Of a DNA stretch of 64,000 nucleotides, positions 1 to 64,000 are shown piece after piece. The stretch is from Bordetella genomosp. 4 (GTDB lineage: Bacteria > Pseudomonadota > Gammaproteobacteria > Burkholderiales > Burkholderiaceae_B), in assembly GCF_002261185.1 (NCBI RefSeq), contig NZ_NEVQ01000023.1, forward strand, positions 124,001 through 188,000. The letters run 5' to 3'. The translations under genes were made by a program, and so were the position numbers. Each line of letters begins with the position of its first letter. The stretch's first letter is position 1. A model generated the notes under the pieces. It had not been told where the DNA came from, searched no databases, and saw only the letters and a program-made list of their open reading frames with translations.

Positions 1-1795
1 GCACCCCCGCTCGCGCGGCGGGAATACGCGGCAGATTGCCATCGCCACCGGTCAATTTGCCACGCACGTAGTCACCGAACACCCCGGCCGAAAACACCTT
101 GTTGAACTGGTGGCGCACCTCGCCCTCGATGCCTGTGAATTCCGCGTCATGCTGCGCGTATTCGATCAAACGGAAATCCTCGTACTGATCGAGCGTGTTC
201 GCATAAATGTAGTTCTTGACCCGATTATGGAAAGCGCTCACGCTGAACGTCGTATCGCCTTGGTGCTTGCGCAAGGTCAAATCGATATTGTGCGAAGTTT
301 CCTTGCTCAAATCTGCATTGCCGATTTCGTAGGTATTCGTCGCCAAATGCACGCCGTCGGCATACAGCTCCTGTGCGGTGGGCAGGCGCTGAGAGCGCGA
401 CAGCGACAAGGCCACCGAATACTGCGGCGCAAAATCCCAGATCGCGGCGGCCGACAGCGACGTGCCGGATTGGCTGGAACGCGGGTTATCGCCCTCGGGA
501 GAAATACGCTGCCAGTCCTGGCGCGCACCAACCTCAAAGCGCCAATCGTTAAGACGATACTCCTCTAGCAGAAAGATGCCCGTCGATTGCGTATCGCTGC
601 GTGGCAAGAACGCCTCTTCGCCTTCGGCGCTGAAATCGCTGAACGAGTTCTGCAGACCGATCACACCGCGCCAGCCGTACAGCGGCTTGTGCTCCAGCTC
701 CAGCCGCGCGTCATAGCCGCGGTTTTTAAAGGTAGTGCCGACTTCTCCGCCTTCGATTTCCTGATGCTGATAATCCGTCAGGCCGCCACGAAAGCGGATT
801 TTTTCGAAGCCGGCGAAAGGCTCGGTGTATTCCGCACGGACGTCCACGCGTTTGCTGCGCAGTTTGACGTAGGGAGGATCCTCATCCTCACCATGTTCGT
901 GGTCATGATCGTGACCGTCTTCACCCTCATGATCGTGATCGTCGTGGCCGCCGCAATGCAGATGCGTGCCATGGGGATGGCAACCCTCGTATTCGTGATT
1001 GTGACCGGGCAAACCGTACTTGCTGTCCAGATAGGTGAATGCCACCCCGACATAACCGCGCGGCGTGACCCACGACAGGCCCAGGCTGCCTTGCGAGGAC
1101 TCGCTATACGAGCCTGCCAGCTCTTTGCTGGTCCAATCCGGCACGTCGTAATCGTCGGTGCGTCGTTTCATACCTTCCACGTGGACGGCAAACTGGCCTG
1201 TGCCGGCAGTGATGCTCACTGCGCCTGCACGTTCGTTAGTGCCGGTCGCACCGCGGACCTCTGCTTCGGCTTCAACGCCTCTCTCCGGGATTGCCGTGGG
1301 GATACGGTTATCGAGCACGTTGACGACGCCGCCGATGGCGCCGCCCCCGTACAACAACGTGGCCGGACCGCGCAGGACTTCAATGCGTTGCGCCAAGAGG
1401 GGCTCTGTCGTCACGGCGTGGTCGGGGGAAATGCTGGAAGCATCCATCAACTCCGAGCCGTCTGACAGCACCTTGACCCGTGGCGCGGTCTGGCCGCGGA
1501 TCACAGGCCGGCTAGCGCCACCGCCGAACGTATCCGAGTTGATGCCCGGCAGGCCGTTCAACGTATCGCCCAGCGTGCCTTGACGACGTTCGATCAGCGC
1601 ATTGCCGTCCAGCACCAGTGCGGGCAAGGCCATGCTGTCGGGGTCCAGGCCTAGAGGATTGGCCGAAACGGTGATGGGAGCCAAGGTAGCAGCAGTGTCT
1701 GCATTGGTGTCGGCCGTTGGAGCTTGTTGTGCCTGCACGGCAGGGGCTAGCGCCAGGGAGAGTGTCAGCGCTAGCGGATGAGGGTTCAGAGTCAT
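1..1795 (-). CDS. znuD: ZnuD-like TonB-dependent outer-membrane zinc receptor, 3' end cut by the window edge
   Basis: This is an open frame of 598 codons from ATG at 1795 that runs off the left edge, so the C-terminal barrel end is missing. Residues 1-23 look like a signal peptide ending near AVQA. A TonB-box-like segment (LAPITVSAN) follows around residue 40, then a plug with the usual receptor motifs (VIRGQTAPRVKVLSDG, EVLRGPATLLYGGGAIGG), then barrel strands. Residues about 262-308 form an extracellular loop rich in His, Asp and Glu with two Cys, as in ZnuD zinc receptors. Zur-box half-sites lie just upstream and the znu import genes are neighbours. Its likely job is zinc uptake across the outer membrane when zinc is scarce. 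A nickel or cobalt substrate is less likely but cannot be excluded. Confidence 0.9.
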   Translation of the reverse strand, partial: MTLNPHPLALTLSLALAPAVQAQQAPTADTNADTAATLAPITVSANPLGLDPDSMALPALVLDGNALIERRQGTLGDTLNGLPGINSDTFGGGASRPVIRGQTAPRVKVLSDGSELMDASSISPDHAVTTEPLLAQRIEVLRGPATLLYGGGAIGGVVNVLDNRIPTAIPERGVEAEAEVRGATGTNERAGAVSITAGTGQFAVHVEGMKRRTDDYDVPDWTSKELAGSYSESSQGSLGLSWVTPRGYVGVAFTYLDSKYGLPGHNHEYEGCHPHGTHLHCGGHDDHDHEGEDGHDHDHEHGEDEDPPYVKLRSKRVDVRAEYTEPFAGFEKIRFRGGLTDYQHQEIEGGEVGTTFKNRGYDARLELEHKPLYGWRGVIGLQNSFSDFSAEGEEAFLPRSDTQSTGIFLLEEYRLNDWRFEVGARQDWQRISPEGDNPRSSQSGTSLSAAAIWDFAPQYSVALSLSRSQRLPTAQELYADGVHLATNTYEIGNADLSKETSHNIDLTLRKHQGDTTFSVSAFHNRVKNYIYANTLDQYEDFRLIEYAQHDAEFTGIEGEVRHQFNKVFSAGVFGDYVRGKLTGGDGNLPRIPAARAGV

Positions 1796-1809
1796 TTCCC
1801 GTCCCGATT

Positions 1810-1848
1810 ATGTTATATCATTCTAAAAACTACGAGATGATATAACAT
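1810..1848. promoter_or_regulatory. Paired Zur-box half-sites in front of the ZnuD-like gene
   Basis: ATGTTATATCAT at 1810-1821 and its exact reverse complement at 1837-1848 flank 15 bp. Each contains one perfect half (TGTTAT or ATAACA) of the Zur consensus I recall for beta-proteobacteria, TGTTATDWHATAACA, with a degenerate partner half. The two implied 15-bp boxes are centred about 22 bp apart, close to two helical turns, which suits two Zur dimers on one face. The site lies 15-53 bp upstream of the receptor start. The assignment is by motif only. Confidence 0.75.
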
Positions 1849-1914
1849 ATCAATTGCGAGTGCAGAATTACGGCGATTGCTCGGTCAGCTGGCGGAATGT
1901 GTCTCTGGGAAGAC

Positions 1915-2048
1915 GTCCCTGCCGGGTGCCTGGAAGCCGCACCGGCCCTATCGCACGGACTCGGCCCATGACCAGGGGCCTCGGCCCGCTTCGCGGGCTA
2001 AATCCGCGCTCTACGGGCCGGCGCGGCTTCCAGGCACCCGGCAGGGAC
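1915..2048. repeat. Inverted-repeat element with 26-bp perfect outer arms
   Basis: The arm at 1915-1940 (GTCCCTGCCGGGTGCC...) is perfectly repeated in reverse complement at 2023-2048. After one mismatch the pairing continues inward for 7 bp (1942-1948 with 2015-2021), and the centre has a further small GGCCCGC/GCGGGC hairpin. The element could fold into a long RNA hairpin ending transcripts from either side, or be a small palindromic repeat such as a REP or MITE. No transposase gene is linked to it. Confidence 0.75.
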
Positions 2049-2201
2049 TCGCAGTAGCGGCATGCCGCGGTTGCTGGTTGGCGCGACTCGCGACTAAATC
2101 GAGTCGTAAGTTGTAGCGTGTACGGTCGGCCGATCGAGGACGATGTTGCCAGTGCCCGTACCAACAACCGTGGGGACATCCGTCATATGCAGACAACGTG
2201 A

Positions 2202-2420
2202 GCCGACGTCCGCCGTGTAAAAGCGGTGCCGGCCCGTAGAGCCCGCCGAACCAGCCTTGTCAGGCGGGGGGGAGGTCGGCTGGGCATGTTTGAGTGGAGC
2301 GCAGCGGAGCGAGTTTGCCCAGCCGCCCCGCCTGGCGAGGCTGGTGAAGGGAAGTCTGGCCGCGCAGGCGGCCGGACCGGGCGATAGGGCCGGCACCGCT
2401 TTTACACGGCGGACGTCGGC
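2202..2420. repeat. 219-bp near-palindromic element with 34-bp perfect outer arms
   Basis: The left arm 2202-2235 is matched exactly by its reverse complement at 2387-2420. Pairing resumes inside (2241-2245 with 2378-2382, and CCAGCCTTG.. with ..GAGGCTGG), so most of the 219 bp can fold back. The centre holds a purine-rich GAGTGGAGCGCAGCGGAGCGAG-type stretch (about 2291-2314). It lies downstream of the NicO stop and may end that transcript, but the size and arm length exceed an ordinary terminator. A miniature inverted-repeat element is an alternative. Confidence 0.75.
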
Positions 2421-2463
2421 GTCAATAGAACGCAACCCGCAACTCAAAAACGCCCCCCGCGAA

Positions 2464-3588
2464 TCACCCTCCTCCACTAATCTGCCCCCCCAACAACAAC
2501 ACTCCCAGCAGCAACACAAACACCGCCGCCGCCACCTCAATCCCCACACGTACCCGAGTCATCCAGACAGCAGAAGCATAGGCCCCCACCCGCGTAGCCG
2601 CCCCCGCCGCCACAACGGCAAAAACCGCCAAGGCAGCAACAGTAAGCCCCGTCCCCACCCCCATGGCCAACGCCGCGGCTATCCCCGCCGCGAAGAAGTC
2701 TTGCGACAATGCAAAGACCAGGACAATGAGCGCGCCGCTGCAGGGCCGCAAACCCATTGCGAAGATGGCCGACATGGCTTTGCGCCAGTCCAGCGCACCT
2801 GCGACTTGATCGGGCGACGGGACATGCACATGCCCGCAACCACAATCGTCATGATGGTGATGAGCGTTGTGGATCGGAATGACATGAGACGCACGTTCAG
2901 CGTCTATGCTCAACTGGGCATGGCTGGGTTGATGCCCCTCTGCCTCTCGATGATCGTGCGCTTCGTGATGACCATGATCATCATGTACAGATCTGTGTGC
3001 ATGCCCCTGCTCCGCATCGTGGACATGATGATGGCCCTGTCGGCGCAGCCAGGGCCGCAACGCTTTGCTCCAAACCAGCCATGCTCCCAACAGCGTGATC
3101 AATGCGTATGACGCGGTTTCCAGCCAGCGTGTGGCACGATTCATTTCCGGCGCCGTCGCGTGCAACAACCAGGCCATGACAGCGACCAACGTAATGGCGA
3201 CCAGGGCTTGCAATAGCGCAGCCAAAAGCGCCAACAACGCGCCGTTGCGAGCGGTCTGGCGGTTAGCCAGGACATACGAAGCAATCACGGCTTTGCCATG
3301 ACCTGGACCCAGCGCATGGAATATGCCATACGCAAACGAGAGGCCTAACAACCCCCACGCGGCCGTTCCATCGGCCTGCCAGGCGCGTACCGCACCGGTG
3401 AGCTGTCTGTAGAAATGCGATTGCCACGCAGAGATCTGCGCAAACAGGCCATTCAGCCAGCTTGGCCCCGCCACGCCGCCCCCGCTTTCCGGCACGCCAA
3501 ATGGATGCGCACTCTGAGCCCATCCAGCCAAAGGCGGCAGCCAGAGCAACAATGCCCATGCCAACACCGCCGCATTTACCTTTCTCAT
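2464..3588 (-). CDS. NicO/RcnA-type nickel/cobalt transporter with a His-rich loop
   Basis: A polytopic inner-membrane protein of 374 residues. I start at ATG 3588, which overlaps the TGA of the DUF1007 gene by one base; a TTG two codons earlier is possible. A signal-like hydrophobic N-terminus is followed by the NicO hallmark HALGPGHGK (about residues 91-99) and GLRPCSGALI (about 279-288), each in a membrane helix. Between them, residues about 185-257 are packed with His, Asp and Cys (HHHHDDCGCGHVHV). The family moves Ni2+ or Co2+, mostly outward for RcnA. It is the last gene of the leftward znu operon with its usual DUF1007 partner, so expression should respond to Zur. Zinc or cobalt as substrate is open. 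Confidence 0.88.
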   Translation of the reverse strand: MRKVNAAVLAWALLLWLPPLAGWAQSAHPFGVPESGGGVAGPSWLNGLFAQISAWQSHFYRQLTGAVRAWQADGTAAWGLLGLSFAYGIFHALGPGHGKAVIASYVLANRQTARNGALLALLAALLQALVAITLVAVMAWLLHATAPEMNRATRWLETASYALITLLGAWLVWSKALRPWLRRQGHHHVHDAEQGHAHRSVHDDHGHHEAHDHREAEGHQPSHAQLSIDAERASHVIPIHNAHHHHDDCGCGHVHVPSPDQVAGALDWRKAMSAIFAMGLRPCSGALIVLVFALSQDFFAAGIAAALAMGVGTGLTVAALAVFAVVAAGAATRVGAYASAVWMTRVRVGIEVAAAVFVLLLGVLLLGGQISGGG

Positions 3589-4259
3589 CAGCAACTCACA
3601 TCGATACGATGCGTCAGTCCTTTCGTGATGGCCAACAGCTCATCGGGTACGGTCTCCGCCTCGGCAGGGATCGCCGCCAATTTCTGCATGGTCTGCCAAT
3701 CGAGTTCGCCGGGCGGCCGATAGGATTGCTGACACGATTTCGGCGCATCGATCAACGACACCGCACCGGGCGCACCAAAGTCATACGCGACAAAATACGT
3801 CGGATCGTAAATATCGAACTGCACACCTTGTTTGTCCGGCGCCATGGGCTGCGCAAGAGGCAGCGTGAACGACAGCGTCAATCGCTGCGATTTGGTGTCC
3901 CAACTCACCACGGCATCACGTGGGTCGGCGAATTTCACCGGCTTTCCATTTACGGTTGCCTGCGTGAAATAGTGGGAAATCGGCTCACCCAACGCCTGCA
4001 TCCAATCTTTCGCCATACCCTGCAAGGTTTTGGCAGGCAGGCTGCCATCGGGGCCTTTTTCAAGGCCTTGGGTCGTGTAGGCGCCGAACATTTCGTCGAA
4101 CAGCCAATCCTGCTGAATCGCCGTCATTCGGCCCTGCCCATCAAAGGCGATACGTGCGCGAGCGTCTATCCACATATGCGGATGAGCCTGCGCCACCGGT
4201 GCGGCACAGGCCATCATTACTACGGCTGCAAGGCCTCGGAAAGCTGACGCGCATTCCAT
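3588..4259 (-). CDS. DUF1007 periplasmic protein, partner of the NicO transporter
   Basis: This 223-residue protein has a signal peptide that ends near residue 25 (APVAQA), directly followed by HPHMW, the family's typical mature N-terminus and a plausible metal ligand. DUF1007 proteins are regularly encoded beside NicO-type transporters and are thought to be periplasmic accessory proteins. The biochemical role is not established. The chosen start at 4259 lies inside the znuA end (40-bp overlap) and keeps the whole signal peptide; ATG 4217, just after the znuA stop, would truncate it. The stop overlaps the NicO start, indicating translational coupling. Confidence 0.85.
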   Translation of the reverse strand: MECASAFRGLAAVVMMACAAPVAQAHPHMWIDARARIAFDGQGRMTAIQQDWLFDEMFGAYTTQGLEKGPDGSLPAKTLQGMAKDWMQALGEPISHYFTQATVNGKPVKFADPRDAVVSWDTKSQRLTLSFTLPLAQPMAPDKQGVQFDIYDPTYFVAYDFGAPGAVSLIDAPKSCQQSYRPPGELDWQTMQKLAAIPAEAETVPDELLAITKGLTHRIDVSC

Positions 4260-5332
4260 TCAAACATCCCCAGATAAGTCGCCGCCGGCTGTCCGGATGG
4301 AGCCAGCGCATCGGAGTAGAGCGTACCACCGGTACGTGCCCCCGTTTCGCGCGCGATCTGTTGCACTAAAGCCGGGCTGCTGACATTTTCGACAAACACG
4401 GCGGGCACGTGTTCGCGCTTGACCAGTTCGATGATGCGCGCCATATCGGCTGCCGAGGGCTCGGCGTCGGTGGACAAGCCGGCCACGGGAATGAATCGCA
4501 CGCCATAGGCGTCACCGAAATAACCAAAGGCATCGTGCGAGCTGACCACTTGGCGGCGTTCGGTAGGGATGGCGGCAAAAGTCTTGCGAATCTGTGCATC
4601 CAATGCCTCGATGCGCGCGATATAGGCTTGCGCGCGTTGACGATAGGCCGCGGCGTGCGCCGGGTCGGCGGCGGCCAGGCCCTCTGCGATGTTGCGGGCG
4701 TAGACGACGCCGTTGGTCAGGCTTTGCCAGGCGTGTGGGTCCTGATCACCGTGGTGATGATGGTGGCCGCCGTCCGCGTGAGCGTGAGAGTCATCATGAT
4801 CGTGGTCATGGCCGTGCTCGTGTTCATCGTGATGTTGACCTTCATCATGATCATGGTCGTGGCCATGCGTATCGTCGTTTCCTTGAGCCGGCTTCTTGCC
4901 GACGCTGTGATCATGCGCCCCGCCGCCGGCGTGGCCATGACCGCCTTCTTGTTGCTCAGCCATTTTTCGCGGCGTGATGCCTGCCGTCGCAACAATAGTG
5001 GCCCCGGAAAAATCCGCGGCTTTCGCAAGGCGAGGCAACCACGTTTCGAAATCCAATCCGTTCTCTACCAGGACGCTGGCCGCTTTCAATTGGCGTGCAG
5101 CCGCCGGCGTGGGCTCGTACGAATGGGCATCGCCATCGGGGCCGACCAAGGTCGTCACCGACACATCGTCGCCACCGATTTCGCGCACCATATCGCCCAA
5201 CACTGAAAAGCTGGCGACTACTCGCAGCGGCTCGGCGCTATGCGCCACAACAGGCGCGCACACACTGGCCGCCCCCAACGTCAGCATCATCAATATACGG
5301 CGCCGTGCTTGCGCGGCAGAATAGTTGTGCAT
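4220..5332 (-). CDS. znuA: ZnuA, periplasmic zinc-binding protein of the ABC importer
   Basis: A 370-residue solute-binding protein of the cluster A-I metal family. ATG 5332 is preceded by AGGAAG, lies 10 bp after the znuB stop and gives a good signal peptide. Likely zinc ligands are His in GDAHSYEPTP (about residue 70), His in DPHAW (about 200), His in VVSSHDAFGYF and a late Asp. Residues about 132-200 form an unusually long loop of His/Asp/Glu repeats, the charged flexible loop typical of ZnuA rather than of manganese-binding relatives. It delivers zinc to ZnuB and ZnuC. Confidence 0.95.
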   Translation of the reverse strand: MHNYSAAQARRRILMMLTLGAASVCAPVVAHSAEPLRVVASFSVLGDMVREIGGDDVSVTTLVGPDGDAHSYEPTPAAARQLKAASVLVENGLDFETWLPRLAKAADFSGATIVATAGITPRKMAEQQEGGHGHAGGGAHDHSVGKKPAQGNDDTHGHDHDHDEGQHHDEHEHGHDHDHDDSHAHADGGHHHHHGDQDPHAWQSLTNGVVYARNIAEGLAAADPAHAAAYRQRAQAYIARIEALDAQIRKTFAAIPTERRQVVSSHDAFGYFGDAYGVRFIPVAGLSTDAEPSAADMARIIELVKREHVPAVFVENVSSPALVQQIARETGARTGGTLYSDALAPSGQPAATYLGMFEWNARQLSEALQP

Positions 5333-5342
5333 CGTTCTTCCT

Positions 5343-6218
5343 TTAGCGAAAACGGGTGCGGCCATGAGCCATCAGGCCGTGCAGTAACCCACCCTGCGGC
5401 CCGCAAGCCACAGAAACCAGATACGCCAGCCCCGCCGCCAGAATGATGGCGGGCGATGCCGGCAAGTTGTAGTGATAGGAAAACAAGAGGCCAGAAAGGC
5501 CGGACACGATTCCAAAGATCGCTGACAAGACGATTTGCCCGGCCACGGTTGGCTGCCAGAAACGCGCGGCAGCGGCAGGCAACATCATCATGCCCACCAC
5601 CATCAAGGTCCCCATCACCTGAAACCCTGCTACCAGATTCACAACAACCAAAACGAGAAAGGCCATATGCGCCAACGTGCCGCGTCCGCCGCAGGCTCGC
5701 AGAAAGCCCGCGTCCAGACATTCGGCCACGAGCAGCCGATACAGCAGCGCCATCGCCATCAACGTCACGCTCGCAACGCTGGTCACCAGCAACAGGGACG
5801 CGTCATCCAGGCCGAGCACGGTGCCGAACAACACATGCAGCAAATCCATATTCGAGCCGCGCATCGATACCAGCAATACACCCAACCCCAATGAAATCAG
5901 ATAGAACGCCGCAAAACTCGCGTCTTCGCGCAAAGGCGTCAGCCGGGCCACGACGCCCGCCAGTACAGCGACCAGCAAACCCGTGACCAAGCCGCCCAGC
6001 AGCATGGCCCACAACGACAAACCCGATAGCAGGAAGCCCGCCGCCACACCCGGCAAGATCGCGTGCGACATGGCGTCACCCATCAGGCTCATCCGCCGCA
6101 ACACCAAAAAGACGCCAAGCGGCGCCGCGCCTAACGCCGCCGCCGACGTACCCGCCAGTGCGCGCCGCATAAAGGCATAGTCGGCGAACGGCGCCACGGT
6201 CCAGTCCAGCAACGTCAT
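5343..6218 (-). CDS. znuB: ZnuB, inner-membrane permease of the zinc ABC importer
   Basis: A 291-residue ABC-3 family permease with about eight hydrophobic helices. The conserved segment MSLMGDAMSHAILPGVA near residue 43 and GTVLGL near 130 are typical of metal-chelate permeases. It forms the channel for zinc released by ZnuA. It starts 25 bp after znuC ends and stops 10 bp before znuA, in one leftward operon. Confidence 0.95.
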   Translation of the reverse strand: MTLLDWTVAPFADYAFMRRALAGTSAAALGAAPLGVFLVLRRMSLMGDAMSHAILPGVAAGFLLSGLSLWAMLLGGLVTGLLVAVLAGVVARLTPLREDASFAAFYLISLGLGVLLVSMRGSNMDLLHVLFGTVLGLDDASLLLVTSVASVTLMAMALLYRLLVAECLDAGFLRACGGRGTLAHMAFLVLVVVNLVAGFQVMGTLMVVGMMMLPAAAARFWQPTVAGQIVLSAIFGIVSGLSGLLFSYHYNLPASPAIILAAGLAYLVSVACGPQGGLLHGLMAHGRTRFR

Positions 6219-6243
6219 CGCAATCCCCCTTCCACGCCGCGCC

Positions 6244-6993
6244 TCACAACCATTCCCGAAGCACGCCGCGCGCTGCTGCCAGATTGCGGGCCGTCAGTAC
6301 CTCGGCCGTCGGCCCCCAAGCGATCTGCCGCCCGGCGAGCAACAAGGTCTGCGAAAAATGCGCACGCACCATGGCCAGATCGTGCAATACGGCCACCACG
6401 GTGCGCCCTTGGCGATTCCACTCGCATAGCAATTGCATCAGCACCTCGGCGGTGTGGCTGTCTACGGCGGCAAAGGGCTCGTCCAATAACAGCACCTGAG
6501 CGTCCTGCAACATCAACCGGGCGAACAAAGCCCGTTGCATCTGCCCCCCTGACAACGCGCCCACCATGCGGCCCGCCTCATCAGCCAATCCGACAGTCTC
6601 CAGCGCCTGCCAAGCCCGCTGTGTTTCCGTATGACCAAAGCCGCGCCAGGCGCCGACACGACGCCATGCACCCATGGCCACCATGTCCAGCACCGTGATG
6701 GGAAAGGAGCGGTCTATTTCCGCGGCCTGTGGCAGCCACGCCAAACGGTGACGATCCTGGGCATCGATATCCAGGCTGCCGGCCAACGGACGCATCAACC
6801 CCACCATGCCCTTGACCAAAGTGGACTTCCCCGCGCCATTGGGCCCTGCAATGGCCGTCATGGAGCCGCGGTCAAAATGCCCGGATACGGCTCGCACCGC
6901 TGCCTGGCCGCGCCAACCGAAGGCCGCCTCACGCAACCCGATCACCGGATAGCTGGACACGTTCGTATCCGCCCCCGTGTCGGCGTTAAGCAT
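6244..6993 (-). CDS. znuC: ZnuC, ATPase of the zinc ABC importer
   Basis: A 249-residue ABC ATPase with Walker A (GPNGAGKSTL), Q-loop region, signature (LSGGQMQRALFARL), Walker B (VLLLDEPFAAVD) and switch His (VLHDL). I start at ATG 6993 (MLNADTG), which is 11 bp after the stop of the small upstream membrane peptide. Upstream in-frame Met codons at 7200 and later would read through that peptide in another frame and across the promoter, and give a non-family extension. It energises ZnuB. Confidence 0.93.
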   Translation of the reverse strand: MLNADTGADTNVSSYPVIGLREAAFGWRGQAAVRAVSGHFDRGSMTAIAGPNGAGKSTLVKGMVGLMRPLAGSLDIDAQDRHRLAWLPQAAEIDRSFPITVLDMVAMGAWRRVGAWRGFGHTETQRAWQALETVGLADEAGRMVGALSGGQMQRALFARLMLQDAQVLLLDEPFAAVDSHTAEVLMQLLCEWNRQGRTVVAVLHDLAMVRAHFSQTLLLAGRQIAWGPTAEVLTARNLAAARGVLREWL

Positions 6994-7004
6994 TGCAACC
7001 CCGC

Positions 7005-7154
7005 TCACACGCCGGCCCACCAGCCCATGGCCCATCCCGTCAACGCCCACAGACCCGCCGCCACGACGGCCGCGACACCCAAGCGGAAAAAAACAGAGGC
7101 TCGCAGCGCTGAGCCTTGAGGACGAACGGGCCCAATAGAAACAATATGAGACAT
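7005..7154 (-). CDS. Small 49-residue membrane peptide, first gene of the znu operon
   Basis: ATG 7154 to TGA 7005 encodes 49 residues: a polar N-terminus with basic residues (MSHIVSIGPVRPQGS), then one strongly hydrophobic helix (about residues 20-47) ending in a Trp-rich GWWAGV. It is the first reading frame after the Zur box, and its stop is 11 bp before the znuC start. Both points argue that it is translated. No strong Shine-Dalgarno is visible. I do not recognise a family. It could be a small subunit or regulator of ZnuBC, or a leader affecting znuC translation. Confidence 0.6.
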   Translation of the reverse strand: MSHIVSIGPVRPQGSALRASVFFRLGVAAVVAAGLWALTGWAMGWWAGV

Positions 7155-7210
7155 ATCCACACATACAGCCCATTTCCGGGAAAGCAGGCTGTTTATTCAT
7201 TCAATTAGTT

Positions 7211-7227
7211 ATGTTATATCATAACAA
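7211..7227. promoter_or_regulatory. Zur box between the znu operon and zur
   Basis: TGTTATATCATAACA (7212-7226) fits the Zur consensus I recall, TGTTATDWHATAACA, exactly; the flanks extend it to ATGTTATATCATAACAA. It lies 57 bp upstream of the small leftward peptide gene and about 95 bp upstream of the chosen zur start, so it could control both, including zur autoregulation. Confidence 0.85.
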
Positions 7228-7321
7228 ATACGAGCAAGACCGGCTTGGCGCTCCCCGTACGGCCCGTTTTCTGATACCTTCGCGGGATTGCCTGTCCGGC
7301 GCTATCCGGCTGCCACGATCA

Positions 7322-7834
7322 ATGCCCACCCCGCCTCGCTCCACTCGCCCCGACTCCATTGGCGAACAACTCAATATCGCCGAATCGCTCTGCGCCGAGC
7401 GCGGCCGCCGGCTGACGCCGATTCGCCGCAAGGTGCTGGAATTGCTCCTGCGTCACGGCCGCAGCCTCAAGGCCTACGAACTCCTGGACGCCATGCGCGC
7501 CGAGCATCCGGGCGCAGCGCCTCCCACGGTCTACCGGGCGCTGGACTTTCTGATGGACGAGGGGCTGATTCACCGCCTGGACGCGGTCAATGCCTGGACC
7601 GCCTGCCACGACGCGGCAGGCGCGCCGCATGATTTGCTGGTGGTCTGTACGGGCTGCGGAGCCGTGGCCGAGGTCAGCGACCCCGCCATGAGCCAACAAT
7701 TGGCCGATCGCGTGGCCTTGACAGGCTTTGCCCTGGCCACGCACGAAACCGAGATCCGGGCGCTCTGCCCTCAATGCCAGAAAAAACAGCCGGCAGATGC
7801 CGGCCATCGCCATCATCACGGCCATACACATTGA
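7322..7834 (+). CDS. zur: Zur, Fur-family zinc-responsive repressor
   Basis: A 170-residue Fur-family regulator. The winged-helix part includes RRLTPIRRKVLELLLRHG and APPTVYRALDFLMDEGLIHR. The structural zinc site is built by CTGCG and CPQCQ, and His in ACHDAAGAPHDL probably joins the sensing site. The C-terminus is a His tail (HRHHHGHTH). With zinc bound it should repress the znu operon and the ZnuD-like receptor. I start at ATG 7322. An in-frame ATG at 7211 lies inside the Zur box and would add an unlikely 37-residue tail. No clear Shine-Dalgarno precedes 7322. Confidence 0.92.
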   Translation: MPTPPRSTRPDSIGEQLNIAESLCAERGRRLTPIRRKVLELLLRHGRSLKAYELLDAMRAEHPGAAPPTVYRALDFLMDEGLIHRLDAVNAWTACHDAAGAPHDLLVVCTGCGAVAEVSDPAMSQQLADRVALTGFALATHETEIRALCPQCQKKQPADAGHRHHHGHTH

Positions 7835-8244
7835 AATGGCTAACCCGGCGGCGAGTCCCGGGGGCATTTTCCGGCAATACTCCCCGTCTCGCATGTCCTG
7901 AAAAGCCAGCGTCACGCGGTCGCGATGACATGCATCCGTCAGTCTGCCTGTCTGCCGCTGCAACGCAGCATATAGAGAAGTTCGACGGACAATCCGTCCT
8001 CTATGCACGGCAGATAGCCCCGCCCTCTTGAAATGCAGCCATACATCCCCATATAACTGCATCGAATAGATTACAGCGCCGCTTTATGCCTCTGTAACTG
8101 CAGTGCGATGCCGGGGTTGTCCCGGGGTTTGCCCACCTGCCCTTACTGTGCTGTAATCCTGCGTCCGGTCGCAACCGCGGCCGCCTGTTTTTTTATGCCT
8201 TGGACGCACGCGTGCGCCTGGGGCTCTCAGCTTACCGCCTTGCC
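7835..8244. other. Gap of about 410 bp between zur and the CobW gene
   Basis: I see no gene and no Zur box here. A short stem-loop (GACGGA 7984-7989 with TCCGTC 7993-7998, partly extended by ATAGAG/CTCTAT) may be a weak zur terminator, but it lacks a T run. The promoter of the CobW gene presumably lies in the second half. Confidence 0.4.
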
Positions 8245-9348
8245 ATGAATACCCAGCGCAGTTTGGACAAAATGGTTCCCGTCACCATCCTCACCGGTTT
8301 TCTCGGTGCAGGCAAGACCACCCTGCTCAAGCGCATCCTGACCGAATTCCACGGCCGACGCGTTGCCGTCATCGAAAACGAATTCGGGCCGGAGAGCATC
8401 GACAACGACTTGCTCGTGCAGGATAGCGAGGAAGAAATCATCGAGCTCAGCAACGGCTGCGTCTGCTGCACGGTACGTGGCGACCTGATGCGCACGCTGG
8501 CTGACCTGCGTGCCAAGCGCGTGGCGGGCGAGCTCAATTTCGAACGCGTCATCCTCGAGACCACTGGCATGGCCAACCCTGGCCCCGTGTGCCAGACGTT
8601 CTTCATGGACGACGAGATTGCCGAATACTACCGTCTGGACGCCGTCGTCACGGTGGTCGACGCCAAGCATGGCATGGCAACGCTGGACGCCCAGTCCGAG
8701 GCTCAGAAACAAGTCGGTTTTGCCGACCGTATCCTGGTCTCCAAAAAGGACCTGGTCAACGAGGCCGACTACGAAGCGCTGCGTGCCCGTCTGGTGCGTA
8801 TCAATCCGCGCGCGCCCATTACGCCGGTCAATTTTGGCGAAGTCGACCTGAAGTCCATCATCGACATCAGCGGCTTTAATCTGAATTCCATTCTCGACAT
8901 CGACCCGGATTTCCTGGCCGATGAGCACCCCGACGCGGCGCACAGCCACGGCCATGACCACGACCATGATCACGATCATGATCATGACCACGAGGGCGAA
9001 TGCGGGGCGCATTGCCATCACGAACATCACCATCATCACCACCACGACGACGAGATCGGTGCATTCGTCTTCCGTTCAAACAAGCCGTTCGATCCCGCGC
9101 GGCTGGAAGAATTCCTCGGCGGTGTGGTGCAGGTCTACGGTCCCGACCTCATGCGCTATAAAGGCATCCTGTACATGAAAGGCATCAACCGCCGCATGTT
9201 GTTCCAGGGTGTGCATATGATGATGGGTGCCGAACCCGGCAAGCCGTGGACCGCAGCCGAAAAGCCGTCTACCAAGATGGTCTTTATCGGCCGCAAGCTG
9301 CCCCAGGAAATTTTCACCCGGGGCTTGGAGCAGTGCCTGGCGGGCTAA
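8245..9348 (+). CDS. CobW/COG0523 GTPase, putative zinc metallochaperone (ZNG1/YeiR/ZigA type)
   Basis: A 367-residue G3E GTPase with a Walker A P-loop (GFLGAGKTTLLKR, residues 18-30), the metal-binding GCVCC motif (71-75), ETTGMANPGP, and SKKD as the guanine-specificity element. Residues about 228-270 form a long His/Asp run, and the C-terminal CobW domain follows. COG0523 proteins of this type hand metal to client enzymes, often in zinc limitation. The setting, next to zur/znu and dksA, supports zinc. I start at ATG 8245; ATG 8200 adds a tail not typical of the family, and ATG 8272 is also possible. Confidence 0.88.
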   Translation: MNTQRSLDKMVPVTILTGFLGAGKTTLLKRILTEFHGRRVAVIENEFGPESIDNDLLVQDSEEEIIELSNGCVCCTVRGDLMRTLADLRAKRVAGELNFERVILETTGMANPGPVCQTFFMDDEIAEYYRLDAVVTVVDAKHGMATLDAQSEAQKQVGFADRILVSKKDLVNEADYEALRARLVRINPRAPITPVNFGEVDLKSIIDISGFNLNSILDIDPDFLADEHPDAAHSHGHDHDHDHDHDHDHEGECGAHCHHEHHHHHHHDDEIGAFVFRSNKPFDPARLEEFLGGVVQVYGPDLMRYKGILYMKGINRRMLFQGVHMMMGAEPGKPWTAAEKPSTKMVFIGRKLPQEIFTRGLEQCLAG

Positions 9349-9405
9349 CGCCGCAATCCCGACGCGCGCAATCGCGCCAGGATCGATTCATAGTGGAGTG
9401 TTTTC

Positions 9406-9870
9406 ATGGCTACCAAGGCAGCAACCAAAAAATCAAACAAGTCGACTAGCGATACGGCGATTGATCTGCCCAGCGAAGAAGAATTGCTGGCCATGCCCGA
9501 GTCGGAATATATGAACGACCGCCAGCTGGCGTTCTTCAAAGAGCGACTCAAGCAACTCGAACAGGACATCCTGGCCAACGCCGGCGAGACCACCGAGCAC
9601 CTGCGTGAAACGCAATTCGTGCCCGACCCCGCCGACCGCGCCACCATCGAAGAAGAACACGCTCTCGAGTTGCGTACTCGCGATCGCGAGCGCAAACTGC
9701 TGAAGAAAGTGCAGCAGTCCATTGCCCGCATCGATAGCGGGGAATATGGCTGGTGCGAAGAGACCGGCGAACCCATCGGCATCCCGCGCCTGCTGGCCCG
9801 CCCGACCGCCACGCTCTCTCTCGAGGCGCAAGAACGGCGCGAAATGCGTCAAAAGCTCTACGGAGATTAA
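9406..9870 (+). CDS. dksA: DksA, RNA polymerase-binding stringent-response cofactor (low-cysteine form)
   Basis: A 154-residue DksA/TraR protein. It has a Lys/Thr-rich N-tail, a coiled coil (about residues 45-105) with acidic tip residues (DPADRATIEE) and a C-terminal zinc-finger fold. The C4 finger of E. coli DksA is reduced to one Cys: CEET, 17 residues, SLEA. That is normal for many beta-proteobacteria and resembles the zinc-independent DksA2 of Pseudomonas. The protein acts in the secondary channel of RNA polymerase with ppGpp. It follows the CobW gene by 57 bp and is closed by a strong terminator. Confidence 0.95.
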   Translation: MATKAATKKSNKSTSDTAIDLPSEEELLAMPESEYMNDRQLAFFKERLKQLEQDILANAGETTEHLRETQFVPDPADRATIEEEHALELRTRDRERKLLKKVQQSIARIDSGEYGWCEETGEPIGIPRLLARPTATLSLEAQERREMRQKLYGD

Positions 9871-9904
9871 TCCCTCCTTTTGCGTTTTCGTTTTCGTCTT
9901 TCCG

Positions 9905-9935
9905 GGCCGCATTAGTCAACTAATGCGGCCTTTTT
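9905..9935 (+). terminator. Rho-independent terminator after dksA
   Basis: An 11-bp perfect stem (GGCCGCATTAG 9905-9915 with CTAATGCGGCC 9920-9930), a TCAA loop and five T at 9931-9935, 35 bp after the dksA stop. Confidence 0.92.
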
Positions 9936-10002
9936 CATTGCCCGGATATTGCCGTGGACATCAGATCGGAAACGGTTCAATCATCTGTCTGCGTGTGTTT
10001 AC

Positions 10003-10449
10003 CTACTTGATCTTGCGCACTTCTGTTGCATCGGGCGGCAATGCGCTCCCGTCTTTATCAGTCGGAACCATCCGCGCAACCGGCTTGCCCGTGCGCTTAT
10101 TGATCAGCACCGAATGGCGCTCGCCCCGCTCGAACAAGTGCTGCTCGCCCCACTGCCGTAACGCCACCACAATGGGAAACAAGCTTTTCCCCTTGCTGGT
10201 CAGCACGTATTCCTGATAGGCCGTGCCGTCCGACGCCGCCTGCATTTGCAAGATACCGGCATCGACGAGCTTGCGCAGCCGATCAGACAGAATATTGCGC
10301 GCCACCCCCAGGCTGCGTTGCAGATCGCCGAAACGACGTACGCCATCGAAGGCGTCGCGCACGATGAGCAATGACCAGCGGTCTCCAACAACATCGACGC
10401 AGCGTGCAACCGGGCACGGTTCATCGTCTATGGTCTTGCGGCTAGCCAT
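10003..10449 (-). CDS. HxlR-family winged-helix transcriptional regulator
   Basis: 148 residues from ATG 10449, which is preceded by GGAGA. The HxlR pattern is clear: CPVARCVDVVGDRWSLLIVR, then RRFGDLQRSLGVARNILSDRL as recognition region and KGKSLFPIVVALRQWGEQH. The first two Cys may sense thiol or redox state, as in related HypR/YodB regulators. It diverges from an MFS exporter, and a 33-bp perfect palindrome lies between them, so it most likely represses the exporter and itself. The inducer is unknown. Confidence 0.9.
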   Translation of the reverse strand: MASRKTIDDEPCPVARCVDVVGDRWSLLIVRDAFDGVRRFGDLQRSLGVARNILSDRLRKLVDAGILQMQAASDGTAYQEYVLTSKGKSLFPIVVALRQWGEQHLFERGERHSVLINKRTGKPVARMVPTDKDGSALPPDATEVRKIK

Positions 10450-10515
10450 GAGGTCTCCAGGCAATCTGATGCAAGCGCACCACCAAGTTGCATTTTAAAA
10501 CTGCATCGCCTAGCA

Positions 10516-10548
10516 TTCAAACTAGTTTTATTTTAAAACTAGTTTGAA
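10516..10548. promoter_or_regulatory. Perfect 15-bp inverted repeat, probable HxlR operator
   Basis: TTCAAACTAGTTTTA (10516-10530), a TTT spacer, and its exact reverse complement (10534-10548). It sits 12 bp before the exporter start at 10561. A second TTTTAAAACTGCA-like half motif near 10494-10506 overlaps the regulator's promoter side. Confidence 0.8.
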
Positions 10549-10560
10549 CATATTCAGATC

Positions 10561-11787
10561 ATGAAACCCTGTCTCGCCTGCCCCTCACTGAACGTTCGTA
10601 GCCATGCACCGAGCAGGCGCGTCGATATGCCCCGTGGTTTGGTGTGGCTGTTTGCCACCGCCAGTGGCTTGAGCGTGGCCAACGTCTATTACGCCCAGCC
10701 ATTGCTTGACGCCTTGGCGCAGACATTCGGCATCAGCCAGGCGGCGATCGGCGGCGTGGTTACCGCCACTCAGCTGGGTTGCGCGTTGGCGCTGCTGTTG
10801 CTGGTGCCGCTGGGAGACCGGATGGATCGCCGGCGTCTGATGGCAATCCAACTGCTGGCGCTGGTAGCAGCGTTGATCGTCGTGGGCACAGCGCAGTCCG
10901 CCGCCGTGCTGCTGGCTGGGATGCTCGGCGTCGGCTTGCTGGGTACGGCCATGACGCAGGGACTGATCGCCTATGCCGCCAGTGTGTCTGGCCCTCATGA
11001 GCGAGGCAGCGTCGTCGGGACAGCTCAAAGCGGCGTATTCATCGGCCTGCTGCTCGCGCGTGTCTTTGCGGGAGGCGTCAGCGATCTGACCGGCTGGCGT
11101 GGCGTCTATCTCAGTGCGGCTGTCCTGATGCTGATGCTGGCATTACCGCTGTGGAGACGTCTGCCGGTCTTGAAAACCGTATCGGACGGGATGAGCTATC
11201 CACGCCTGATTGCGTCCATGCTGACGCTGCTGCGCCAGGAAAAGGTGCTCCAGATACGAGGCGTGCTGGCACTCCTGATGTTCGCAGCGTTCAACATTTT
11301 CTGGAGCGCGCTGGTACTGCCGCTGAGCGCGCCCCCCTATGGTTTTTCCCATACCGTTATTGGCGCCTTTGGCCTGGTAGGCGCAGTGGGTGCGCTGGCG
11401 GCCGCCCGCGCCGGTCGATGGGCCGACCGAGGGCACGGCGAACGCACCAGTGCCCTGGCGCTGGCCGCGCTGCTAGTGGCATGGTGGCCCCTGTCCCTGA
11501 TGGACCTGTCACTCTGGGCGCTGATAGTAGGCATCGTACTGCTCGACCTCGGAGGACAGGCATTGCACGTCACCAACCAAAGCATGATCTTTCGCACGCG
11601 ACCCGAGGCGCACAGTCGGCTGGTGGGCCTGTACATGCTGTTTTACGCAGCCGGCAGCGGACTGGGAGCGATCAGCACGACGGCGGCCTACGCCTATGCC
11701 GGCTGGCAGGGCGTGTGCGTCCTGGGGGCTGCAGTCAGCCTGTCGGCCCTGCTGTTCTGGATAGCCATCCGACGCGTCCACGATTAG
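10561..11787 (+). CDS. MFS exporter (DHA1-like, 12 helices)
   Basis: A 408-residue major-facilitator protein. The core begins at LVWLFATASGLSVANVYYAQ, typical of the YnfM/arabinose-efflux group. The motif A variant LGDRMDRRRLMA follows helix 2, and RWADRGHGERTSA lies after helix 8. Its role is probably efflux of a small molecule or drug. The start is uncertain: ATG 10561 sits 12 bp after the operator, while ATG 10627 would fit the family start better. Control by the divergent HxlR regulator is likely. Confidence 0.85.
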   Translation: MKPCLACPSLNVRSHAPSRRVDMPRGLVWLFATASGLSVANVYYAQPLLDALAQTFGISQAAIGGVVTATQLGCALALLLLVPLGDRMDRRRLMAIQLLALVAALIVVGTAQSAAVLLAGMLGVGLLGTAMTQGLIAYAASVSGPHERGSVVGTAQSGVFIGLLLARVFAGGVSDLTGWRGVYLSAAVLMLMLALPLWRRLPVLKTVSDGMSYPRLIASMLTLLRQEKVLQIRGVLALLMFAAFNIFWSALVLPLSAPPYGFSHTVIGAFGLVGAVGALAAARAGRWADRGHGERTSALALAALLVAWWPLSLMDLSLWALIVGIVLLDLGGQALHVTNQSMIFRTRPEAHSRLVGLYMLFYAAGSGLGAISTTAAYAYAGWQGVCVLGAAVSLSALLFWIAIRRVHD

Positions 11788-11857
11788 TACAGAAACATAC
11801 TGAAATACTGACGCCTGCGTCCCGGCAGGCGGCATACACTTAAAGCTCGGGCGGCGC

Positions 11858-11885
11858 CTTGAAATCGGCCGCATCGCCCCCAGAT
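11858..11885 (+). promoter_or_regulatory. Sigma-32-type heat-shock promoter for hslVU
   Basis: CTTGAAA (11858-11864), a 12-bp spacer, then CCCCCAGAT (11877-11885), close to the sigma-32 consensus CTTGAAA/CCCCATNT. It lies 24 bp upstream of the hslV start, and hslVU is a classic heat-shock operon. Confidence 0.75.
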
Positions 11886-11908
11886 CAGACCTTCATAGGA
11901 AGGAAAGC

Positions 11909-12448
11909 ATGGAACAATTTCACGCCACCACCATCGTCTGCGTGCGCCGCGGCAACCGTGTCGCGCTGGGCGGCGATGGCCAAGTCACCCTGGGCAATAT
12001 CGTCATTAAAGGTACAGCCCGCAAAATCCGCCGCCTGTACCATGACAAAATTCTGGCGGGCTTCGCCGGCGCCACAGCAGACGCCTTTACCCTGCAAGAG
12101 CGCTTTGAAGCCAAACTCGAAAAACACCAAGGGCACCTGATGCGCGCCGCGGTCGAGCTGACGCGCGACTGGCGCACCGACCGCGTGCTGCGCCGCCTGG
12201 AAGCCATGCTCATCGTGGCCGACGCCGAGCACACCCTGGTGCTGACGGGTAACGGCGACGTGCTCGAACCCGAACATGGCCTGGCCGCCATCGGTTCCGG
12301 CGGCGCCTACGCCCAATCGGCGGCGCTCGCACTGCTGCGCAACACCGAGTTGCCGCCCCAAGACATCGTCAAACAGTCGCTGGAAATCGCCGGCGACCTG
12401 TGCATTTACACCAACCAGAATCACGTCATCGAAACGCTGGGCGAATAA
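11909..12448 (+). CDS. hslV: HslV (ClpQ), proteasome-like peptidase subunit
   Basis: A 179-residue Ntn-hydrolase with [20 protein letters not shown] and [14 protein letters not shown]. HslV dodecamers form the peptidase chamber fed by the HslU ATPase. The nucleophile Thr is normally exposed after Met removal. Here it lies after MEQFHA, so either a short propeptide is processed or initiation differs; I recall the same arrangement in Bordetella relatives. hslU follows 37 bp later. Confidence 0.95.
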
Positions 12449-12485
12449 GCGCCCGCTTCGGCCGGCTGTAGCAAGGATTCCGTTT

Positions 12486-13820
12486 ATGTCCGCATCCACC
12501 ATGACCCCCGGGGAAATCGTCTCCGAGCTCGACAAATTCATCATTGGCCAGAACCGCGCCAAGCGCGCAGTGGCCGTAGCGTTGCGCAATCGCTGGCGCC
12601 GTCAGCAAGTCGACGAGCCCCTGCGCCATGAGATCCACCCCAAGAACATCCTGATGATCGGCCCCACCGGCGTGGGCAAGACCGAAATCGCCCGCCGCCT
12701 GGCCAAGCTGGCCAACGCGCCTTTCATCAAAATCGAAGCCACCAAGTTCACCGAAGTCGGCTATGTCGGCCGTGATGTCGACACCATCATCCGCGACCTG
12801 ACCGAATACTCGATCAAGCAAACGCGCGAACTGGAAATGCGCCGTGTGCGCACGCAGGCAGAAGACGCAGCCGAAGACCGCATTCTGGACGCCCTGGTAC
12901 CGCCTGCCCGCAACGCCTCCGGCGAGCCCGAGCGTAACGACGATAGCAATGCCCGTCAGACCTTTCGTAAACGCCTGCGCGAGGGCAAGATCGACGACCT
13001 AGAAATCGAAATCGAAGTCGCCCAGGCCGTCCCTCAAATGGACGTCATGACCCCGCCGGGCATGGAAGAAATGGCCGAGCAGTTGCGCGGCATGTTTGCA
13101 GGCCTGGCCCGCGACAAGAAAAAGCCCAAGAAAATGAAGGTCAAAGAGGCCTTCAAGCTCATCGTCGAAGAAGAAGCCGCCAAGCGCATCAACGAGGATG
13201 ATCTGCGTACGGTCGCAATCGCCAATGTCGAGCAGAACGGCATTGTCTTTCTGGACGAAATCGACAAAATCGCCGCCCGCCAGGAAAGCGGTGGCGCCGA
13301 CGTCTCGCGTCAGGGCGTACAACGTGACTTGCTGCCGCTGGTGGAAGGCACCACCGTCAACACCCGCTACGGCATGGTGCGCACCGACCACATCCTGTTC
13401 ATTGCCTCGGGTGCGTTCCACCTGTCGCGACCGTCCGACCTGATTCCCGAGTTGCAAGGGCGGTTCCCGATCCGGGTCGAACTGGAATCGCTGTCGGCCC
13501 AGGACTTCGTACGCATCCTTTCCGATACCGACGCCTCGCTGACCAAGCAATACTCGGCACTGCTGGCTACCGAAGACGTGCATCTGGACTTTACCCCCGA
13601 CGGCATCGAGCGCCTGGCCGAGCTGGCGTTTTCAGTCAACGAGCGCACCGAAAACATCGGTGCGCGCCGTCTGTACACCGTCATGGAAAAACTGCTCGAG
13701 GAGCTCTCTTTCGACGCGACGGCCAGCAGCGGCAAGACCGTCAAGATCGACGCAGCCTACGTGGAGGCCCAGCTCTCGGAAGCTGCTGCCAGCCAGGATC
13801 TGGCACGCTACGTGCTGTAA
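12486..13820 (+). CDS. hslU: HslU (ClpY), unfoldase ATPase of the HslVU protease
   Basis: 444 residues, the usual HslU length. It has Walker A ([15 protein letters not shown]), the pore motif GYVGRDV, the I-domain insertion (about residues 110-240), Walker B ([13 protein letters not shown]) and a C-terminal domain ending in LARYVL, the tail that docks on HslV. The start ATG 12486 gives the family N-terminus [21 protein letters not shown]. It unfolds protein substrates and feeds them to HslV. It is co-transcribed with hslV. Confidence 0.96.
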
Positions 13821-13830
13821 CGCAAAAGCC

Positions 13831-13860
13831 GCCGCGTGCCGGCCAATGCCGGCACGCGGC
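13831..13860 (+). terminator. GC-rich stem-loop after hslU
   Basis: A 13-bp perfect stem (13831-13843 with 13848-13860) with a CAAT loop, 10 bp after the hslU stop. There is no T run behind it, so termination efficiency is uncertain. Confidence 0.5.
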
Positions 13861-14030
13861 ACCTGGACCTCGTCATACCCGCTGAGCGCTGCAACGCGCT
13901 CCGACGGATGCAGGCGAAGGCCGGCGTGTTTGCACTGTTACACCCCAAATCGAGCATCGGTACGAGCGCTCGCTGACAACAAGCTGAACTATCGCAGCGA
14001 GAGGATGTCGCATGAATTCGTTCATCTTCA

Positions 14031-15047
14031 ATGAAGGCTCGCATGTTCAAACCCACCCTTGCCGCTACAGCGCTTTTCGTGGCCGCCGGTGTTCACGCTC
14101 AGCCAGCCGTGCCCGACTATGGGCCCCGCCTCGAACGTTTCAATTATCCCCACCAGGTCAGTGAATTCAAGCTGACCTCGCAAGGTCAGTCGTTGTCCAT
14201 GGCCTACATGGACATCCGGCCCGAACGCCCCAATGGCCGCACCGCCGTGCTGTTGCACGGCAAGAATTTCTGCGGCGCCACCTGGGAAGGCACCATCGAC
14301 GCCCTGACGAACGCCGGTTACCGGGTAGTGGCGCCCGACCAGATCGGTTTCTGCAAATCGAGCAAACCAGCCGCCTATCAATACAGCTTCCATCAACTGG
14401 CCGCCAATACCCATGCCTTGCTGCAGAGCCTGGATATCGAGCGCGCGGTGGTCATGGGCCATTCCATGGGCGGCATGGTGGCTACGCGCTATGCCCTGAT
14501 GTACCCGGACCACGTCGATGCACTGGTGATGGTGAACCCCATCGGCCTGGAAGACTGGAAGGCCAAGGGGGTGCCCTATCGCACCGTGGACGAATGGTAT
14601 GAACGCGAATTGAAAACGAGCTTTGCGGGTATCAAGAAGTACTAGCAGAACACGTATTACGCCGGCACCTGGAAGCCCGAATACGACCGCTGGGTCGCGA
14701 TGGCAGCCGGCATGTATCAGGGCGAAGGGCGCGAGCAGGTCGCCTGGAGCCAGGCCGTGACCTATGACATGGTGTATACCCAGCCGGTGGTACATGAGTT
14801 CGGCCAAGTGCGCGTACCGACTCTCTTGCTGATTGGCGAGAAGGACAACACGGCACCGGGCAAGGATGCAGCTGCCCCGGATGTTGCTGCCAAGCTGGGT
14901 AATTATGCAGCTTTGGGGCCCGCCACTGCGCAGGCGATCCCGGGCGCCCGGCTGGTGGCTTTCCCTGAATTAGGACACTCGCCGCAAATCCAGGATCCTC
15001 AGCGATTCCATGAGCGTCTGGTAAAGGAATTGGATCAGATGCTGTAG
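14031..15047 (+). pseudogene. Secreted alpha/beta hydrolase interrupted by one in-frame TAG
   Basis: The frame from ATG 14031 encodes a signal peptide (residues about 1-23, ending GVHAQ), an alpha/beta-hydrolase core with an oxyanion-type LLHGKNFCG, the nucleophile GHSMGGM and LIGEKDNTAPG (acid). It closes with ELGHSPQ (His). A TAG at 14643-14645, after GIKKY, stops it at 204 residues. The next codons continue the same domain in the same frame to 15047, for 338 codons in all. A CAG-to-TAG change (TAC TAG CAG) would explain it. The truncated product lacks the Asp and His of the triad and should be inactive unless the TAG is read through. Confidence 0.85.
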
Positions 15048-15071
15048 CGCACCGTGCCCGCTGCCGGCGAT

Positions 15072-15416
15072 CTAATTACTGATCGCCGTCACGACATATT
15101 TGCCATTTTGACGGGCAGCCGTGAACCTCACGCGGTCGCCAGGCTTGATATTGGCCAACAGAGCCGGGCTGGCCTGATACACGAGCGTCATTGCGGGCAA
15201 TTCCAAGTCTGATATCGCGTCATGCTTGATCGCGACTTTGCCTGCCGCGGCGTCGACCCGCCGCACTTCGCCACTCGCCGTCGCGGTGGCGTCCTTGGCT
15301 GATGGCTGCTGGTCGGCAGCCAGGACTGGCACGGGCTGCCAGAGGGCCACACCGGTCAGGGCTATCGCCAAAACCATTGACACTCGTCCCACTACGCGAT
15401 GCATCTTGTTCATCAC
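15072..15416 (-). CDS. CusF-like periplasmic copper-binding protein
   Basis: 114 residues with a signal peptide (cleavage about residue 34, VLAAD) and one small CusF-type beta-barrel: GEVRRVDAAAGKVAIKHDAI, LPAMTLVY, KPGDRVRFTA. In CusF, Cu(I) is bound by His, two Met and a stacking Trp. Here the His and the first Met are present, while the Trp position and the second Met appear to be Leu. Copper or silver binding may be weaker or different. No CusABC genes are nearby. GTG or Met alternatives near the start are possible (MMNKM). Confidence 0.75.
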   Translation of the reverse strand: MMNKMHRVVGRVSMVLAIALTGVALWQPVPVLAADQQPSAKDATATASGEVRRVDAAAGKVAIKHDAISDLELPAMTLVYQASPALLANIKPGDRVRFTAARQNGKYVVTAISN

Positions 15417-15564
15417 CTCTCCTTCGGCCGAACTTGCGGCCCAGAACGCTGGCTATTGCCGACGCTGCACAGGAATACAGGATAACGCGTCCGCAGGCAT
15501 TACCCTCGGCACTACACTACCAATCTGTTTCCACACATAACCACCACGCAAAGAGACCTTCTAC

Positions 15565-16128
15565 ATGGGCAACCGACTTTCCGCCATCGCTACACGAACC
15601 GGAGACGATGGCACGACCGGCCTGGGCGATGGCAGCCGCCTGCGCAAAGATGAGCCGCGTGTGGCGGCGCTAGGGGATGTGGACGAGCTCAACAGTGTCA
15701 TCGGCCTGCTGCGCACGGAATCCCTGCCCGATCCCGTGCAGGCGGATCTGAGCACGATTCAGCACGATTTGTTCGACCTGGGCGCAGAGCTCTGCATCCC
15801 GGGCCACACCACGCTGACCGATGCTCAGGTAGCGTTTTTAGATGAGCGCCTGGCCCACTATAACGGCGCCCTGCCGCCGCTGCGCGAATTCATCTTGCCC
15901 GGCGGCTCCCGAGTAGCTGCCCTGGCTCATGTAGCTCGCACCGTAGCGCGCCGGGCAGAGCGCTCGGTGATCACCCTCGAACGGCACGACGTCCTCAATG
16001 CTTCGGTGCGCCAATATCTGAACCGGTTGTCAGACCTGATGTTTGTACTCGCCCGCCACCTGAATGGGGTCCACGGAACGAGCGATGTGTTCTGGACCAG
16101 CGCCCATTCGCGGGCCCAGCCGCAATAA
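15565..16128 (+). CDS. PduO-type cob(I)alamin adenosyltransferase
   Basis: 187 residues of the PduO ATR family, which moves the adenosyl group of ATP to cob(I)alamin to make coenzyme B12. Visible are the ATP-binding N-terminus (TRTGDDGTTGLGDGSRLRKD), DVDELNSVIGLLRTE, RRAERSVITLE and the C-terminal YLNRLSDLMFVLAR. Length and motifs are standard. It stops 5 bp before the convergent lipA stop. No cobalamin riboswitch or other B12 gene is seen nearby, which suggests salvage. Confidence 0.93.
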   Translation: MGNRLSAIATRTGDDGTTGLGDGSRLRKDEPRVAALGDVDELNSVIGLLRTESLPDPVQADLSTIQHDLFDLGAELCIPGHTTLTDAQVAFLDERLAHYNGALPPLREFILPGGSRVAALAHVARTVARRAERSVITLERHDVLNASVRQYLNRLSDLMFVLARHLNGVHGTSDVFWTSAHSRAQPQ

Positions 16129-16133
16129 ATATC

Positions 16134-17138
16134 TCAGTTCACGCCGGCGGCATGCGCCTGCTCGTCGGCATGATACGACGAGCGCACCATCGCGCCCACG
16201 GCGGCGTGCGTAAAGCCCATCTCGTAAGCCTCGCGCTCGAACATGGCGAACGTGTCGGGATGCACGTAGCGCAACACCGGCAGGTGGTGTTCCGAGGGCT
16301 GCAGATACTGGCCTATGGTCAGCATATCGACGCCATGGGCGCGCATGTCGCGCATGACCTGCAGGATTTCCTCGTCAGTCTCGCCCAGTCCCAGCATCAG
16401 CCCGGACTTGGTCGGAACCTCGGGATGCAGCTGCTTGAACTCGGCCAGCAGTTTCAGTGAGTGTGCATAGTCCGAGCCCGGACGCGCCTGCTTGTACAAA
16501 CGGGGCACGGTTTCCAGGTTGTGGTTCATCACATCGGGGGGGCCAGCATTCAGAATCGCCAGCGCGCGTTCCAGACGGCCACGGAAATCGGGCACCAGAA
16601 TCTCGATGCGCGTCGTAGGCGACAAGGCACGGATGCGCGAGATGCAATCCACAAAGTGGGCAGCGCCCCCATCCCGCAAGTCGTCGCGATCAACCGAAGT
16701 GATCACCACGTACGAGAGTTTCATGGCGGCGATCGTACGCGCCAGATTCTCGGGCTCGTTGGCATCCAGCGGATCGGGGCGGCCGTGCCCCACATCACAG
16801 AACGGGCAACGCCGCGTGCATTTGTCACCCATGATCATGAAGGTGGCCGTGCCTTTGCCGAAACATTCGCCGATGTTCGGGCAGGAGGCTTCCTCGCACA
16901 CGGTGTGCAGATTGTGCTCGCGCAGAATGCGCTTGATGTCGTAAAAACGCGACCCCGGCGCAGCGGCCTTGACGCGGATCCACTCGGGCTTTTTCAGGCG
17001 CTCGGCCGGCACGATCTTGATCGGAATCCGTGCGGTCTTGGCCTGCGACTTTTGCTTTTGCGTGGCGTCGTAGGCGGCCGGCGTTGTGGCGGTCGCTTGC
17101 ACTTCGGTCGCAGCAGCAGTGGGCTCAAGAGTAGACAT
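16134..17138 (-). CDS. lipA: LipA, lipoyl synthase
   Basis: 334 residues. It is a radical-SAM enzyme inserting two sulfurs into octanoyl groups on lipoyl domains. The radical-SAM cluster is [10 protein letters not shown] and the auxiliary cluster is [21 protein letters not shown] near the end supplies the conserved serine ligand. An Ala/Thr-rich, probably disordered N-terminus of about 35 residues precedes the conserved part. It is last in the leftward dat-ybeD-lipB-lipA group, 76 bp after lipB. Confidence 0.97.
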
Positions 17139-17214
17139 ACATCACCTTCGTCATGACCGGCGCACGTCGATAACACGGCGCTGGACGGGGGGAAGAAAAG
17201 GGCATTTTAGCGCG

Positions 17215-17862
17215 TCAACCTGCAGCATCCTTGCGCACAGGCGGCGGCAAGGCGGTCAACAAGCGTTCCGCGAGGCGTTCTCCGACGGTCTTCAGATCCT
17301 GCCGCGCCCCGCAAGTCGCCATATCGACGGTCACCAATCCCTCGTAACCACAGGGGTTGATGCCCAAAAACGGCGACAAATCCATGTTTACGTTCAATGC
17401 AACACCATGATAGGCGTAGCCGTTACGTATTTTGATACCTAATGCAGCAATTTTGGCCACATGGCCGCCGGCGCCATACGGCACATACACGCCCGGCGCA
17501 CCGGGCTGCCGACAGGCATCGGTAATGCCAAAATCGCTCAATGTGCCAATGGCCGCGTCCTCCAGCAGACGGACATAGTCGCGCACAAACAGTCCGGCGC
17601 GGCGCAAATCGAACAGAGAATAGGCCACTACCTGACCGGGCCCGTGATAGGTCACCTGGCCCCCGCGGTCCGACATCACGATGGGAATCGCCCCCGGGTT
17701 CAACAGGTGCTCGGGCTTGCCGGCCTGCCCCAGGGTGTACACCGGGGCGTGCTCACACAGCCAAACCTCGTCGGGCGTGCCCGCGTTGCGCGCCGCGGTA
17801 AAAGCCCGCATGTCCTGCCATACCGGCTCGTACTCGGCCGGCCGGGTCAACCATTTGATCAT
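17215..17862 (-). CDS. lipB: LipB, octanoyltransferase
   Basis: 215 residues of the LipB family, which transfers octanoate from acyl carrier protein to lipoyl domains, giving the LipA substrate. Motifs include [29 protein letters not shown] (catalytic Lys) and [13 protein letters not shown] (catalytic Cys). It is followed by lipA and preceded at 21 bp by the DUF493 gene. Confidence 0.96.
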
Positions 17863-17883
17863 GACAATGCCAAATGGCCAGCC

Positions 17884-18159
17884 TTACAGGACGATGGACA
17901 CCATGGGATGTCCATGCAGGGCGCGATACAGATTGTCGAGCTGCTCACGCGAGGTCGCGCGCACAGTGAACGTCAGGCCCATGTAGTTGCCGCCCTTGCT
18001 GGGCCGCATTTCGACCTTGGCCGGGTCAAATCCCGGGTCGAACTGCAGCACCACCTCGGTCAGCGTCTGGGCAAACTCGGGATGCTGTTTGCCCATGACC
18101 TTGATGGGAAAGTCCGAGGGATACTCGATCAGCGATTCTTCGGGGGGGATGGTAGTCAT
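17884..18159 (-). CDS. ybeD: YbeD/DUF493 small regulatory-domain protein
   Basis: 91 residues, a single alpha-beta ACT-like domain (PSDFPIKVMGKQHPEFAQT, GNYMGLTFTVRATSREQLD). This conserved small protein is usually encoded next to lipB. Its role is not settled. It sits between dat and lipB on the same strand, with 36 and 21 bp gaps. Confidence 0.9.
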   Translation of the reverse strand: MTTIPPEESLIEYPSDFPIKVMGKQHPEFAQTLTEVVLQFDPGFDPAKVEMRPSKGGNYMGLTFTVRATSREQLDNLYRALHGHPMVSIVL

Positions 18160-18195
18160 AACAATTACCGCAATGCGCGTAGGGGCAATGTCGGT

Positions 18196-19062
18196 TTACA
18201 AAGCAGCAATACGGGCATCATACGCTGCCCGCAGCTTCGCATAAACCGGGCCGGGTCGGCCGTTGCCGACGGCCTTGCCATTAAGTTGCAACACCGGCAG
18301 CACTTCCTTGGTCGCCGAGGTCACCAGGATTTCGTCTGCCGAGGCGACTTCGTCCTGGGTAATACGACGGGCTTCGAACGGGACACCGGTTTCCTCTGCC
18401 AACTCGGCCATGAAACCATAGCGTATCCCTTCGAGGATCAAGTTGTCCTTCGGCGGCGCCAATAGCTTGCCCGCGGACACCACCCAGAAATTGCTGGACG
18501 AGCCTTCGGTCATGAAGCCATCACGGAACTGGATCACCTCGTCCACCCCCGCCTCGGCTGCCTGCTGACGCGCCAGTACGTTGCCCAGTAATGACACGGA
18601 CTTGATTTCGCAATGCAGCCAGCGCTCGTCAGGGATACTGATCACGCGGATGCCTCGTTCGCGCTGCTCGGCCGTGGGCGGCGTGAATTCCGTCGTCATA
18701 CCGAACACCGTGGGCGTGATTTCCGTTGTGGGAAAGGCATGCTCGCGCTTGTAGACGCCGCGGGTGACTTGCAGATAGACCACGCAACTCGGTGTCGCCG
18801 AGCGGCGGATCAGCTCATTTACCAGCTCCAGCCATTGCTCGCGCGATTTCGGTGATGGAATGCGCAAGGCCTGCAAGCTGCGGTCCAGGCGATTCATATG
18901 CTCGGTCATGCGAAACGGCTTGCCGTGATAGACCGGCACGACCTCGTAAATACCATCACCGAAAATGAACCCCCGGTCCAGCACCGAGATTTTGGCCTCG
19001 TCGACGCGCGTGAACTCACCGTTGAGATACACCTGGCTATCGCCTGGCATGCCCGGAATCAT
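18196..19062 (-). CDS. dat: Class IV PLP aminotransferase, D-amino-acid aminotransferase type
   Basis: 288 residues of fold-type IV. DRGFIFGDGIYEVVPVYHGK is the N-terminal signature. The PLP Lys lies in HCEIKSVSLLGNVLARQQA, and EGSSSNFWVV with TSATKEVLPV bind the phosphate. These features match D-alanine aminotransferases, which make D-Glu or D-Ala for cell walls. A branched-chain or aminodeoxychorismate lyase activity cannot be ruled out from sequence alone. It heads the lip group and follows a terminator. Confidence 0.85.
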   Translation of the reverse strand: MIPGMPGDSQVYLNGEFTRVDEAKISVLDRGFIFGDGIYEVVPVYHGKPFRMTEHMNRLDRSLQALRIPSPKSREQWLELVNELIRRSATPSCVVYLQVTRGVYKREHAFPTTEITPTVFGMTTEFTPPTAEQRERGIRVISIPDERWLHCEIKSVSLLGNVLARQQAAEAGVDEVIQFRDGFMTEGSSSNFWVVSAGKLLAPPKDNLILEGIRYGFMAELAEETGVPFEARRITQDEVASADEILVTSATKEVLPVLQLNGKAVGNGRPGPVYAKLRAAYDARIAAL

Positions 19063-19089
19063 GAATGGCCCCTAAATTCTAAGATAGCT

Positions 19090-19152
19090 AAAAAATGAAC
19101 AGGCACAGCTTCGGATCGCCGTTATACGCCGAACCTTCGCTGTGCCTGTTCA
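19090..19152 (-). terminator. Rho-independent terminator ending the dacC transcript
   Basis: A 14-bp perfect stem (19096-19109 with 19139-19152) encloses a 29-base loop that itself can pair (GGCG/CGCC). Read leftward it is followed by six T (19095-19090). It insulates dacC from dat. Confidence 0.8.
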
Positions 19153-19288
19153 TGGATATGAATCGTAAAAAAGAAAATGTACTGCACTGCCCCGGCGATT
19201 GCTCGCCCCGATGATTTTTTCACCCGGGGGCCAGCGGATAGGCCTGCTTGCCCCAGCTCGACAGTGCGTATTAGTTCGCTAAAAAAGC

Positions 19289-20542
19289 CTATTCGAACTG
19301 ACGTTTGACCAAGTCGACCATACGGCCAAAAAAGCCGGCGCGTTCGACTGCATCCTGGACCACCAACGGCTCAGTACGCAAGACCTTGCCGTCCAGCGTC
19401 AATTGCAGCGTACCGACTTGCTGGCCCTTGGTCAGCGGTGCGACCAGCGGATCGGTGCGTTGCGCCACGGGTTTGATCTCGCCGGACTTGCCGCGCGGGA
19501 CGGTCACCCAGATCGGAGGCGTGGGCGGGCCGAGCTTGACGGTCTCGACCGTACCTTCCCAGACGCGAGCGTCCAGGCCAGGTTGATTCTGGTCGTACAG
19601 TTTGACCGAGTCAAAATTCTGGAAGCCCCAATTCAGAAGCTTCAGGCTTTCTTCGGCGCGCGTGGCTTCGCTGTCTGCGCCAGCCAGCACGGTCAACACG
19701 CGGCGGTCGCCACGCAACGCAGTCGACACCAGGCAATAACCGGCCGCATCGGTGTGACCGGTTTTCATGCCGTCGACCGAGGGGTCCGCCCATAACAGGC
19801 GATTACGGTTGGGCTGCGTAATCTTGTTATAGGTGAACTCTTTTTGCTTGTAGTAGTGGAATTCTTCGGGGTGATCTTTGATAAGGGCCACAGCCAGTTT
19901 GGCCAGGTCCGACACCGTGGTGATGTGCTGCGGATCAGGCAAGCCCGTGGCATTCATGAAATGCGTATGAGCCATGCCCAGGCGCTCGGCCTCCTGGTTC
20001 ATCAGCGTCGCAAACGACGCCTCGGTGCCGCCCACCGCCTCGGCCAAGGCCACAGACGCATCATTACCGGACTGCACGATCACGCCTTGAATGAGTTCGT
20101 TGACCGTGACGGGCTTGCGCGGTTCGACAAACATGCGCGACCCACCAGTGCGCCAGGCGTGCTCGGAAATCGGTACCTGTTGCTCCAGCGTGATCCGTTT
20201 TTCGTCCAACGCATTGAACACCACGTAAGCCGTCATGATCTTGGTCAGCGAGGCTGGCTCGATTTGCATGTCCGGATTCGACGAAGCCAATACCTGGCCG
20301 CTGGTGACGTCAATGGTGATCCACGCACGCGCTGCGATGGTGGGCGCGGGCACAGCCGATAGCTCCGCCAACTGCGCGACGCCGGCCGGGGCCGCAGCCG
20401 CTACGGCTGGCGTAGGCGCCGCCGGCTGCTGTTGTTGCGCCCAGGCGGCAGATGTTGACGCCATCAGCGCCGACAACACCGCGCCAGCCAGGACACGGCG
20501 GGAAAACGCAACAGAAGACGGAAAGGAACGAGTGAGTTTCAT
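19289..20542 (-). CDS. dacC: D-alanyl-D-alanine carboxypeptidase (PBP5/6 type)
   Basis: 417 residues from ATG 20542; a TTG two codons upstream is possible. There is a signal peptide to about residue 36 (AAWAQ), then a Gln/Pro/Ala-rich linker. The penicillin-binding motifs are SLTK, SGN (SGNDASVALAEAVGG) and KTG (DGMKTGHTDAAGYC). A C-terminal PBP5-type beta domain and an amphipathic anchor end it (FFGRMVDLVKRQFE). It trims the terminal D-Ala of peptidoglycan pentapeptides in the periplasm. The symbol could equally be dacA. Confidence 0.93.
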   Translation of the reverse strand: MKLTRSFPSSVAFSRRVLAGAVLSALMASTSAAWAQQQQPAAPTPAVAAAAPAGVAQLAELSAVPAPTIAARAWITIDVTSGQVLASSNPDMQIEPASLTKIMTAYVVFNALDEKRITLEQQVPISEHAWRTGGSRMFVEPRKPVTVNELIQGVIVQSGNDASVALAEAVGGTEASFATLMNQEAERLGMAHTHFMNATGLPDPQHITTVSDLAKLAVALIKDHPEEFHYYKQKEFTYNKITQPNRNRLLWADPSVDGMKTGHTDAAGYCLVSTALRGDRRVLTVLAGADSEATRAEESLKLLNWGFQNFDSVKLYDQNQPGLDARVWEGTVETVKLGPPTPPIWVTVPRGKSGEIKPVAQRTDPLVAPLTKGQQVGTLQLTLDGKVLRTEPLVVQDAVERAGFFGRMVDLVKRQFE

Positions 20543-20780
20543 CGGCAAAAAGGGTCCACGATCAAAAGCAACTCAGGCGGGTGACACACATTGGGTTAAC
20601 AAGCCTGCAGGCGGTCAAAGGCCGCATCATCAACAACCGGCCTCATGAAAAGCAGCATCATTATAGGCAGGCCAGTCTGACCGCGCGGCAGCGATAACGT
20701 TCAACAACGGTAAAGGCGCAATGGCACAAGGTCCGGCAGGCCCGATGCGTGACATCATGCAGCCTGCGAATGGGCGAGAA

Positions 20781-21434
20781 TCAGTCCAAGGCGACCTTCA
20801 GGCGTGCTTGCACCAAGGCTCGCAACACGAGCAGCTTGCCGTGGAAAAAATGCGAAGCGCCTGGTACGACCACAATCGGCACATCCCGTGGACGCGCCCA
20901 GTTCAGCGTTTCAGACAAAGGCACCACGTCGTCCTGTTCGCCATGCACCATCAGCGTGTCGGCCGGTACGGCGACCTCTGTCTCTTGAAAACGCTGGACC
21001 GCCGCTCCCATCAGCATCAATGCCACAGGCAGCGCTGTATCGCCCGCGTCGGCCAGGCCCGCGTATGTCTGTGCCGCGACTGCCGTTCCAAAGGAAAACC
21101 CCGCCAACACCCAGGGCGCCGACGCCCATTCAGGGTAGCGTTCCCGGACTTGCGCGACCAGCGCCAGCATGTCCTGTGTCTCACCGCGGGCCTTGTCGAA
21201 CTGTCCTTCGGATTGACCTACTCCGCGAAAATCCGGACGCACGGCAACCAGGCCGTGCTGTACGCATGCGCGGGAGATCGTGGTCACCACCTTGTTATCC
21301 CGCGCCCCGCCTTGCAGAGAATGCGGATGCAGAACCAACGCCCAGCCCCGTGGCGTACCAGCGGGCCAATCAATGGCGCAATCTATACGGCCGGCCTCGC
21401 CGGTAAAAGCCTGGATTTCGGTACGAGCAGACAT
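20781..21434 (-). CDS. Cytoplasmic alpha/beta hydrolase of the dienelactone-hydrolase-like group
   Basis: 217 residues with no signal peptide. LHPHSLQGG gives the oxyanion region, GFSFGTAVA the nucleophile elbow, VHGEQDDVVPL the acid and GASHFFHG the His. PDFRGVGQSEGQFD is typical of a conserved proteobacterial family annotated as hydrolase with unknown substrate. I start at ATG 21434; a longer start adds a hydrophobic tail without family support. Confidence 0.85.
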   Translation of the reverse strand: MSARTEIQAFTGEAGRIDCAIDWPAGTPRGWALVLHPHSLQGGARDNKVVTTISRACVQHGLVAVRPDFRGVGQSEGQFDKARGETQDMLALVAQVRERYPEWASAPWVLAGFSFGTAVAAQTYAGLADAGDTALPVALMLMGAAVQRFQETEVAVPADTLMVHGEQDDVVPLSETLNWARPRDVPIVVVPGASHFFHGKLLVLRALVQARLKVALD

Positions 21435-21702
21435 GAGGTGGGCGCAAATTAAAAAAGCAGCCTGCATGTTACCAACCTCGCCATCGCTCTGTCTGGCTTG
21501 ATGGGCTGAGGCCGCGTCGCCTGTGCAACGACGGCCTCATCGTTAATTCTGCTGTGGCCCGCCCTGCGGGCCTACGTTGGCGCAGTCCGCGCGCTTGCGC
21601 AGGGCGCTACGCTTGATCAAGCGCCTACCGACATGCCAGTTGTGAACCGTTTTGTCACAGGCGCCGTGACCCCTCCCGGCCTCGTGCCCTACAATCGCCG
21701 CC

Positions 21703-22557
21703 ATGCTTACTGATGCCCGCCCCATTGATCTGCCGACGCCCGAGGCGTTGGTACGCGAGCTGTCTGCGCGATTGGACGGCTTTCAGGACATTGCCTGGCC
21801 TGCCAGCACCGGGTCGACCAATGCCGACTTGCTCGCGCGGGCGCGCCACTGTTCGGGCCCCTGGCTGCTAGGCACCCACCAGCAGGCGGCTGGCCGCGGA
21901 CGCGCCGGACGCCCTTGGCAGAATCGTATCGGGGCCACGCTGATGTTTTCGTGCGCCTTTCCCGTACGCATGCCGCCCCATCGGCTGCCTGCCCTGTCGC
22001 CTCTGGCCGGGCTGGCCGCCTGCGAGGCGCTGCGCAGCCTGGCACCCGACGCTGGCGCGCTGCGCGTCAAATGGCCCAACGACGTGCAATGGCACGATGC
22101 CAAATTAGCGGGCGTCCTGGTCGAATCGACCCGTAATCTGGCTCTGCCGGACACCTACACCATTGTGATCGGCATGGGGGTGAACCTGACTGACGCTGAT
22201 CAGCTCTCGCAGAGGCTTGGCCGGTCCGTCGCTGACTGGGCGACCGTCGTTGAGCAAACAGGCAGCCCCGCCGTCAGCGTGGCCGATATCGTATGCGCCT
22301 CGGCAAATGCCTGGCGGCAGGCTGTTCGGGACCTGGAAACCGCCGGGTTCGACGCCTTTCGCCAACGATTCAGCGCTATTGACGCCCTGGCAGGCCGCGA
22401 CATCAATGTGATAGACCAAGGCGCCGTGCTATTCAGCGGCACGGCGCAGGGCCTGGACGAACATGGTCGGCTCCTGGTGCAGACACCTCAGGGGCTCGTC
22501 CCCGTATCCGTCGGCGAAATCTCGATTCGCCCACGCACCGCGGAGCGAGCGCCATGA
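21703..22557 (+). CDS. birA: BirA, biotin-protein ligase without the DNA-binding domain
   Basis: 284 residues. The catalytic domain shows STGSTNADLL, GRGRAGRPWQ (biotinyl-adenylate loop), LRVKWPNDVQW and KLAGVLVES, followed by a C-terminal SH3-like cap. There is no N-terminal winged helix, so it attaches biotin to carboxylases but should not repress biotin genes. It overlaps coaX by 4 bp (ATGA), a typical Bordetella-type pair. Confidence 0.94.
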   Translation: MLTDARPIDLPTPEALVRELSARLDGFQDIAWPASTGSTNADLLARARHCSGPWLLGTHQQAAGRGRAGRPWQNRIGATLMFSCAFPVRMPPHRLPALSPLAGLAACEALRSLAPDAGALRVKWPNDVQWHDAKLAGVLVESTRNLALPDTYTIVIGMGVNLTDADQLSQRLGRSVADWATVVEQTGSPAVSVADIVCASANAWRQAVRDLETAGFDAFRQRFSAIDALAGRDINVIDQGAVLFSGTAQGLDEHGRLLVQTPQGLVPVSVGEISIRPRTAERAP

Positions 22558-23453
22558 TTCTGCTGATCGACTCAGGCAACAGTCGTCTGAAGGTCGGCTG
22601 GCTGCGTCCGTCCGCGGGGACTGGCGCATCGGACGATGTTCAATGCGCATCCACGGCTGGCAGCACAGCACCGTCGGGCGATGAATCCAACCTCACCGGC
22701 TCGACGGGTGCCGCGGGCTCTCGCGAGCCCGCCGCGATCGCCTTTGATAATCTTGATCCGCACGCGCTGGGAGACTGGCTCGGCACGCTGACACACAAAC
22801 CCGTCTCGGCCTTGGGCGTCAATGTTGCCGGTGACGAACGAGGGGCCGGCATTCGCGATGCGCTTGCACGCCACAACTGCCCCGTACATTGGGTCACCTC
22901 GGGCGCCCATCTACTCCATTTGAAAAACGGCTACACCCAGCCCACGCAACTCGGCGCCGACCGCCTGGTATCGCTACTCGGTGTGCGCAGCCGTTTGGCG
23001 GCCGGACACGCTCCATTCGTGCTGGCTTCGTTTGGCACGGCTACGACTATCGACACAGTAGGGCCCGACGACACCTTTATCGGTGGCCTGATTCTTCCTG
23101 GCCCGGCTTTGATGCGCAGTTCGCTCGCTCGCGGCACCGCCAATTTGCCCTTGGCCGAGGGGTCCGTCACTGATTTTCCGACTGACACGCACCAAGCCAT
23201 TGCCTCCGGCATCGCTGCCGCACAGGCCGGCGCGGTCGTGCGGCAGTGGCTGGCTGCCTGCCAGCGCTATGGCGAGCCTGCCGCGCTCTATGTCGCAGGC
23301 GGCGGGTGGCCCGAGATGGAACACGAAACGCAGCGCCTGCTGGCGCAGGCGGGCAGTACGATGGGCCCGGTCCCTGTCCCATGCTATCTGGACCGCCCTG
23401 TCCTCGACGGCCTGGCCCTCATCGCATCCCAAACCGACCCTCAATCCCTGTGA
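22554..23453 (+). CDS. coaX: Type III pantothenate kinase (CoaX, Bvg accessory factor Baf in Bordetella)
   Basis: 299 residues. DSGNSRLKVGWL is the phosphate-binding motif. NVAGDERG, GADRLVSLLGVRSR and FGTATTIDTV are the pantothenate and ATP motifs. The enzyme starts coenzyme A synthesis. A Ser/Thr/Gly/Ala-rich stretch of about 30 residues (roughly residues 17-50) sits just after the first motif and looks longer than in relatives I remember. The gene is translationally coupled to birA. Confidence 0.93.
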   Translation: MILLIDSGNSRLKVGWLRPSAGTGASDDVQCASTAGSTAPSGDESNLTGSTGAAGSREPAAIAFDNLDPHALGDWLGTLTHKPVSALGVNVAGDERGAGIRDALARHNCPVHWVTSGAHLLHLKNGYTQPTQLGADRLVSLLGVRSRLAAGHAPFVLASFGTATTIDTVGPDDTFIGGLILPGPALMRSSLARGTANLPLAEGSVTDFPTDTHQAIASGIAAAQAGAVVRQWLAACQRYGEPAALYVAGGGWPEMEHETQRLLAQAGSTMGPVPVPCYLDRPVLDGLALIASQTDPQSL

Positions 23454-23463
23454 GCGAACCCTC

Positions 23464-23616
23464 ATGCGCGTGCTTTTTCTGCTGATCGTCGTCGCCAACG
23501 TCTGGGCCTATGCGCTGGGACAGGGTTGGGTCGGCGCGCGGCCCGACGATGCTGGCCGAGACCGATCCAGATTCGGCCAGGAATTGAATGTGGAACGCAT
23601 CCGCGTCGGCCCGTAA
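23464..23616 (+). CDS. Small 50-residue exported or membrane protein after coaX
   Basis: ATG 23464, 10 bp after the coaX stop, encodes 50 residues. A hydrophobic N-terminus (MRVLFLLIVVANVWAYALGQ) works as a signal or anchor, followed by a polar tail (ELNVERIRVGP). In relatives I recall a longer SPOR-type protein starting in the same way at this position, so this may be a shortened version. I cannot confirm that from the sequence. Confidence 0.6.
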   Translation: MRVLFLLIVVANVWAYALGQGWVGARPDDAGRDRSRFGQELNVERIRVGP

Positions 23617-23876
23617 CCCGCGCGCAGCCCTGTTCGGTTGCGCCGAGCCAACTCGGACCGCCTCGAGCCGGCAACCTCGGCCCCCTCGCTTAAAACGGCC
23701 ACGCAACGAACACTTGTTTCAAAACGTCCATCAACCGGACACCCGTGCTGGTGCCCGGCAGGCCCTGCCCCTCTCTCACGCTACGATGGCGGCCACACGA
23801 AACGAGCCCTTCTTCTTTTTGCGTTAAGAATTCCCAACGCAACAAGGCCTCGTTCAGAAACAGGAGTGTAGACACC

Positions 23877-24863
23877 ATGAAAAGCGCCCATACGCAGCGC
23901 TGGCTGGCCTTGGCAGCCATTGCCAGCACCTTGACCGTAGCCGCCACCGCGTCCCAAGCCGCCGGCTACCCCGATCAGCCCATCACTCTGGTCGTGCCGT
24001 ATTCGGCTGGCGGTGGCGCCGATAACGCCGCACGCATCATCGCCGAAGGCATGGGCGCGGTTTCCGGACAGAGCATCGTCATCGAAAACAAAGGCGGCGC
24101 CAGCGGTTCGATCGGCGCCTCTTACGTCGCACGCGCCAAACCCGATGGCTACACCGTGCTGTACGACTCCTCGGCATTCACCATCAACCCGGGGTTGCGC
24201 AAGCTGCCCTACGATGCCAAGAAAGACTTCATCCCGGTATCGCAGGCAGTCTCCGTCCCGAATATCCTGGTTGCCGCGGAAAAATCGAGCTTTAACAATC
24301 TGTCCGACTTCATCGCCGCTGCCAAAGCAAAACCCGGGCACTACACCTATGCATCCTATGGGCCTGGCAGCCTCGCACAGATGGCCGCTGAGCTACTGAA
24401 AAAAGACACAGGCATCGACGCCGTACACATTCCCTACAAGGGTGGCGCGCCAGCCATCGTTGACGTCATGGGCGGCCAGGTCGACGTGTACTTCGCCAAC
24501 GCCGCATCCAGCCTGAACTATGTCACCAGCGGCAAACTCAAAGCGCTGGCTGTCTCCTCCGACAAGCGCATGCCTGAATTGCCCAATGTCGCCACCGTGG
24601 CAGAGTCCGATCCCAGTCTCAAAGATTTCAATGTGTATGAGTGGAACGGCTTTTTCCTGCCCGCAGGCGCGGCGCCCGAGGTCGTGGCCAAGCTGCAGGA
24701 TCTCGTGCAAAAAGCCCTCGCACGTCCGGAAACACGCGACAAACTAGCCAAACTGGGCCTGACCCCGGTCGGCTCCAATGCCGAAGAGTTCGCGCGTTTC
24801 ATCGATACAGAACAAGCGCGTTGGGCCGAGGTGATCAAGGCCAATAACATCACGGTCAATTAA
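23877..24863 (+). CDS. TctC/Bug-family periplasmic solute-binding protein
   Basis: 328 residues from ATG 23877, with AGGAG about 10 bp upstream. A signal peptide ends near residue 29 (ASQAAGYP), followed by the Bug signature (ITLVVPYSAGGGADNAAR) and NKGGASGSIGASYVARAKPDGYT. Bug proteins bind carboxylates, amino acids or vitamins in the periplasm. They are greatly expanded in Bordetella and relatives. No TctAB permease is present, as is usual for orphan Bug genes. A PcaC-like gene follows 27 bp later. Confidence 0.9.
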   Translation: MKSAHTQRWLALAAIASTLTVAATASQAAGYPDQPITLVVPYSAGGGADNAARIIAEGMGAVSGQSIVIENKGGASGSIGASYVARAKPDGYTVLYDSSAFTINPGLRKLPYDAKKDFIPVSQAVSVPNILVAAEKSSFNNLSDFIAAAKAKPGHYTYASYGPGSLAQMAAELLKKDTGIDAVHIPYKGGAPAIVDVMGGQVDVYFANAASSLNYVTSGKLKALAVSSDKRMPELPNVATVAESDPSLKDFNVYEWNGFFLPAGAAPEVVAKLQDLVQKALARPETRDKLAKLGLTPVGSNAEEFARFIDTEQARWAEVIKANNITVN

Positions 24864-24890
24864 ATCTGCGATAAGTAAAAGGAGGAACCC

Positions 24891-25340
24891 ATGAGCCGCC
24901 AAGACGATTTTGAACACGGTCTGACAAACCGCCGCGCCGTCCTGGGCGACGCATGGGTCGAGCGCTCGCTGTCCCGCGCCACCTCCTTTACCGCCGACTA
25001 CCAGAACCTCATCACCCGCTACGCATGGCACGACATCTGGAGCCGCCCCGGCCTGCCTCACAAATCGCGCCGCATGATGGTCCTGGCTGTCACGCTGGCG
25101 CTGGGGCGTTGGGAAGAATTCGAGCTCCATGTGCGCGCAGCGCTGACTGCCGCAGATGACTCGCGCCTTACCCCGGACGAGCTCAAGGAAGTGCTGCTGC
25201 AGAATGCGATCTATGCGGGGGTGCCGGCTGCGAATACGGCGTTTAATTTGGCGCAAAACATCTTGCGTGATGTTGCGGCAGACATCGGTTATGAGTTGCG
25301 GCCGGCGGATCCACGGCAGGCGGATTTGTTTGCGGAGTAA
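24891..25340 (+). CDS. PcaC-like carboxymuconolactone decarboxylase family protein
   Basis: 149 residues with a strong AAAGGAGG ribosome site. The CMD-fold part includes RAVLGDAWVERSL, ITRYAWHDIWSRPGLP, RRMMVLAVTLALGR and ELHVRAALTA with EVLLQNAIYAGVPAANTAF, closely following 4-carboxymuconolactone decarboxylase. That enzyme works in the protocatechuate branch of beta-ketoadipate degradation. No other pca gene is nearby, so the true substrate is uncertain. It is probably co-transcribed with the Bug gene, which may import a related acid. Confidence 0.85.
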   Translation: MSRQDDFEHGLTNRRAVLGDAWVERSLSRATSFTADYQNLITRYAWHDIWSRPGLPHKSRRMMVLAVTLALGRWEEFELHVRAALTAADDSRLTPDELKEVLLQNAIYAGVPAANTAFNLAQNILRDVAADIGYELRPADPRQADLFAE

Positions 25341-25508
25341 TGGCTGCGTCTTCCGCACATTCAGGCGCGGGCATTACGGCACCTGCTCACAGACCCTTGC
25401 GATTAGACAACACTCCTTCCTGTTACATTTACGAAATTCGTTTATGATGCCTCATCTCAAGACTATGCCCAAAACCGCTATCTAGTAATAAGTAGCGGAA
25501 TTACCGTT

Positions 25509-26921
25509 ATGAAACTTGTCCCCGTTATTTTGTCCGGAGGAGCCGGCACGCGCCTTTGGCCCGTTTCCCGGCAACTGCATCCCAAGCCGTTCATTCGCTT
25601 GGCCGATGGCCAAAGCCTGCTGCAAAAGGCATTCTTGCGGGCAAGCAGCTTATCCGATGTCGCGGAGATCGTTTCAGTCACGAATCGCGACCTGCTATTC
25701 AAAACGGTGGACGAATACCGCGAAACTGGCATCACGGTACCGCGTGGTTTCATTCTAGAGCCCGAGGGCCGCAATACCGCCCCAGCGTTGGCCGCGGCAG
25801 CACTGACCGTGCAAGCCCGCCATGGAGACGATGCCGTCCTGCTGGTGCTCAGCGCCGACCACCTGATTTCCGATGCGGCGGCCTTCAGCGAGGCCGTCAC
25901 CAAAGCGATCACACTGGCCCAGCAAGGCAAGGTCGTCACCTTCGGCATCAAGCCCTCGTCGCCCGAGACCGGTTATGGCTATATCGAGGCCAAAGGCACC
26001 GACGTATTGCGTTTTGTCGAAAAGCCGAACCTGGAAACGGCTACCGAATATGTCAACAGCGGCCGTTATGCCTGGAATGCCGGCATCTTCTGTCTGACGG
26101 CCGGAACCGCCCTGCGCGAACTGCGCAAGCATGCGCCGCAGATCAGCGAGGACGTCGCAGCAGCGCTTGAAACCGGCCGGAAAACGAGCAACGACACAGA
26201 GTTCCAAATCGAACTGGACGCCGACGCCTTCCATCAGGCCGAAGACATCTCGATCGACTACGCCATCATGGAAAAAACCACTGATGCCGCGGTAGTGACG
26301 TGCGACATCGGCTGGAGCGACATCGGCTCATGGAGCGCGTTGGGCGATCTTGCACAAACCGATGGGCAAGGCAACAGCGTCGAAGGCGAAGTCGTCCTGC
26401 ACGACGTCAGTAACTGCTACATCCGCAGCGAGGAGCGCTTGGTAGGCGCGGTCGGCGTGGACAATCTGATCATCGTCGACACGCCCGATGCGTTGCTGGT
26501 GTCCGACAAGACACGCGCCCAAGACGTCAAGGCCCTCGTCAGCCAATTGAAAGGCTCCGGCCACGAAAGCGTCAAGCTGCACCGCACCGTGCACCGTCCT
26601 TGGGGCACCTATACTGTGCTCGAAGACGGTCCGAGCTTTAAAATCAAACGCATCGTCGTCAAGCCAGGCGCCTCACTGTCGCTGCAAATGCACTACCACC
26701 GCAGCGAGCATTGGATCGTCGTGGAAGGCATGGCGCGCGTCGTCAACGGCGATCGCGAAATGCTGGTGGCCAGCAACGAGTCCACGTTCATTCCCGCCGG
26801 CCATAGACATCGGCTTGAAAACCCCGGCAAGATCGACCTCGTGCTGATCGAAGTCCAAAGCGGCTCCTACCTGGCCGAAGACGATATCGTACGGTTCGAA
26901 GACGTCTACGGCCGGTGCTGA
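25509..26921 (+). CDS. manC: Bifunctional mannose-1-phosphate guanylyltransferase / mannose-6-phosphate isomerase
   Basis: 470 residues, the length of the ManC/AlgA/WbpW type. The nucleotidyltransferase domain has VILSGGAGTRLWPVSR (residues 5-20), FVEKPNLETA and WNAGIFCL. The C-terminal cupin has WGTYTVLEDG, VKPGASLSLQMHYHRSEHW and STFIPAGHRHRLENPG, the metal site of type II isomerases. It makes GDP-mannose and heads the rightward O-antigen genes, which suggests mannose or a derivative in the polymer. No phosphomannomutase or GDP-mannose-modifying gene is in the window. Confidence 0.95.
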   Translation: MKLVPVILSGGAGTRLWPVSRQLHPKPFIRLADGQSLLQKAFLRASSLSDVAEIVSVTNRDLLFKTVDEYRETGITVPRGFILEPEGRNTAPALAAAALTVQARHGDDAVLLVLSADHLISDAAAFSEAVTKAITLAQQGKVVTFGIKPSSPETGYGYIEAKGTDVLRFVEKPNLETATEYVNSGRYAWNAGIFCLTAGTALRELRKHAPQISEDVAAALETGRKTSNDTEFQIELDADAFHQAEDISIDYAIMEKTTDAAVVTCDIGWSDIGSWSALGDLAQTDGQGNSVEGEVVLHDVSNCYIRSEERLVGAVGVDNLIIVDTPDALLVSDKTRAQDVKALVSQLKGSGHESVKLHRTVHRPWGTYTVLEDGPSFKIKRIVVKPGASLSLQMHYHRSEHWIVVEGMARVVNGDREMLVASNESTFIPAGHRHRLENPGKIDLVLIEVQSGSYLAEDDIVRFEDVYGRC

Positions 26922-26955
26922 ACTATACGCACGGAACGGCTTGTTTACCCCCCAA

Positions 26956-26976
26956 GGCTCCAAACGGAGCCGCTAT
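26956..26976 (+). terminator. Short stem-loop after manC
   Basis: GGCTCC (26956-26961), an AAAC loop, then GGAGCC (26966-26971), with a weak pyrimidine tail. It is a possible attenuator between manC and the wzm operon. Confidence 0.35.
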
Positions 26977-27074
26977 TCTTTGTAGTATCCCGGTAGTCAT
27001 CGCGCTCGAGCATCGCGAAAGACCCGTGCCGCTCCCGTGCGCTCATCTGTAATGCTTATCGCACCAAGAACACT

Positions 27075-27860
27075 ATGCTAAGAGCCCTGTACGCCTACCG
27101 CGGCTTCATACTCGGCAATATCAAACGCGAATTCCAGTCGAGATACCAGAACTCGCTGCTGGGCGCGGCCTGGAATGTCATCAATCCGCTGGCGATGATT
27201 CTGATCTACACCGTGATCTTTTCCGGTGTGATGCGGGCAAAACTGCCCGGCGCCAATACGACGTTCGCCTACAGCGTATATTTGTGCGCCGGTGTGTTGA
27301 CCTGGGGCTTGTTCACCGAAATCGTCGGCCGCTCGCAAAACGTATTTCTCGACAATGCCAACCTGCTGAAGAAGATCAACTTCCCCAGATTGTGCCTGCC
27401 TGTCACCATTCTGGGCAGCGCCATTCTGAACTTCTGCATTATTTTCGGCCTGTTCGTCGCATTTCTGATCATCAGCGGCAACTTTCCCGGCCTGGTATTC
27501 CTGGCGCTGATTCCCATACTGGCCATCCTGATCGTGTTCGCAATTGGCCTGGGCATGACGCTGGGAGTCATGAATGTGTTCTTTCGCGACGTGGGCCAGT
27601 TTTTTGGGATCTTCCTGCAATTCTGGTTCTGGCTCACCCCCATCGTCTATCCTCGCAACGTCATTCCGGAACGCTTCCAGCATTTGCTCGAGTTCAACCC
27701 CATGGCAGGCGTCGTCGGTGCCTGCCAGACCATCCTGGTCGAACATCGCTACCCGTCCTGGTCCAGTCTTTTGCCCTGCGCAATCCTGGGCATCGTGCTC
27801 TGCTTTATTGGCATGAACCTGTTCCGTAAACACGTCGGCGAAATGGTGGATGAACTGTAA
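27075..27860 (+). CDS. wzm: Wzm, ABC-2 permease for O-antigen export
   Basis: 261 residues with six predicted helices. IKREFQSRYQNSLLGAAWNVINPLAMILIY is shortened here to its core (SLLGAAWNVINP), the ABC-2 polysaccharide permease signature, with WFWLTPIVYP near residue 185. It forms the inner-membrane channel for a lipid-linked polysaccharide. The stop TAA overlaps the wzt ATG by one base. Confidence 0.94.
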   Translation: MLRALYAYRGFILGNIKREFQSRYQNSLLGAAWNVINPLAMILIYTVIFSGVMRAKLPGANTTFAYSVYLCAGVLTWGLFTEIVGRSQNVFLDNANLLKKINFPRLCLPVTILGSAILNFCIIFGLFVAFLIISGNFPGLVFLALIPILAILIVFAIGLGMTLGVMNVFFRDVGQFFGIFLQFWFWLTPIVYPRNVIPERFQHLLEFNPMAGVVGACQTILVEHRYPSWSSLLPCAILGIVLCFIGMNLFRKHVGEMVDEL

Positions 27861-29089
27861 TGGGTGCTATCGTCGTCAAGAACGTAGGCAAGGCCTACAA
27901 GGATTATCCAACCCGCTGGCACCGGCTCGCAGAATGGATCTTGCCTGGGTCGCGTAAGCGTCACAGCCTGAAATGGGTGCTCCAGGATATTGATTTCACC
28001 GTCGCGCCCGGCGAGGCGGTAGGCATCATTGGGTTCAACGGGGCGGGCAAGAGCACACTGCTCAAGATGATCACGGGCACTACACAACCGACCACGGGTT
28101 CCATTTCCTTGTCGGGCCGGGTTGCCGCCATGCTGGAGCTAGGCATGGGCTTTCACCCGGACTTCACCGGACGCCAAAATGTTTATATGGCGGGGCAGCT
28201 TCTGGGTTATTCAGGCGAACAGATCAACGGCCTGATGAACGACATTGAGGCCTTTGCGGAAATCGGCGAATACATCGACATGCCGGTACGCGTCTATTCC
28301 AGCGGCATGCAGGTCCGGCTCGCATTCAGCGTGGCCACGGCTGTCCGCCCCGACATCCTGATCATCGACGAAGCCCTATCGGTGGGCGATGCTTATTTCC
28401 AGCACAAAAGCTTCGACCGGATTCGTGAATTCCGTGCGCAAGGCACCACCTTGCTGCTGGTATCTCACGACAAGCAAGCCATCCAGAGCATCTGCGACCG
28501 CGCCATTCTGTTAAATCAGGGCAATATCGCTCACGAGGGCAAGCCCGAAGCCGTCATGGACTACTACAACGCCCTGCTCGCGCAGCGGGAAGGGCACTTG
28601 ATAGAAATCAAGCAGACCGAACTCGAGGACGGTACGCTGCAAACCGTGTCCGGAACTGGCGAGGCGACAGTCAGCGAGATAGCCTTGATCAACGAAAAGG
28701 GCGTCGCTGCCCAGACGCTGAATGTGGGCGAGAAAGTTCGCCTGCGTATTCAAGTCGACGTACGCAAAGATCTCAAAACCTTGATTCTGGGCTACGGTAT
28801 CAAAGACCGATTGGGACAAGTCATGTACGGCACAAATACGGCGCATACGCGTCAACCCGTCAACGACGTCCGTGCCGGACAACGCCTTACCTATGATTGT
28901 GATTTTCCGCTCAACCTTGGCCCAGGTACGTATTCCATTCAGACCGCCCTGGTGAACAGCGAAACCCACCTCGATGAAAATTACGAGTGGCGCGATCTGG
29001 CCCTGGTATTCCAGATCGTCAACATGGACAAAACCGATTTCATCGGCAGTTCATGGCTGGAGCCCAAGATAGGAATCTCATTGAAATGA
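27860..29089 (+). CDS. wzt: Wzt, ABC ATPase with a C-terminal O-antigen-binding domain
   Basis: 409 residues. The N-terminal ATPase has Walker A (GFNGAGKSTLLK), the signature YSSGMQVRLAFS, Walker B (ILIIDEALSVGD) and switch His (LLVSHD). Residues about 255-409 form an extra beta-rich domain, as in Wzt proteins that recognise a cap at the non-reducing end of the chain. That matches a cap-dependent export system. The gene overlaps the next by 4 bp (ATGA). Confidence 0.94.
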   Translation: MGAIVVKNVGKAYKDYPTRWHRLAEWILPGSRKRHSLKWVLQDIDFTVAPGEAVGIIGFNGAGKSTLLKMITGTTQPTTGSISLSGRVAAMLELGMGFHPDFTGRQNVYMAGQLLGYSGEQINGLMNDIEAFAEIGEYIDMPVRVYSSGMQVRLAFSVATAVRPDILIIDEALSVGDAYFQHKSFDRIREFRAQGTTLLLVSHDKQAIQSICDRAILLNQGNIAHEGKPEAVMDYYNALLAQREGHLIEIKQTELEDGTLQTVSGTGEATVSEIALINEKGVAAQTLNVGEKVRLRIQVDVRKDLKTLILGYGIKDRLGQVMYGTNTAHTRQPVNDVRAGQRLTYDCDFPLNLGPGTYSIQTALVNSETHLDENYEWRDLALVFQIVNMDKTDFIGSSWLEPKIGISLK

Positions 29090-30333
29090 ATCTCGTGTCT
29101 TACGCGCAGAACCTCGAAGACATCATGCTCTGGCGAGCGTTGAAATCTGTCTCCGAAGGCTTCTACATCGACGTTGGTGCCAACGACCCGGAAACGGACT
29201 CCGTTACCAAGCTGTTCTACGATAGAGGCTGGCATGGCATCAATATCGAGCCACTGCAGCAGCACTTGAAAAAACTGCGGGCTGACCGGCCGCGTGACAT
29301 CAATCTGGGTTGCGGCGCTGGCGCTGAACCCGGCCAGCTAAAGATCTGGGAAAGCAATGTGCGCGGTTGGGCAACCATGGATGCCGAGGTAGCGGCGCGC
29401 CATGAAGCAGAGGGCAACAAGGGTCAATGGCATACCGTCGATGTCCGCACGCTCGCGGATATCTGTGCCGAACATGGGCCTGCCGACATTCATTTCCTGA
29501 AGATAGACGTCGAAGGATTCGAGTACGAAGTCCTGCGCGGCATGGATTTTACGCGCTTTCGTCCATGGATCGTGGTGGCCGAGGCCACTCTGCCAAATTC
29601 CAGAATCGAGAGCTACGCGCAATGGGAAACCCTGCTCCTGCAAGCAGGCTATCTGCATGCCTATTCCGACGGGCTGAACCGCTTTTACGTGGCCAACGAA
29701 CATCAGGATCTACTCGAGGCCCTGAAATACCCGCCTAATGTCTTTGATGCCTTCAATACGGCTAAAACACAGGCGTTGCACGACTGGGCGCTGGACAACG
29801 AGGCCCGTATCAAGGTGCTGCAGCAACAGGTCGAACAAATGAGTTCGGAGGCTGCTGCATTGAATGAGCGGCTGACTACGCAAACTGCGACGCTGAGCGA
29901 GCAGCTAGCTCAACGCGATGCAAAGCTCGATGCGCTGTCGGCCGATCTGGCTGAACGCGAGGCACGGCTGGCCGACATGTTCTACAGCACCTCATGGAGA
30001 GTGACCGCACCGTTACGCTGGCTGGGTATCCAGCGTACCCGACTGCAAGAACAAGGTCTGAAAAGCCGGTTACGCCGGGGAGCGGTCCAAGCCGCGCGCC
30101 TGGGCATCCGATTCGTACGTGCGCGCCCCGGACTGCGCAGCGCCCTGGCCCGCCTCGCCCATAAAACCGGCCTGTATGGTCCGTTGTTTCGCCTGTATAG
30201 CCGCATGAGCCAGGCCACGGCAGCCGATTTTTCACCGCACTTCGTGACACCGCCTGCCGACGCGCTGCTGACGCCGCGCGGCCGACGCGTCTACAACGAC
30301 CTGCTGCAAACCCTGCGCAAGGAGAATCACTGA
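29086..30333 (+). CDS. FkbM-type methyltransferase with a coiled-coil tail, possible O-antigen capping and chain-length enzyme
   Basis: 415 residues from ATG 29086, overlapping the wzt stop. Residues about 1-225 are an FkbM methyltransferase (FYIDVGANDPETDSVTKLFY for SAM binding, IHFLKIDVEGFEYEVLRGMD). Residues about 230-300 are a heptad-rich coiled coil (VLQQQVEQMSSEAAALNERL onward), followed by STSWRVTAPLRWLG and a basic C-terminus. By analogy with WbdD of E. coli O9a, where a methylating cap enzyme is tied to a coiled-coil ruler, it may stop polymerisation and set chain length. That function is inferred. It overlaps the next gene by one base. Confidence 0.8.
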   Translation: MNLVSYAQNLEDIMLWRALKSVSEGFYIDVGANDPETDSVTKLFYDRGWHGINIEPLQQHLKKLRADRPRDINLGCGAGAEPGQLKIWESNVRGWATMDAEVAARHEAEGNKGQWHTVDVRTLADICAEHGPADIHFLKIDVEGFEYEVLRGMDFTRFRPWIVVAEATLPNSRIESYAQWETLLLQAGYLHAYSDGLNRFYVANEHQDLLEALKYPPNVFDAFNTAKTQALHDWALDNEARIKVLQQQVEQMSSEAAALNERLTTQTATLSEQLAQRDAKLDALSADLAEREARLADMFYSTSWRVTAPLRWLGIQRTRLQEQGLKSRLRRGAVQAARLGIRFVRARPGLRSALARLAHKTGLYGPLFRLYSRMSQATAADFSPHFVTPPADALLTPRGRRVYNDLLQTLRKENH

Positions 30334-33300
30334 TGCGCCTGCTGATCGACATGCAGGGTGCGCAGACTGAAAGCCGATTCCGCGGAATCGGCCGTTATAC
30401 CGTCTTGATCGCCCAAGCCATTGCCAAGTTGCGCGGTGAACATGAACTGATCTTGCTCGTCAATGACTTGTTCCCGGAAACCATCGAACCTATCAAGGCC
30501 GCCTTTAAGGATCTGGTGCCGGCCAGCCACGTACTGACTTGGCAAACAGCCGGCCCGGTACATGAACGCGACCCTGGCAACACACCGCGGCGCCTGGCCG
30601 CCGAAAAGCTCCGCACGATTTTTCTGCAGGCGTTGGATCCCGACGTCATATTCATTCCGAGCCTGTTTGAAGGCTACGTCGATGACGCCGTCACGGGCCT
30701 CGAGGCCGACTTGGGTATACCCGTGGTTGTCACTATCCACGACCTGATTCCGCTGAGCAATGCAGCGTACTATCTGGATCCCAATCCGACGTACAAACAG
30801 TTCTATCAACGCAAAATCGACACCCTGCAGGCGGCGACAGGGTGGGTAGCCGTATCGGAATACTCGCGTCAGGAAGCTTGCGCGGCGCTGCGCTTGGATC
30901 CGCAACGGGTGATTTGCTCGCTTGAGGGATGCGCACCTGTCTTCCATCAACCCGCTACTTCCAGTGCGGCACAAGACCAGGCATTCCTGCGCGGTTACGA
31001 CATTCATCGCGACTTCTTGCTCTACTCGGGTGGAGCGGATGAACGCAAGAACCTACCCCGGCTTGTACGCGCCTACGCGTTGCTGGACGCCTCTACGCGC
31101 CAAAGTCACCAATTAGTCTTGGCCGGCAAGATGCCGCAAGGTGATATCGACAACTTGCGCCGCATCGCCGCGCAATCCGGCCTGCAAGATCAAGAAGTCG
31201 TATTTACCGGCTATGTGAATGACGACGAATTGGCTCAGCTGTATCGCTGTTGCAAGCTGTACGTGTTTCCCTCGTGGCAAGAAGGTTTTGGCCTGCCCGC
31301 GCTGGAGGCAATGGCTTGCGGTGCAGCAGTCATCGGCTCCAATACCAGCAGCTTGCCTGAGGTCATCGGCAATCCCGATGCACTGTTCAATCCCTTGGAC
31401 GAACAGTCGATAGCCGAATGCATACGCATCACGCTCGGAGATCCCGGGCGCCTGCAAGCGTTGCGCGAGTGGGGACGACAGCGCGCACAGAAATTCTCAT
31501 GGGAAGCTGCGGGCCAACTCACGTTGGAGTTCTTGCAACGCATGGCTCGTCGCGACGGCCCGGCCGCCTCCTGGGCAGCTCGCCAACAAGCGGCTGAGAC
31601 TCGCTACCGTGCCCTGCTGGAGGCGATCAGCGCCATTCACCGCGCAACCCCCTTCGAGGACCGCGATCTCAAGCTGCTGGCCAATGCCATTGCGCACAAT
31701 ATGGCCGTCGCCGAAGACTTCTTTCGAGCAGGCGCACTGCCACAACGCATCGACTGGCGCATCGAAGGGCCTTTCGACAGCTCGTACAGCCTGGCGATCA
31801 TGAATCGTGAGCTGGCTCGCGCCCTGTCTGCGTTGGGACACGACGTCAGTCTGCACTCCACCGAAGGACCGGGCGATTTCGAGCCCGATGCCAACTTCCT
31901 CGAACACAATCCCGATCTGGCAACGATGCACGAGCGGGCCGTCGCTCAGCCGCACAGCAGTGCCTGGGTCGCCAGCCGTAATCTCTACCCTCCCCGAGTC
32001 GACGACATGCAGGCGAGGCTGAATCTGATGCATCTCTATGCATGGGAAGAATCCGGTTATCCGCTGGACTGGATCGACGCATTCAACGTCAGTCTGCAAG
32101 GCATGTCAGTCGTCTCGAAGCATGTGCACAAAGTCATGGTCGACAATGGCCTGAACGTACCTTGTGTCGTGTCCGGTAACGGTGTGGACCACTGGAACCG
32201 CATCGAGGCCGAAACCGGTGCGGCGACACTAGCCGACGCCGGATTCCGCTTCCTGCACGTCTCGTCGTGCTTTCCACGCAAAGGCGTCCAGGCCATGCTA
32301 GCAGCATATGGCCAGGCCTTTACAGCGCAAGATGATGTCGTGCTGGTCATCAAGACCTTCGCCAATCCGCACAACGAAGTCCACGATTGGTTGGCCCAGG
32401 CCCGCGCAGCGCAACCGTCGTATCCCAAGGTGCAGATTATCGAGGCCGACCTGAGCGATGCGCAGCTCAAGGGGTTGTACCAACAATGTCATGCGCTGCT
32501 TGCCCCGAGCAAAGCCGAGGGCTTTGGCCTGCCTCTGGCCGAGGCCATGCTATCCGGCTTGCCAGTCGTTACGACGGCATGGAGCGGACAGCTGGAGTTC
32601 TGCACGCCGGAAACTGCATGGTTGGTCGATTACGACTTTGAATATGCGCAAAGCCACCTGGGCATCTTTGACTCTGTATGGGCAAACCCCAAGATAGACG
32701 CCTTGCGCGACGCCATACGAGACGTTTACGAAGCATCTGCCGAAACACGCCAAGCGCGCGTGAATCGCGGCCGCGAATTGCTGCTGTCGCGTTTTTCCTG
32801 GCAGGACGTTGCCGGCCGCATTGTGCGCAATGCCCGTGACAGCGCGGTGGCGCAAGCTTCGCCCGCGCCTCGTATCGGCTGGATCACGACCTGGAACACG
32901 CGCTGCGGAATTGCCACCTACTCGGAACACCTGCTGCATTGCTTGCCCGCACACGTCCAAGTGTTGGCTGCTCGCAACCCTGAACTCATCGCCCGCGACG
33001 GCGAGAACGTATCGCGCTGCTGGGACGCCGCCGAACATGAAACACTGGCGGAACTCTCGGCCCAAATCGAAGCACGCAACCTGGATACGTTGGTCGTGCA
33101 GTTCAACTATGGCTTTTTCAATCTGGAGAACTTGGCACGCTTCCTTCAGGCGCAATGCGATGCTGGGCGTGTTGTCACCGTCGTCATGCATGCCACGGTG
33201 GATCCCGCGCACGTGCCACACAAAAAGCTGGCCATTTTGCGCGATGCGCTGAGCCGCTGTGCGCGCGTCATCGTGCATGCGCTGGGCGATCTGAATCGCC

Positions 33301-33992
33301 TGAAACAATTAGACCTGGTAGACAACGTCATGCTGTTTCCGCACGGCATCGCAGTGGACGACGACGCTTTGCAGGCCACTGCCAGCCGCCCCGACAGCAA
33401 GAGCGAAATCGTGCTGGGAAGCTATGGTTTTTTCCTGCCCCACAAGGGCTTGATCGAGTTGATCGAGGCGGTGGACATCATGCGCCGCGCTGGCCTGGCA
33501 GTCCGGCTGCGCATGGTCAACGCCGAATATCCGGCACCGGAATCGACCGAGCTGATACGCCAAGCCCGTGCCCGCATCGCCGAGTTGAATCTGGGAGATC
33601 ACGTCGAACTGCACACTGACTTCCTCCCCGATGCGCAAAGCCTGGCGCTGCTGCGTGGCACGGACATCATGCTGTACCCGTATCAAAAGACAGGCGAATC
33701 GGCCAGCGGCGCGGTGCGCTATGGTCTGGCAGTGGGCAAACCCGTCGTCGTGACCCCTCTATCCATCTTTGACGATCTGGGCGATTCGGTTTTCCGACTC
33801 TCGGGCATCGCCCCGGCGGATATCGCCCGCGGGTTGGAAACGCTGTTGCGCGATATCGCCCAAAACCGGAATCACGTGCAACGCACTCTGGACATGGCCA
33901 CACGCTGGCGCGCCGATCACCGCTATGAGCGCCTGGCTCGGCGACTGTATGGCACGCTCTGCGCCTTGTCGTGTACGAGGGCCGGTCAATGA
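30333..33992 (+). CDS. Three-domain GT4 glycosyltransferase, probable O-antigen polymerising enzyme
   Basis: 1219 residues with three GT4-like units. Unit 1 (about 1-400) has RGIGRYTVLIAQAIAKL, SGGADERKNLPRLVRAYALL and EGFGLPALE. Unit 2 (about 440-830) has SSCFPRKGVQAMLAAYGQAF and EGFGLPLAE. Unit 3 (about 845-1219) has TRCGIATYSEHLL and GSYGFFLPHKGLIELIEAVD, but its E-x7-E motif appears incomplete (ESASGAVRY). Such fused enzymes (WbdA, WbdB, MtfB type) build mannans from GDP-mannose on the cytoplasmic face. The manC, wzm and wzt genes around it support this. Overlap with the next gene is 4 bp. Confidence 0.88.
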   Translation: MRLLIDMQGAQTESRFRGIGRYTVLIAQAIAKLRGEHELILLVNDLFPETIEPIKAAFKDLVPASHVLTWQTAGPVHERDPGNTPRRLAAEKLRTIFLQALDPDVIFIPSLFEGYVDDAVTGLEADLGIPVVVTIHDLIPLSNAAYYLDPNPTYKQFYQRKIDTLQAATGWVAVSEYSRQEACAALRLDPQRVICSLEGCAPVFHQPATSSAAQDQAFLRGYDIHRDFLLYSGGADERKNLPRLVRAYALLDASTRQSHQLVLAGKMPQGDIDNLRRIAAQSGLQDQEVVFTGYVNDDELAQLYRCCKLYVFPSWQEGFGLPALEAMACGAAVIGSNTSSLPEVIGNPDALFNPLDEQSIAECIRITLGDPGRLQALREWGRQRAQKFSWEAAGQLTLEFLQRMARRDGPAASWAARQQAAETRYRALLEAISAIHRATPFEDRDLKLLANAIAHNMAVAEDFFRAGALPQRIDWRIEGPFDSSYSLAIMNRELARALSALGHDVSLHSTEGPGDFEPDANFLEHNPDLATMHERAVAQPHSSAWVASRNLYPPRVDDMQARLNLMHLYAWEESGYPLDWIDAFNVSLQGMSVVSKHVHKVMVDNGLNVPCVVSGNGVDHWNRIEAETGAATLADAGFRFLHVSSCFPRKGVQAMLAAYGQAFTAQDDVVLVIKTFANPHNEVHDWLAQARAAQPSYPKVQIIEADLSDAQLKGLYQQCHALLAPSKAEGFGLPLAEAMLSGLPVVTTAWSGQLEFCTPETAWLVDYDFEYAQSHLGIFDSVWANPKIDALRDAIRDVYEASAETRQARVNRGRELLLSRFSWQDVAGRIVRNARDSAVAQASPAPRIGWITTWNTRCGIATYSEHLLHCLPAHVQVLAARNPELIARDGENVSRCWDAAEHETLAELSAQIEARNLDTLVVQFNYGFFNLENLARFLQAQCDAGRVVTVVMHATVDPAHVPHKKLAILRDALSRCARVIVHALGDLNRLKQLDLVDNVMLFPHGIAVDDDALQATASRPDSKSEIVLGSYGFFLPHKGLIELIEAVDIMRRAGLAVRLRMVNAEYPAPESTELIRQARARIAELNLGDHVELHTDFLPDAQSLALLRGTDIMLYPYQKTGESASGAVRYGLAVGKPVVVTPLSIFDDLGDSVFRLSGIAPADIARGLETLLRDIAQNRNHVQRTLDMATRWRADHRYERLARRLYGTLCALSCTRAGQ

Positions 33993-35137
33993 AGGTGGTG
34001 CTGTCGATCGATTCGATCCGTTACCCCTTGACTGGCATCGGTCGCTACACCTATGAGTTGGCGCATCAACTCGCCTTGCTGCCTGCGATTTCCGAACTGC
34101 TGTTGATGCGCAACTTCGGATTCACCACCGACCTGCCCGGCGAGCAAGACACGCCCCCGCGCGTCGCAATGGACTGGCGCGGCATGCTGCTGAAGAATCC
34201 GTTGAGCCGCGGCCTCATCCGCGCCATGCTTCCCACGCTGCGAGGCCGTGCGCTGCGCCGTCACCAAGGCGCCGTCTATCACGGCCCGAACTTTTATCTG
34301 CCGCGCCATAAGGGCCCATCGGTCGCTACGTTTCACGACGTCTCGGTATATAGCTGCGCCCAGTTCCATCCCGCTGAACGGGTGCGCTATATGCGCGGCG
34401 AGATCGAAGACGCGTTGAAACGCGCCACTTTCCTGATTACCCCGTCGGAGTTCGTGCGCAGCGAAGTCATGCAGCTGTTTGGCGTGTCCGCTGACCGGAT
34501 CAGAGCCACACCGCTGGCAGGCTCTCCCGATTTCCGTCCTCGCGATGCGAGCGAGACCCGCTCGGTCCTGACGCCCTTGGGATTGACTCACAACGAATAC
34601 ACCCTATTCGTGGGAACGGTGGAGCCCCGCAAGAACATTAGCGCCCTGCTCGATGCCTACGAAGGACTGCCCGAGTCAATGCGCCTACGTTGGCCATTGA
34701 TTCTGGCGGGCCACAAGGGCTGGTCCAGCGAAACGCTGCATGCCCGACTACGCCAGGCCGAAGCGGCTGGCTGGCTGCGTTATCTGGACTATCTACCCAA
34801 CCAGCAACTCGCGACCTTATTTGCCGGGGCGCGGCTTTTCGTGTTTCCCTCGCTATACGAAGGCTTTGGATTACCAGTACTCGAAGCCATGAAATCCGGT
34901 GTGCCGATCGTGTGCTCAGACCGCGCATCATTGCCAGAAGTCGCCGGCCCGGGTGCGCTGATGTTCGAGGCGGAAGATATCGCCGCACAACGCGAATGCA
35001 TCGTACGCGGTCTGGAAGACGAAGACTGGCGCCGCAGAGAAGTCAGTCGCAGCCTGGCGCACGCCTCGCAATTCAGTTGGGAGCGTTGCGCTCGTCAGAC
35101 CGTTGAAATCTATGCCGAAGCACGGCGGTTGGCTTGA
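33989..35137 (+). CDS. GT4 glycosyltransferase
   Basis: 382 residues from ATG 33989 (ATGA overlap with the previous stop). PLTGIGRYTYELAHQLALL lies at the N-terminus, FVGTVEPRKNISALLDAY in the middle and FPSLYEGFGLPVLEAMKSG as the nucleotide-sugar motif. It is likely a mannosyltransferase or adaptor transferase of the O-antigen, though the sugar and linkage cannot be read from sequence. It is last in the rightward operon, and its 3' end overlaps the convergent glycosyltransferase gene by 28 bp. Confidence 0.88.
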   Translation: MKVVLSIDSIRYPLTGIGRYTYELAHQLALLPAISELLLMRNFGFTTDLPGEQDTPPRVAMDWRGMLLKNPLSRGLIRAMLPTLRGRALRRHQGAVYHGPNFYLPRHKGPSVATFHDVSVYSCAQFHPAERVRYMRGEIEDALKRATFLITPSEFVRSEVMQLFGVSADRIRATPLAGSPDFRPRDASETRSVLTPLGLTHNEYTLFVGTVEPRKNISALLDAYEGLPESMRLRWPLILAGHKGWSSETLHARLRQAEAAGWLRYLDYLPNQQLATLFAGARLFVFPSLYEGFGLPVLEAMKSGVPIVCSDRASLPEVAGPGALMFEAEDIAAQRECIVRGLEDEDWRRREVSRSLAHASQFSWERCARQTVEIYAEARRLA

Positions 35138-36246
35138 TCGGCCAATACACGTTCATAACATTCCCGATAACTGCCTGCCATGCGCGTGGCAGTGAATAGC
35201 GTCTCATAACGTCGATACGCTTGTTCGCCCCACCGCTGCACCTGCTCAGGCTCGTTCCAGAATCGATCCAGCGCCGCTCCCAATGCCTCGGGGTTTTCAG
35301 GCGGCACGACCAGTCCGCTTTCGTTGTGCAGATTGACGAAGCTGGTGCCCGTCCCGATCTCACATGAAATCATCGGTGTACCCTGTTGAGCCGATTCGGC
35401 CAAGGCTAATCCGAATGCTTCAGAACGCAGGTGAGAAGGGAATACAAAGCCGTAAGCCGCTTTCAGCAATATTCGCTTGTCGTCATCAGACACGGCTCCC
35501 GCAAAATGCAGATTGTTCAAACCAAGCTGTTGCGCCTGCCGACGCAGCGCCGGCAGCTCTGGCCCGTCCCCCGCCAACACGACGGGATAATCGCGCCCCT
35601 TGAGTGCATCCACCAGCGTATGCAACCCCTTGTAGTAGCGCAGCACGCCCAGAAACAGGAAAAAACGCGTGCCAAAACGTTCATGGAATCCAAGCGCCCG
35701 CACATCGTCGCCAGGAGCCGGCACAGATGGCTCAATACCCAACGGGATCACGTCGATCTTGTCGCGCCAATGACGTAACACCGGACTGCTGTCGACCAAG
35801 CTGGGAGACGTTGCCACGATACGCGACACGCGTGCCAGCATGCGATCGCGCAATGGCGCGTAAAAAGTATTCAGCCGGGCCTGGTTCACCACATCTGAGT
35901 GATAGGTCAGCACCGTAGGAATACCCGCGCCTCGCGCCAGATAGCAAATATCTGCGAACGGCCAGGGGAAATGCAAGTGCAGCAGATCCGTATCTGCCAA
36001 CTCTTCTTTGAAATGCCGGAACAAGCTGAAAGAAAAGCCCGTGGAAGCCAAGTTCAGGTGCCGCTTGTAACGCACCAGTTCGTAATGTGGCGAACGTTCA
36101 CGTCGAGGCTGGCCAGGCGTAAGTACGACCACCTTGTTCTGCACCCCCAGCGGCGCAGTGTGCGATGCCAGGGTATGAATAGCATGCTCGATGCCCCCGT
36201 ACGTATCCGGCGCAAAGGTTTTGAAGACATGGGTCACTCGCATCAA
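35110..36246 (-). CDS. GT4 glycosyltransferase
   Basis: 378 residues. TYGGIEHAIHTLASHTAPLG gives the N-terminal GT-B start, FLFLGVLRYYKGLHTLVDAL the hinge and SEAFGLALAESAQQG the E-x7-E motif. It is convergent with, and overlaps by 28 bp, the rightward GT4 gene, and overlaps the upstream WecA-family gene by 4 bp. It may add the second sugar to the primer made by that WecA-like enzyme. Confidence 0.88.
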   Translation of the reverse strand: MMRVTHVFKTFAPDTYGGIEHAIHTLASHTAPLGVQNKVVVLTPGQPRRERSPHYELVRYKRHLNLASTGFSFSLFRHFKEELADTDLLHLHFPWPFADICYLARGAGIPTVLTYHSDVVNQARLNTFYAPLRDRMLARVSRIVATSPSLVDSSPVLRHWRDKIDVIPLGIEPSVPAPGDDVRALGFHERFGTRFFLFLGVLRYYKGLHTLVDALKGRDYPVVLAGDGPELPALRRQAQQLGLNNLHFAGAVSDDDKRILLKAAYGFVFPSHLRSEAFGLALAESAQQGTPMISCEIGTGTSFVNLHNESGLVVPPENPEALGAALDRFWNEPEQVQRWGEQAYRRYETLFTATRMAGSYRECYERVLADQANRRASA

Positions 36247-37349
36247 TGGCGGCGCCTCTTCTTCTTAACAATCATCCATTTTGGAATACGGAAAAGCACC
36301 AACTTTCGGTACAGCACAACGTACCCTGTGGCAAATGCCAGCACGCACACCATCAACACGACGGGCATTTGCCAGAACAGCACAGCGGGGATGACGCCTA
36401 ACGACGACAGCAGCCACAAATACGGCGACGTCAGGGAATTGCGCCAGGTCAGATGGTGCGCTTCGCGCGATCCCACAACCCATCGTACGACACGCTTGTA
36501 GATCAGCATGTGCAGATGCACGCCGTCAGGCGCCCCCGGCGAATTTCCGCGCACCCACCGTTTGCGATAAATAGAAAATAGCGTCTCGAATACGGGGTAG
36601 ATACACAGCAGCAGTGGGAACCAGGCCGACACCTCGGGATGGCGCGCCAGCAACAGCACCGACAATTCACCGATCATGAAGCCCAGGAAATAGGCGCCGC
36701 CATCACCCAGAAAGATATGGCCGCGCGGATAGTTCCAGATCAGAAAGCCAATCACGCCGCCCAGCATCCCCAGGGCCACGATCAGCAGCATGCGGTCGCC
36801 GAGATAAAAACAGACATAGGCGAAACCAGCGAAAATCATCGCCGACACCACTGCCGCCAAGCCGTTATACCCATCAATGATATTCAAGGCATTGGCTGCG
36901 CCGCCGATTGCCACAATCGTAAAAACGAACGATATGGCGCTGAACTGCAGCAGCCAGTCCAGGCCAATGATGTCCACCCGCGTCACCGCGGCATCGAGCA
37001 GAAAATACGCCAGGGCCCCGGACGCCATCGCCAACGCCAAACGGGTCAAGACCCGTACGCGCTTGGTCAGGTCCTCCGCGAATCCCCCCAAAAAGGCAGG
37101 TGCAGCCGACAGGCCCAGCAACAGCATGCCCGACAAAACGTCAGGCTCGCGAAAGCCGGCCACCGTACAAGTGGCAGCCATAGCGATCACCAACGACAGG
37201 CCCCCCACTCGCGGCACAGGCTTGGCGTGGAACTTTTGTACGCTGCCCAGTTCCGAATCCAGGGTCCAGCCGTTACGCCAGGATCGGCACCTAACAAGTA
37301 GCGCAGTGAATACCAACGAGGTAAGAAATGCCGTCAACAAATATTGCAT
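36243..37349 (-). CDS. WecA/MraY-family polyprenyl-phosphate sugar-1-phosphate transferase
   Basis: 368 residues with about ten helices. Family motifs are FHAKPVPRVGGL, the Asp pair region GGFAEDLTKRV, NALNIIDGYNGLA, GHIFLGDGGAYFLGF and the HLHMLIYKR loop. It transfers a HexNAc-1-phosphate to undecaprenyl phosphate to start O-antigen synthesis, as WecA or WbpL do. It is transcribed away from the rightward O-antigen genes together with a GT4 gene. Confidence 0.92.
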   Translation of the reverse strand: MQYLLTAFLTSLVFTALLVRCRSWRNGWTLDSELGSVQKFHAKPVPRVGGLSLVIAMAATCTVAGFREPDVLSGMLLLGLSAAPAFLGGFAEDLTKRVRVLTRLALAMASGALAYFLLDAAVTRVDIIGLDWLLQFSAISFVFTIVAIGGAANALNIIDGYNGLAAVVSAMIFAGFAYVCFYLGDRMLLIVALGMLGGVIGFLIWNYPRGHIFLGDGGAYFLGFMIGELSVLLLARHPEVSAWFPLLLCIYPVFETLFSIYRKRWVRGNSPGAPDGVHLHMLIYKRVVRWVVGSREAHHLTWRNSLTSPYLWLLSSLGVIPAVLFWQMPVVLMVCVLAFATGYVVLYRKLVLFRIPKWMIVKKKRRRH

Positions 37350-37758
37350 AGCAAAGCAGTGTTAGAACCCCCCAAGCTGCCGGGGTCCGTGCGGATTCTA
37401 TAGGTAGGTACCCATACATAGTGTTTCTGGATTGATCCGCTGGTATTTGCGCATCTCCCTGCCAGACACCGATGCATGCGTATCTATCGCTTCATTTCAG
37501 TAGTCGCAGCTATACTCGCTGGATCAAATGCCTCCTCCTAGCCACTAAGCCTGGATTCTGCGCTCTTCGTAGTCTGAGCCGCGAAATAGAACCCAACGCC
37601 CTTCAACCTCTGTGGCAAAAACCACAAAAAGATTCCATTAGGCTAGGTAGATTTAGAATATTTTACACAACTTATGTAACAATTTTGTCGCGCTTTCGTA
37701 GCAGCTTGACAGCGCCGATAGGCTGCCCAAGCCGTCTCAGCCTGCCGCTTTCTTTTTC
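37350..37758. other. AT-richer gap of about 410 bp between the initiator and waaL
   Basis: I see no convincing gene. The part near 37600-37700 is noticeably AT-rich (runs such as AGAATATTTTACACAAC) and must carry the divergent promoters of the WecA-family gene and waaL. I found no JUMPstart motif or clear operator. Confidence 0.4.
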
Positions 37759-39036
37759 ATGACGCCATCATCTTTACCCCGTACCTCGCTGCTCATTACC
37801 TTACTAGTAGCACTTCTGCCTGTACTGACACTCACTGTGGGTTTAGGCAGCGGTCTGGTCTACATACTGGCTTTCGCCTGTCTCTGCATTATCTTGACCG
37901 CGCCTGCTGCACGCGCGCTGCAGCTGCTGCATCCCTACCGCTGGCTGGCGCTCGTGTTGTGCCTGCCGCTGGCTGCCGTCCTGCTCAGCCAGTTGCTCAA
38001 CGGCCATTTGGAAGGCCCCGGCATTGAGCGCGGCCTGCGGATCGCCTTGGGCTTTCCTTTCCTGCTGGCGGGCTTTCTATTGATCGACCGTGACCGGCTA
38101 CGCCATTTCGTCTGGGGCGTGTACGCCGCGGGCATTGGCGCCACGGCTATCGTGTGCTATTTGGCAGGCCCAGCGTTAGAGCGTCCACTGACACCCCAAT
38201 TCAATGCCGTCGGCTACGGCAACCTCATGCTGCTGATGGCCGTGCTGACTCTCTATAGCCTGAGTTGGCAGCTCACCCGCCATCGACGAGCCGAACAGGC
38301 GTTCAAACTCGCCGTCGCGGTCATCACCTGTCTGGGTTTCGTCCTGACACAAACTCGCACCGGCTGGATGGCCATCCCGGTCTTTGCAGCGATCGGCATC
38401 GTACTGGCCGGCTGGCTCCACCGCCCAATGCGGGCATTGGCTGCGCTGCTGGGCATTGGGCTGGCCGCACTGGCTATCGGTGCGTCCAGCCCGGCATTGC
38501 GTGAACGCGTCGCTCAAGGCGTTCACGAAATTCACGAATGCGTCACCGTGACCCCCACTGCCGACACGTCCATGTGCATACGTCTGCAGCTGTGGGGCGC
38601 AGCATGGCATACGATCAAACACTCTCCCTGGTCGGGAATCGACGGTCAATCCACATTCTCGGACGAACTGCAGCAGCTGGCTGCCGCGGGTCGAGTCTCG
38701 TCTTTTGTGGCCCGGGATTTCGGCGAACCGCATAACGATCTGCTGCTGGCGCTGGCCACTAATGGCCTGCTTGGCGGCCTCGCCCTGCTCATTCTGTATT
38801 TCGCCCCGGCGGCACTGTTCGCGGGCCGCATGCGCCATAACGTCCCGCAGGCGCAGCGCGTGGCGGCGGCCATGGGACTGGCGGTGTGTCTGGGTTTCGC
38901 CGTCTTTGGCCTTACCGAACTCATGTTCCGGGGCATGCGCACGGTCAGCCTGTACGTGACGTTCATTGCGCTGTTTACCGCGCTTTCGGCGCCTGGCCTG
39001 GGACAGGGGCCGACAACGGCGCTACCGGCTAAATAA
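37759..39036 (+). CDS. waaL: WaaL-type O-antigen ligase
   Basis: 425 residues with about twelve helices and a long periplasmic loop (roughly residues 240-325). Wzy_C family features are TQTRTGWMAIPVFA and EPHNDLLLALATNGLLGG, containing the conserved Arg and His of O-antigen ligases. It should join the exported O-antigen to lipid A-core in the periplasm. It is convergent with waaA, 20 bp apart. Confidence 0.88.
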   Translation: MTPSSLPRTSLLITLLVALLPVLTLTVGLGSGLVYILAFACLCIILTAPAARALQLLHPYRWLALVLCLPLAAVLLSQLLNGHLEGPGIERGLRIALGFPFLLAGFLLIDRDRLRHFVWGVYAAGIGATAIVCYLAGPALERPLTPQFNAVGYGNLMLLMAVLTLYSLSWQLTRHRRAEQAFKLAVAVITCLGFVLTQTRTGWMAIPVFAAIGIVLAGWLHRPMRALAALLGIGLAALAIGASSPALRERVAQGVHEIHECVTVTPTADTSMCIRLQLWGAAWHTIKHSPWSGIDGQSTFSDELQQLAAAGRVSSFVARDFGEPHNDLLLALATNGLLGGLALLILYFAPAALFAGRMRHNVPQAQRVAAAMGLAVCLGFAVFGLTELMFRGMRTVSLYVTFIALFTALSAPGLGQGPTTALPAK

Positions 39037-39056
39037 ACTCGCGCGGCGCTCGCCAG

Positions 39057-40496
39057 CTAAGACGACAACCACGTCTGCAACGTCTGCAGGGTCCGCTCGG
39101 TAGCGCCGGCATGGGCGGCTGCCCAATCACGTGCCGCGCGGCTCATGGCCAGGCGACGGTTTTCGTCGTCCAAGAGGGCCAATGCTGCGTCTAATGCTTC
39201 CGGCACATCGGAGGCCCGCAGTGCGGCGCCTGCGGCGATCGCATCGGTTGCCGCCTGTTTGAAATTGAACGTGTGTGGCCCGACGATAACCGGCACGCCG
39301 GCGGCGCAGGCCTCGATCAGATTGTGCCCACCCAACGGCACGAAACTGCCTGCAACGATGGCCACATCCGCCGCGGCGAAATAAAACGGCATCTCGCCCA
39401 GCGTGTCTCCCAGCATCACATCGACATCGAGATCAGCGAGCGGCAAACTTTCTGTCTGCGTCAGCGCCAATTGCCCCTGCTGCGGCATTGCCCGAGGCGC
39501 AAGGTCTTGCGGTGCGTATTTGCGGGCTTGGGTGCGCCGCATGTATGTCAGCCCCGCGGCATTCAGTTGCTGGGCAACCTCCTCAAAGCGTTGCGGATGC
39601 CTGGGAATTACCAGATACAACACTGACCGCTGGCTCCTGGCACGTGCCGCTGCCCCCATATCGAGCAACGTATCCCCGGATTCCGCTTTCGAGACGATCC
39701 CGTTCGTCTGGGCGTTGCGTAGCGCCTTTATCGCTCGCACGAATAACGCGTCTTCGCCTTCGCGCGTGCTCGCCACGGCCACCACTGGGCGCCCCACCGC
39801 TTGATGCCAAGCCCGGCCCTCTTCGACCTGCGCTGCGGGCAAGCTGAGATCGAATTTCAAATTGCCTGTCACGCTGACCCGGCGCGCACCCGCCTGTTCC
39901 AGCCGCTGGGCGTCTTCGGGGGTTTGTGCCAGCACGGCATCCAGCCCCGCCAGCGCATCGCGCAAAGCCCGCCCCATCCATCCCGCCTGGCGTAGCGAAG
40001 AGGCAGAAAATCGCGCACTGATCAGCGCCATGCGTATCCCTTGGCGCTGCGCCTGCGCCAACAGGTTCGGCCATACCTCGCGCTCGATCAGCAGCCCGCA
40101 ACGGGGCCCATAACGCCGCAAAAATCCGCGCACGGCGCCAGGAAAATCATAGGGCAGCCATGTCTGACGCAATTGACCGGCGGCGATGGCCTCGGCAAAC
40201 AAGCGAGCGCCTTCATCCCGGCCTGTCGCTGTCGTATGCGTCAACAATACTGGTAATCCACGTTCCAGCAAGGCTTGTATCAAAGGCTGTGCCGCGCGTG
40301 TTTCTCCGAGGCTGACGGCATGCACCCAGATGGGCGGCCGGGCAAAGGGAGCCGGACTGCGGTCATCCGCGCGGCCGAACCTTGCCCCTGAAAAAATACC
40401 CCAGTCGCCGCCGGCCCGGCGAGCACGCCGCCCCATCCAAAGCCAGACCAGGGGAGCCAGGGCATACAACGCCAGAGTGTAGGTGCCGCGTCGCAT
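39057..40496 (-). CDS. waaA: WaaA, Kdo transferase
   Basis: 479 residues, longer than the usual 420-430. An N-terminal membrane anchor is followed by WVHAVSLGETRAAQPLI, YGPRCGLLIEREVWPN and GSFVPLGGHNLIEACAAGVP, all hallmarks of 3-deoxy-manno-octulosonate transferase. The extra length seems to come from an insert near residues 265-345. It adds Kdo to lipid IVA. It is followed upstream by waaC, 21 bp apart on the same strand. Confidence 0.94.
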   Translation of the reverse strand: MRRGTYTLALYALAPLVWLWMGRRARRAGGDWGIFSGARFGRADDRSPAPFARPPIWVHAVSLGETRAAQPLIQALLERGLPVLLTHTTATGRDEGARLFAEAIAAGQLRQTWLPYDFPGAVRGFLRRYGPRCGLLIEREVWPNLLAQAQRQGIRMALISARFSASSLRQAGWMGRALRDALAGLDAVLAQTPEDAQRLEQAGARRVSVTGNLKFDLSLPAAQVEEGRAWHQAVGRPVVAVASTREGEDALFVRAIKALRNAQTNGIVSKAESGDTLLDMGAAARARSQRSVLYLVIPRHPQRFEEVAQQLNAAGLTYMRRTQARKYAPQDLAPRAMPQQGQLALTQTESLPLADLDVDVMLGDTLGEMPFYFAAADVAIVAGSFVPLGGHNLIEACAAGVPVIVGPHTFNFKQAATDAIAAGAALRASDVPEALDAALALLDDENRRLAMSRAARDWAAAHAGATERTLQTLQTWLSS

Positions 40497-40517
40497 GTCA
40501 GCCCGATGCCATCACGA

Positions 40518-41537
40518 TCAGCTTGCCGCCAATGCCTGGTCGACAGAGGCCAAGACGGCCTCTCGTGACGGCGGAGCGCCACGGTCCCCGAGGCTTGCAG
40601 TGAAATTCGAACCGATCAACGGCGTGCGTACCGGGGTGGAGGCCCGATAGATTCCCACCGTGGGGCGTCCCAAGGCGGCCGACAAGTGCGTCAAGCCGCT
40701 ATCGAGCCCAACCATGATGCGCGCACCCGCCAATTGCCGGGCAATCGCCGTCAAGTCCATGCGGGGCAGCACCTCGACCCCGTCGAAACCGGCCACCAGG
40801 GCCTGGGCGCGTTCGGCCTCTTGCGGATTGCCTGCCAGCAACCGCAATGTGCACCCGGCTTCGCGCACCCGCGTAAATACGGCGCGCCAGTCCTCCTCGG
40901 GCCACAGTTTGTCGTCACGGCTGGCCGACGGCATGATCACGGCGTAGCCACGATCCGTATTCAGATGATGGTGCGGCCGGGCACAATCACCCACGCCTTT
41001 GCAAGCCTGGGCCTGCGCCCGCGCCTGCTGCGCGAACGCCTGCAATCCGAAATCCGGCGGGCCGCTGTAGGTATAGCCGAACGCCAGAGACGCCAACAAT
41101 CGTTGCCGCGTCACGGCCGGCTGCCAGAACTCGACGCGGTGACGTACCTGGTAAAACAACGATGCCAGAGGCTCTCGAGCCGAACGCCAGTCCAGCCCGT
41201 GGCGCACGCCGCGCGTCTGGCGCACGAGCCAGGCCGATTTCATCAGCGCTTGCATATCCAGCACGACGTCGTACTTCACCGAGCGCAACCGCTCTGCCAA
41301 CGCCCGGCGCTCGGCTTTCACGGGCTCGGACCACCACGCCTTGCGCCAACGCCGATGCGCCACTTTGATCACGTCATGCACGGCAGGGTGCCAGCTCGGT
41401 ATTTCCGCAAATGCCTCCTCTGCGACCCAGTCGATGACAGCATCGGGGACATGGCGCGCAATATCGGAGATCGCGGGCAGCATGTGCACGAGATCGCCAA
41501 GCGACGAAGTACGGACAATAAGAATACGGGTTGCCAT
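40518..41537 (-). CDS. waaC: WaaC, heptosyltransferase I
   Basis: 339 residues from ATG 41537. GT9 family features are ILIVRTSSLGDLVHMLPAI at the N-terminus, VIDWVAEEAFAEIP, RDDKLWPEEDWRAVF and VGLDSGLTHLSAALGRPTVG. It adds the first heptose to Kdo in the LPS core. The longer frame to 41561 adds eight residues without support. It probably forms an operon with waaA. Confidence 0.93.
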   Translation of the reverse strand: MATRILIVRTSSLGDLVHMLPAISDIARHVPDAVIDWVAEEAFAEIPSWHPAVHDVIKVAHRRWRKAWWSEPVKAERRALAERLRSVKYDVVLDMQALMKSAWLVRQTRGVRHGLDWRSAREPLASLFYQVRHRVEFWQPAVTRQRLLASLAFGYTYSGPPDFGLQAFAQQARAQAQACKGVGDCARPHHHLNTDRGYAVIMPSASRDDKLWPEEDWRAVFTRVREAGCTLRLLAGNPQEAERAQALVAGFDGVEVLPRMDLTAIARQLAGARIMVGLDSGLTHLSAALGRPTVGIYRASTPVRTPLIGSNFTASLGDRGAPPSREAVLASVDQALAAS

Positions 41538-41642
41538 CAATGGACTAGCGGGGACCCACAAAACACGGGTCAGGCCGCAAAACAGAATCCTGGCAATTTA
41601 CAACAAACGTAAACTTTATGGTGCCCGTCCTGGTGGGCAGCC

Positions 41643-43694
41643 TCATCGCGGTGCGGACACAGATCGCAATAGCGGTAAAAAGACCGCGCGCAATTCTCGA
41701 GCGGCGTCGTCGGTCACCTGGTGCGCGTTGCGGTACCAGGTGCGCCCGTCGCGCGCCACCAGGCATTGCCCCGTGGCGCACAGCTCAACGGCAGGATCCA
41801 CAATGCCAAAAGGCTTCACCGTCGGCCAGACTTCCTCGATGCTCCTCACGATAGTCGCCTGGCGGGCCATATGATCGGCCAGACTGGGCCCGAACACATC
41901 GGTCCCTTTCTGGTTGACACTAAGCAAAGCTGAATCGCGAGGAACATCGTCATTGGCCAGCCGCGGCACATCCAGAATCAAGGTTACGGCTTTGCCGGCC
42001 TGCTGCAGATATCGAATGGTGTCGCGTAACGAGGTACTGAACGTCAATGCCGGCATCGGCGAACCATTCGCCGCGACTGCCGGCCCCGCAAAAGCCGTGG
42101 CCTCTGCCTCGGTCCAAAAACCAGCCAAAATTACCTGCTGAACGGGAGAGCGCGCGACATATTCCAGCGCGGCATCGGTGATCTGAGCACAATCGGTGCG
42201 GACCGGCGAAGCCGCGCCGCGCAACGGTGCGCAGTTGGCATACGCCATGGCAAGACCATGCAACTGCAATTCACGTGCCAACGCATCGAATGCACCGACC
42301 CACATCCGCGCATGCGAGTCTCCCAGCAAGATGAAGTCCGGTTGAGACGCCCCCACCGCAGGATCCCCCAACCCACATCCGGACTGCCCCAGACGGATCG
42401 CGTCGAGCTCCGGCTTGCCCTCGCACTCGATACCTGGCGCGACGCTCGTGTCATGATCCAATTGCGTCAGTACCGGCGGCAAGCTCTGCTGGTCGGTGCG
42501 GCTGGCATGTATGGTCCACCATCCCGCGCCAACACATGCGATACACACGCCCAGGGCCCCAGCAAGTATCGTCCTGGACCCCGCCTTCGAAAACCATCCC
42601 GTCCGGAAAGGCCGCTCTATCCCACGCCAAGAAAGCCAGGAAATCAGGAGGGTGAGCGCAAGATACCCCGTCACCGGGATTTGCGGCCACCCGTGGACCG
42701 ACCACACTGTCGAGCGCGACAGGACCCACAAGGGCCAATGCCACAAGTACAGCGAATAGGACATCAGCCCAACATGCACGAACGCCCGTAAAGACAGCAG
42801 CCGCGTCATCCAGGCCGGCGTGCGCGAATAGCCCGCGTAGAGAATCAGGCCAGTACCGGCTACCGGCACCAAGGCGTGCGTGGCAGGAAACGGCGTCGCC
42901 TGGGTATAGGTCAACACCCCCCACAGCAGGCAGATCAACCCGACAATCGAGCAAATTTCCGCGAACCACAGTGGCGGCCGGCTCAGGCGCGACCCTGCCA
43001 GCGATGCAATGACGCCGCCAAACAACAACTCCCACGCCCGGGATGGCAGCAGATAAAACGCGGCCGACGGATCGGCTTGCAATAGCGCGCCGCTCACGGC
43101 GAACGACACTAGTGCCAGCCCGATCAATACGCTGCGCACCACCCATATGGGCGGTGGCGCGAAAAGACGCGGCCCCGCCGGATCGGTGCGTCGGCCCACC
43201 CGAAAAAGCAGCACCAGCAAGCCCGGCAGCACGATCATGAATTGCACGCCCACAGCCAGCGACCAAAGATGCCACAGCGGTTGCGTGCCCTGGGCGATGT
43301 AGTCCCAGTGACCGTTGCCCAAGCCCCAGAAATAGTGATTCGAGAAAAAATAGGCCGTCTGCCAAGCAGCCCTGCCTGTCTCGGCCAACTCGTCCGGCAT
43401 CAACAGATAAAAGCTCGCGGCCAAGGTGAACGCAACCACCGCCAACAAGGCCGGCACGATGCGTTTGGCGCGCCGTGCGTAAAAATCGCAGAAGGAAAAT
43501 TCGCGTTGATACAGACCGGACAATATTTGCCCAGTGATCAAATAGCCAGAAATCACAAAGAAGATATCGACGCCAACGTAGCCACCGCCAAAGCCGGCCA
43601 CACCTGCGTGACACAGCACCACTGACAGCACGGCCAGTGCGCGCAAACCATCTATATCGGGACGATATTCAGGGGAATACAAAGAAGACGACAT
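41643..43694 (-). CDS. OafA/YrhL-type acyltransferase with a C-terminal SGNH domain
   Basis: 683 residues from ATG 43694; a GTG four codons earlier is possible. Residues about 1-370 form an acyltransferase-3 membrane domain (RPDIDGLRALAVLSVVLCHA, FFVISGYLITGQI, YSLYLWHWPLWVLSR). Residues about 430-683 form a periplasmic SGNH domain with LLGDSHARMW. Such enzymes O-acetylate O-antigen or other surface sugars. Its place beside the LPS genes favours O-antigen modification. Confidence 0.9.
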   Translation of the reverse strand: MSSSLYSPEYRPDIDGLRALAVLSVVLCHAGVAGFGGGYVGVDIFFVISGYLITGQILSGLYQREFSFCDFYARRAKRIVPALLAVVAFTLAASFYLLMPDELAETGRAAWQTAYFFSNHYFWGLGNGHWDYIAQGTQPLWHLWSLAVGVQFMIVLPGLLVLLFRVGRRTDPAGPRLFAPPPIWVVRSVLIGLALVSFAVSGALLQADPSAAFYLLPSRAWELLFGGVIASLAGSRLSRPPLWFAEICSIVGLICLLWGVLTYTQATPFPATHALVPVAGTGLILYAGYSRTPAWMTRLLSLRAFVHVGLMSYSLYLWHWPLWVLSRSTVWSVHGWPQIPVTGYLALTLLISWLSWRGIERPFRTGWFSKAGSRTILAGALGVCIACVGAGWWTIHASRTDQQSLPPVLTQLDHDTSVAPGIECEGKPELDAIRLGQSGCGLGDPAVGASQPDFILLGDSHARMWVGAFDALARELQLHGLAMAYANCAPLRGAASPVRTDCAQITDAALEYVARSPVQQVILAGFWTEAEATAFAGPAVAANGSPMPALTFSTSLRDTIRYLQQAGKAVTLILDVPRLANDDVPRDSALLSVNQKGTDVFGPSLADHMARQATIVRSIEEVWPTVKPFGIVDPAVELCATGQCLVARDGRTWYRNAHQVTDDAARELRAVFLPLLRSVSAPR

Positions 43695-43944
43695 ACGGCG
43701 TGGCACAACTCATGCGTAAAAACACCCAGGAAACTCCATGCATGCAGGCCATGCCTAATGCTAGCCGCTGTTTATATTGGGTTTTGTCCTAGTTTACTCG
43801 TGTCTAAATGTACTATTTCGCTACATATTTTTAATTTCCCCTACGGCGAGGTGTCAGTGTTGCGACGGGAACCGGACGCGAGACAGATGACAACGGCGGC
43901 AGTCAGGTCCACAATGAATTCAAAAGCAGACCAAGGAGACCGCC

Positions 43945-44511
43945 ATGCGCATAGCCGATGCTCAATGGATTCCGTCCACCCAGCACCAAACCTGGGACGC
44001 GCTCATGGACCCTGCTGTGCTGCAGAAATGCCTGCCGGGTTGCGTCAAAATCGAAAAACGATCCCCGACAGAGTATGCCTTGTCCTTGCATGCCAATGTG
44101 GGCGGCGTAGAAGCCAGTTACGAAGGAGAAGTTTTGCTTTCCGAACTGAAGCCGCCTCACAGTTGCGCGCTGGCCTTCGAGGGTAAAAGCCCGACTGCTT
44201 GTCTGGCGATCGGGACTGCGCAGATCAATTTATCCGAGAAGGACGACGGCACGCGGCTGGCCTATACGGTCGCCGCCATGGCTGGAGGATCGCTGGGCAA
44301 GGTCGGCGAACCCATCCTCATGAAGGCCGGCGGCAAGCTGGTGGAAAAATTCTTTGCGGCCTTCATCGATCACATGTCGAAGGTTCCACGTACCGCTCCT
44401 CCACCACCGGTGCAAGAGCCCGAACGTGGCCTGGCCTCGTCACGCTGGTCGTGGCTGGCCGTGGCAGCCGTGGTAGTCATGATTGTGGGATATCACGCAT
44501 TGTTCAAATAG
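43945..44511 (+). CDS. CoxG-like SRPBCC protein with a C-terminal membrane anchor
   Basis: 188 residues. Residues 1-145 are a START-like CoxG fold (WDALMDPAVLQKCLPGCVKI, EVLLSELKPPHSCALAFEGK), then a Pro-rich linker, then one helix (WLAVAAVVVMIVGYHALF). CoxG proteins help recruit or mature CO dehydrogenase-type molybdenum hydroxylases at the membrane. No coxLMS genes are near, so its partner is unknown. Confidence 0.82.
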   Translation: MRIADAQWIPSTQHQTWDALMDPAVLQKCLPGCVKIEKRSPTEYALSLHANVGGVEASYEGEVLLSELKPPHSCALAFEGKSPTACLAIGTAQINLSEKDDGTRLAYTVAAMAGGSLGKVGEPILMKAGGKLVEKFFAAFIDHMSKVPRTAPPPPVQEPERGLASSRWSWLAVAAVVVMIVGYHALFK

Positions 44512-44673
44512 GATGGCGCCTGCGATACGGACTGTCATGCTCCGGTTCGACTGCTGGCATAACATGATCAATCCCTTGAACGCAGGCGCGAATGATGTGA
44601 ATCGTCGAATTTTCTTTGAATCGCCCTTCGTTCACGATTAGATCGCTGACCTGTCAATGATATCCTTGGCGGC

Positions 44674-46116
44674 ATGACCACACCTGCGACGCCCTCTGCC
44701 GATACCGCCCCGGAGCCCCCCCGCTCCAAGCGCGATTTGCTGATGGCGATGATGGGCGTGTCGGCTACCGTCGTGTTGGCCGCCTTTGATTCCACCATTG
44801 TCAGCACGACGCTGCCCCGCGTCGCACAAGCCCTCAATGGCATGGCGCTGTACGCCTGGGTTGGAACCGGCTATCTGCTTGCCACCGCGGCGTCCATTTT
44901 GATTTTTGGACGCCTGGGCGATTTATTCGGGCGCAAGCCCTTGATGCTGCTGTCTGTGGCGATCATTGCGCTGGGCTCGATCTCCTGTGGCCTGGCCCAA
45001 TCCATGCCGCAACTGATTGCGTTCCGTACGTTGCAAGGCATAGGCGGCGGCATGATGATCGCCACGGCTTTTGCCGCGCCAGCGGACTTGTTCCCCGACG
45101 CCAAGGAGCGCGTGCGTTGGCTGGCTTTGGTGTCGGCGGCCTTTGCCATGGCCAGCGGCATCGGCCCGCTGCTAGGCGGCGCTGCCACACAGGCGTTGGG
45201 CTGGCGTGCTGCGTTCTTCATATCCCCGATCGCTGCAGTCGTCGCCCTGTTCCTGCTGGCGCGCTATTTTCCGCGTATCCGGCCGCTTGCGACGCAGGCA
45301 AGCAGCCGGCGCATCGATTGGGTGGGCAGTCTCCTGCTTGTCATCGCCGTCAGTGCGCCCTTGGCCGCCATGGAACTGGCCTTCGCGCCCGGCGAGCATG
45401 CCCATCCCATGCTCGCACTGGCTTTGGCCTTGGCAGGTGTGGCCGCAATCGCCCTGTTGATTCCCTACGAACGGCGCGTGTCCTCGCCGATTTTTCCGTT
45501 GCGCGTCATTGCCCAGCCCGAGCCGCAATTGCTGAACGTCGCCGGCCTCGCTGTCGGTGCCGTGATGTTCATTCTGATCTTTTACAGCCCCCTGCTGCTG
45601 CAAACGGAAATGGGCTACACACCGAGCGAGGCCGGCCTGTTATTGACGCCGCTGGTGGCAGCCATTCCGATAGGCAGCATCATCAATGGACAGCTCTTTC
45701 CCAAACAGAGCGAGCCACAGCGCCTGATGGTATTTGGGGGCTGTCTGTTGGCGGTAGGCTCGCTCATGGTGCTGGCATTCGGCAAAGACACCTCGACGAT
45801 CTGGATCCTGGCGGCGTTTTTCGTCAATGGCTGCGCCTTGGGCTTTTTGCTGCCCAACCTGACGCTGTTCATGCAGATGCTCAGCGAGCGCCGCGACGTC
45901 GGTATTGCCTCGGCACTGGTACAGACCACTCGCGCCATCGGCAGCGCCGCAGGGACTGCCCTGGTCGGTATTGCCATTGCCCGCAGCTCGGTCCTGCAAG
46001 GTGTGCGTATCGGCCTCGTCATCTGCGTCGTCCTGGCCTTGGTCTGCGCCTATCTGACGCATCGCGTCAAAATGAAAAACGTCCTCACCCGCGCCGCTCA
46101 ACGGCGCAAAGCCTAA
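44674..46116 (+). CDS. MFS multidrug transporter of the EmrB/QacA (DHA2) type
   Basis: 480 residues with about 14 helices. FDSTIVSTTLPRVAQAL near the start and GRLGDLFGRKPLM (motif A) place it in DHA2; RTLQGIGGGMMIA is motif C-like. It probably exports drugs or other hydrophobic compounds using the proton gradient. No emrA-type adaptor is adjacent. It is followed after 15 bp by an EamA gene. Confidence 0.9.
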   Translation: MTTPATPSADTAPEPPRSKRDLLMAMMGVSATVVLAAFDSTIVSTTLPRVAQALNGMALYAWVGTGYLLATAASILIFGRLGDLFGRKPLMLLSVAIIALGSISCGLAQSMPQLIAFRTLQGIGGGMMIATAFAAPADLFPDAKERVRWLALVSAAFAMASGIGPLLGGAATQALGWRAAFFISPIAAVVALFLLARYFPRIRPLATQASSRRIDWVGSLLLVIAVSAPLAAMELAFAPGEHAHPMLALALALAGVAAIALLIPYERRVSSPIFPLRVIAQPEPQLLNVAGLAVGAVMFILIFYSPLLLQTEMGYTPSEAGLLLTPLVAAIPIGSIINGQLFPKQSEPQRLMVFGGCLLAVGSLMVLAFGKDTSTIWILAAFFVNGCALGFLLPNLTLFMQMLSERRDVGIASALVQTTRAIGSAAGTALVGIAIARSSVLQGVRIGLVICVVLALVCAYLTHRVKMKNVLTRAAQRRKA

Positions 46117-46131
46117 CGGGAAATTTGCGTC

Positions 46132-47010
46132 ATGCGCCGTCGCGACTTGCTGGACCTGCTGCTGCTGGCGGCAGTGTGGGGCGGATCATTCCTGTTCATG
46201 CGTATCGCCGTACCGGAGTTCGGCCCCGGCCCTCTCATGGAACTGCGCGTCGGTCTGGCGGCGCTGACACTGCTGCCGCTGGCCGCATTGCGCGGCAAAC
46301 TCCCGCTGATTGCGCAACGCTGGAAAGCCATTCTGGTCGTGGGTGCGTTGAATTCCGCCATACCGTTCCTCTTGTATGCCTATGCCGCTCAATCGCTTGG
46401 TGCCGGATTCATGTCGGTTGCCAATGCGGTCACACCAGTCTGGGGCGCGGTCATCGGCTGGCTATGGCTCAAAGACCGGCTAGCCTGGAGTCGGGCGTTC
46501 GGCTTGGCCGTGGCGGTCTTGGGAATTGTTGTACTGGTCTGGGACAAGCTGAATTTCGGCGCTGGCGGCGACGGGCCCGCGGTACTGGCCGCCGTTTCCG
46601 CCCCGCTGTTCTATGGCATCGCCGCCAACTGGACCAAACGATTTCTCAGTGACGTCGACGCGTTGTCCAGCGCAACCGGCAGCATGATCGGGGCGTCGCT
46701 CATCCTGGCCCCGCTGGCCATCGCCACCTGGCCGGCCGCGCCCATCTCTTGGCAAGCATGGTCTGCCACCGTTGCACTCGCGATTCTCTGCACCGGATTC
46801 GCCTACATCATGTTCTTTCGCCTGATCGCCAGCGTCGGTCCGACGGGTGCGGTCAGTGTCACCTTTCTGGTGCCGGTCTTCGGCGTCCTGTGGGGCGTCT
46901 GGTTTTTGGACGAGATGCTGACCGCGCGTATCTTGATTGGCGCAGCCATCATTCTGATCGGAACAGCGCTCTCGCTGGGATTGATGCGCTGGCCAGTACG
47001 ACGCGACTGA
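46132..47010 (+). CDS. EamA-family (DMT) transporter
   Basis: 292 residues with ten helices in two EamA repeats (LLLAAVWGGSFLFMRIAVPE; and GFAYIMFFRLIASVGPTGAV in repeat 2). The family exports amino acids, metabolites or drugs, and the substrate cannot be predicted here. It is likely co-transcribed with the upstream MFS gene. Confidence 0.88.
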   Translation: MRRRDLLDLLLLAAVWGGSFLFMRIAVPEFGPGPLMELRVGLAALTLLPLAALRGKLPLIAQRWKAILVVGALNSAIPFLLYAYAAQSLGAGFMSVANAVTPVWGAVIGWLWLKDRLAWSRAFGLAVAVLGIVVLVWDKLNFGAGGDGPAVLAAVSAPLFYGIAANWTKRFLSDVDALSSATGSMIGASLILAPLAIATWPAAPISWQAWSATVALAILCTGFAYIMFFRLIASVGPTGAVSVTFLVPVFGVLWGVWFLDEMLTARILIGAAIILIGTALSLGLMRWPVRRD

Positions 47011-47167
47011 TCCGAAGGGATCGCGCGATTTGCCTAAGGCAGCGCATCACGCGGTCAGCGCCGGACCTGAAACGAAGCACGCCCATACCTCGCGCGCCTA
47101 TGTCAATGTGAAACAAACGCGAAAAATATTGTCGATTCCCGGCGTATTACACAAAGATTGCTAGCAT

Positions 47168-47197
47168 TTGACGGCTCTGTCGCAGACGGTGTGTACT
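47168..47197 (+). promoter_or_regulatory. Possible sigma-70 promoter of the toxin gene
   Basis: TTGACG (47168-47173), an 18-bp spacer and TGTACT (47192-47197), about 62 bp upstream of the toxin start. Matches are reasonable but unproven. Confidence 0.35.
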
Positions 47198-47258
47198 GCG
47201 CGCGTTGTTCCGTCTCGCCAGAGTCCAATCGTGGCCATCACAGAACAACGACAGCCCT

Positions 47259-48449
47259 ATGGACGTCAAATCACTAGAACGATCAGGCGAAGTTGCCGCT
47301 CTGCGTAATAACGGCGAACTTTTGCTCATTGGGCCCTGGTACGTATTCGAGGGAATATCCAGGTCGCTGGTCATCAACGAGCCCACGCGCCTGCGTGCGG
47401 TGCTGTATCCCCACCTGCGCAATGACGCGTCGCTGGCCAAACTGTCGGCACTGTATCGGCGGTTGATCTGCTCCGGCTCGGTACCTGGACATTATTCTGC
47501 CCAGCAGACCACCGAGCAAATGATGGCGCTGATGCAGGCCGGCCAGATCTCCGCAGTCGCCTTGCCAGACTCTGCCAGCTACGACGTCAACGGCAGCGTG
47601 CAGCCTGCGCAACTGTCGGCCACGCTTTCCGGTCCGGTTTCTCAATGGCCCCTCGCCGATCGGTTCGGCTACGTCCTCAATCAAAGTCTGGAGTACATGC
47701 CTGCTGCACTCCAAACAGAACTGGCTGGCCAACTCAGCGGCACGAATCTGGCCATCATTGTCGGCGGTCTCGTGATCTGGGCGGGCTCACATGCCGTCGG
47801 CGTAGGATTTGTCGCAGATGCGGCGCTGATTGCCATCGGCTTTGCTTTCGCAGGCTGGTCGATTTTCAGCGGCATCAAGAATCTGGCGCGATTTTTCAAT
47901 TTGACCATCGACGCATCCAGCCAAAACGATCTGAACGAAGCGGCCAAGCAATTCGCGCAAGGCGTCATGGCGATGGGTGTGGGCGCAGTCATCGCCATGC
48001 TGACTCGAGGAGCCGGCCGTCTCGCGCCACGGCGAGCCAGCCGCGCTATGCCTAGACCCGGCACTGAAACCCCGCAAACCGCGCGCCAAGCCGGAGCGCG
48101 GCCGGCAGAACCGGTCCCTGCAACCCGAGACTCCCTACCCTGGGGTTCATGGAACGGCTATCCCAAAGTCACGCAAGGAGGGCGAACCTACGCACAAATC
48201 GGCGACCGTCTTTATTCCCAGCACGCGGTGGACCGCATGCTGCCTTCCGGATTGGGCGCTCCGGCAGGCACGGTGGGCGCAGGCCGCAACATCCCTCCCA
48301 ATATCGTCGAGCACGTCATCCGCACGGGAGACCCCACCACATCGATCGTCAACGGCGTTACCCGCACCACATACTGGAGTGGTAATGTTGGGGCCGTCAC
48401 CGAAAATGGCGGCAATATCGTCGTCACCATTCTTCGCCGAGGAGGATAA
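47259..48449 (+). CDS. Orphan polymorphic toxin with a hydrophobic pre-toxin region and a BECR-like C-terminal domain
   Basis: 396 residues from ATG 47259; a TTG at 47205 is less likely. Residues about 1-160 are uncharacterised. Residues about 163-250 hold hydrophobic helices (NLAIIVGGLVIWAGSHAVGV) resembling the pre-toxin region of T6SS effectors, which I believe is Pfam DUF6861. A Pro/Arg/Ala-rich linker follows. The last 90 residues (RLYSQHAVDRM, IPPNIVEHVIRTGDP, VTENGGNIVVTILRR) match the pattern of BECR-fold RNase toxins. The family and RNase activity are inferences. No VgrG, PAAR or secretion gene is nearby. The stop overlaps the small downstream gene. Confidence 0.72.
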   Translation: MDVKSLERSGEVAALRNNGELLLIGPWYVFEGISRSLVINEPTRLRAVLYPHLRNDASLAKLSALYRRLICSGSVPGHYSAQQTTEQMMALMQAGQISAVALPDSASYDVNGSVQPAQLSATLSGPVSQWPLADRFGYVLNQSLEYMPAALQTELAGQLSGTNLAIIVGGLVIWAGSHAVGVGFVADAALIAIGFAFAGWSIFSGIKNLARFFNLTIDASSQNDLNEAAKQFAQGVMAMGVGAVIAMLTRGAGRLAPRRASRAMPRPGTETPQTARQAGARPAEPVPATRDSLPWGSWNGYPKVTQGGRTYAQIGDRLYSQHAVDRMLPSGLGAPAGTVGAGRNIPPNIVEHVIRTGDPTTSIVNGVTRTTYWSGNVGAVTENGGNIVVTILRRGG

Positions 48450-48730
48450 TGAATACTTGGCTATACCCAGAGGCAGTCCAGCGCGTAGAACAAGCTTGCG
48501 CTTCGTTCTTATCGCAAGATGCCACTATTGAACAAGTGCAGGCGGCGCTACGCCAGTCCGAACAGGAAATCGTGGCGCTCGATGAAAAGTGGCTGCGATC
48601 GCTGCTGTTTGACGCTGAAAACAAGCTCGAGGAGATCTTGTACACCGTCTCTGACGACCAGCAGGCTCAGGCTGCAAACGAAGTCGTTCGGCACATATTG
48701 CGCAGCATTCAGGCGCCGCGTTCCGTCTGA
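48449..48730 (+). CDS. Probable immunity protein for the upstream toxin
   Basis: 93 residues, acidic and predicted helical (EQVQAALRQSEQEIVALDEK). The ATG shares a base with the toxin TAA and follows a strong GAGGAGG site, so it is coupled to the toxin. Size, position and overlap are typical of cytoplasmic immunity proteins. I do not recognise a family. It ends 5 bp before the convergent clsB stop. Confidence 0.65.
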   Translation: MNTWLYPEAVQRVEQACASFLSQDATIEQVQAALRQSEQEIVALDEKWLRSLLFDAENKLEEILYTVSDDQQAQAANEVVRHILRSIQAPRSV

Positions 48731-48735
48731 GGCGA

Positions 48736-49947
48736 TCAGTATTCCCCGGAACGCCCTGTCAGGGCCACGCCGATACGCAGCATCGTATAGGACAAGGCAT
48801 CGACACACCGCTTCCACCAGCCGCGCCGGTGATAGTCCAGGGGGCGAACCAATCGCCCGCCTTGTGCGATCGCCGTTTCCAGACGTTGTTGCAGGTCGCG
48901 GGCCAATGCCAGATCGTCGACCACGACATTCGCCTCGCGTGCCAGCAATAAGCTGAACGGATCGAGATTCGACGAGCCGACTATCGCCATGTCGTCAATG
49001 ACCGCGACCTTGGCATGCAGATAACTGGGCATATACTCGTAGATTTCTATGCCCCCTCGCAATAGCTGATCGTACAGCGATCGCGTCGCGTAATACTGCA
49101 TGTGGTATTCGATCTTGCCTTGCAGCAGCAAACGCACCTTGACGCCACGTGCGGCCGCACGCAACAACGCTTTGCGGAACTGGCGGCCGGGAAAAAAATA
49201 CGCATTGCCGATCAGAATATCTCGCTGGGCATGTTGAATACCGTACAAATACGCCCGTTCAAACGTCTGCCGATAACGCAGGTTGTCACGCAACACGAGT
49301 GCGGCACGCTGATGGCCCGCCAATGCCGCAGAGGGCCACGAGGGCAAGCCGAGCTTGATACGGGGCCACTCACGCGGATAGCGGCGCAGCCTGGCCCAGT
49401 TCATCCGTACCCATAGCAAGTCCTGCGCATGCACGGCATACGCCACCAGGGGGCCTCGTACTTGTACCGCAAAATCAAACCGCGGAGCATTGATACCGTC
49501 GTCAGGATCGAGATCGTCGTAGTCATCCACGACGTTGATGCCGCCAATGAAAGCAACTTCTCCATCCACCACTGTCAGTTTGCGATGCAAGCGGCGCAGC
49601 CGGCTGCGTGACGGTACCAGTCGTCCATACCAGGGCGGTTCAGGTCGATAAATGCGGCATTGCCCGCCTGCCTCCACAACGCGATCACGTATGGCCTGCG
49701 CAGTATTGGCGCTGCCAAACCCGTCCAGCACCACTCGCACTTTCACCCCGCGACGCGCCGCTTGCTCCAGGCTATGCAGGACCTGCTTGCCAGTGCGGTC
49801 AGGCAGAAAGATGTACGTTTCCAGATGCACACTGACGCGCGCCGCATCAATCGCCCGGCACAGCGCCGGGAAAAAATCGGCGCCATTTTGCAGCAGGTCG
49901 ACGGCGTTGTGATTGGTCCAGTCCAGCCTGACGATATCGGCCTTCAC
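48736..49947 (-). CDS. clsB: ClsB-type cardiolipin synthase (phospholipase D family)
   Basis: 403 residues from GTG 49947, which overlaps the upstream stop by three bases (GTGA). The longer frame to 50112 runs through the nuclease gene. Two HKD motifs are visible: HRKLTVVDGEVAFIGG and HAKVAVIDDMAIVGSSN. There is no N-terminal double helix, matching ClsB, which makes cardiolipin from phosphatidylglycerol. It is usually paired with an EEP-family gene (ybhP), as here. Confidence 0.9.
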   Translation of the reverse strand: MKADIVRLDWTNHNAVDLLQNGADFFPALCRAIDAARVSVHLETYIFLPDRTGKQVLHSLEQAARRGVKVRVVLDGFGSANTAQAIRDRVVEAGGQCRIYRPEPPWYGRLVPSRSRLRRLHRKLTVVDGEVAFIGGINVVDDYDDLDPDDGINAPRFDFAVQVRGPLVAYAVHAQDLLWVRMNWARLRRYPREWPRIKLGLPSWPSAALAGHQRAALVLRDNLRYRQTFERAYLYGIQHAQRDILIGNAYFFPGRQFRKALLRAAARGVKVRLLLQGKIEYHMQYYATRSLYDQLLRGGIEIYEYMPSYLHAKVAVIDDMAIVGSSNLDPFSLLLAREANVVVDDLALARDLQQRLETAIAQGGRLVRPLDYHRRGWWKRCVDALSYTMLRIGVALTGRSGEY

Positions 49948-50804
49948 GGCAGCTCGAGCTCCGCCAGCAACGGAGCATGATCCGACAAACGCGCCCACCC
50001 GCGGCCACGCAGAACACGCGCGCTGCGCACTGCGAATCCACGTTGATAAATGCGATCCAGCCTGAACCAGGGAAATACGGCCGGAAAGGTACGCGGCGGC
50101 GGCAGCGGACAATATGCGCCGTCCATCCCCAACTGATTGCCGCGTTCTTGAACGGCCAGCGCGTTAGGTACTCCTCGCAGCGCATTGCTGAGCCGTCGCA
50201 CTGAATCCCTCAGCCGAGGCAGTTCTCCGCCATGACTGCGGGGGGCGTTGGCAAAGACTTCGATCACGCCCAACTGCTGTACGAACAAGGGTGCCAGACG
50301 ATCACCCCAATCGTTGAAATCCCCGGCGATCAGGATAGGGTCGCCTTCAGGCACCGATTGGGCAATACGCTCTGAGAGCGCCAGAATCTGCCGGCTGCGG
50401 CTGCCCGCAAACAATCCGAGGTGCACGACAAAACAGTGCACGTTGCGATCCTCGATCTGCACCCGCGCATGCAGCAAGCCTCGCTGCTCCAGACGATGAT
50501 CGGAGATATCCAGATTCTCGTGGTCCAGAATTTCATAGCGCGATAACAGTGCATTGCCATGATCCGTGCGGTCACGAATGGCATTGCACCCATAGGCAAC
50601 ATTCAGGCGCAATGCCGCGGCCAGCGACTCGTGCTGCGCATGCGACATGGAACGCTGTTCGTTGCGGCCCTGCACTTCCTGCAGGAACACCAAATCAGGA
50701 CGCAGCCCATACAAGCCGAGACGCAAGTCATTGAGCGACTCGTGACGCCCCAGGGACGAGCGTCCCTTGTGAATGTTGTAGCTGATAACGCGGATAAGCG
50801 ACAT
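49944..50804 (-). CDS. Endonuclease/exonuclease/phosphatase (EEP) family protein, YbhP-like
   Basis: 286 residues. The metal-dependent EEP core has VISYNIHKGRSS, FLQEVQGRNEQ, FVVHLGLFA, IAGDFNDWGDRLAPL and ARLSDHAPLLAEL. No signal peptide. The pairing with clsB matches E. coli ybhP-clsB. Whether it acts on DNA, phosphoinositide-like or phospholipid substrates is unknown. Confidence 0.88.
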   Translation of the reverse strand: MSLIRVISYNIHKGRSSLGRHESLNDLRLGLYGLRPDLVFLQEVQGRNEQRSMSHAQHESLAAALRLNVAYGCNAIRDRTDHGNALLSRYEILDHENLDISDHRLEQRGLLHARVQIEDRNVHCFVVHLGLFAGSRSRQILALSERIAQSVPEGDPILIAGDFNDWGDRLAPLFVQQLGVIEVFANAPRSHGGELPRLRDSVRRLSNALRGVPNALAVQERGNQLGMDGAYCPLPPPRTFPAVFPWFRLDRIYQRGFAVRSARVLRGRGWARLSDHAPLLAELELP

Positions 50805-50834
50805 AAACCGAATGGCGCCTTTTATGCAACGGAC

Positions 50835-50856
50835 AAGGGCAGCCTAAGCTGCCCTT
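50835..50856. terminator. Stem-loop between aspS and the EEP gene
   Basis: AAGGGCAGC (50835-50843), a CTAA loop and GCTGCCCTT (50848-50856). A T run is missing in both directions, so it may attenuate rather than end aspS transcription. Confidence 0.4.
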
Positions 50857-50914
50857 ACCCTGGCTAGCGGGTGGGTAACACGGAACCCGCATCACCCTCT
50901 GCCCGCAGATTACT

Positions 50915-52702
50915 TCATTTCACTTCAACATTGCGCAGGCGAATGTGCAACTCGCGCAATTGCTTCTCGTCAACCTCCGACGGCGCCTGCGTCAGCAGGC
51001 ACTGCGCGCGCTGGGTCTTGGGGAAAGCGATAACATCGCGAATCGACTCGGCGCCGGTCATCATCGTCACGATACGGTCCAGGCCGAACGCGATCCCGCC
51101 GTGCGGAGGCGCACCATATTGCAGCGCATCCAACAAGAAGCCGAATTTTTCGCGGGCCTCTTCGGCACCGATCTTCAGCGCACGGAAGACCTTGCTCTGG
51201 ACTTCTTCGCGGTGGATACGGACCGAACCGCCGCCGATTTCCCAACCGTTGAGCACCATGTCATAGGCCTTGGCGAATGCCTTGCTGGGATCCGATTCCA
51301 GGAAGTCTTCGTGGCCGTCCTTGGGGCTGGTGAACGGATGGTGTGCCGCAGTGTAGCGGCCGTCTTCCTCGTCGTATTCGAACATCGGGAAGTCGACCAC
51401 CCACAGGGGTTTCCAGCCGCTGGACGCGAGGTTGTGCTTTTTGCCGAAATCGCTGTGGCCGATCTTGACGCGCAAGGCGCCGATCGCATCGTTGACCACC
51501 TTGGCACGATCAGCGCCAAAGAAAATGATATCGCCGTCTTGTGCGCCGGTGCGCTTGATCAGCTCGGCCAATGCGGCATCGTGCAGATTCTTGACGATGG
51601 GCGACTGCAGGCCGTCACGGCCCTTGGCGGTTTCGTTGACCTTGATATAGGCCAGACCCTTGGCGCCGTAAATCGCGACAAACTGCGTGTACGCGTCGAT
51701 CTCGCTACGCGACAACTCGCCGCCATTGGGCACGCGCAGGGCCACCACACGGCTGCCCGGCGTCGTCGCGGCGCTGGCGAACACCTTGAAGTCCACGTCG
51801 GCCATGATGTCGGCCACATCGGTGAACTCGAGATTCACGCGCAGATCGGGCTTGTCCGAACCATAGCGCTGCATGGCTTCGGTCCAGCTCATGATGGGGA
51901 ACGGCGCAGGCAGATCGACGTCTTGCACGACCTTGAAGACATGGCGGATCATGTTTTCAAAGATCTCGCGAATTTCGACTTCGCTCAGGAACGAGGTTTC
52001 GCAATCGATCTGGGTGAATTCCGGCTGACGGTCTGCACGCAGGTCCTCGTCACGGAAGCATTTGGTGATCTGATAGTAGCGATCAAAGCCCGACACCATC
52101 AGCATCTGCTTGAACAGCTGCGGCGACTGCGGCAAGGCAAAGAAGTGGCCGGCGTTCACGCGCGAAGGCACCAGATAGTCGCGCGCGCCTTCGGGCGTAC
52201 TCTTGGTCAGCATCGGGGTTTCGATGTCGATGAAACCCAGCTGATCCAGGAACTTGCGCACCTCGATGGACACGCGGTAACGCAGCATCAGATTGCGCTG
52301 CATCTGCGGACGGCGCAGATCGAGCACGCGGTGCGTCAGGCGCGTGGTTTCAGAGAGGTTATCGTCTTCGAGCTGGAACGGCGGCGTGATCGACGCGTTC
52401 AAGATCTCGACCTCTTTACACAGCACTTCGACTTCGCCCGAGGCCAGATCGGGGTTCGCCGTGCCTTCGGGGCGCAGACGCACCAGACCGGTGACGCGGA
52501 TGCAGAATTCGTTGCGCAGGCGTTCGGCGGTGGCAAAGGCGGCATTGTCCGGATCGAACACGATCTGGGCCAGCCCCACGCGGTCGCGCAGGTCGATGAA
52601 GATGACCCCACCGTGGTCACGGCGGCGGTTCACCCAGCCGTACAGGGTGACAGTCTGGCCGAGATGGTCACGGCAAACCTCGCCGGTGTAGCAGGTACGC
52701 AT
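50915..52702 (-). CDS. aspS: Aspartyl-tRNA synthetase
   Basis: 595 residues, the bacterial AspRS length. The N-terminal OB anticodon-binding domain ([20 protein letters not shown]) is followed by class II motif 1, motif 2 ([19 protein letters not shown]), the bacterial GAD insertion (about 285-420) and motif 3 ([14 protein letters not shown]). It charges tRNA-Asp, and in many beta-proteobacteria also tRNA-Asn. It follows the DUF502 gene by 40 bp. Confidence 0.97.
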
Positions 52703-52742
52703 TGCGGAATGACTCCTAGGTGCTGTGTGTCAGCGTAAAAAA

Positions 52743-53390
52743 TTACAAATCAACGGCCGGAGCCGCCGGAATGGGGGCGGCTGCCGCGACCGGCTGGGCC
52801 GGCGGCGCCACCACGCCCATGGATACGATGTATTTCAGGGCCGCGTCCACGCTCATTTGCAGGTCAATGACATGGTCGCGGGGCATCATTAGAAAGAACC
52901 CCGACGTGGGATTCGGCGTCGTCGGAACATAGACACTGACGTGCTCGCCTGGCAGATGATTCGCCACCTCGCCACCAGGCACGCCCGTCAGGAACGCGAT
53001 TGTCCAGGACCCCGCTCGCGGATACTGCACCAACACGGCCTGGCGAAACGCCTGGCCATTGGGCGCCAGCACCGTGTCGCTGACCTGCTTGACTGAATTG
53101 TAGATGGAACGCACGAGCGGGATGCGGCCCAACAGCGCTTCCCACTGTTCGAGCAGCGTGCGCCCCAGCAGATTGGCGGCGAATATCCCGGTCAGCAGCA
53201 CCACCACAATGACCAGCGCAAACCGAAAACCGGGAATGTCAATACCGAACAGGGACTCCGACGACAAGAAGCTGGGCACGAAACCCTCGAGAGTCGCCAC
53301 CAACAAACCCAGCACCCAGACGGTAATCGCCAGAGGCACCCAGATCAGCAACCCAGTGATGAAATACTTCTTGATGACGCGCATGCCCAT
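52743..53390 (-). CDS. DUF502 inner-membrane protein
   Basis: 215 residues with two N-terminal helices (KKYFITGLLIWVPLAITVWV and a second near residue 60), then a conserved soluble part (PLVRSIYNSVKQVSDTV, VPTTPNPTSGFFLMMPRDHV) and an Ala/Pro tail. The fmdB-DUF502-aspS order is common in beta-proteobacteria. The function is unknown. Confidence 0.9.
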   Translation of the reverse strand: MGMRVIKKYFITGLLIWVPLAITVWVLGLLVATLEGFVPSFLSSESLFGIDIPGFRFALVIVVVLLTGIFAANLLGRTLLEQWEALLGRIPLVRSIYNSVKQVSDTVLAPNGQAFRQAVLVQYPRAGSWTIAFLTGVPGGEVANHLPGEHVSVYVPTTPNPTSGFFLMMPRDHVIDLQMSVDAALKYIVSMGVVAPPAQPVAAAAPIPAAPAVDL

Positions 53391-53404
53391 CTGCCCCAGA
53401 GCGA

Positions 53405-53731
53405 TCAGGAAGCTGCCGCAGATGCAGGGGGGGATGCGGCAGCGGCGGGCGCGGGGCTCGCGTCGCTCTTGGCAGGCGCAGCCGCCGTGGCCGTGCTGCC
53501 GGCGCCGGATGTACCGCTATCGGACTTGGCGGTGCCGCCGCTGGTGCCATTGTTACGGAAATCGGTTACGTACCAGCCCGAACCTTTGAGCTGAAAACCG
53601 GCCGCAGTCACCTGCTTGGCGTACGTAGACTGACCGCATTCGGGGCAAACCGACAGCGGCGCATCAGACATTTTCTGCAGGACGTCCTGGGCATGGCCGC
53701 AGGCGCTGCATTTGTAGGCATAGATAGGCAT
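53405..53731 (-). CDS. FmdB-family zinc-ribbon protein
   Basis: 108 residues from ATG 53731, which gives the family start MPIYAYKCSACGHAQDVLQK. Zinc ligands are CSAC and CPEC. A Ser/Ala/Gly/Lys-rich disordered tail of about 45 residues ends it. FmdB-type proteins are putative small regulators; the role here is unknown. It heads the aspS group. Confidence 0.9.
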   Translation of the reverse strand: MPIYAYKCSACGHAQDVLQKMSDAPLSVCPECGQSTYAKQVTAAGFQLKGSGWYVTDFRNNGTSGGTAKSDSGTSGAGSTATAAAPAKSDASPAPAAAASPPASAAAS

Positions 53732-54054
53732 TGTTGGGATGTTCCAGGCACGCCGGCGCATCAAAAGCCGCCGTGTCGCCACCCGGGCAAGCAGGCGGCG
53801 GCCTGGCGGCGCCGGATCCAATACGGGAAAGTATTGAATTTTAGCGGTTTTTGCCGACGAAGCAGTGCCCTGCGGCCAACAGGCACTCCCGGGGCGTACT
53901 TGCCAGCCACAAGAGCCATCTCATAGAATGAAAATAATTCTCATCCACTGAATTGAGTTTCCATTCTCGTACCGCCCGCTTGCCGTGCCTGATGAGCGCA
54001 TGTGGTGCCGGGAGTCGTGACGGCAACTAACAGAACCCTGCTGGAACCAACGTC
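53732..54054. other. Gap between fmdB and the FecI gene, holding a Fur box
   Basis: Two divergent transcripts start here. Apart from the Fur box at 53926-53944 and the promoters it implies, I see no gene. Confidence 0.5.
53926..53944 (+). promoter_or_regulatory. Fur box upstream of the FecI-type sigma gene
   Basis: GAATGAAAATAATTCTCAT fits the repeated-hexamer Fur pattern (GATAAT-like units around ATAATT) and lies about 110 bp upstream of the sigma factor start. It would repress the iron system when iron is plentiful. Confidence 0.75.
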
Positions 54055-54591
54055 TTGCGCGCCAACGAATCCTCGCTCCAACAGCGGGTTGCGACCCTGT
54101 ACACCGACCATCACGGCTGGCTGCAGGCGTGGCTGCGCCGCAAGCTGGGCGACGCGCACCATGCCGCCGACATGGCCCACGATACCTTTGTGCGCATCAT
54201 GGCGTCGCGCGATGTGCTGCTGGGCATCCAGGAACCCCGTGCCTATCTCGTCACGACGGCCCGGCGCCTGTTGGTGGACCGCTCCCGGCGGCAGCTCATC
54301 GAGCAGGCTTATGTGGCCGAACTGACGTCGCTGGCCCAGACGCTGCCCGGTTATCCATCGCCGGACGAGATCCTGATGGCCGTCCAGGCACTGGAACAAA
54401 TCAGCACGGCGCTCGACACACTGCCGGCCAAGGTGCGCGAAGCCTTTTTGCGGCATTATCTGCAAGAACAGTCTCAGGCAGACATCGCCATCGCCCAGGG
54501 CGTTTCCAAACGCATGGTGCAAAAATATCTGGTGCAGGCGTTGCTGCACTGCCGGAGACATTGCCCTGCCATGGCCGCACAAGGCGCCTGA
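54055..54591 (+). CDS. FecI-type ECF sigma factor
   Basis: 178 residues. Region 2 (HHAADMAHDTFVRIMASRDV) and region 4 (QEQSQADIAIAQGVSKRMVQ) are typical of iron-starvation sigma factors. The start seems to be TTG 54055. An in-frame TAA lies at 54028 and no ATG or GTG occurs between it and the conserved LYTDHHGWLQAWLRRKL. It should direct transcription of the TonB receptor after a signal through FecR. Confidence 0.9.
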   Translation: MRANESSLQQRVATLYTDHHGWLQAWLRRKLGDAHHAADMAHDTFVRIMASRDVLLGIQEPRAYLVTTARRLLVDRSRRQLIEQAYVAELTSLAQTLPGYPSPDEILMAVQALEQISTALDTLPAKVREAFLRHYLQEQSQADIAIAQGVSKRMVQKYLVQALLHCRRHCPAMAAQGA

Positions 54592-54595
54592 CGGC

Positions 54596-55633
54596 ATGGC
54601 CAAGCTCGAGACTGCCAGCCCTGCTCTGGGCCCATTGGCCGAACAAGCCGCTCATTGGATCGTACGGCTCACCGACGATGACCAGGCTGAGCGCGAACGT
54701 GCCCGACTCGAATTCGAGGCCTGGAAACGAGCGGATCCACGCCACGCGGCCGAAGCCGCCGCGATGGAATCGTTGATCGGCCGGCTGCAGGACCTACGCG
54801 CGCCTGCGGCGGGCGATAGCCGGCCGGCACGTGCAGCGCTCGACGCCGTACAGGCCTGCAACGACCGCCGGCGGCGCGCCAAGCGTCTGAGCGTCGCGGC
54901 GCTGCTCTTGCTCGCCCTATGTGCCCCCCTCGCACTGGTGCTGCACATCGCGCCGCCCACTTACTTGTTGGCCGATCTGAACACGTCTGCGGGCCAATGG
55001 AAAACCCATACTCTGTCCGACGGCACACGCATTACGCTCGACAGCGCCAGCGCCGTGAATTTCCACTATGACTCTCGCCGCCGCGCCATTGAACTCGTAC
55101 AGGGCAACGTCCTGGTCAGCGTCGCCAAGGACGCGTCCCGGCCGTTCGTGGTCAGTACCGCGCACGGCTGCGTGCGTGCGCTGGGTACGCGTTTTGTGGT
55201 CGAACGTGACGATGACGTTACCGTACTCAGCATGATCGAATCCCGCACATCGGTCCAGACCGCCGCCCAATGCGAGAGCCAAGCCGGCGCCTCGGCCCAG
55301 ATCCAGGCCGGACAACGCGTACGTATTACAGAGCACGCCGTGAGCGCCCCCGAAACCATCATCCCCGCGCAAGTCGAAGACGCCTGGCAACGTCATCAGC
55401 TCGTCGCGGCCGACCGGCCCCTCGCGGAGATACTGGACGAACTGGCGCGCCATCGGCGCGGCTTCATCTATTACGACCGTCCCCAGATCGAGGGCATTCG
55501 TGTCAGCGCAGTGCTGCCACTGGACGCGCCCGACCAAGCCATAAAACTGTTGCAAGCCAGCTTCCCGATCCTGCGCGTACGGACATTGACCGACTACCTG
55601 GTGCTGATCGATGCCCCTGCGCCGAGCCCGTGA
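54596..55633 (+). CDS. FecR-type transmembrane sigma regulator
   Basis: 345 residues. A cytoplasmic N-terminal DUF4880-like region (EQAAHWIVRLTDDDQAERER), one helix (about 103-122), then the periplasmic FecR domain (LSDGTRITLDSASAV, VRALGTRFVVERDDDV) and a C-terminal secretin/STN-like part (QIEGIRVSAVLPLDAPDQAI). It relays receptor occupancy to the sigma factor, 4 bp upstream of it. Confidence 0.92.
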   Translation: MAKLETASPALGPLAEQAAHWIVRLTDDDQAERERARLEFEAWKRADPRHAAEAAAMESLIGRLQDLRAPAAGDSRPARAALDAVQACNDRRRRAKRLSVAALLLLALCAPLALVLHIAPPTYLLADLNTSAGQWKTHTLSDGTRITLDSASAVNFHYDSRRRAIELVQGNVLVSVAKDASRPFVVSTAHGCVRALGTRFVVERDDDVTVLSMIESRTSVQTAAQCESQAGASAQIQAGQRVRITEHAVSAPETIIPAQVEDAWQRHQLVAADRPLAEILDELARHRRGFIYYDRPQIEGIRVSAVLPLDAPDQAIKLLQASFPILRVRTLTDYLVLIDAPAPSP

Positions 55634-55645
55634 CACTCCATTGGA

Positions 55646-55814
55646 GGCGGCCCGGCAAAAAAAGCGCCCCCACGCTGCGCCTTCGGCTTGCTGCCCCCCA
55701 AGGGGGCGTTTTTGTCTTGGGGCGGCCCGGCAACAAAAAAAAGCGCCCCCACGCTGCGCCTTCGGCTTGCTGCCCCCCAAGGGGGCGTTTTTGTTTTGGG
55801 GCGGCCCGACAACA
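55646..55814 (+). repeat. Tandem terminator-like repeat between fecR and the receptor
   Basis: Two nearly identical units begin at 55646 and 55721 (75 and 79 bp), with the start of a third at 55800. Each unit has an A run, a CGCCCCC ... GGGGGCG stem and a GTTTTTGT tail, so each forms a two-way terminator. GGCGGCCCGGCAA marks the unit boundary. It lies after the fecR stop and before the receptor start. Confidence 0.85.
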
Positions 55815-55907
55815 AAAATCTCTCCCTTTTGAGGTTCCACTTTCTGCGTTTCGTTCGTCATGTCTTGGACACCGAAAAATCTGCAACGCAAACAAGGAAC
55901 TCGAACC

Positions 55908-58328
55908 ATGTCCCGACCCGCCCAGCGCCGCAGCGCAGCGCGCCGTCACGCCTCATTGGCTCCCGCACATTTCGGCCTGATCGTACGCTTGGTCTTTTCC
56001 GGCCCTGTGGCGTTTGGGCTGGGCTTTGCCTTGCCCGCCTCTGCCCAGACCGCGGCAAGAACCGTGACGTACAACATCCCCGCAGGGCCGTTGGCTGACG
56101 CGTTGAACCAGTACGCGCAGCAAGCGGGCGTGTCGCTTGCGATGGACGCGCGCCAATTGCGAGGCCTGACATCGCCCGGCCTGCGTGGCAGCCATGGCAT
56201 CGAAGCAGGCTTCAATCTGCTGCTGCGGGGCAGCGGCTACCTCGCCTACAAAACCGAATCCGGCTACGTGCTGCGCCCGGCGCCCGTCTCGTCGCAAAAC
56301 GAGGTGGCCACACTGCCCGCCGTCACTGCCGTGGCCAGTGCGCCATCAACGCAAGGCTATGTCGCGGCACGTAGCGTCGCCGCCACCAAAACCGACACCT
56401 CGCTACTGGAAACACCGCAATCGGCCTCCGTCATCACCCGCGAAGAGTTGGATGACCGCAACGTGCAGACGTTGCTGGAGGCCGTCTCCTACACGCCCGG
56501 TGTACGTACCGAGCAAAGTGGCTTCGACCCGCGATTTGATGTCTTCACCTTGCGCGGCTTCGACGTCACCTACAACGGCATTTACCGAGACGGACTGCGC
56601 CTACCCGGCGCCAACATGTCGGTATTCAAAGTCGAACCCTATAGCGTGGAAAACGTCACCGTGCTGCGCGGTCCCAGCTCGGCGCTCTATGGACTAGGCT
56701 CCCCCGGCGGTTTGGTCGACATCACCTCAAAACGCCCGATCGACGAGCCATTCGGCGAAGTCCAGCTCATGACGGGCAACTACCAGCGCAAACAGGGCCA
56801 ATTCGACATTGGCGGCCGCGCCGACGAAGACGGCCAGTGGCTATATCGACTGACCGGCGTCGTACGCGATGCCGGTTCGCCGAACACCGATGGTGGCGGC
56901 AACAACGACATCACCTCCATCGCCCCGGCATTCACATGGCAACCGAATGGCGACACCAAAGTCACCCTGTTGGGCGAATACCTGAAATCCAGAACGCCTG
57001 CTGCCTTGCCTTATTATGCGTGGGGCGGCGCCCGCTCGGACCTGCCTGGCGCCACCGGCGACTACAACCGCCAGGATCAGGAGCAATTCCGTGTCGGCTA
57101 CCTGGCCGAACACCGCTTCAATGACACCTTTACCGTGCGGCAAAATCTGCGCTATGGCCAGGTCAATACCCACGTCCGCTACAACAGTCTCGGCGAAATC
57201 GATACCGAGGCCAATACCATCAGCCGCTCCACGGGCTATGTACACGACAAACTTAAATCGTTCGTGGTCGACAACCAATTGCAGGCCGACTTCAAAACAG
57301 GGGATGTCGAGCACAAGCTGCTCGTGGGACTGGATTATTCCTATCTCGGCCTGGACGGCGGCATCGGCTACGGCGCGGCCTCCGATCTCGATGCCTCGAC
57401 GCTCGAGCCGCTGGGCCCCACGGAAGACCCACCGACCGACGCCTCGCGCTATCGCCAACGTCAACGTCAGACCGGCCTCTACCTGCAAGAACAGGCCAAA
57501 TTCGACGGCTGGATCGTGACCCTCACCGGGCGTCATGACTGGAGCACCAGCATCGCGGACGATCTGATCGCCGATAGCCGGGAAAAAACCGTCGACCGCA
57601 AATTCACGGGCCGTGCCGGATTGACGCATGTTTTTGATAACGGCATCGCTCCCTATGTCAGCTACTCGACGTCGTTCGCGCCCACTAGCAGCGTCGACGC
57701 CAACGGCCAGACCTTTGACCCCACCACCGCGCGGCAGGTCGAAGCAGGCGTGAAGTACGCGCCGAGCAACATGAACAGCTATGTCGCCGCTTCGGTCTTC
57801 GAACTCAAACAGTCCAACGCGCTGGTCACGGATCCCAATAACCCTCTATTTCAAGTGCAGACAGGGAAGGTACGCAGCCGCGGCATCGAACTGGAGGGCA
57901 TGCTCGACCTGGCCCAGGGACTGAAGGTCCACGGCGCCTATACGTACCTGATGGCCGTCAATATGTCCGGCTCACCGGACACCGACGGGCGCACGCTTTC
58001 CGGCACACCACGGCACACGTTCTCGCTCTGGACCGATTACACATTTCAGTCAGACACAGCACTGGCGGGCCTGGATGTCGGTTTCGGCCTGCGCTATGTC
58101 GGCACCAGTTGGGGCAACGCGACCAATACATTCCAGAACTCAGCGCATTTGCTGGCCGACGCCAAAATCGGCTATGACCTGGGACGCCTATCGCCATCGT
58201 TCAAGGGTTGGAGCGCGCAGGTCAATGCCTTGAATCTCTTTGACAGGGACTACACGACCTGCGACGCAGGCTATTGCTATGAAGGCGCTCCGCGCATGGT
58301 CACGGCCAGCCTGAAATATCGTTGGTAA
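55908..58328 (+). CDS. FecA-like TonB-dependent ferric-siderophore receptor with a signalling domain
   Basis: 806 residues from ATG 55908; ATG 55860 lies in another context and adds a charged tail. A signal peptide with a long basic n-region ends near residue 46 (ASAQT). The secretin/TonB short N-terminal domain follows (YNIPAGPLADALNQYAQQAG). Next come the plug (SASVITREELDDRNVQTL, VTVLRGPSSALYGLGSPGG) and a 22-strand barrel ending in LKYRW. The N-terminal domain and neighbours show it signals to FecR. The siderophore is unknown; the class resembles FhuE, FpvA and FoxA-type receptors. Confidence 0.94.
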   Translation: MSRPAQRRSAARRHASLAPAHFGLIVRLVFSGPVAFGLGFALPASAQTAARTVTYNIPAGPLADALNQYAQQAGVSLAMDARQLRGLTSPGLRGSHGIEAGFNLLLRGSGYLAYKTESGYVLRPAPVSSQNEVATLPAVTAVASAPSTQGYVAARSVAATKTDTSLLETPQSASVITREELDDRNVQTLLEAVSYTPGVRTEQSGFDPRFDVFTLRGFDVTYNGIYRDGLRLPGANMSVFKVEPYSVENVTVLRGPSSALYGLGSPGGLVDITSKRPIDEPFGEVQLMTGNYQRKQGQFDIGGRADEDGQWLYRLTGVVRDAGSPNTDGGGNNDITSIAPAFTWQPNGDTKVTLLGEYLKSRTPAALPYYAWGGARSDLPGATGDYNRQDQEQFRVGYLAEHRFNDTFTVRQNLRYGQVNTHVRYNSLGEIDTEANTISRSTGYVHDKLKSFVVDNQLQADFKTGDVEHKLLVGLDYSYLGLDGGIGYGAASDLDASTLEPLGPTEDPPTDASRYRQRQRQTGLYLQEQAKFDGWIVTLTGRHDWSTSIADDLIADSREKTVDRKFTGRAGLTHVFDNGIAPYVSYSTSFAPTSSVDANGQTFDPTTARQVEAGVKYAPSNMNSYVAASVFELKQSNALVTDPNNPLFQVQTGKVRSRGIELEGMLDLAQGLKVHGAYTYLMAVNMSGSPDTDGRTLSGTPRHTFSLWTDYTFQSDTALAGLDVGFGLRYVGTSWGNATNTFQNSAHLLADAKIGYDLGRLSPSFKGWSAQVNALNLFDRDYTTCDAGYCYEGAPRMVTASLKYRW

Positions 58329-58355
58329 CGGGACGGGTAATCGCGGACCGGGACA

Positions 58356-59648
58356 CTATCGCCCCAGCGGCAACAAGAACATCCCGGCCGCCACCAGTGT
58401 AGGCACCAGCGCAGACAAGAACAGCTTGCCCGCGGAGATTGCTTCGTCGGGAAAGAAGGGGCGCAAAATCGCATAACCTGCCGGGTTGGGCGCATTGGCA
58501 ATCACCGTCAATCCGCCTCCGGTCACCGCGCCAGCCACCAGCATGTAGTGCCATGTCGGACTCGATCCTTCCACCAGCGAGCCCAGATAGGTCAACGCGG
58601 CGTTATCCGTGATCGCCGTCAACGCGGTTGCTCCCCAGAACAACACAGTGGGCTCCAAGCCGCCCAGCAAATCCTGCAGCCACCATTTTTGCAGGCCGCC
58701 CAACACCACCAGCCCCGCAAGGAAAAAGCCGACCATCAGCCCCTCGCGGATCAGCAAACGATCCTGATGGCGCCGATACGCATGGGAAAAACCGATGAAC
58801 AGCATCATCAAACCCAAAAAGACGGCCGGATGGTGCGCTGTCATCACAATCCCCACCAGACATGCCAGGTGAATCAGAATGATCAACAGAGGCACAGGAG
58901 CGCGCCTGGGGGGTTCGTCTTCCGCAGCATTGACCCCATTGCCCGTTCCGATACTGTGATCGATCAAGGCGCTACGGCAGATCCAGGTCAGAATCCCGGC
59001 ATTGATGAACACGGCAATCGCAGCACGCCAGCCGAAATGCGTCGCCATAAAGGCCGTATCCCATCCAAACGTGGAAGCCACCATCAAGACCGGTGGCGCA
59101 GCATAGGCCGTCAACACCCCGCCAATAGATACGTTGACGAACAGCACGCCGAGCGTCAGATATTTGAAACGCGTATGTCCCGATCGGCAGAAATAAGCAT
59201 CACGCAACAGAATTGCCGCCAGTGTCATCGCCGCCGGCTCAGTGATGAACGAACCTCCCAGCGGCACCACCGACATCACAACGAAAAACGTCGCGACCTC
59301 GCGTTGCACCGGCAAACAACGCGCCAAGCCCCTCACAACCAAACCCACCAGTTCGAGGATCGGCCGACTCGCTGCCACCACCATGATCACAAATACAAAA
59401 AGCGGTTCAGTGAAGTTACGCGTATCTACATAACGGATGGCCGCCTCGCTGCCGCTGAGCAGCGCCATGCACACGATCAGCACAAAAGCCCAGACGCCGA
59501 ATACGGCCTCCACCTCGGACAGCAAATGCCATACCCCCGCATGCGGGCCATTGCGATGCGCCAGGCGCGCAAAGATCGGTACGGAAAAGGTGTGGATAAC
59601 CGCCACCGCAAACAAGATAGTGGCGACAAGCTCAATAGTATCTGGCAT
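58356..59648 (-). CDS. Putative Na+/H+ antiporter family membrane protein
   Basis: 430 residues with 10-12 helices. FVVMSVVPLGGSFITEPAA, LGVLFVNVSIGGVLTAYAAP and TAITDNAALTYLGSLVEG resemble the putative Na+/H+ antiporter family I recall as PF07399. Asp and Asn in the TDNAA and FVN segments may bind cations. Transport activity is unproven. It follows the GMC gene by about 200 bp on the same strand. Confidence 0.8.
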   Translation of the reverse strand: MPDTIELVATILFAVAVIHTFSVPIFARLAHRNGPHAGVWHLLSEVEAVFGVWAFVLIVCMALLSGSEAAIRYVDTRNFTEPLFVFVIMVVAASRPILELVGLVVRGLARCLPVQREVATFFVVMSVVPLGGSFITEPAAMTLAAILLRDAYFCRSGHTRFKYLTLGVLFVNVSIGGVLTAYAAPPVLMVASTFGWDTAFMATHFGWRAAIAVFINAGILTWICRSALIDHSIGTGNGVNAAEDEPPRRAPVPLLIILIHLACLVGIVMTAHHPAVFLGLMMLFIGFSHAYRRHQDRLLIREGLMVGFFLAGLVVLGGLQKWWLQDLLGGLEPTVLFWGATALTAITDNAALTYLGSLVEGSSPTWHYMLVAGAVTGGGLTVIANAPNPAGYAILRPFFPDEAISAGKLFLSALVPTLVAAGMFLLPLGR

Positions 59649-59851
59649 AGGAGAAACCCTGAAACATAGCAGTGCACCCCCACATCGATCGCGGCGTGCA
59701 GGAAAACTCAGGGACTATAACTCAGCGATTTGTGCGGCATGCGCCCATGGACTAAGCATTTGCCCTAGCCACGCGCATCGCGTCCAGACGATAGGCCTAT
59801 GCCCCTCTGAACAGAGGGGTTGTCTCACACCGGATCAGTCGTGCAGGCAGA

Positions 59852-61483
59852 TCACGCGCCAGCTTTCGCACTGGCATGAAGAAAATGCGCGCCTCTCTCG
59901 GCGATCATGACCGTGGGCGAATTGGTATTGCCCGACGTGATTGTCGGCATCACCGACGCATCGATGACACGCAAGCCTTGCAAGCCATGTACACGCAACT
60001 CAGGGTCCACCACCGCCAAGGGATCCACACCCATTTTGCATGTCCCTACCGGATGAAAAATCGTGGTGCCGATGTCGCCGGCTGCGCGCGCCAGATCCTC
60101 ATCGGTCTGCAAGGCGTTTCCTGGTTTGTATTCCTCTGGGGCGTAACATGCCAGCGCCTGCTGCGACACAATACGGCGGGTGAGTCGAATACTATCGGCC
60201 GCCACTCGCCGGTCGGCCTCGGTCGATAAATAATTGCACAGGATCTCAGGCGCATCATCTGCTTGCGGGCTCGTGACCCGCACATGGCCACGGCTGGTGG
60301 GCCGCAGATTGCAGACCGAAGCCGTAAATGCCGGAAAAGCATGCAAAGGCTCGCCGAATTTTTCGAGCGACAAGGGCTGCACGTGGTACTGCACATTCGC
60401 GCGCTCTTGTTCAGGACCGGATCGCGCGAATGCGCCCAACTGCGATGGCGCCATGCTGAGCGGCCCGCGCCGTCCAAAGGCATACTGCGCCCCCATCAGC
60501 GCCTTGCCCCATAACGAGCCCACCATGGCATTCAAGGTCTTGGCGCCAGTGACGCGGTAGATCATGCGCAATTGCAAATGGTCTTGCAGGTTTTCGCCTA
60601 CCCCCGGCAGATCGTGCAGCACCGGTATGCCACGTGCCTGCAACCATGCCGCCGGCCCGACACCGGACACCTGCAGCAATTGCGGCGATCCGATCGCACC
60701 TGCGGCCAGGATGACCTCGGCCCGCGCGCGAGCGATTTGTTCGCTGCCGTCGCCCAGACGAAACGTCACACCCTCGGCGCGTCGATTCTGGAACACGATG
60801 CGCGACACGCGCGCGCCCGTCATGACATGCAAATTGGATCGGCTCGCCGCCGGTTTGAGAAAAGCCCTCGCTGCACTCCAGCGCATACCGCGGCGCTGAT
60901 TGACCTCGAAATAGTCGCATCCCTCGTTATCGCCCCGGTTGAAATCGGACACGGACGCGATCCCGGCCTGAGCCGCCGCGGCACGAAACGCATCGAGCAG
61001 ATCCCACGACAAGCGCTGACGCTCGACACGCCATTCACCCCCCGCACCGTGAAAGTCTGACGCCCCGGCATGATGGTCTTCGGTGCGCATGAAAAACGGC
61101 AGCACCTCATCCCATCCCCATCCTGTATTGCCCAACGCCGCCCAACCGTCATAGTCTGCGCGCTGGCCGCGCATATAAATCATGCCGTTGATTGACGAAC
61201 TGCCGCCCAACACGCGGCCACGCGGATAGCCCAGGCTGCGCCCGTTCAGGCCCGGATCGGGATGCGTGCGATAGCACCAATCGGTGCGCGGATTTCCGAT
61301 GCAATACAGATAACCGACCGGAATATGAATCCAATGCCAGTTATCGCGGCCACCGGCTTCCAGCAACAACACGCGCTTGCCTGGATCCGACGACAAACGA
61401 TTGGCCAGCAGACATCCTGCCGACCCTGCGCCCACCACGATGTAATCAAACACCAGATCGGTACTGCCCGTCTCGGCCACCAT
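59852..61483 (-). CDS. GMC-family FAD-dependent oxidoreductase
   Basis: 543 residues. The N-terminal FAD site is DYIVVGAGSAGCLLANRL. GGSSSINGMIYMRG binds the flavin, and the C-terminal HPVGTCKMG and NTNSPTVMIAERGAHFL contain the catalytic His and Asn/His pair. It resembles choline and alcohol dehydrogenases, so it probably oxidises an alcohol or polyol; the substrate is unknown. It lies 57 bp after the DUF6999-like gene and probably shares its transcript. Confidence 0.9.
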   Translation of the reverse strand: MVAETGSTDLVFDYIVVGAGSAGCLLANRLSSDPGKRVLLLEAGGRDNWHWIHIPVGYLYCIGNPRTDWCYRTHPDPGLNGRSLGYPRGRVLGGSSSINGMIYMRGQRADYDGWAALGNTGWGWDEVLPFFMRTEDHHAGASDFHGAGGEWRVERQRLSWDLLDAFRAAAAQAGIASVSDFNRGDNEGCDYFEVNQRRGMRWSAARAFLKPAASRSNLHVMTGARVSRIVFQNRRAEGVTFRLGDGSEQIARARAEVILAAGAIGSPQLLQVSGVGPAAWLQARGIPVLHDLPGVGENLQDHLQLRMIYRVTGAKTLNAMVGSLWGKALMGAQYAFGRRGPLSMAPSQLGAFARSGPEQERANVQYHVQPLSLEKFGEPLHAFPAFTASVCNLRPTSRGHVRVTSPQADDAPEILCNYLSTEADRRVAADSIRLTRRIVSQQALACYAPEEYKPGNALQTDEDLARAAGDIGTTIFHPVGTCKMGVDPLAVVDPELRVHGLQGLRVIDASVMPTITSGNTNSPTVMIAERGAHFLHASAKAGA

Positions 61484-61540
61484 GGGTTTTGTCTCCGTTA
61501 TCTTGTTCGGGTTTCCTTCAGTATGCCAGCACAGCGGATC

Positions 61541-62443
61541 TTATGCTGCCTGCGATGCCGGAAAATCGGCGGCCTCGGCCTCGCTTTTCGCGCGCATCAA
61601 CAGACTGTGCAACATCTCGGTCGACAAGCCGTGCAGCACCAACCGATAGCCAGCACGCAAGGTCGACAACGGCACCAAGGGATGTTTGTTGTTCACCAGA
61701 ATCAAATGCTGCGGCGCGCCCAGGATCTGCGCAGCATAGATCCCGACCGTTTCGTCCAATTGCAACGAATTCGCCGCTCGCCAGAAATCATTGTCGGTCA
61801 ACATCAATTGATATAGCGGCGTGAACAACTCGATCGCGCTTTGCAGATCCAGAAAATTCCGTTTGCGTTGCGGCATGTCTTGCAGCCGCAAACCGGGATC
61901 GCGGATCATCGAAAAATCCACTTTCTCGGGCGCATGCATTTCCACACCCGCCTCGCGCAGTGCGCCATTCAAGCGGATCACAAAGTTGAACAGGTTCAGA
62001 TCGTGTTTGACGAAAAGTTCGTCCTTCAGATCCGCAATACACATGGGCTCCAGCGGCGTGGTCGACACCTGCACCGGCGCATTGCGTGAGATGAACGACA
62101 AGACCTGCGCCCCCAGATGAAAATGCCGCAGGATCAGCCAATTGGCCTCGGGCGACACAAAGTGTTCCAGCCCCCACGCCAAGATCCGGTGCAGCAGTTT
62201 CGAATGTGACCACTTGCGCGGCAGGAACGTCTTGACGACTTGGATCAAGATGATGAACGCACGCGCCAAGGGCCGCAAAAAAGGCAACAAATACTGGCGC
62301 GATCCACAACTGGAATCCGCCAGCCATGCCTCTTTCACAGCATCGGGCAAAGGCGTGCTGCGATCCAGATAGAGCGCCAACCACGGACTTGGATCCGCCG
62401 GATCGTGTTCGCGCGTCAAAAACTCAGGGGTGCGGGAACTCAT
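61541..62443 (-). CDS. DUF6999-like protein of unknown function
   Basis: 300 residues, helical, with one amphipathic or hydrophobic stretch (LARAFIILIQVVKTFLP). Conserved-looking segments are LLHRILAWGLEHFVSPEANW, HFHLGAQVLSFISRN and FTPLYQLMLTDNDFWRAAN. His and Glu/Asp are frequent in these helices, so a metal site is conceivable. I recall a family named DUF6999 with this look, but no known role. It starts 2 bp after the ketosynthase-fusion stop, which argues for a shared function. Confidence 0.65.
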   Translation of the reverse strand: MSSRTPEFLTREHDPADPSPWLALYLDRSTPLPDAVKEAWLADSSCGSRQYLLPFLRPLARAFIILIQVVKTFLPRKWSHSKLLHRILAWGLEHFVSPEANWLILRHFHLGAQVLSFISRNAPVQVSTTPLEPMCIADLKDELFVKHDLNLFNFVIRLNGALREAGVEMHAPEKVDFSMIRDPGLRLQDMPQRKRNFLDLQSAIELFTPLYQLMLTDNDFWRAANSLQLDETVGIYAAQILGAPQHLILVNNKHPLVPLSTLRAGYRLVLHGLSTEMLHSLLMRAKSEAEAADFPASQAA

Positions 62444-62445
62444 GA

Positions 62446-64000
62446 TTATTCGGCCTCCATCACGTGATGGAATTGCATCAGATAGAGCGCCGCTGTGCGG
62501 CGCGCCGTATCCACGATATGGCGCTCGGCCCGGCCGCGATCATCAGCGTCCAGCGCCAACTCCACCGCCATCAGCCAACGCGCCAGATGGTTCTCGTCAT
62601 TGTGCCCGTGATATTCCAGGAAGCGGAATCGATCCGGGGGCAAATCCAGGCTCGCCTTCAAGAGCGGCAATAACGCCGGCACAATGCGTTGGCCTGTGCC
62701 TTCAATGATGTAGATCGCGCCCAGCAGTCCAATTGGATCCTTCGTCGCTGCCAAGGCATGCAGATAGGCGTTCAAGGCCTCGCCGCCGGGATTGCGGCGC
62801 AACGCATCGATGTCGGCGATTGTGCCGCCCGCGTTTCGATAATCCTGGAACAGAATCTGGAAATCGTTCTGTTCCTCGCCTGCATGTACGCCAATCAACT
62901 CCGCCAGGGTCTGATACGTATCAGTGAGCGATGCCGCCCCCTCGCGCATCCACTTGCTGCCTTCGCGCACCTGAGGGATCCACTGCTCCATCCAGTTCAA
63001 ATAATCTGCCGTGACGAAACGGCGCTCGCGCAAACGCCGCACGACAGGCGTACGCCAGACGCGGGAACGGTAGTCGTGCCAGATCGAAGCCAACTCCGTC
63101 AATAGCGGCCCCAGCCCCTGTGGGGCTTGCTCGGGATCGTGCGGCGGCGCAATCGTATCGGCATCATCGCTATGCACCGATGCACTCACGGGCGCCCCCG
63201 GCCGTACCGTCGCGGCAGCCTGACCCGTGGTGGACGACGAGACCGACAACGGCGCATCGACAGCCTCGGCCTCGAACAACATATATGCCGTCATGAACCG
63301 CCCAGACTCCGGGATGTAGCAAAAGACTTGCTGTCCGGGCGTGAGGGTATGCGTTTCAAGGAACTCCGCCAGCATGATCAGAATCGATGCCGCACCGGTG
63401 TTCCCACGCCAGGCCAGGTTGCTGAACCATCGCTCGCGAGGAATCTCCAGCCCCGCTTTTTCCATGAGATCGGCCACGACCGGAATGAATTTCTCTGACG
63501 AGTAGTGACACAGGAAATGGTCCACCCGTTCAGGATTCACCCAGCCGTCACGCACCAGGCTCACATATTCATGAATGCCTATATCGAACAGATGCGGCAA
63601 CAGGCGAATATCCTGACGCAGCGACAATGCGCCAGCTGCCTCGGCGTCGGTCCACGACGCGTAGTCCAAATGCCCCTGGCCGCCCTCGGCAGGCAAGCCC
63701 AGCTGCATGCATACCGGATAGTCGCCGGAAAACGCGCGTTGATGGATCCACTTCAGTCGCAATCGCACCCCCGACGACGCTCCCGGCAATGCGGCGCCGC
63801 TATTGCCCAGCAGCAATGCGCCCGCCCCATCCGACAACATCCAGCGCAGAAAATGCGAATCAAAGTCTGCGTCATAACCTCGCGCAGCAAAGCGCGAGCG
63901 CTTGAACAACCTCGAGGGCATCTCGCTGGCGACCGCTAACGCGCGATGATGCGCGCCCAGCTCAATCCCCTGTGCTGCCGCCTGGATCGCCGACACCCCC
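62446..64000 (-). CDS. Ketosynthase III-like protein fused to a heme-oxygenase-like (HDO) domain, 5' end beyond the window
   Basis: An open frame of at least 517 codons that runs off the right edge; its start is not visible. The GTG near 63996 is not the start, since the frame continues with GV before SAIQAAAQGIELG, a region that in FabH relatives directly follows the catalytic Cys. The ketosynthase part (to about residue 240) has the His (HFLCHYSSEKF) and the Asn (WRGNTGAASILIML). After a linker, residues about 280-516 form a helical heme-oxygenase-like domain with GEEQNDF, IIEGTGQ and HGHNDENH as candidate di-iron ligands. Product and substrate are unknown. Confidence 0.72.
   Translation of the reverse strand, partial: GVSAIQAAAQGIELGAHHRALAVASEMPSRLFKRSRFAARGYDADFDSHFLRWMLSDGAGALLLGNSGAALPGASSGVRLRLKWIHQRAFSGDYPVCMQLGLPAEGGQGHLDYASWTDAEAAGALSLRQDIRLLPHLFDIGIHEYVSLVRDGWVNPERVDHFLCHYSSEKFIPVVADLMEKAGLEIPRERWFSNLAWRGNTGAASILIMLAEFLETHTLTPGQQVFCYIPESGRFMTAYMLFEAEAVDAPLSVSSSTTGQAAATVRPGAPVSASVHSDDADTIAPPHDPEQAPQGLGPLLTELASIWHDYRSRVWRTPVVRRLRERRFVTADYLNWMEQWIPQVREGSKWMREGAASLTDTYQTLAELIGVHAGEEQNDFQILFQDYRNAGGTIADIDALRRNPGGEALNAYLHALAATKDPIGLLGAIYIIEGTGQRIVPALLPLLKASLDLPPDRFRFLEYHGHNDENHLARWLMAVELALDADDRGRAERHIVDTARRTAALYLMQFHHVMEAE

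Follow-up and report, generated by a model that had tools for sequence, protein, structure and literature searches.

Three genes lie on the minus strand at the right edge of the 64,000-nt stretch of DNA analysed here (the window, in whose positions all coordinates are given, features beyond 64000 being placed by extrapolation from the flank). A choline-dehydrogenase-like GMC oxidoreductase of 543 aa (59852-61483; PF00732, E 2.7e-51, and PF05199, E 1.1e-36, on one ORF) is separated by 57 bp from a 300-aa protein of the family DUF6999 (61541-62443), which is itself 2 bp away from a reading frame that ends at 62446 and remains open up to the window edge. The right flank (L006) completes this frame into a protein of 648 aa with its ATG at 64392, in which a StlD/DarB-like ketosynthase (KS) is fused to a heme-oxygenase-like di-iron oxidase (HDO). 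A preliminary description of the locus had proposed such a fusion, followed after the same gaps by an unknown helical protein and a GMC oxidase, and all three genes are as it described them. It had also suggested profile searches and a reading of the sequence right of 64000: PF08541 (residues 285-357, E 4.4e-10) and PF14518 (residues 513-637, E 1.1e-9; 38.8 bits against a gathering score of 28.9) both match within the single 648-aa frame, and the flank holds the catalytic Cys129 together with the start codon. The operon extends further right, out of view of that description, with an FA_desaturase (64411-65316; PF00487, E 7.5e-21; its start assigned to the ATG after the FA_hydroxylase stop) and an FA_hydroxylase (65321-66097; PF04116, E 2.9e-21), both on the minus strand and beyond the window. 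The order is tight: FA_hydroxylase, 4 bp, FA_desaturase, 18 bp, KS-HDO. The His-rich motifs are kept in both membrane enzymes (nine sequences aligned for each). Neither an acyl carrier protein nor an acyl-activating enzyme was recognised among the operon genes.

The KS domain, of which 63268..64000 lies within the window, has its catalytic residues at Cys129 (HGICAAG, just outside the window), His296 (CHYSS) and Asn331 (GNTG). The three are invariant in 33 aligned relatives and align with those of StlD, the closest protein to the window KS both by sequence and by structural model. The preliminary description had called the domain FabH-like; it is indeed a ketosynthase with the Cys/His/Asn set, of a type that resembles the resorcinol-type StlD/DarB enzymes more than FabH. 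The NCBIfam model of StlD/DarB family beta-ketosynthases (NF005293) aligns with residues 8-375 over positions 1-377 of 378 (E 5.6e-94), and the score of 315 bits is below the curated cut-off of 450; the score against the DarB dialkylresorcinol synthase model (NF053539), 251 bits, is also below its cut-off of 550. The ring-forming reaction of these enzymes thus need not be retained. Other KSs under the NF005293 cut-off include the unfused ones of two distant loci (372 bits in L111, 322 in L113) and one from a Streptomyces plasmid (382 bits). The KS of genome G059, encoded beside a DarA-like gene, exceeds it (593 bits) and is also under the NF053539 cut-off (468 bits). PpyS and OleA, which join two acyl chains, share the ketosynthase fold, and the Glu found 24 residues before the Cys at the position of the PpyS base E105 is absent from both the window KS and StlD. 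In a phylogenetic tree, eight fused KSs form one clade (support 100/100), which suggests a single fusion event, and the HDO-partnered KSs as a whole are not grouped as one supported clade.

The HDO domain (62446..63165, delimited by PF14518, alignments and motifs) has eight candidate metal ligands by sequence: E68, H94, E98, D101, E155, H186, D190 and H193 (numbered within the domain; residue numbers in the 648-aa window protein are 409 higher). Seven of them are invariant in 14 diverse HDOs encoded in such operons; the eighth, position 68, is a Glu in 12 of these and an Asp in the other two. The Glu of helix alpha2 (E155) and the H186-x3-D190-x2-H193 of alpha3 are also invariant in 33 fused proteins, and these motifs are present in all 78 fused proteins from the best 80 of 91 named loci. 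In this the domain is like the HDOs UndA, AetD, MboA and SznF, which share the PF14518 match, the alpha2 Glu and the alpha3 Hx3Dx2H pattern. It differs from them in helix alpha1, where the usual carboxylate followed by His of the 3H/3C set is replaced by H94-x3-E98-x2-D101 (codons at 62863..62886, from alignments and a motif check): an Asp takes the His position (14/14 aligned) and a new His stands four residues ahead of the Glu. This motif is found in 78/78 fused proteins from the best 80 of 91 loci and in nine further loci that were checked. Three closer relatives from outside such operons read Y-x3-E-x2-H in ungapped alignment with the operon motif, and E…H is retained in 21/22 non-operon PF14518 proteins. 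The 15 of these that could be aligned all have E then H at the site, some with an insert; of the other seven, one is degenerate and six show E…H with a different spacing. The His and the carboxylate are thus in effect swapped on helix alpha1. H94 and D101 are candidate ligands of a remodelled, predicted metal site, and the changed residues could bring a different metal or chemistry. In extracts of published work, AetD binds iron through D76 and H79 on alpha1, E140 on alpha2 and Hx3Ex2H on alpha3 (PMC11611611), its H72 was seen close to a stray metal (PMC10654658), and MboA relies on E86 and H89, its Tyr82 being a possible base (PMC13185094). The 2026 review of HDOs counts, in extracts, a majority of 3H/3C sites, about 25% 3H/4C and one mononuclear exception, and these extracts describe no layout like H-x3-E-x2-D (PMC13108848).

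DUF6999 is recognised over the whole of its profile (PF22523, model positions 1-275 of 275, E 1.4e-131, 438 bits against a gathering score of 27). Its predicted structure is all-helical, with a conserved polar core and no clear structural relative in the PDB, and a search of the open-licence literature returned no paper on the family. The five best named relatives of the window protein are Bordetella records (87-92% identity). Stretches encoding a DUF6999 relative numbered 91, and we used the best 80 of these named loci, in which KS-HDO and DUF6999 are 71-92% identical to those of the window. The order FA_hydroxylase, FA_desaturase, KS-HDO, DUF6999 is found in 77 of these best 80 of 91, and the fusion, which 78 of the same 80 carry at 71-88% identity, is not a chance product. 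One locus is a 3.3-kb contig, too short, and carries KS-HDO and DUF6999 alone (L083). In two Variovorax loci (L074, L082) the FA_hydroxylase adjoins DUF6999, for which each genome has a single match, and the FA_desaturase adjoins KS-HDO on other contigs of the same genomes; both halves being present, the operon has been split in two with all four genes kept. Both ends of the junction between KS-HDO and DUF6999 were called in 76 loci (among the best 80 of 91), and in 46 of these the stop of the former overlaps the start of the latter by 4 bp. The full four-gene form also occurs in a metagenome bin titled Gammaproteobacteria (L086).

The association of KS-HDO with DUF6999 extends beyond these loci. 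Of 61 related genomes, 16 encode DUF6999, and exactly these 16 also give a long KS-HDO match, these counts being raw and uncorrected for shared ancestry. In one of the 16 (G019) the KS-HDO match falls in two frames. Of the other 45 genomes, G059 scores highest (201 bits) with a lone DarB-like KS; the others give 40 bits at most or no match. DUF6999 is uncommon: it occurs in 9/398 genomes sampled from the phylum, one of which is that of the window, in 6/289 genomes of the class of G281 and in 2/197 of the order of G421. In nine distant loci, KS, HDO and DUF6999 are encoded one after the other in this order, each by its own gene or frame; the stretches read there contain no match to FA_hydroxylase or FA_desaturase. 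Six of the nine (L113, L127-L131) belong to another class of the phylum, probably the alphaproteobacteria since a Caulobacter control also matches; two (L114, L132) belong to another order of the window's class, and one (L111) is a named Pseudoalteromonas plasmid. The fused form also occurs in six loci from the wider sample (L115-L120), five of which have both membrane genes. In L116 no FA_hydroxylase matched and the sole desaturase match, at 36%, was fragmented; the membrane enzyme pair is thus not always kept.

The GMC oxidase does not share this conservation. The preliminary description had made its proposal depend on conserved co-occurrence of KS-HDO, DUF6999 and GMC; this holds for the first two, and a GMC gene is close to them in just 5 of the best 80 of 91 named loci, about 1.9-2.6 kb from DUF6999, a count that is a lower bound as several of these loci have short flanks. 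With so few occurrences, the GMC gene is probably a local neighbour or passenger rather than a conserved operon member. An antiporter and a DapA-like neighbour are each near in 30/80 loci (again the best 80 of 91), which we take as ordinary synteny.

The usual partner of DarB is DarA, a flavodoxin-like protein. In G059 the gene of the DarB-type KS follows that of a 329-aa protein, along with other genes of ketosynthase type, and the neighbour of the Streptomyces plasmid KS is 32% identical to the 329-aa protein. The latter is a putative DarA by its position, no Pfam or NCBIfam model matching it. Used as a query, it matched in none of 23 KS-HDO genomes, a search that a very divergent DarA would escape, and it did match in G059 itself, the 24th genome searched. 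The operon thus shares with DarA/DarB and StlD systems a StlD/DarB-type KS with the conserved Cys, His and Asn. It differs from them in the KS being under the NCBIfam cut-offs and in the 0/23 count for DarA, and its KS is accompanied instead by an HDO, by DUF6999 and, in one lineage, by two membrane enzymes. Extracts of one paper give the Azoarcus genes darA and darB the annotations DAR-aromatase and DAR-cyclase (PMC3949708).

We tentatively favour a small biosynthetic operon in which a DarB-type condensation is followed by a di-iron oxidation of the product that replaces DarA, a reading to which we give somewhat less than even confidence. Judging from its family, the KS would join two intermediates of fatty-acid synthesis, in the simplest case a beta-ketoacyl and an enoyl thioester, into a 2,5-dialkylcyclohexane-1,3-dione or its carboxylate. 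The HDO, which is part of the KS protein in the window's lineage and the product of a neighbouring gene elsewhere, would take the condensed product and oxidise it with O2 at its predicted di-metal site, a putative counterpart of the oxidative step of DarA in dialkylresorcinol pathways. DUF6999 would be a co-inherited third component that may be an additional enzyme or a partner presenting the lipid, and in the window's lineage the FA_hydroxylase and FA_desaturase may afterwards introduce modifications into the chains, within the membrane. The product would probably be a ring-containing membrane lipid, the chemistry of which we infer from the enzyme families. The pathway of the preliminary description, i.e., the building of an acyl or beta-keto product and its oxidation by a di-iron domain and a flavoenzyme, survives here as condensation followed by di-iron oxidation; the GMC flavoenzyme drops out and two membrane genes come in. 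This reading is favoured by the proximity of the KS to StlD with its catalytic residues invariant and no Glu at the PpyS position, by the retention of HDO ligands matching E140 and Hx3Ex2H of AetD, and by the presence of a DarA-like gene beside the DarB-type KS of G059 and Streptomyces and in none of the 23 KS-HDO genomes. It is also favoured by the co-occurrence in 16/61 genomes, the four-gene order in 77 of the best 80 of 91 loci, the completeness of the split loci, the 4-bp overlap in 46/76 loci from that set and the adjacency of KS, HDO and DUF6999 in nine distant loci. A more specific version, which we consider doubtful, is that the H-x3-E-x2-D layout on helix alpha1 gives the HDO a 2H/4C or 3H/4C site at which the dialkylcyclohexanedione delivered by the fused KS is aromatised or hydroxylated, together with a DUF6999 enzyme of unseen fold, and that Bordetella, Achromobacter, Variovorax and other proteobacteria thereby make a class of lipids not yet described.

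The same genes could be assembled differently. If the KS made a beta-ketoacyl or transferred an acyl group, the HDO might cleave a C-C bond at the carboxyl end of one chain to give an alkene, a ketone or a similar hydrocarbon, to be modified in turn by the membrane enzymes; extracts of the review describe UndA as an HDO active on fatty acids (PMC13108848), and the partner genes here encode fatty-acid enzymes. We regard this as unlikely, given that the KS is nearer StlD, which joins two acyl units, than FabH, and that the alpha1 ligands are unlike those of the HDOs compared. Slightly less plausible still is that no ring is formed and that the operon supplies the membrane with fatty acids it has modified or with chains condensed head to head, as an adaptation of the latter and not a secreted metabolite. 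The absence of a Glu at the PpyS base position in the KS speaks against this, and the strong conservation of KS-HDO and DUF6999 (71-92% identity between the window and the best 80 of 91 named loci) and the presence of a membrane desaturase and hydroxylase speak for a membrane trait. An Aas-like transporter-acyltransferase-ligase that follows DUF6999 in one distant genome would also fit, although it is found in only one of the 16 loci compared.

The remodelled helix alpha1 raises another alternative, that the metal chemistry of the HDO is lost or altered and that the domain acts as a non-oxidising partner of the KS (a lyase, a dehydratase-like or a binding domain). The helix-1 His is Asp in all 14 aligned proteins and in 78/78 fused ones from the best 80 of 91 loci, and metal-independent relatives with the heme-oxygenase fold exist, according to extracts of the review (PMC13108848). 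Yet E155, H186-x3-D190-x2-H193, H94 and D101 are all invariant, which suits a remodelled site better than decay and makes this alternative very unlikely in our view.

The conserved gene set itself is real, in its anatomy, conservation, co-occurrence and residue patterns. The preliminary description knew of no pathway with its gene set, and we likewise found no functional study in the open-licence literature on HDO with ketosynthase, on DarB with HDO or on the gene set. The operon HDO differs from known HDOs in its ketosynthase partner, which is either part of the same protein or the product of a neighbouring gene. The extracts of the 2026 review describe no such pairing, and the word "ketosynthase" is absent from the main text of that review (PMC13108848). 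SznF likewise bears its HDO on a multi-domain protein; the partner domain there is a cupin, whereas it is a ketosynthase here, and SznF N-oxygenates an arginine derivative (extracts of PMC13108848). About a dozen HDOs had been validated by the time of that review (extracts of PMC13108848), and their chemistry is hard to predict. An HDO family with altered ligands, tied to a condensing enzyme by fusion and co-inheritance, gives a testable guess of the substrate, in a compact system with three to four genes to express, and offers a first handle on DUF6999. In extracts of genome reports, antiSMASH regions of the type "resorcinol" are listed in Achromobacter mucicolens, with DarB, a 3-oxoacyl-ACP synthase III, as core gene, and in two Variovorax strains. 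We infer that the former may well be the KS-HDO operon; the latter may be as well, or could be true darAB loci. If our reading is true, some of the "resorcinol" loci of Achromobacter and Variovorax make another product or use another route.

The gene for a putative Na+/H+ antiporter (PF07399; window 58356-59648, minus strand) lies after the GMC gene, and a TonB-dependent receptor with an STN-like start is encoded at 55860-58328 on the plus strand. The antiporter is found near the operon in 30 of the 80 loci with the best DUF6999 relatives (of 91), an association that is probably synteny.

In one related genome, the KS-HDO gene (ketosynthase fused to the heme-oxygenase-like di-iron oxidase) is split over two frames (G019:C63:119270-121242), either a genuine break or an assembly error. 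Beside the fused gene of L116, the desaturase match is just 36% and in two pieces (10479-11335), and no hydroxylase match was found. Where KS, HDO and DUF6999 are separate, a membrane-type protein of 185-188 aa is encoded immediately ahead of them in two distant loci (L111:14436-14993, L114:10441-11007); it has a conserved His/Glu pattern, no Pfam match and no established link to FA_hydroxylase. Directly after DUF6999, one of the 16 compared loci (L113:3697-7098) encodes an Aas-like protein of 1133 aa (MFS, acyltransferase and AMP-ligase parts).

As a contrast case for the KS-HDO operon, we took the pair of DarA-like and DarB-type KS genes of G059, a related genome (L147:3222-5334), which is adjoined by further ketosynthase-type genes. 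A Streptomyces plasmid cluster (L112:7703-15349) encodes a DarB-type KS, a DarA-like neighbour, two ACPs, a P450 and an FAD monooxygenase. In a non-operon PF14518 protein from the match region of L179, the helix-1 motif is degenerate, with NQ replacing NH.
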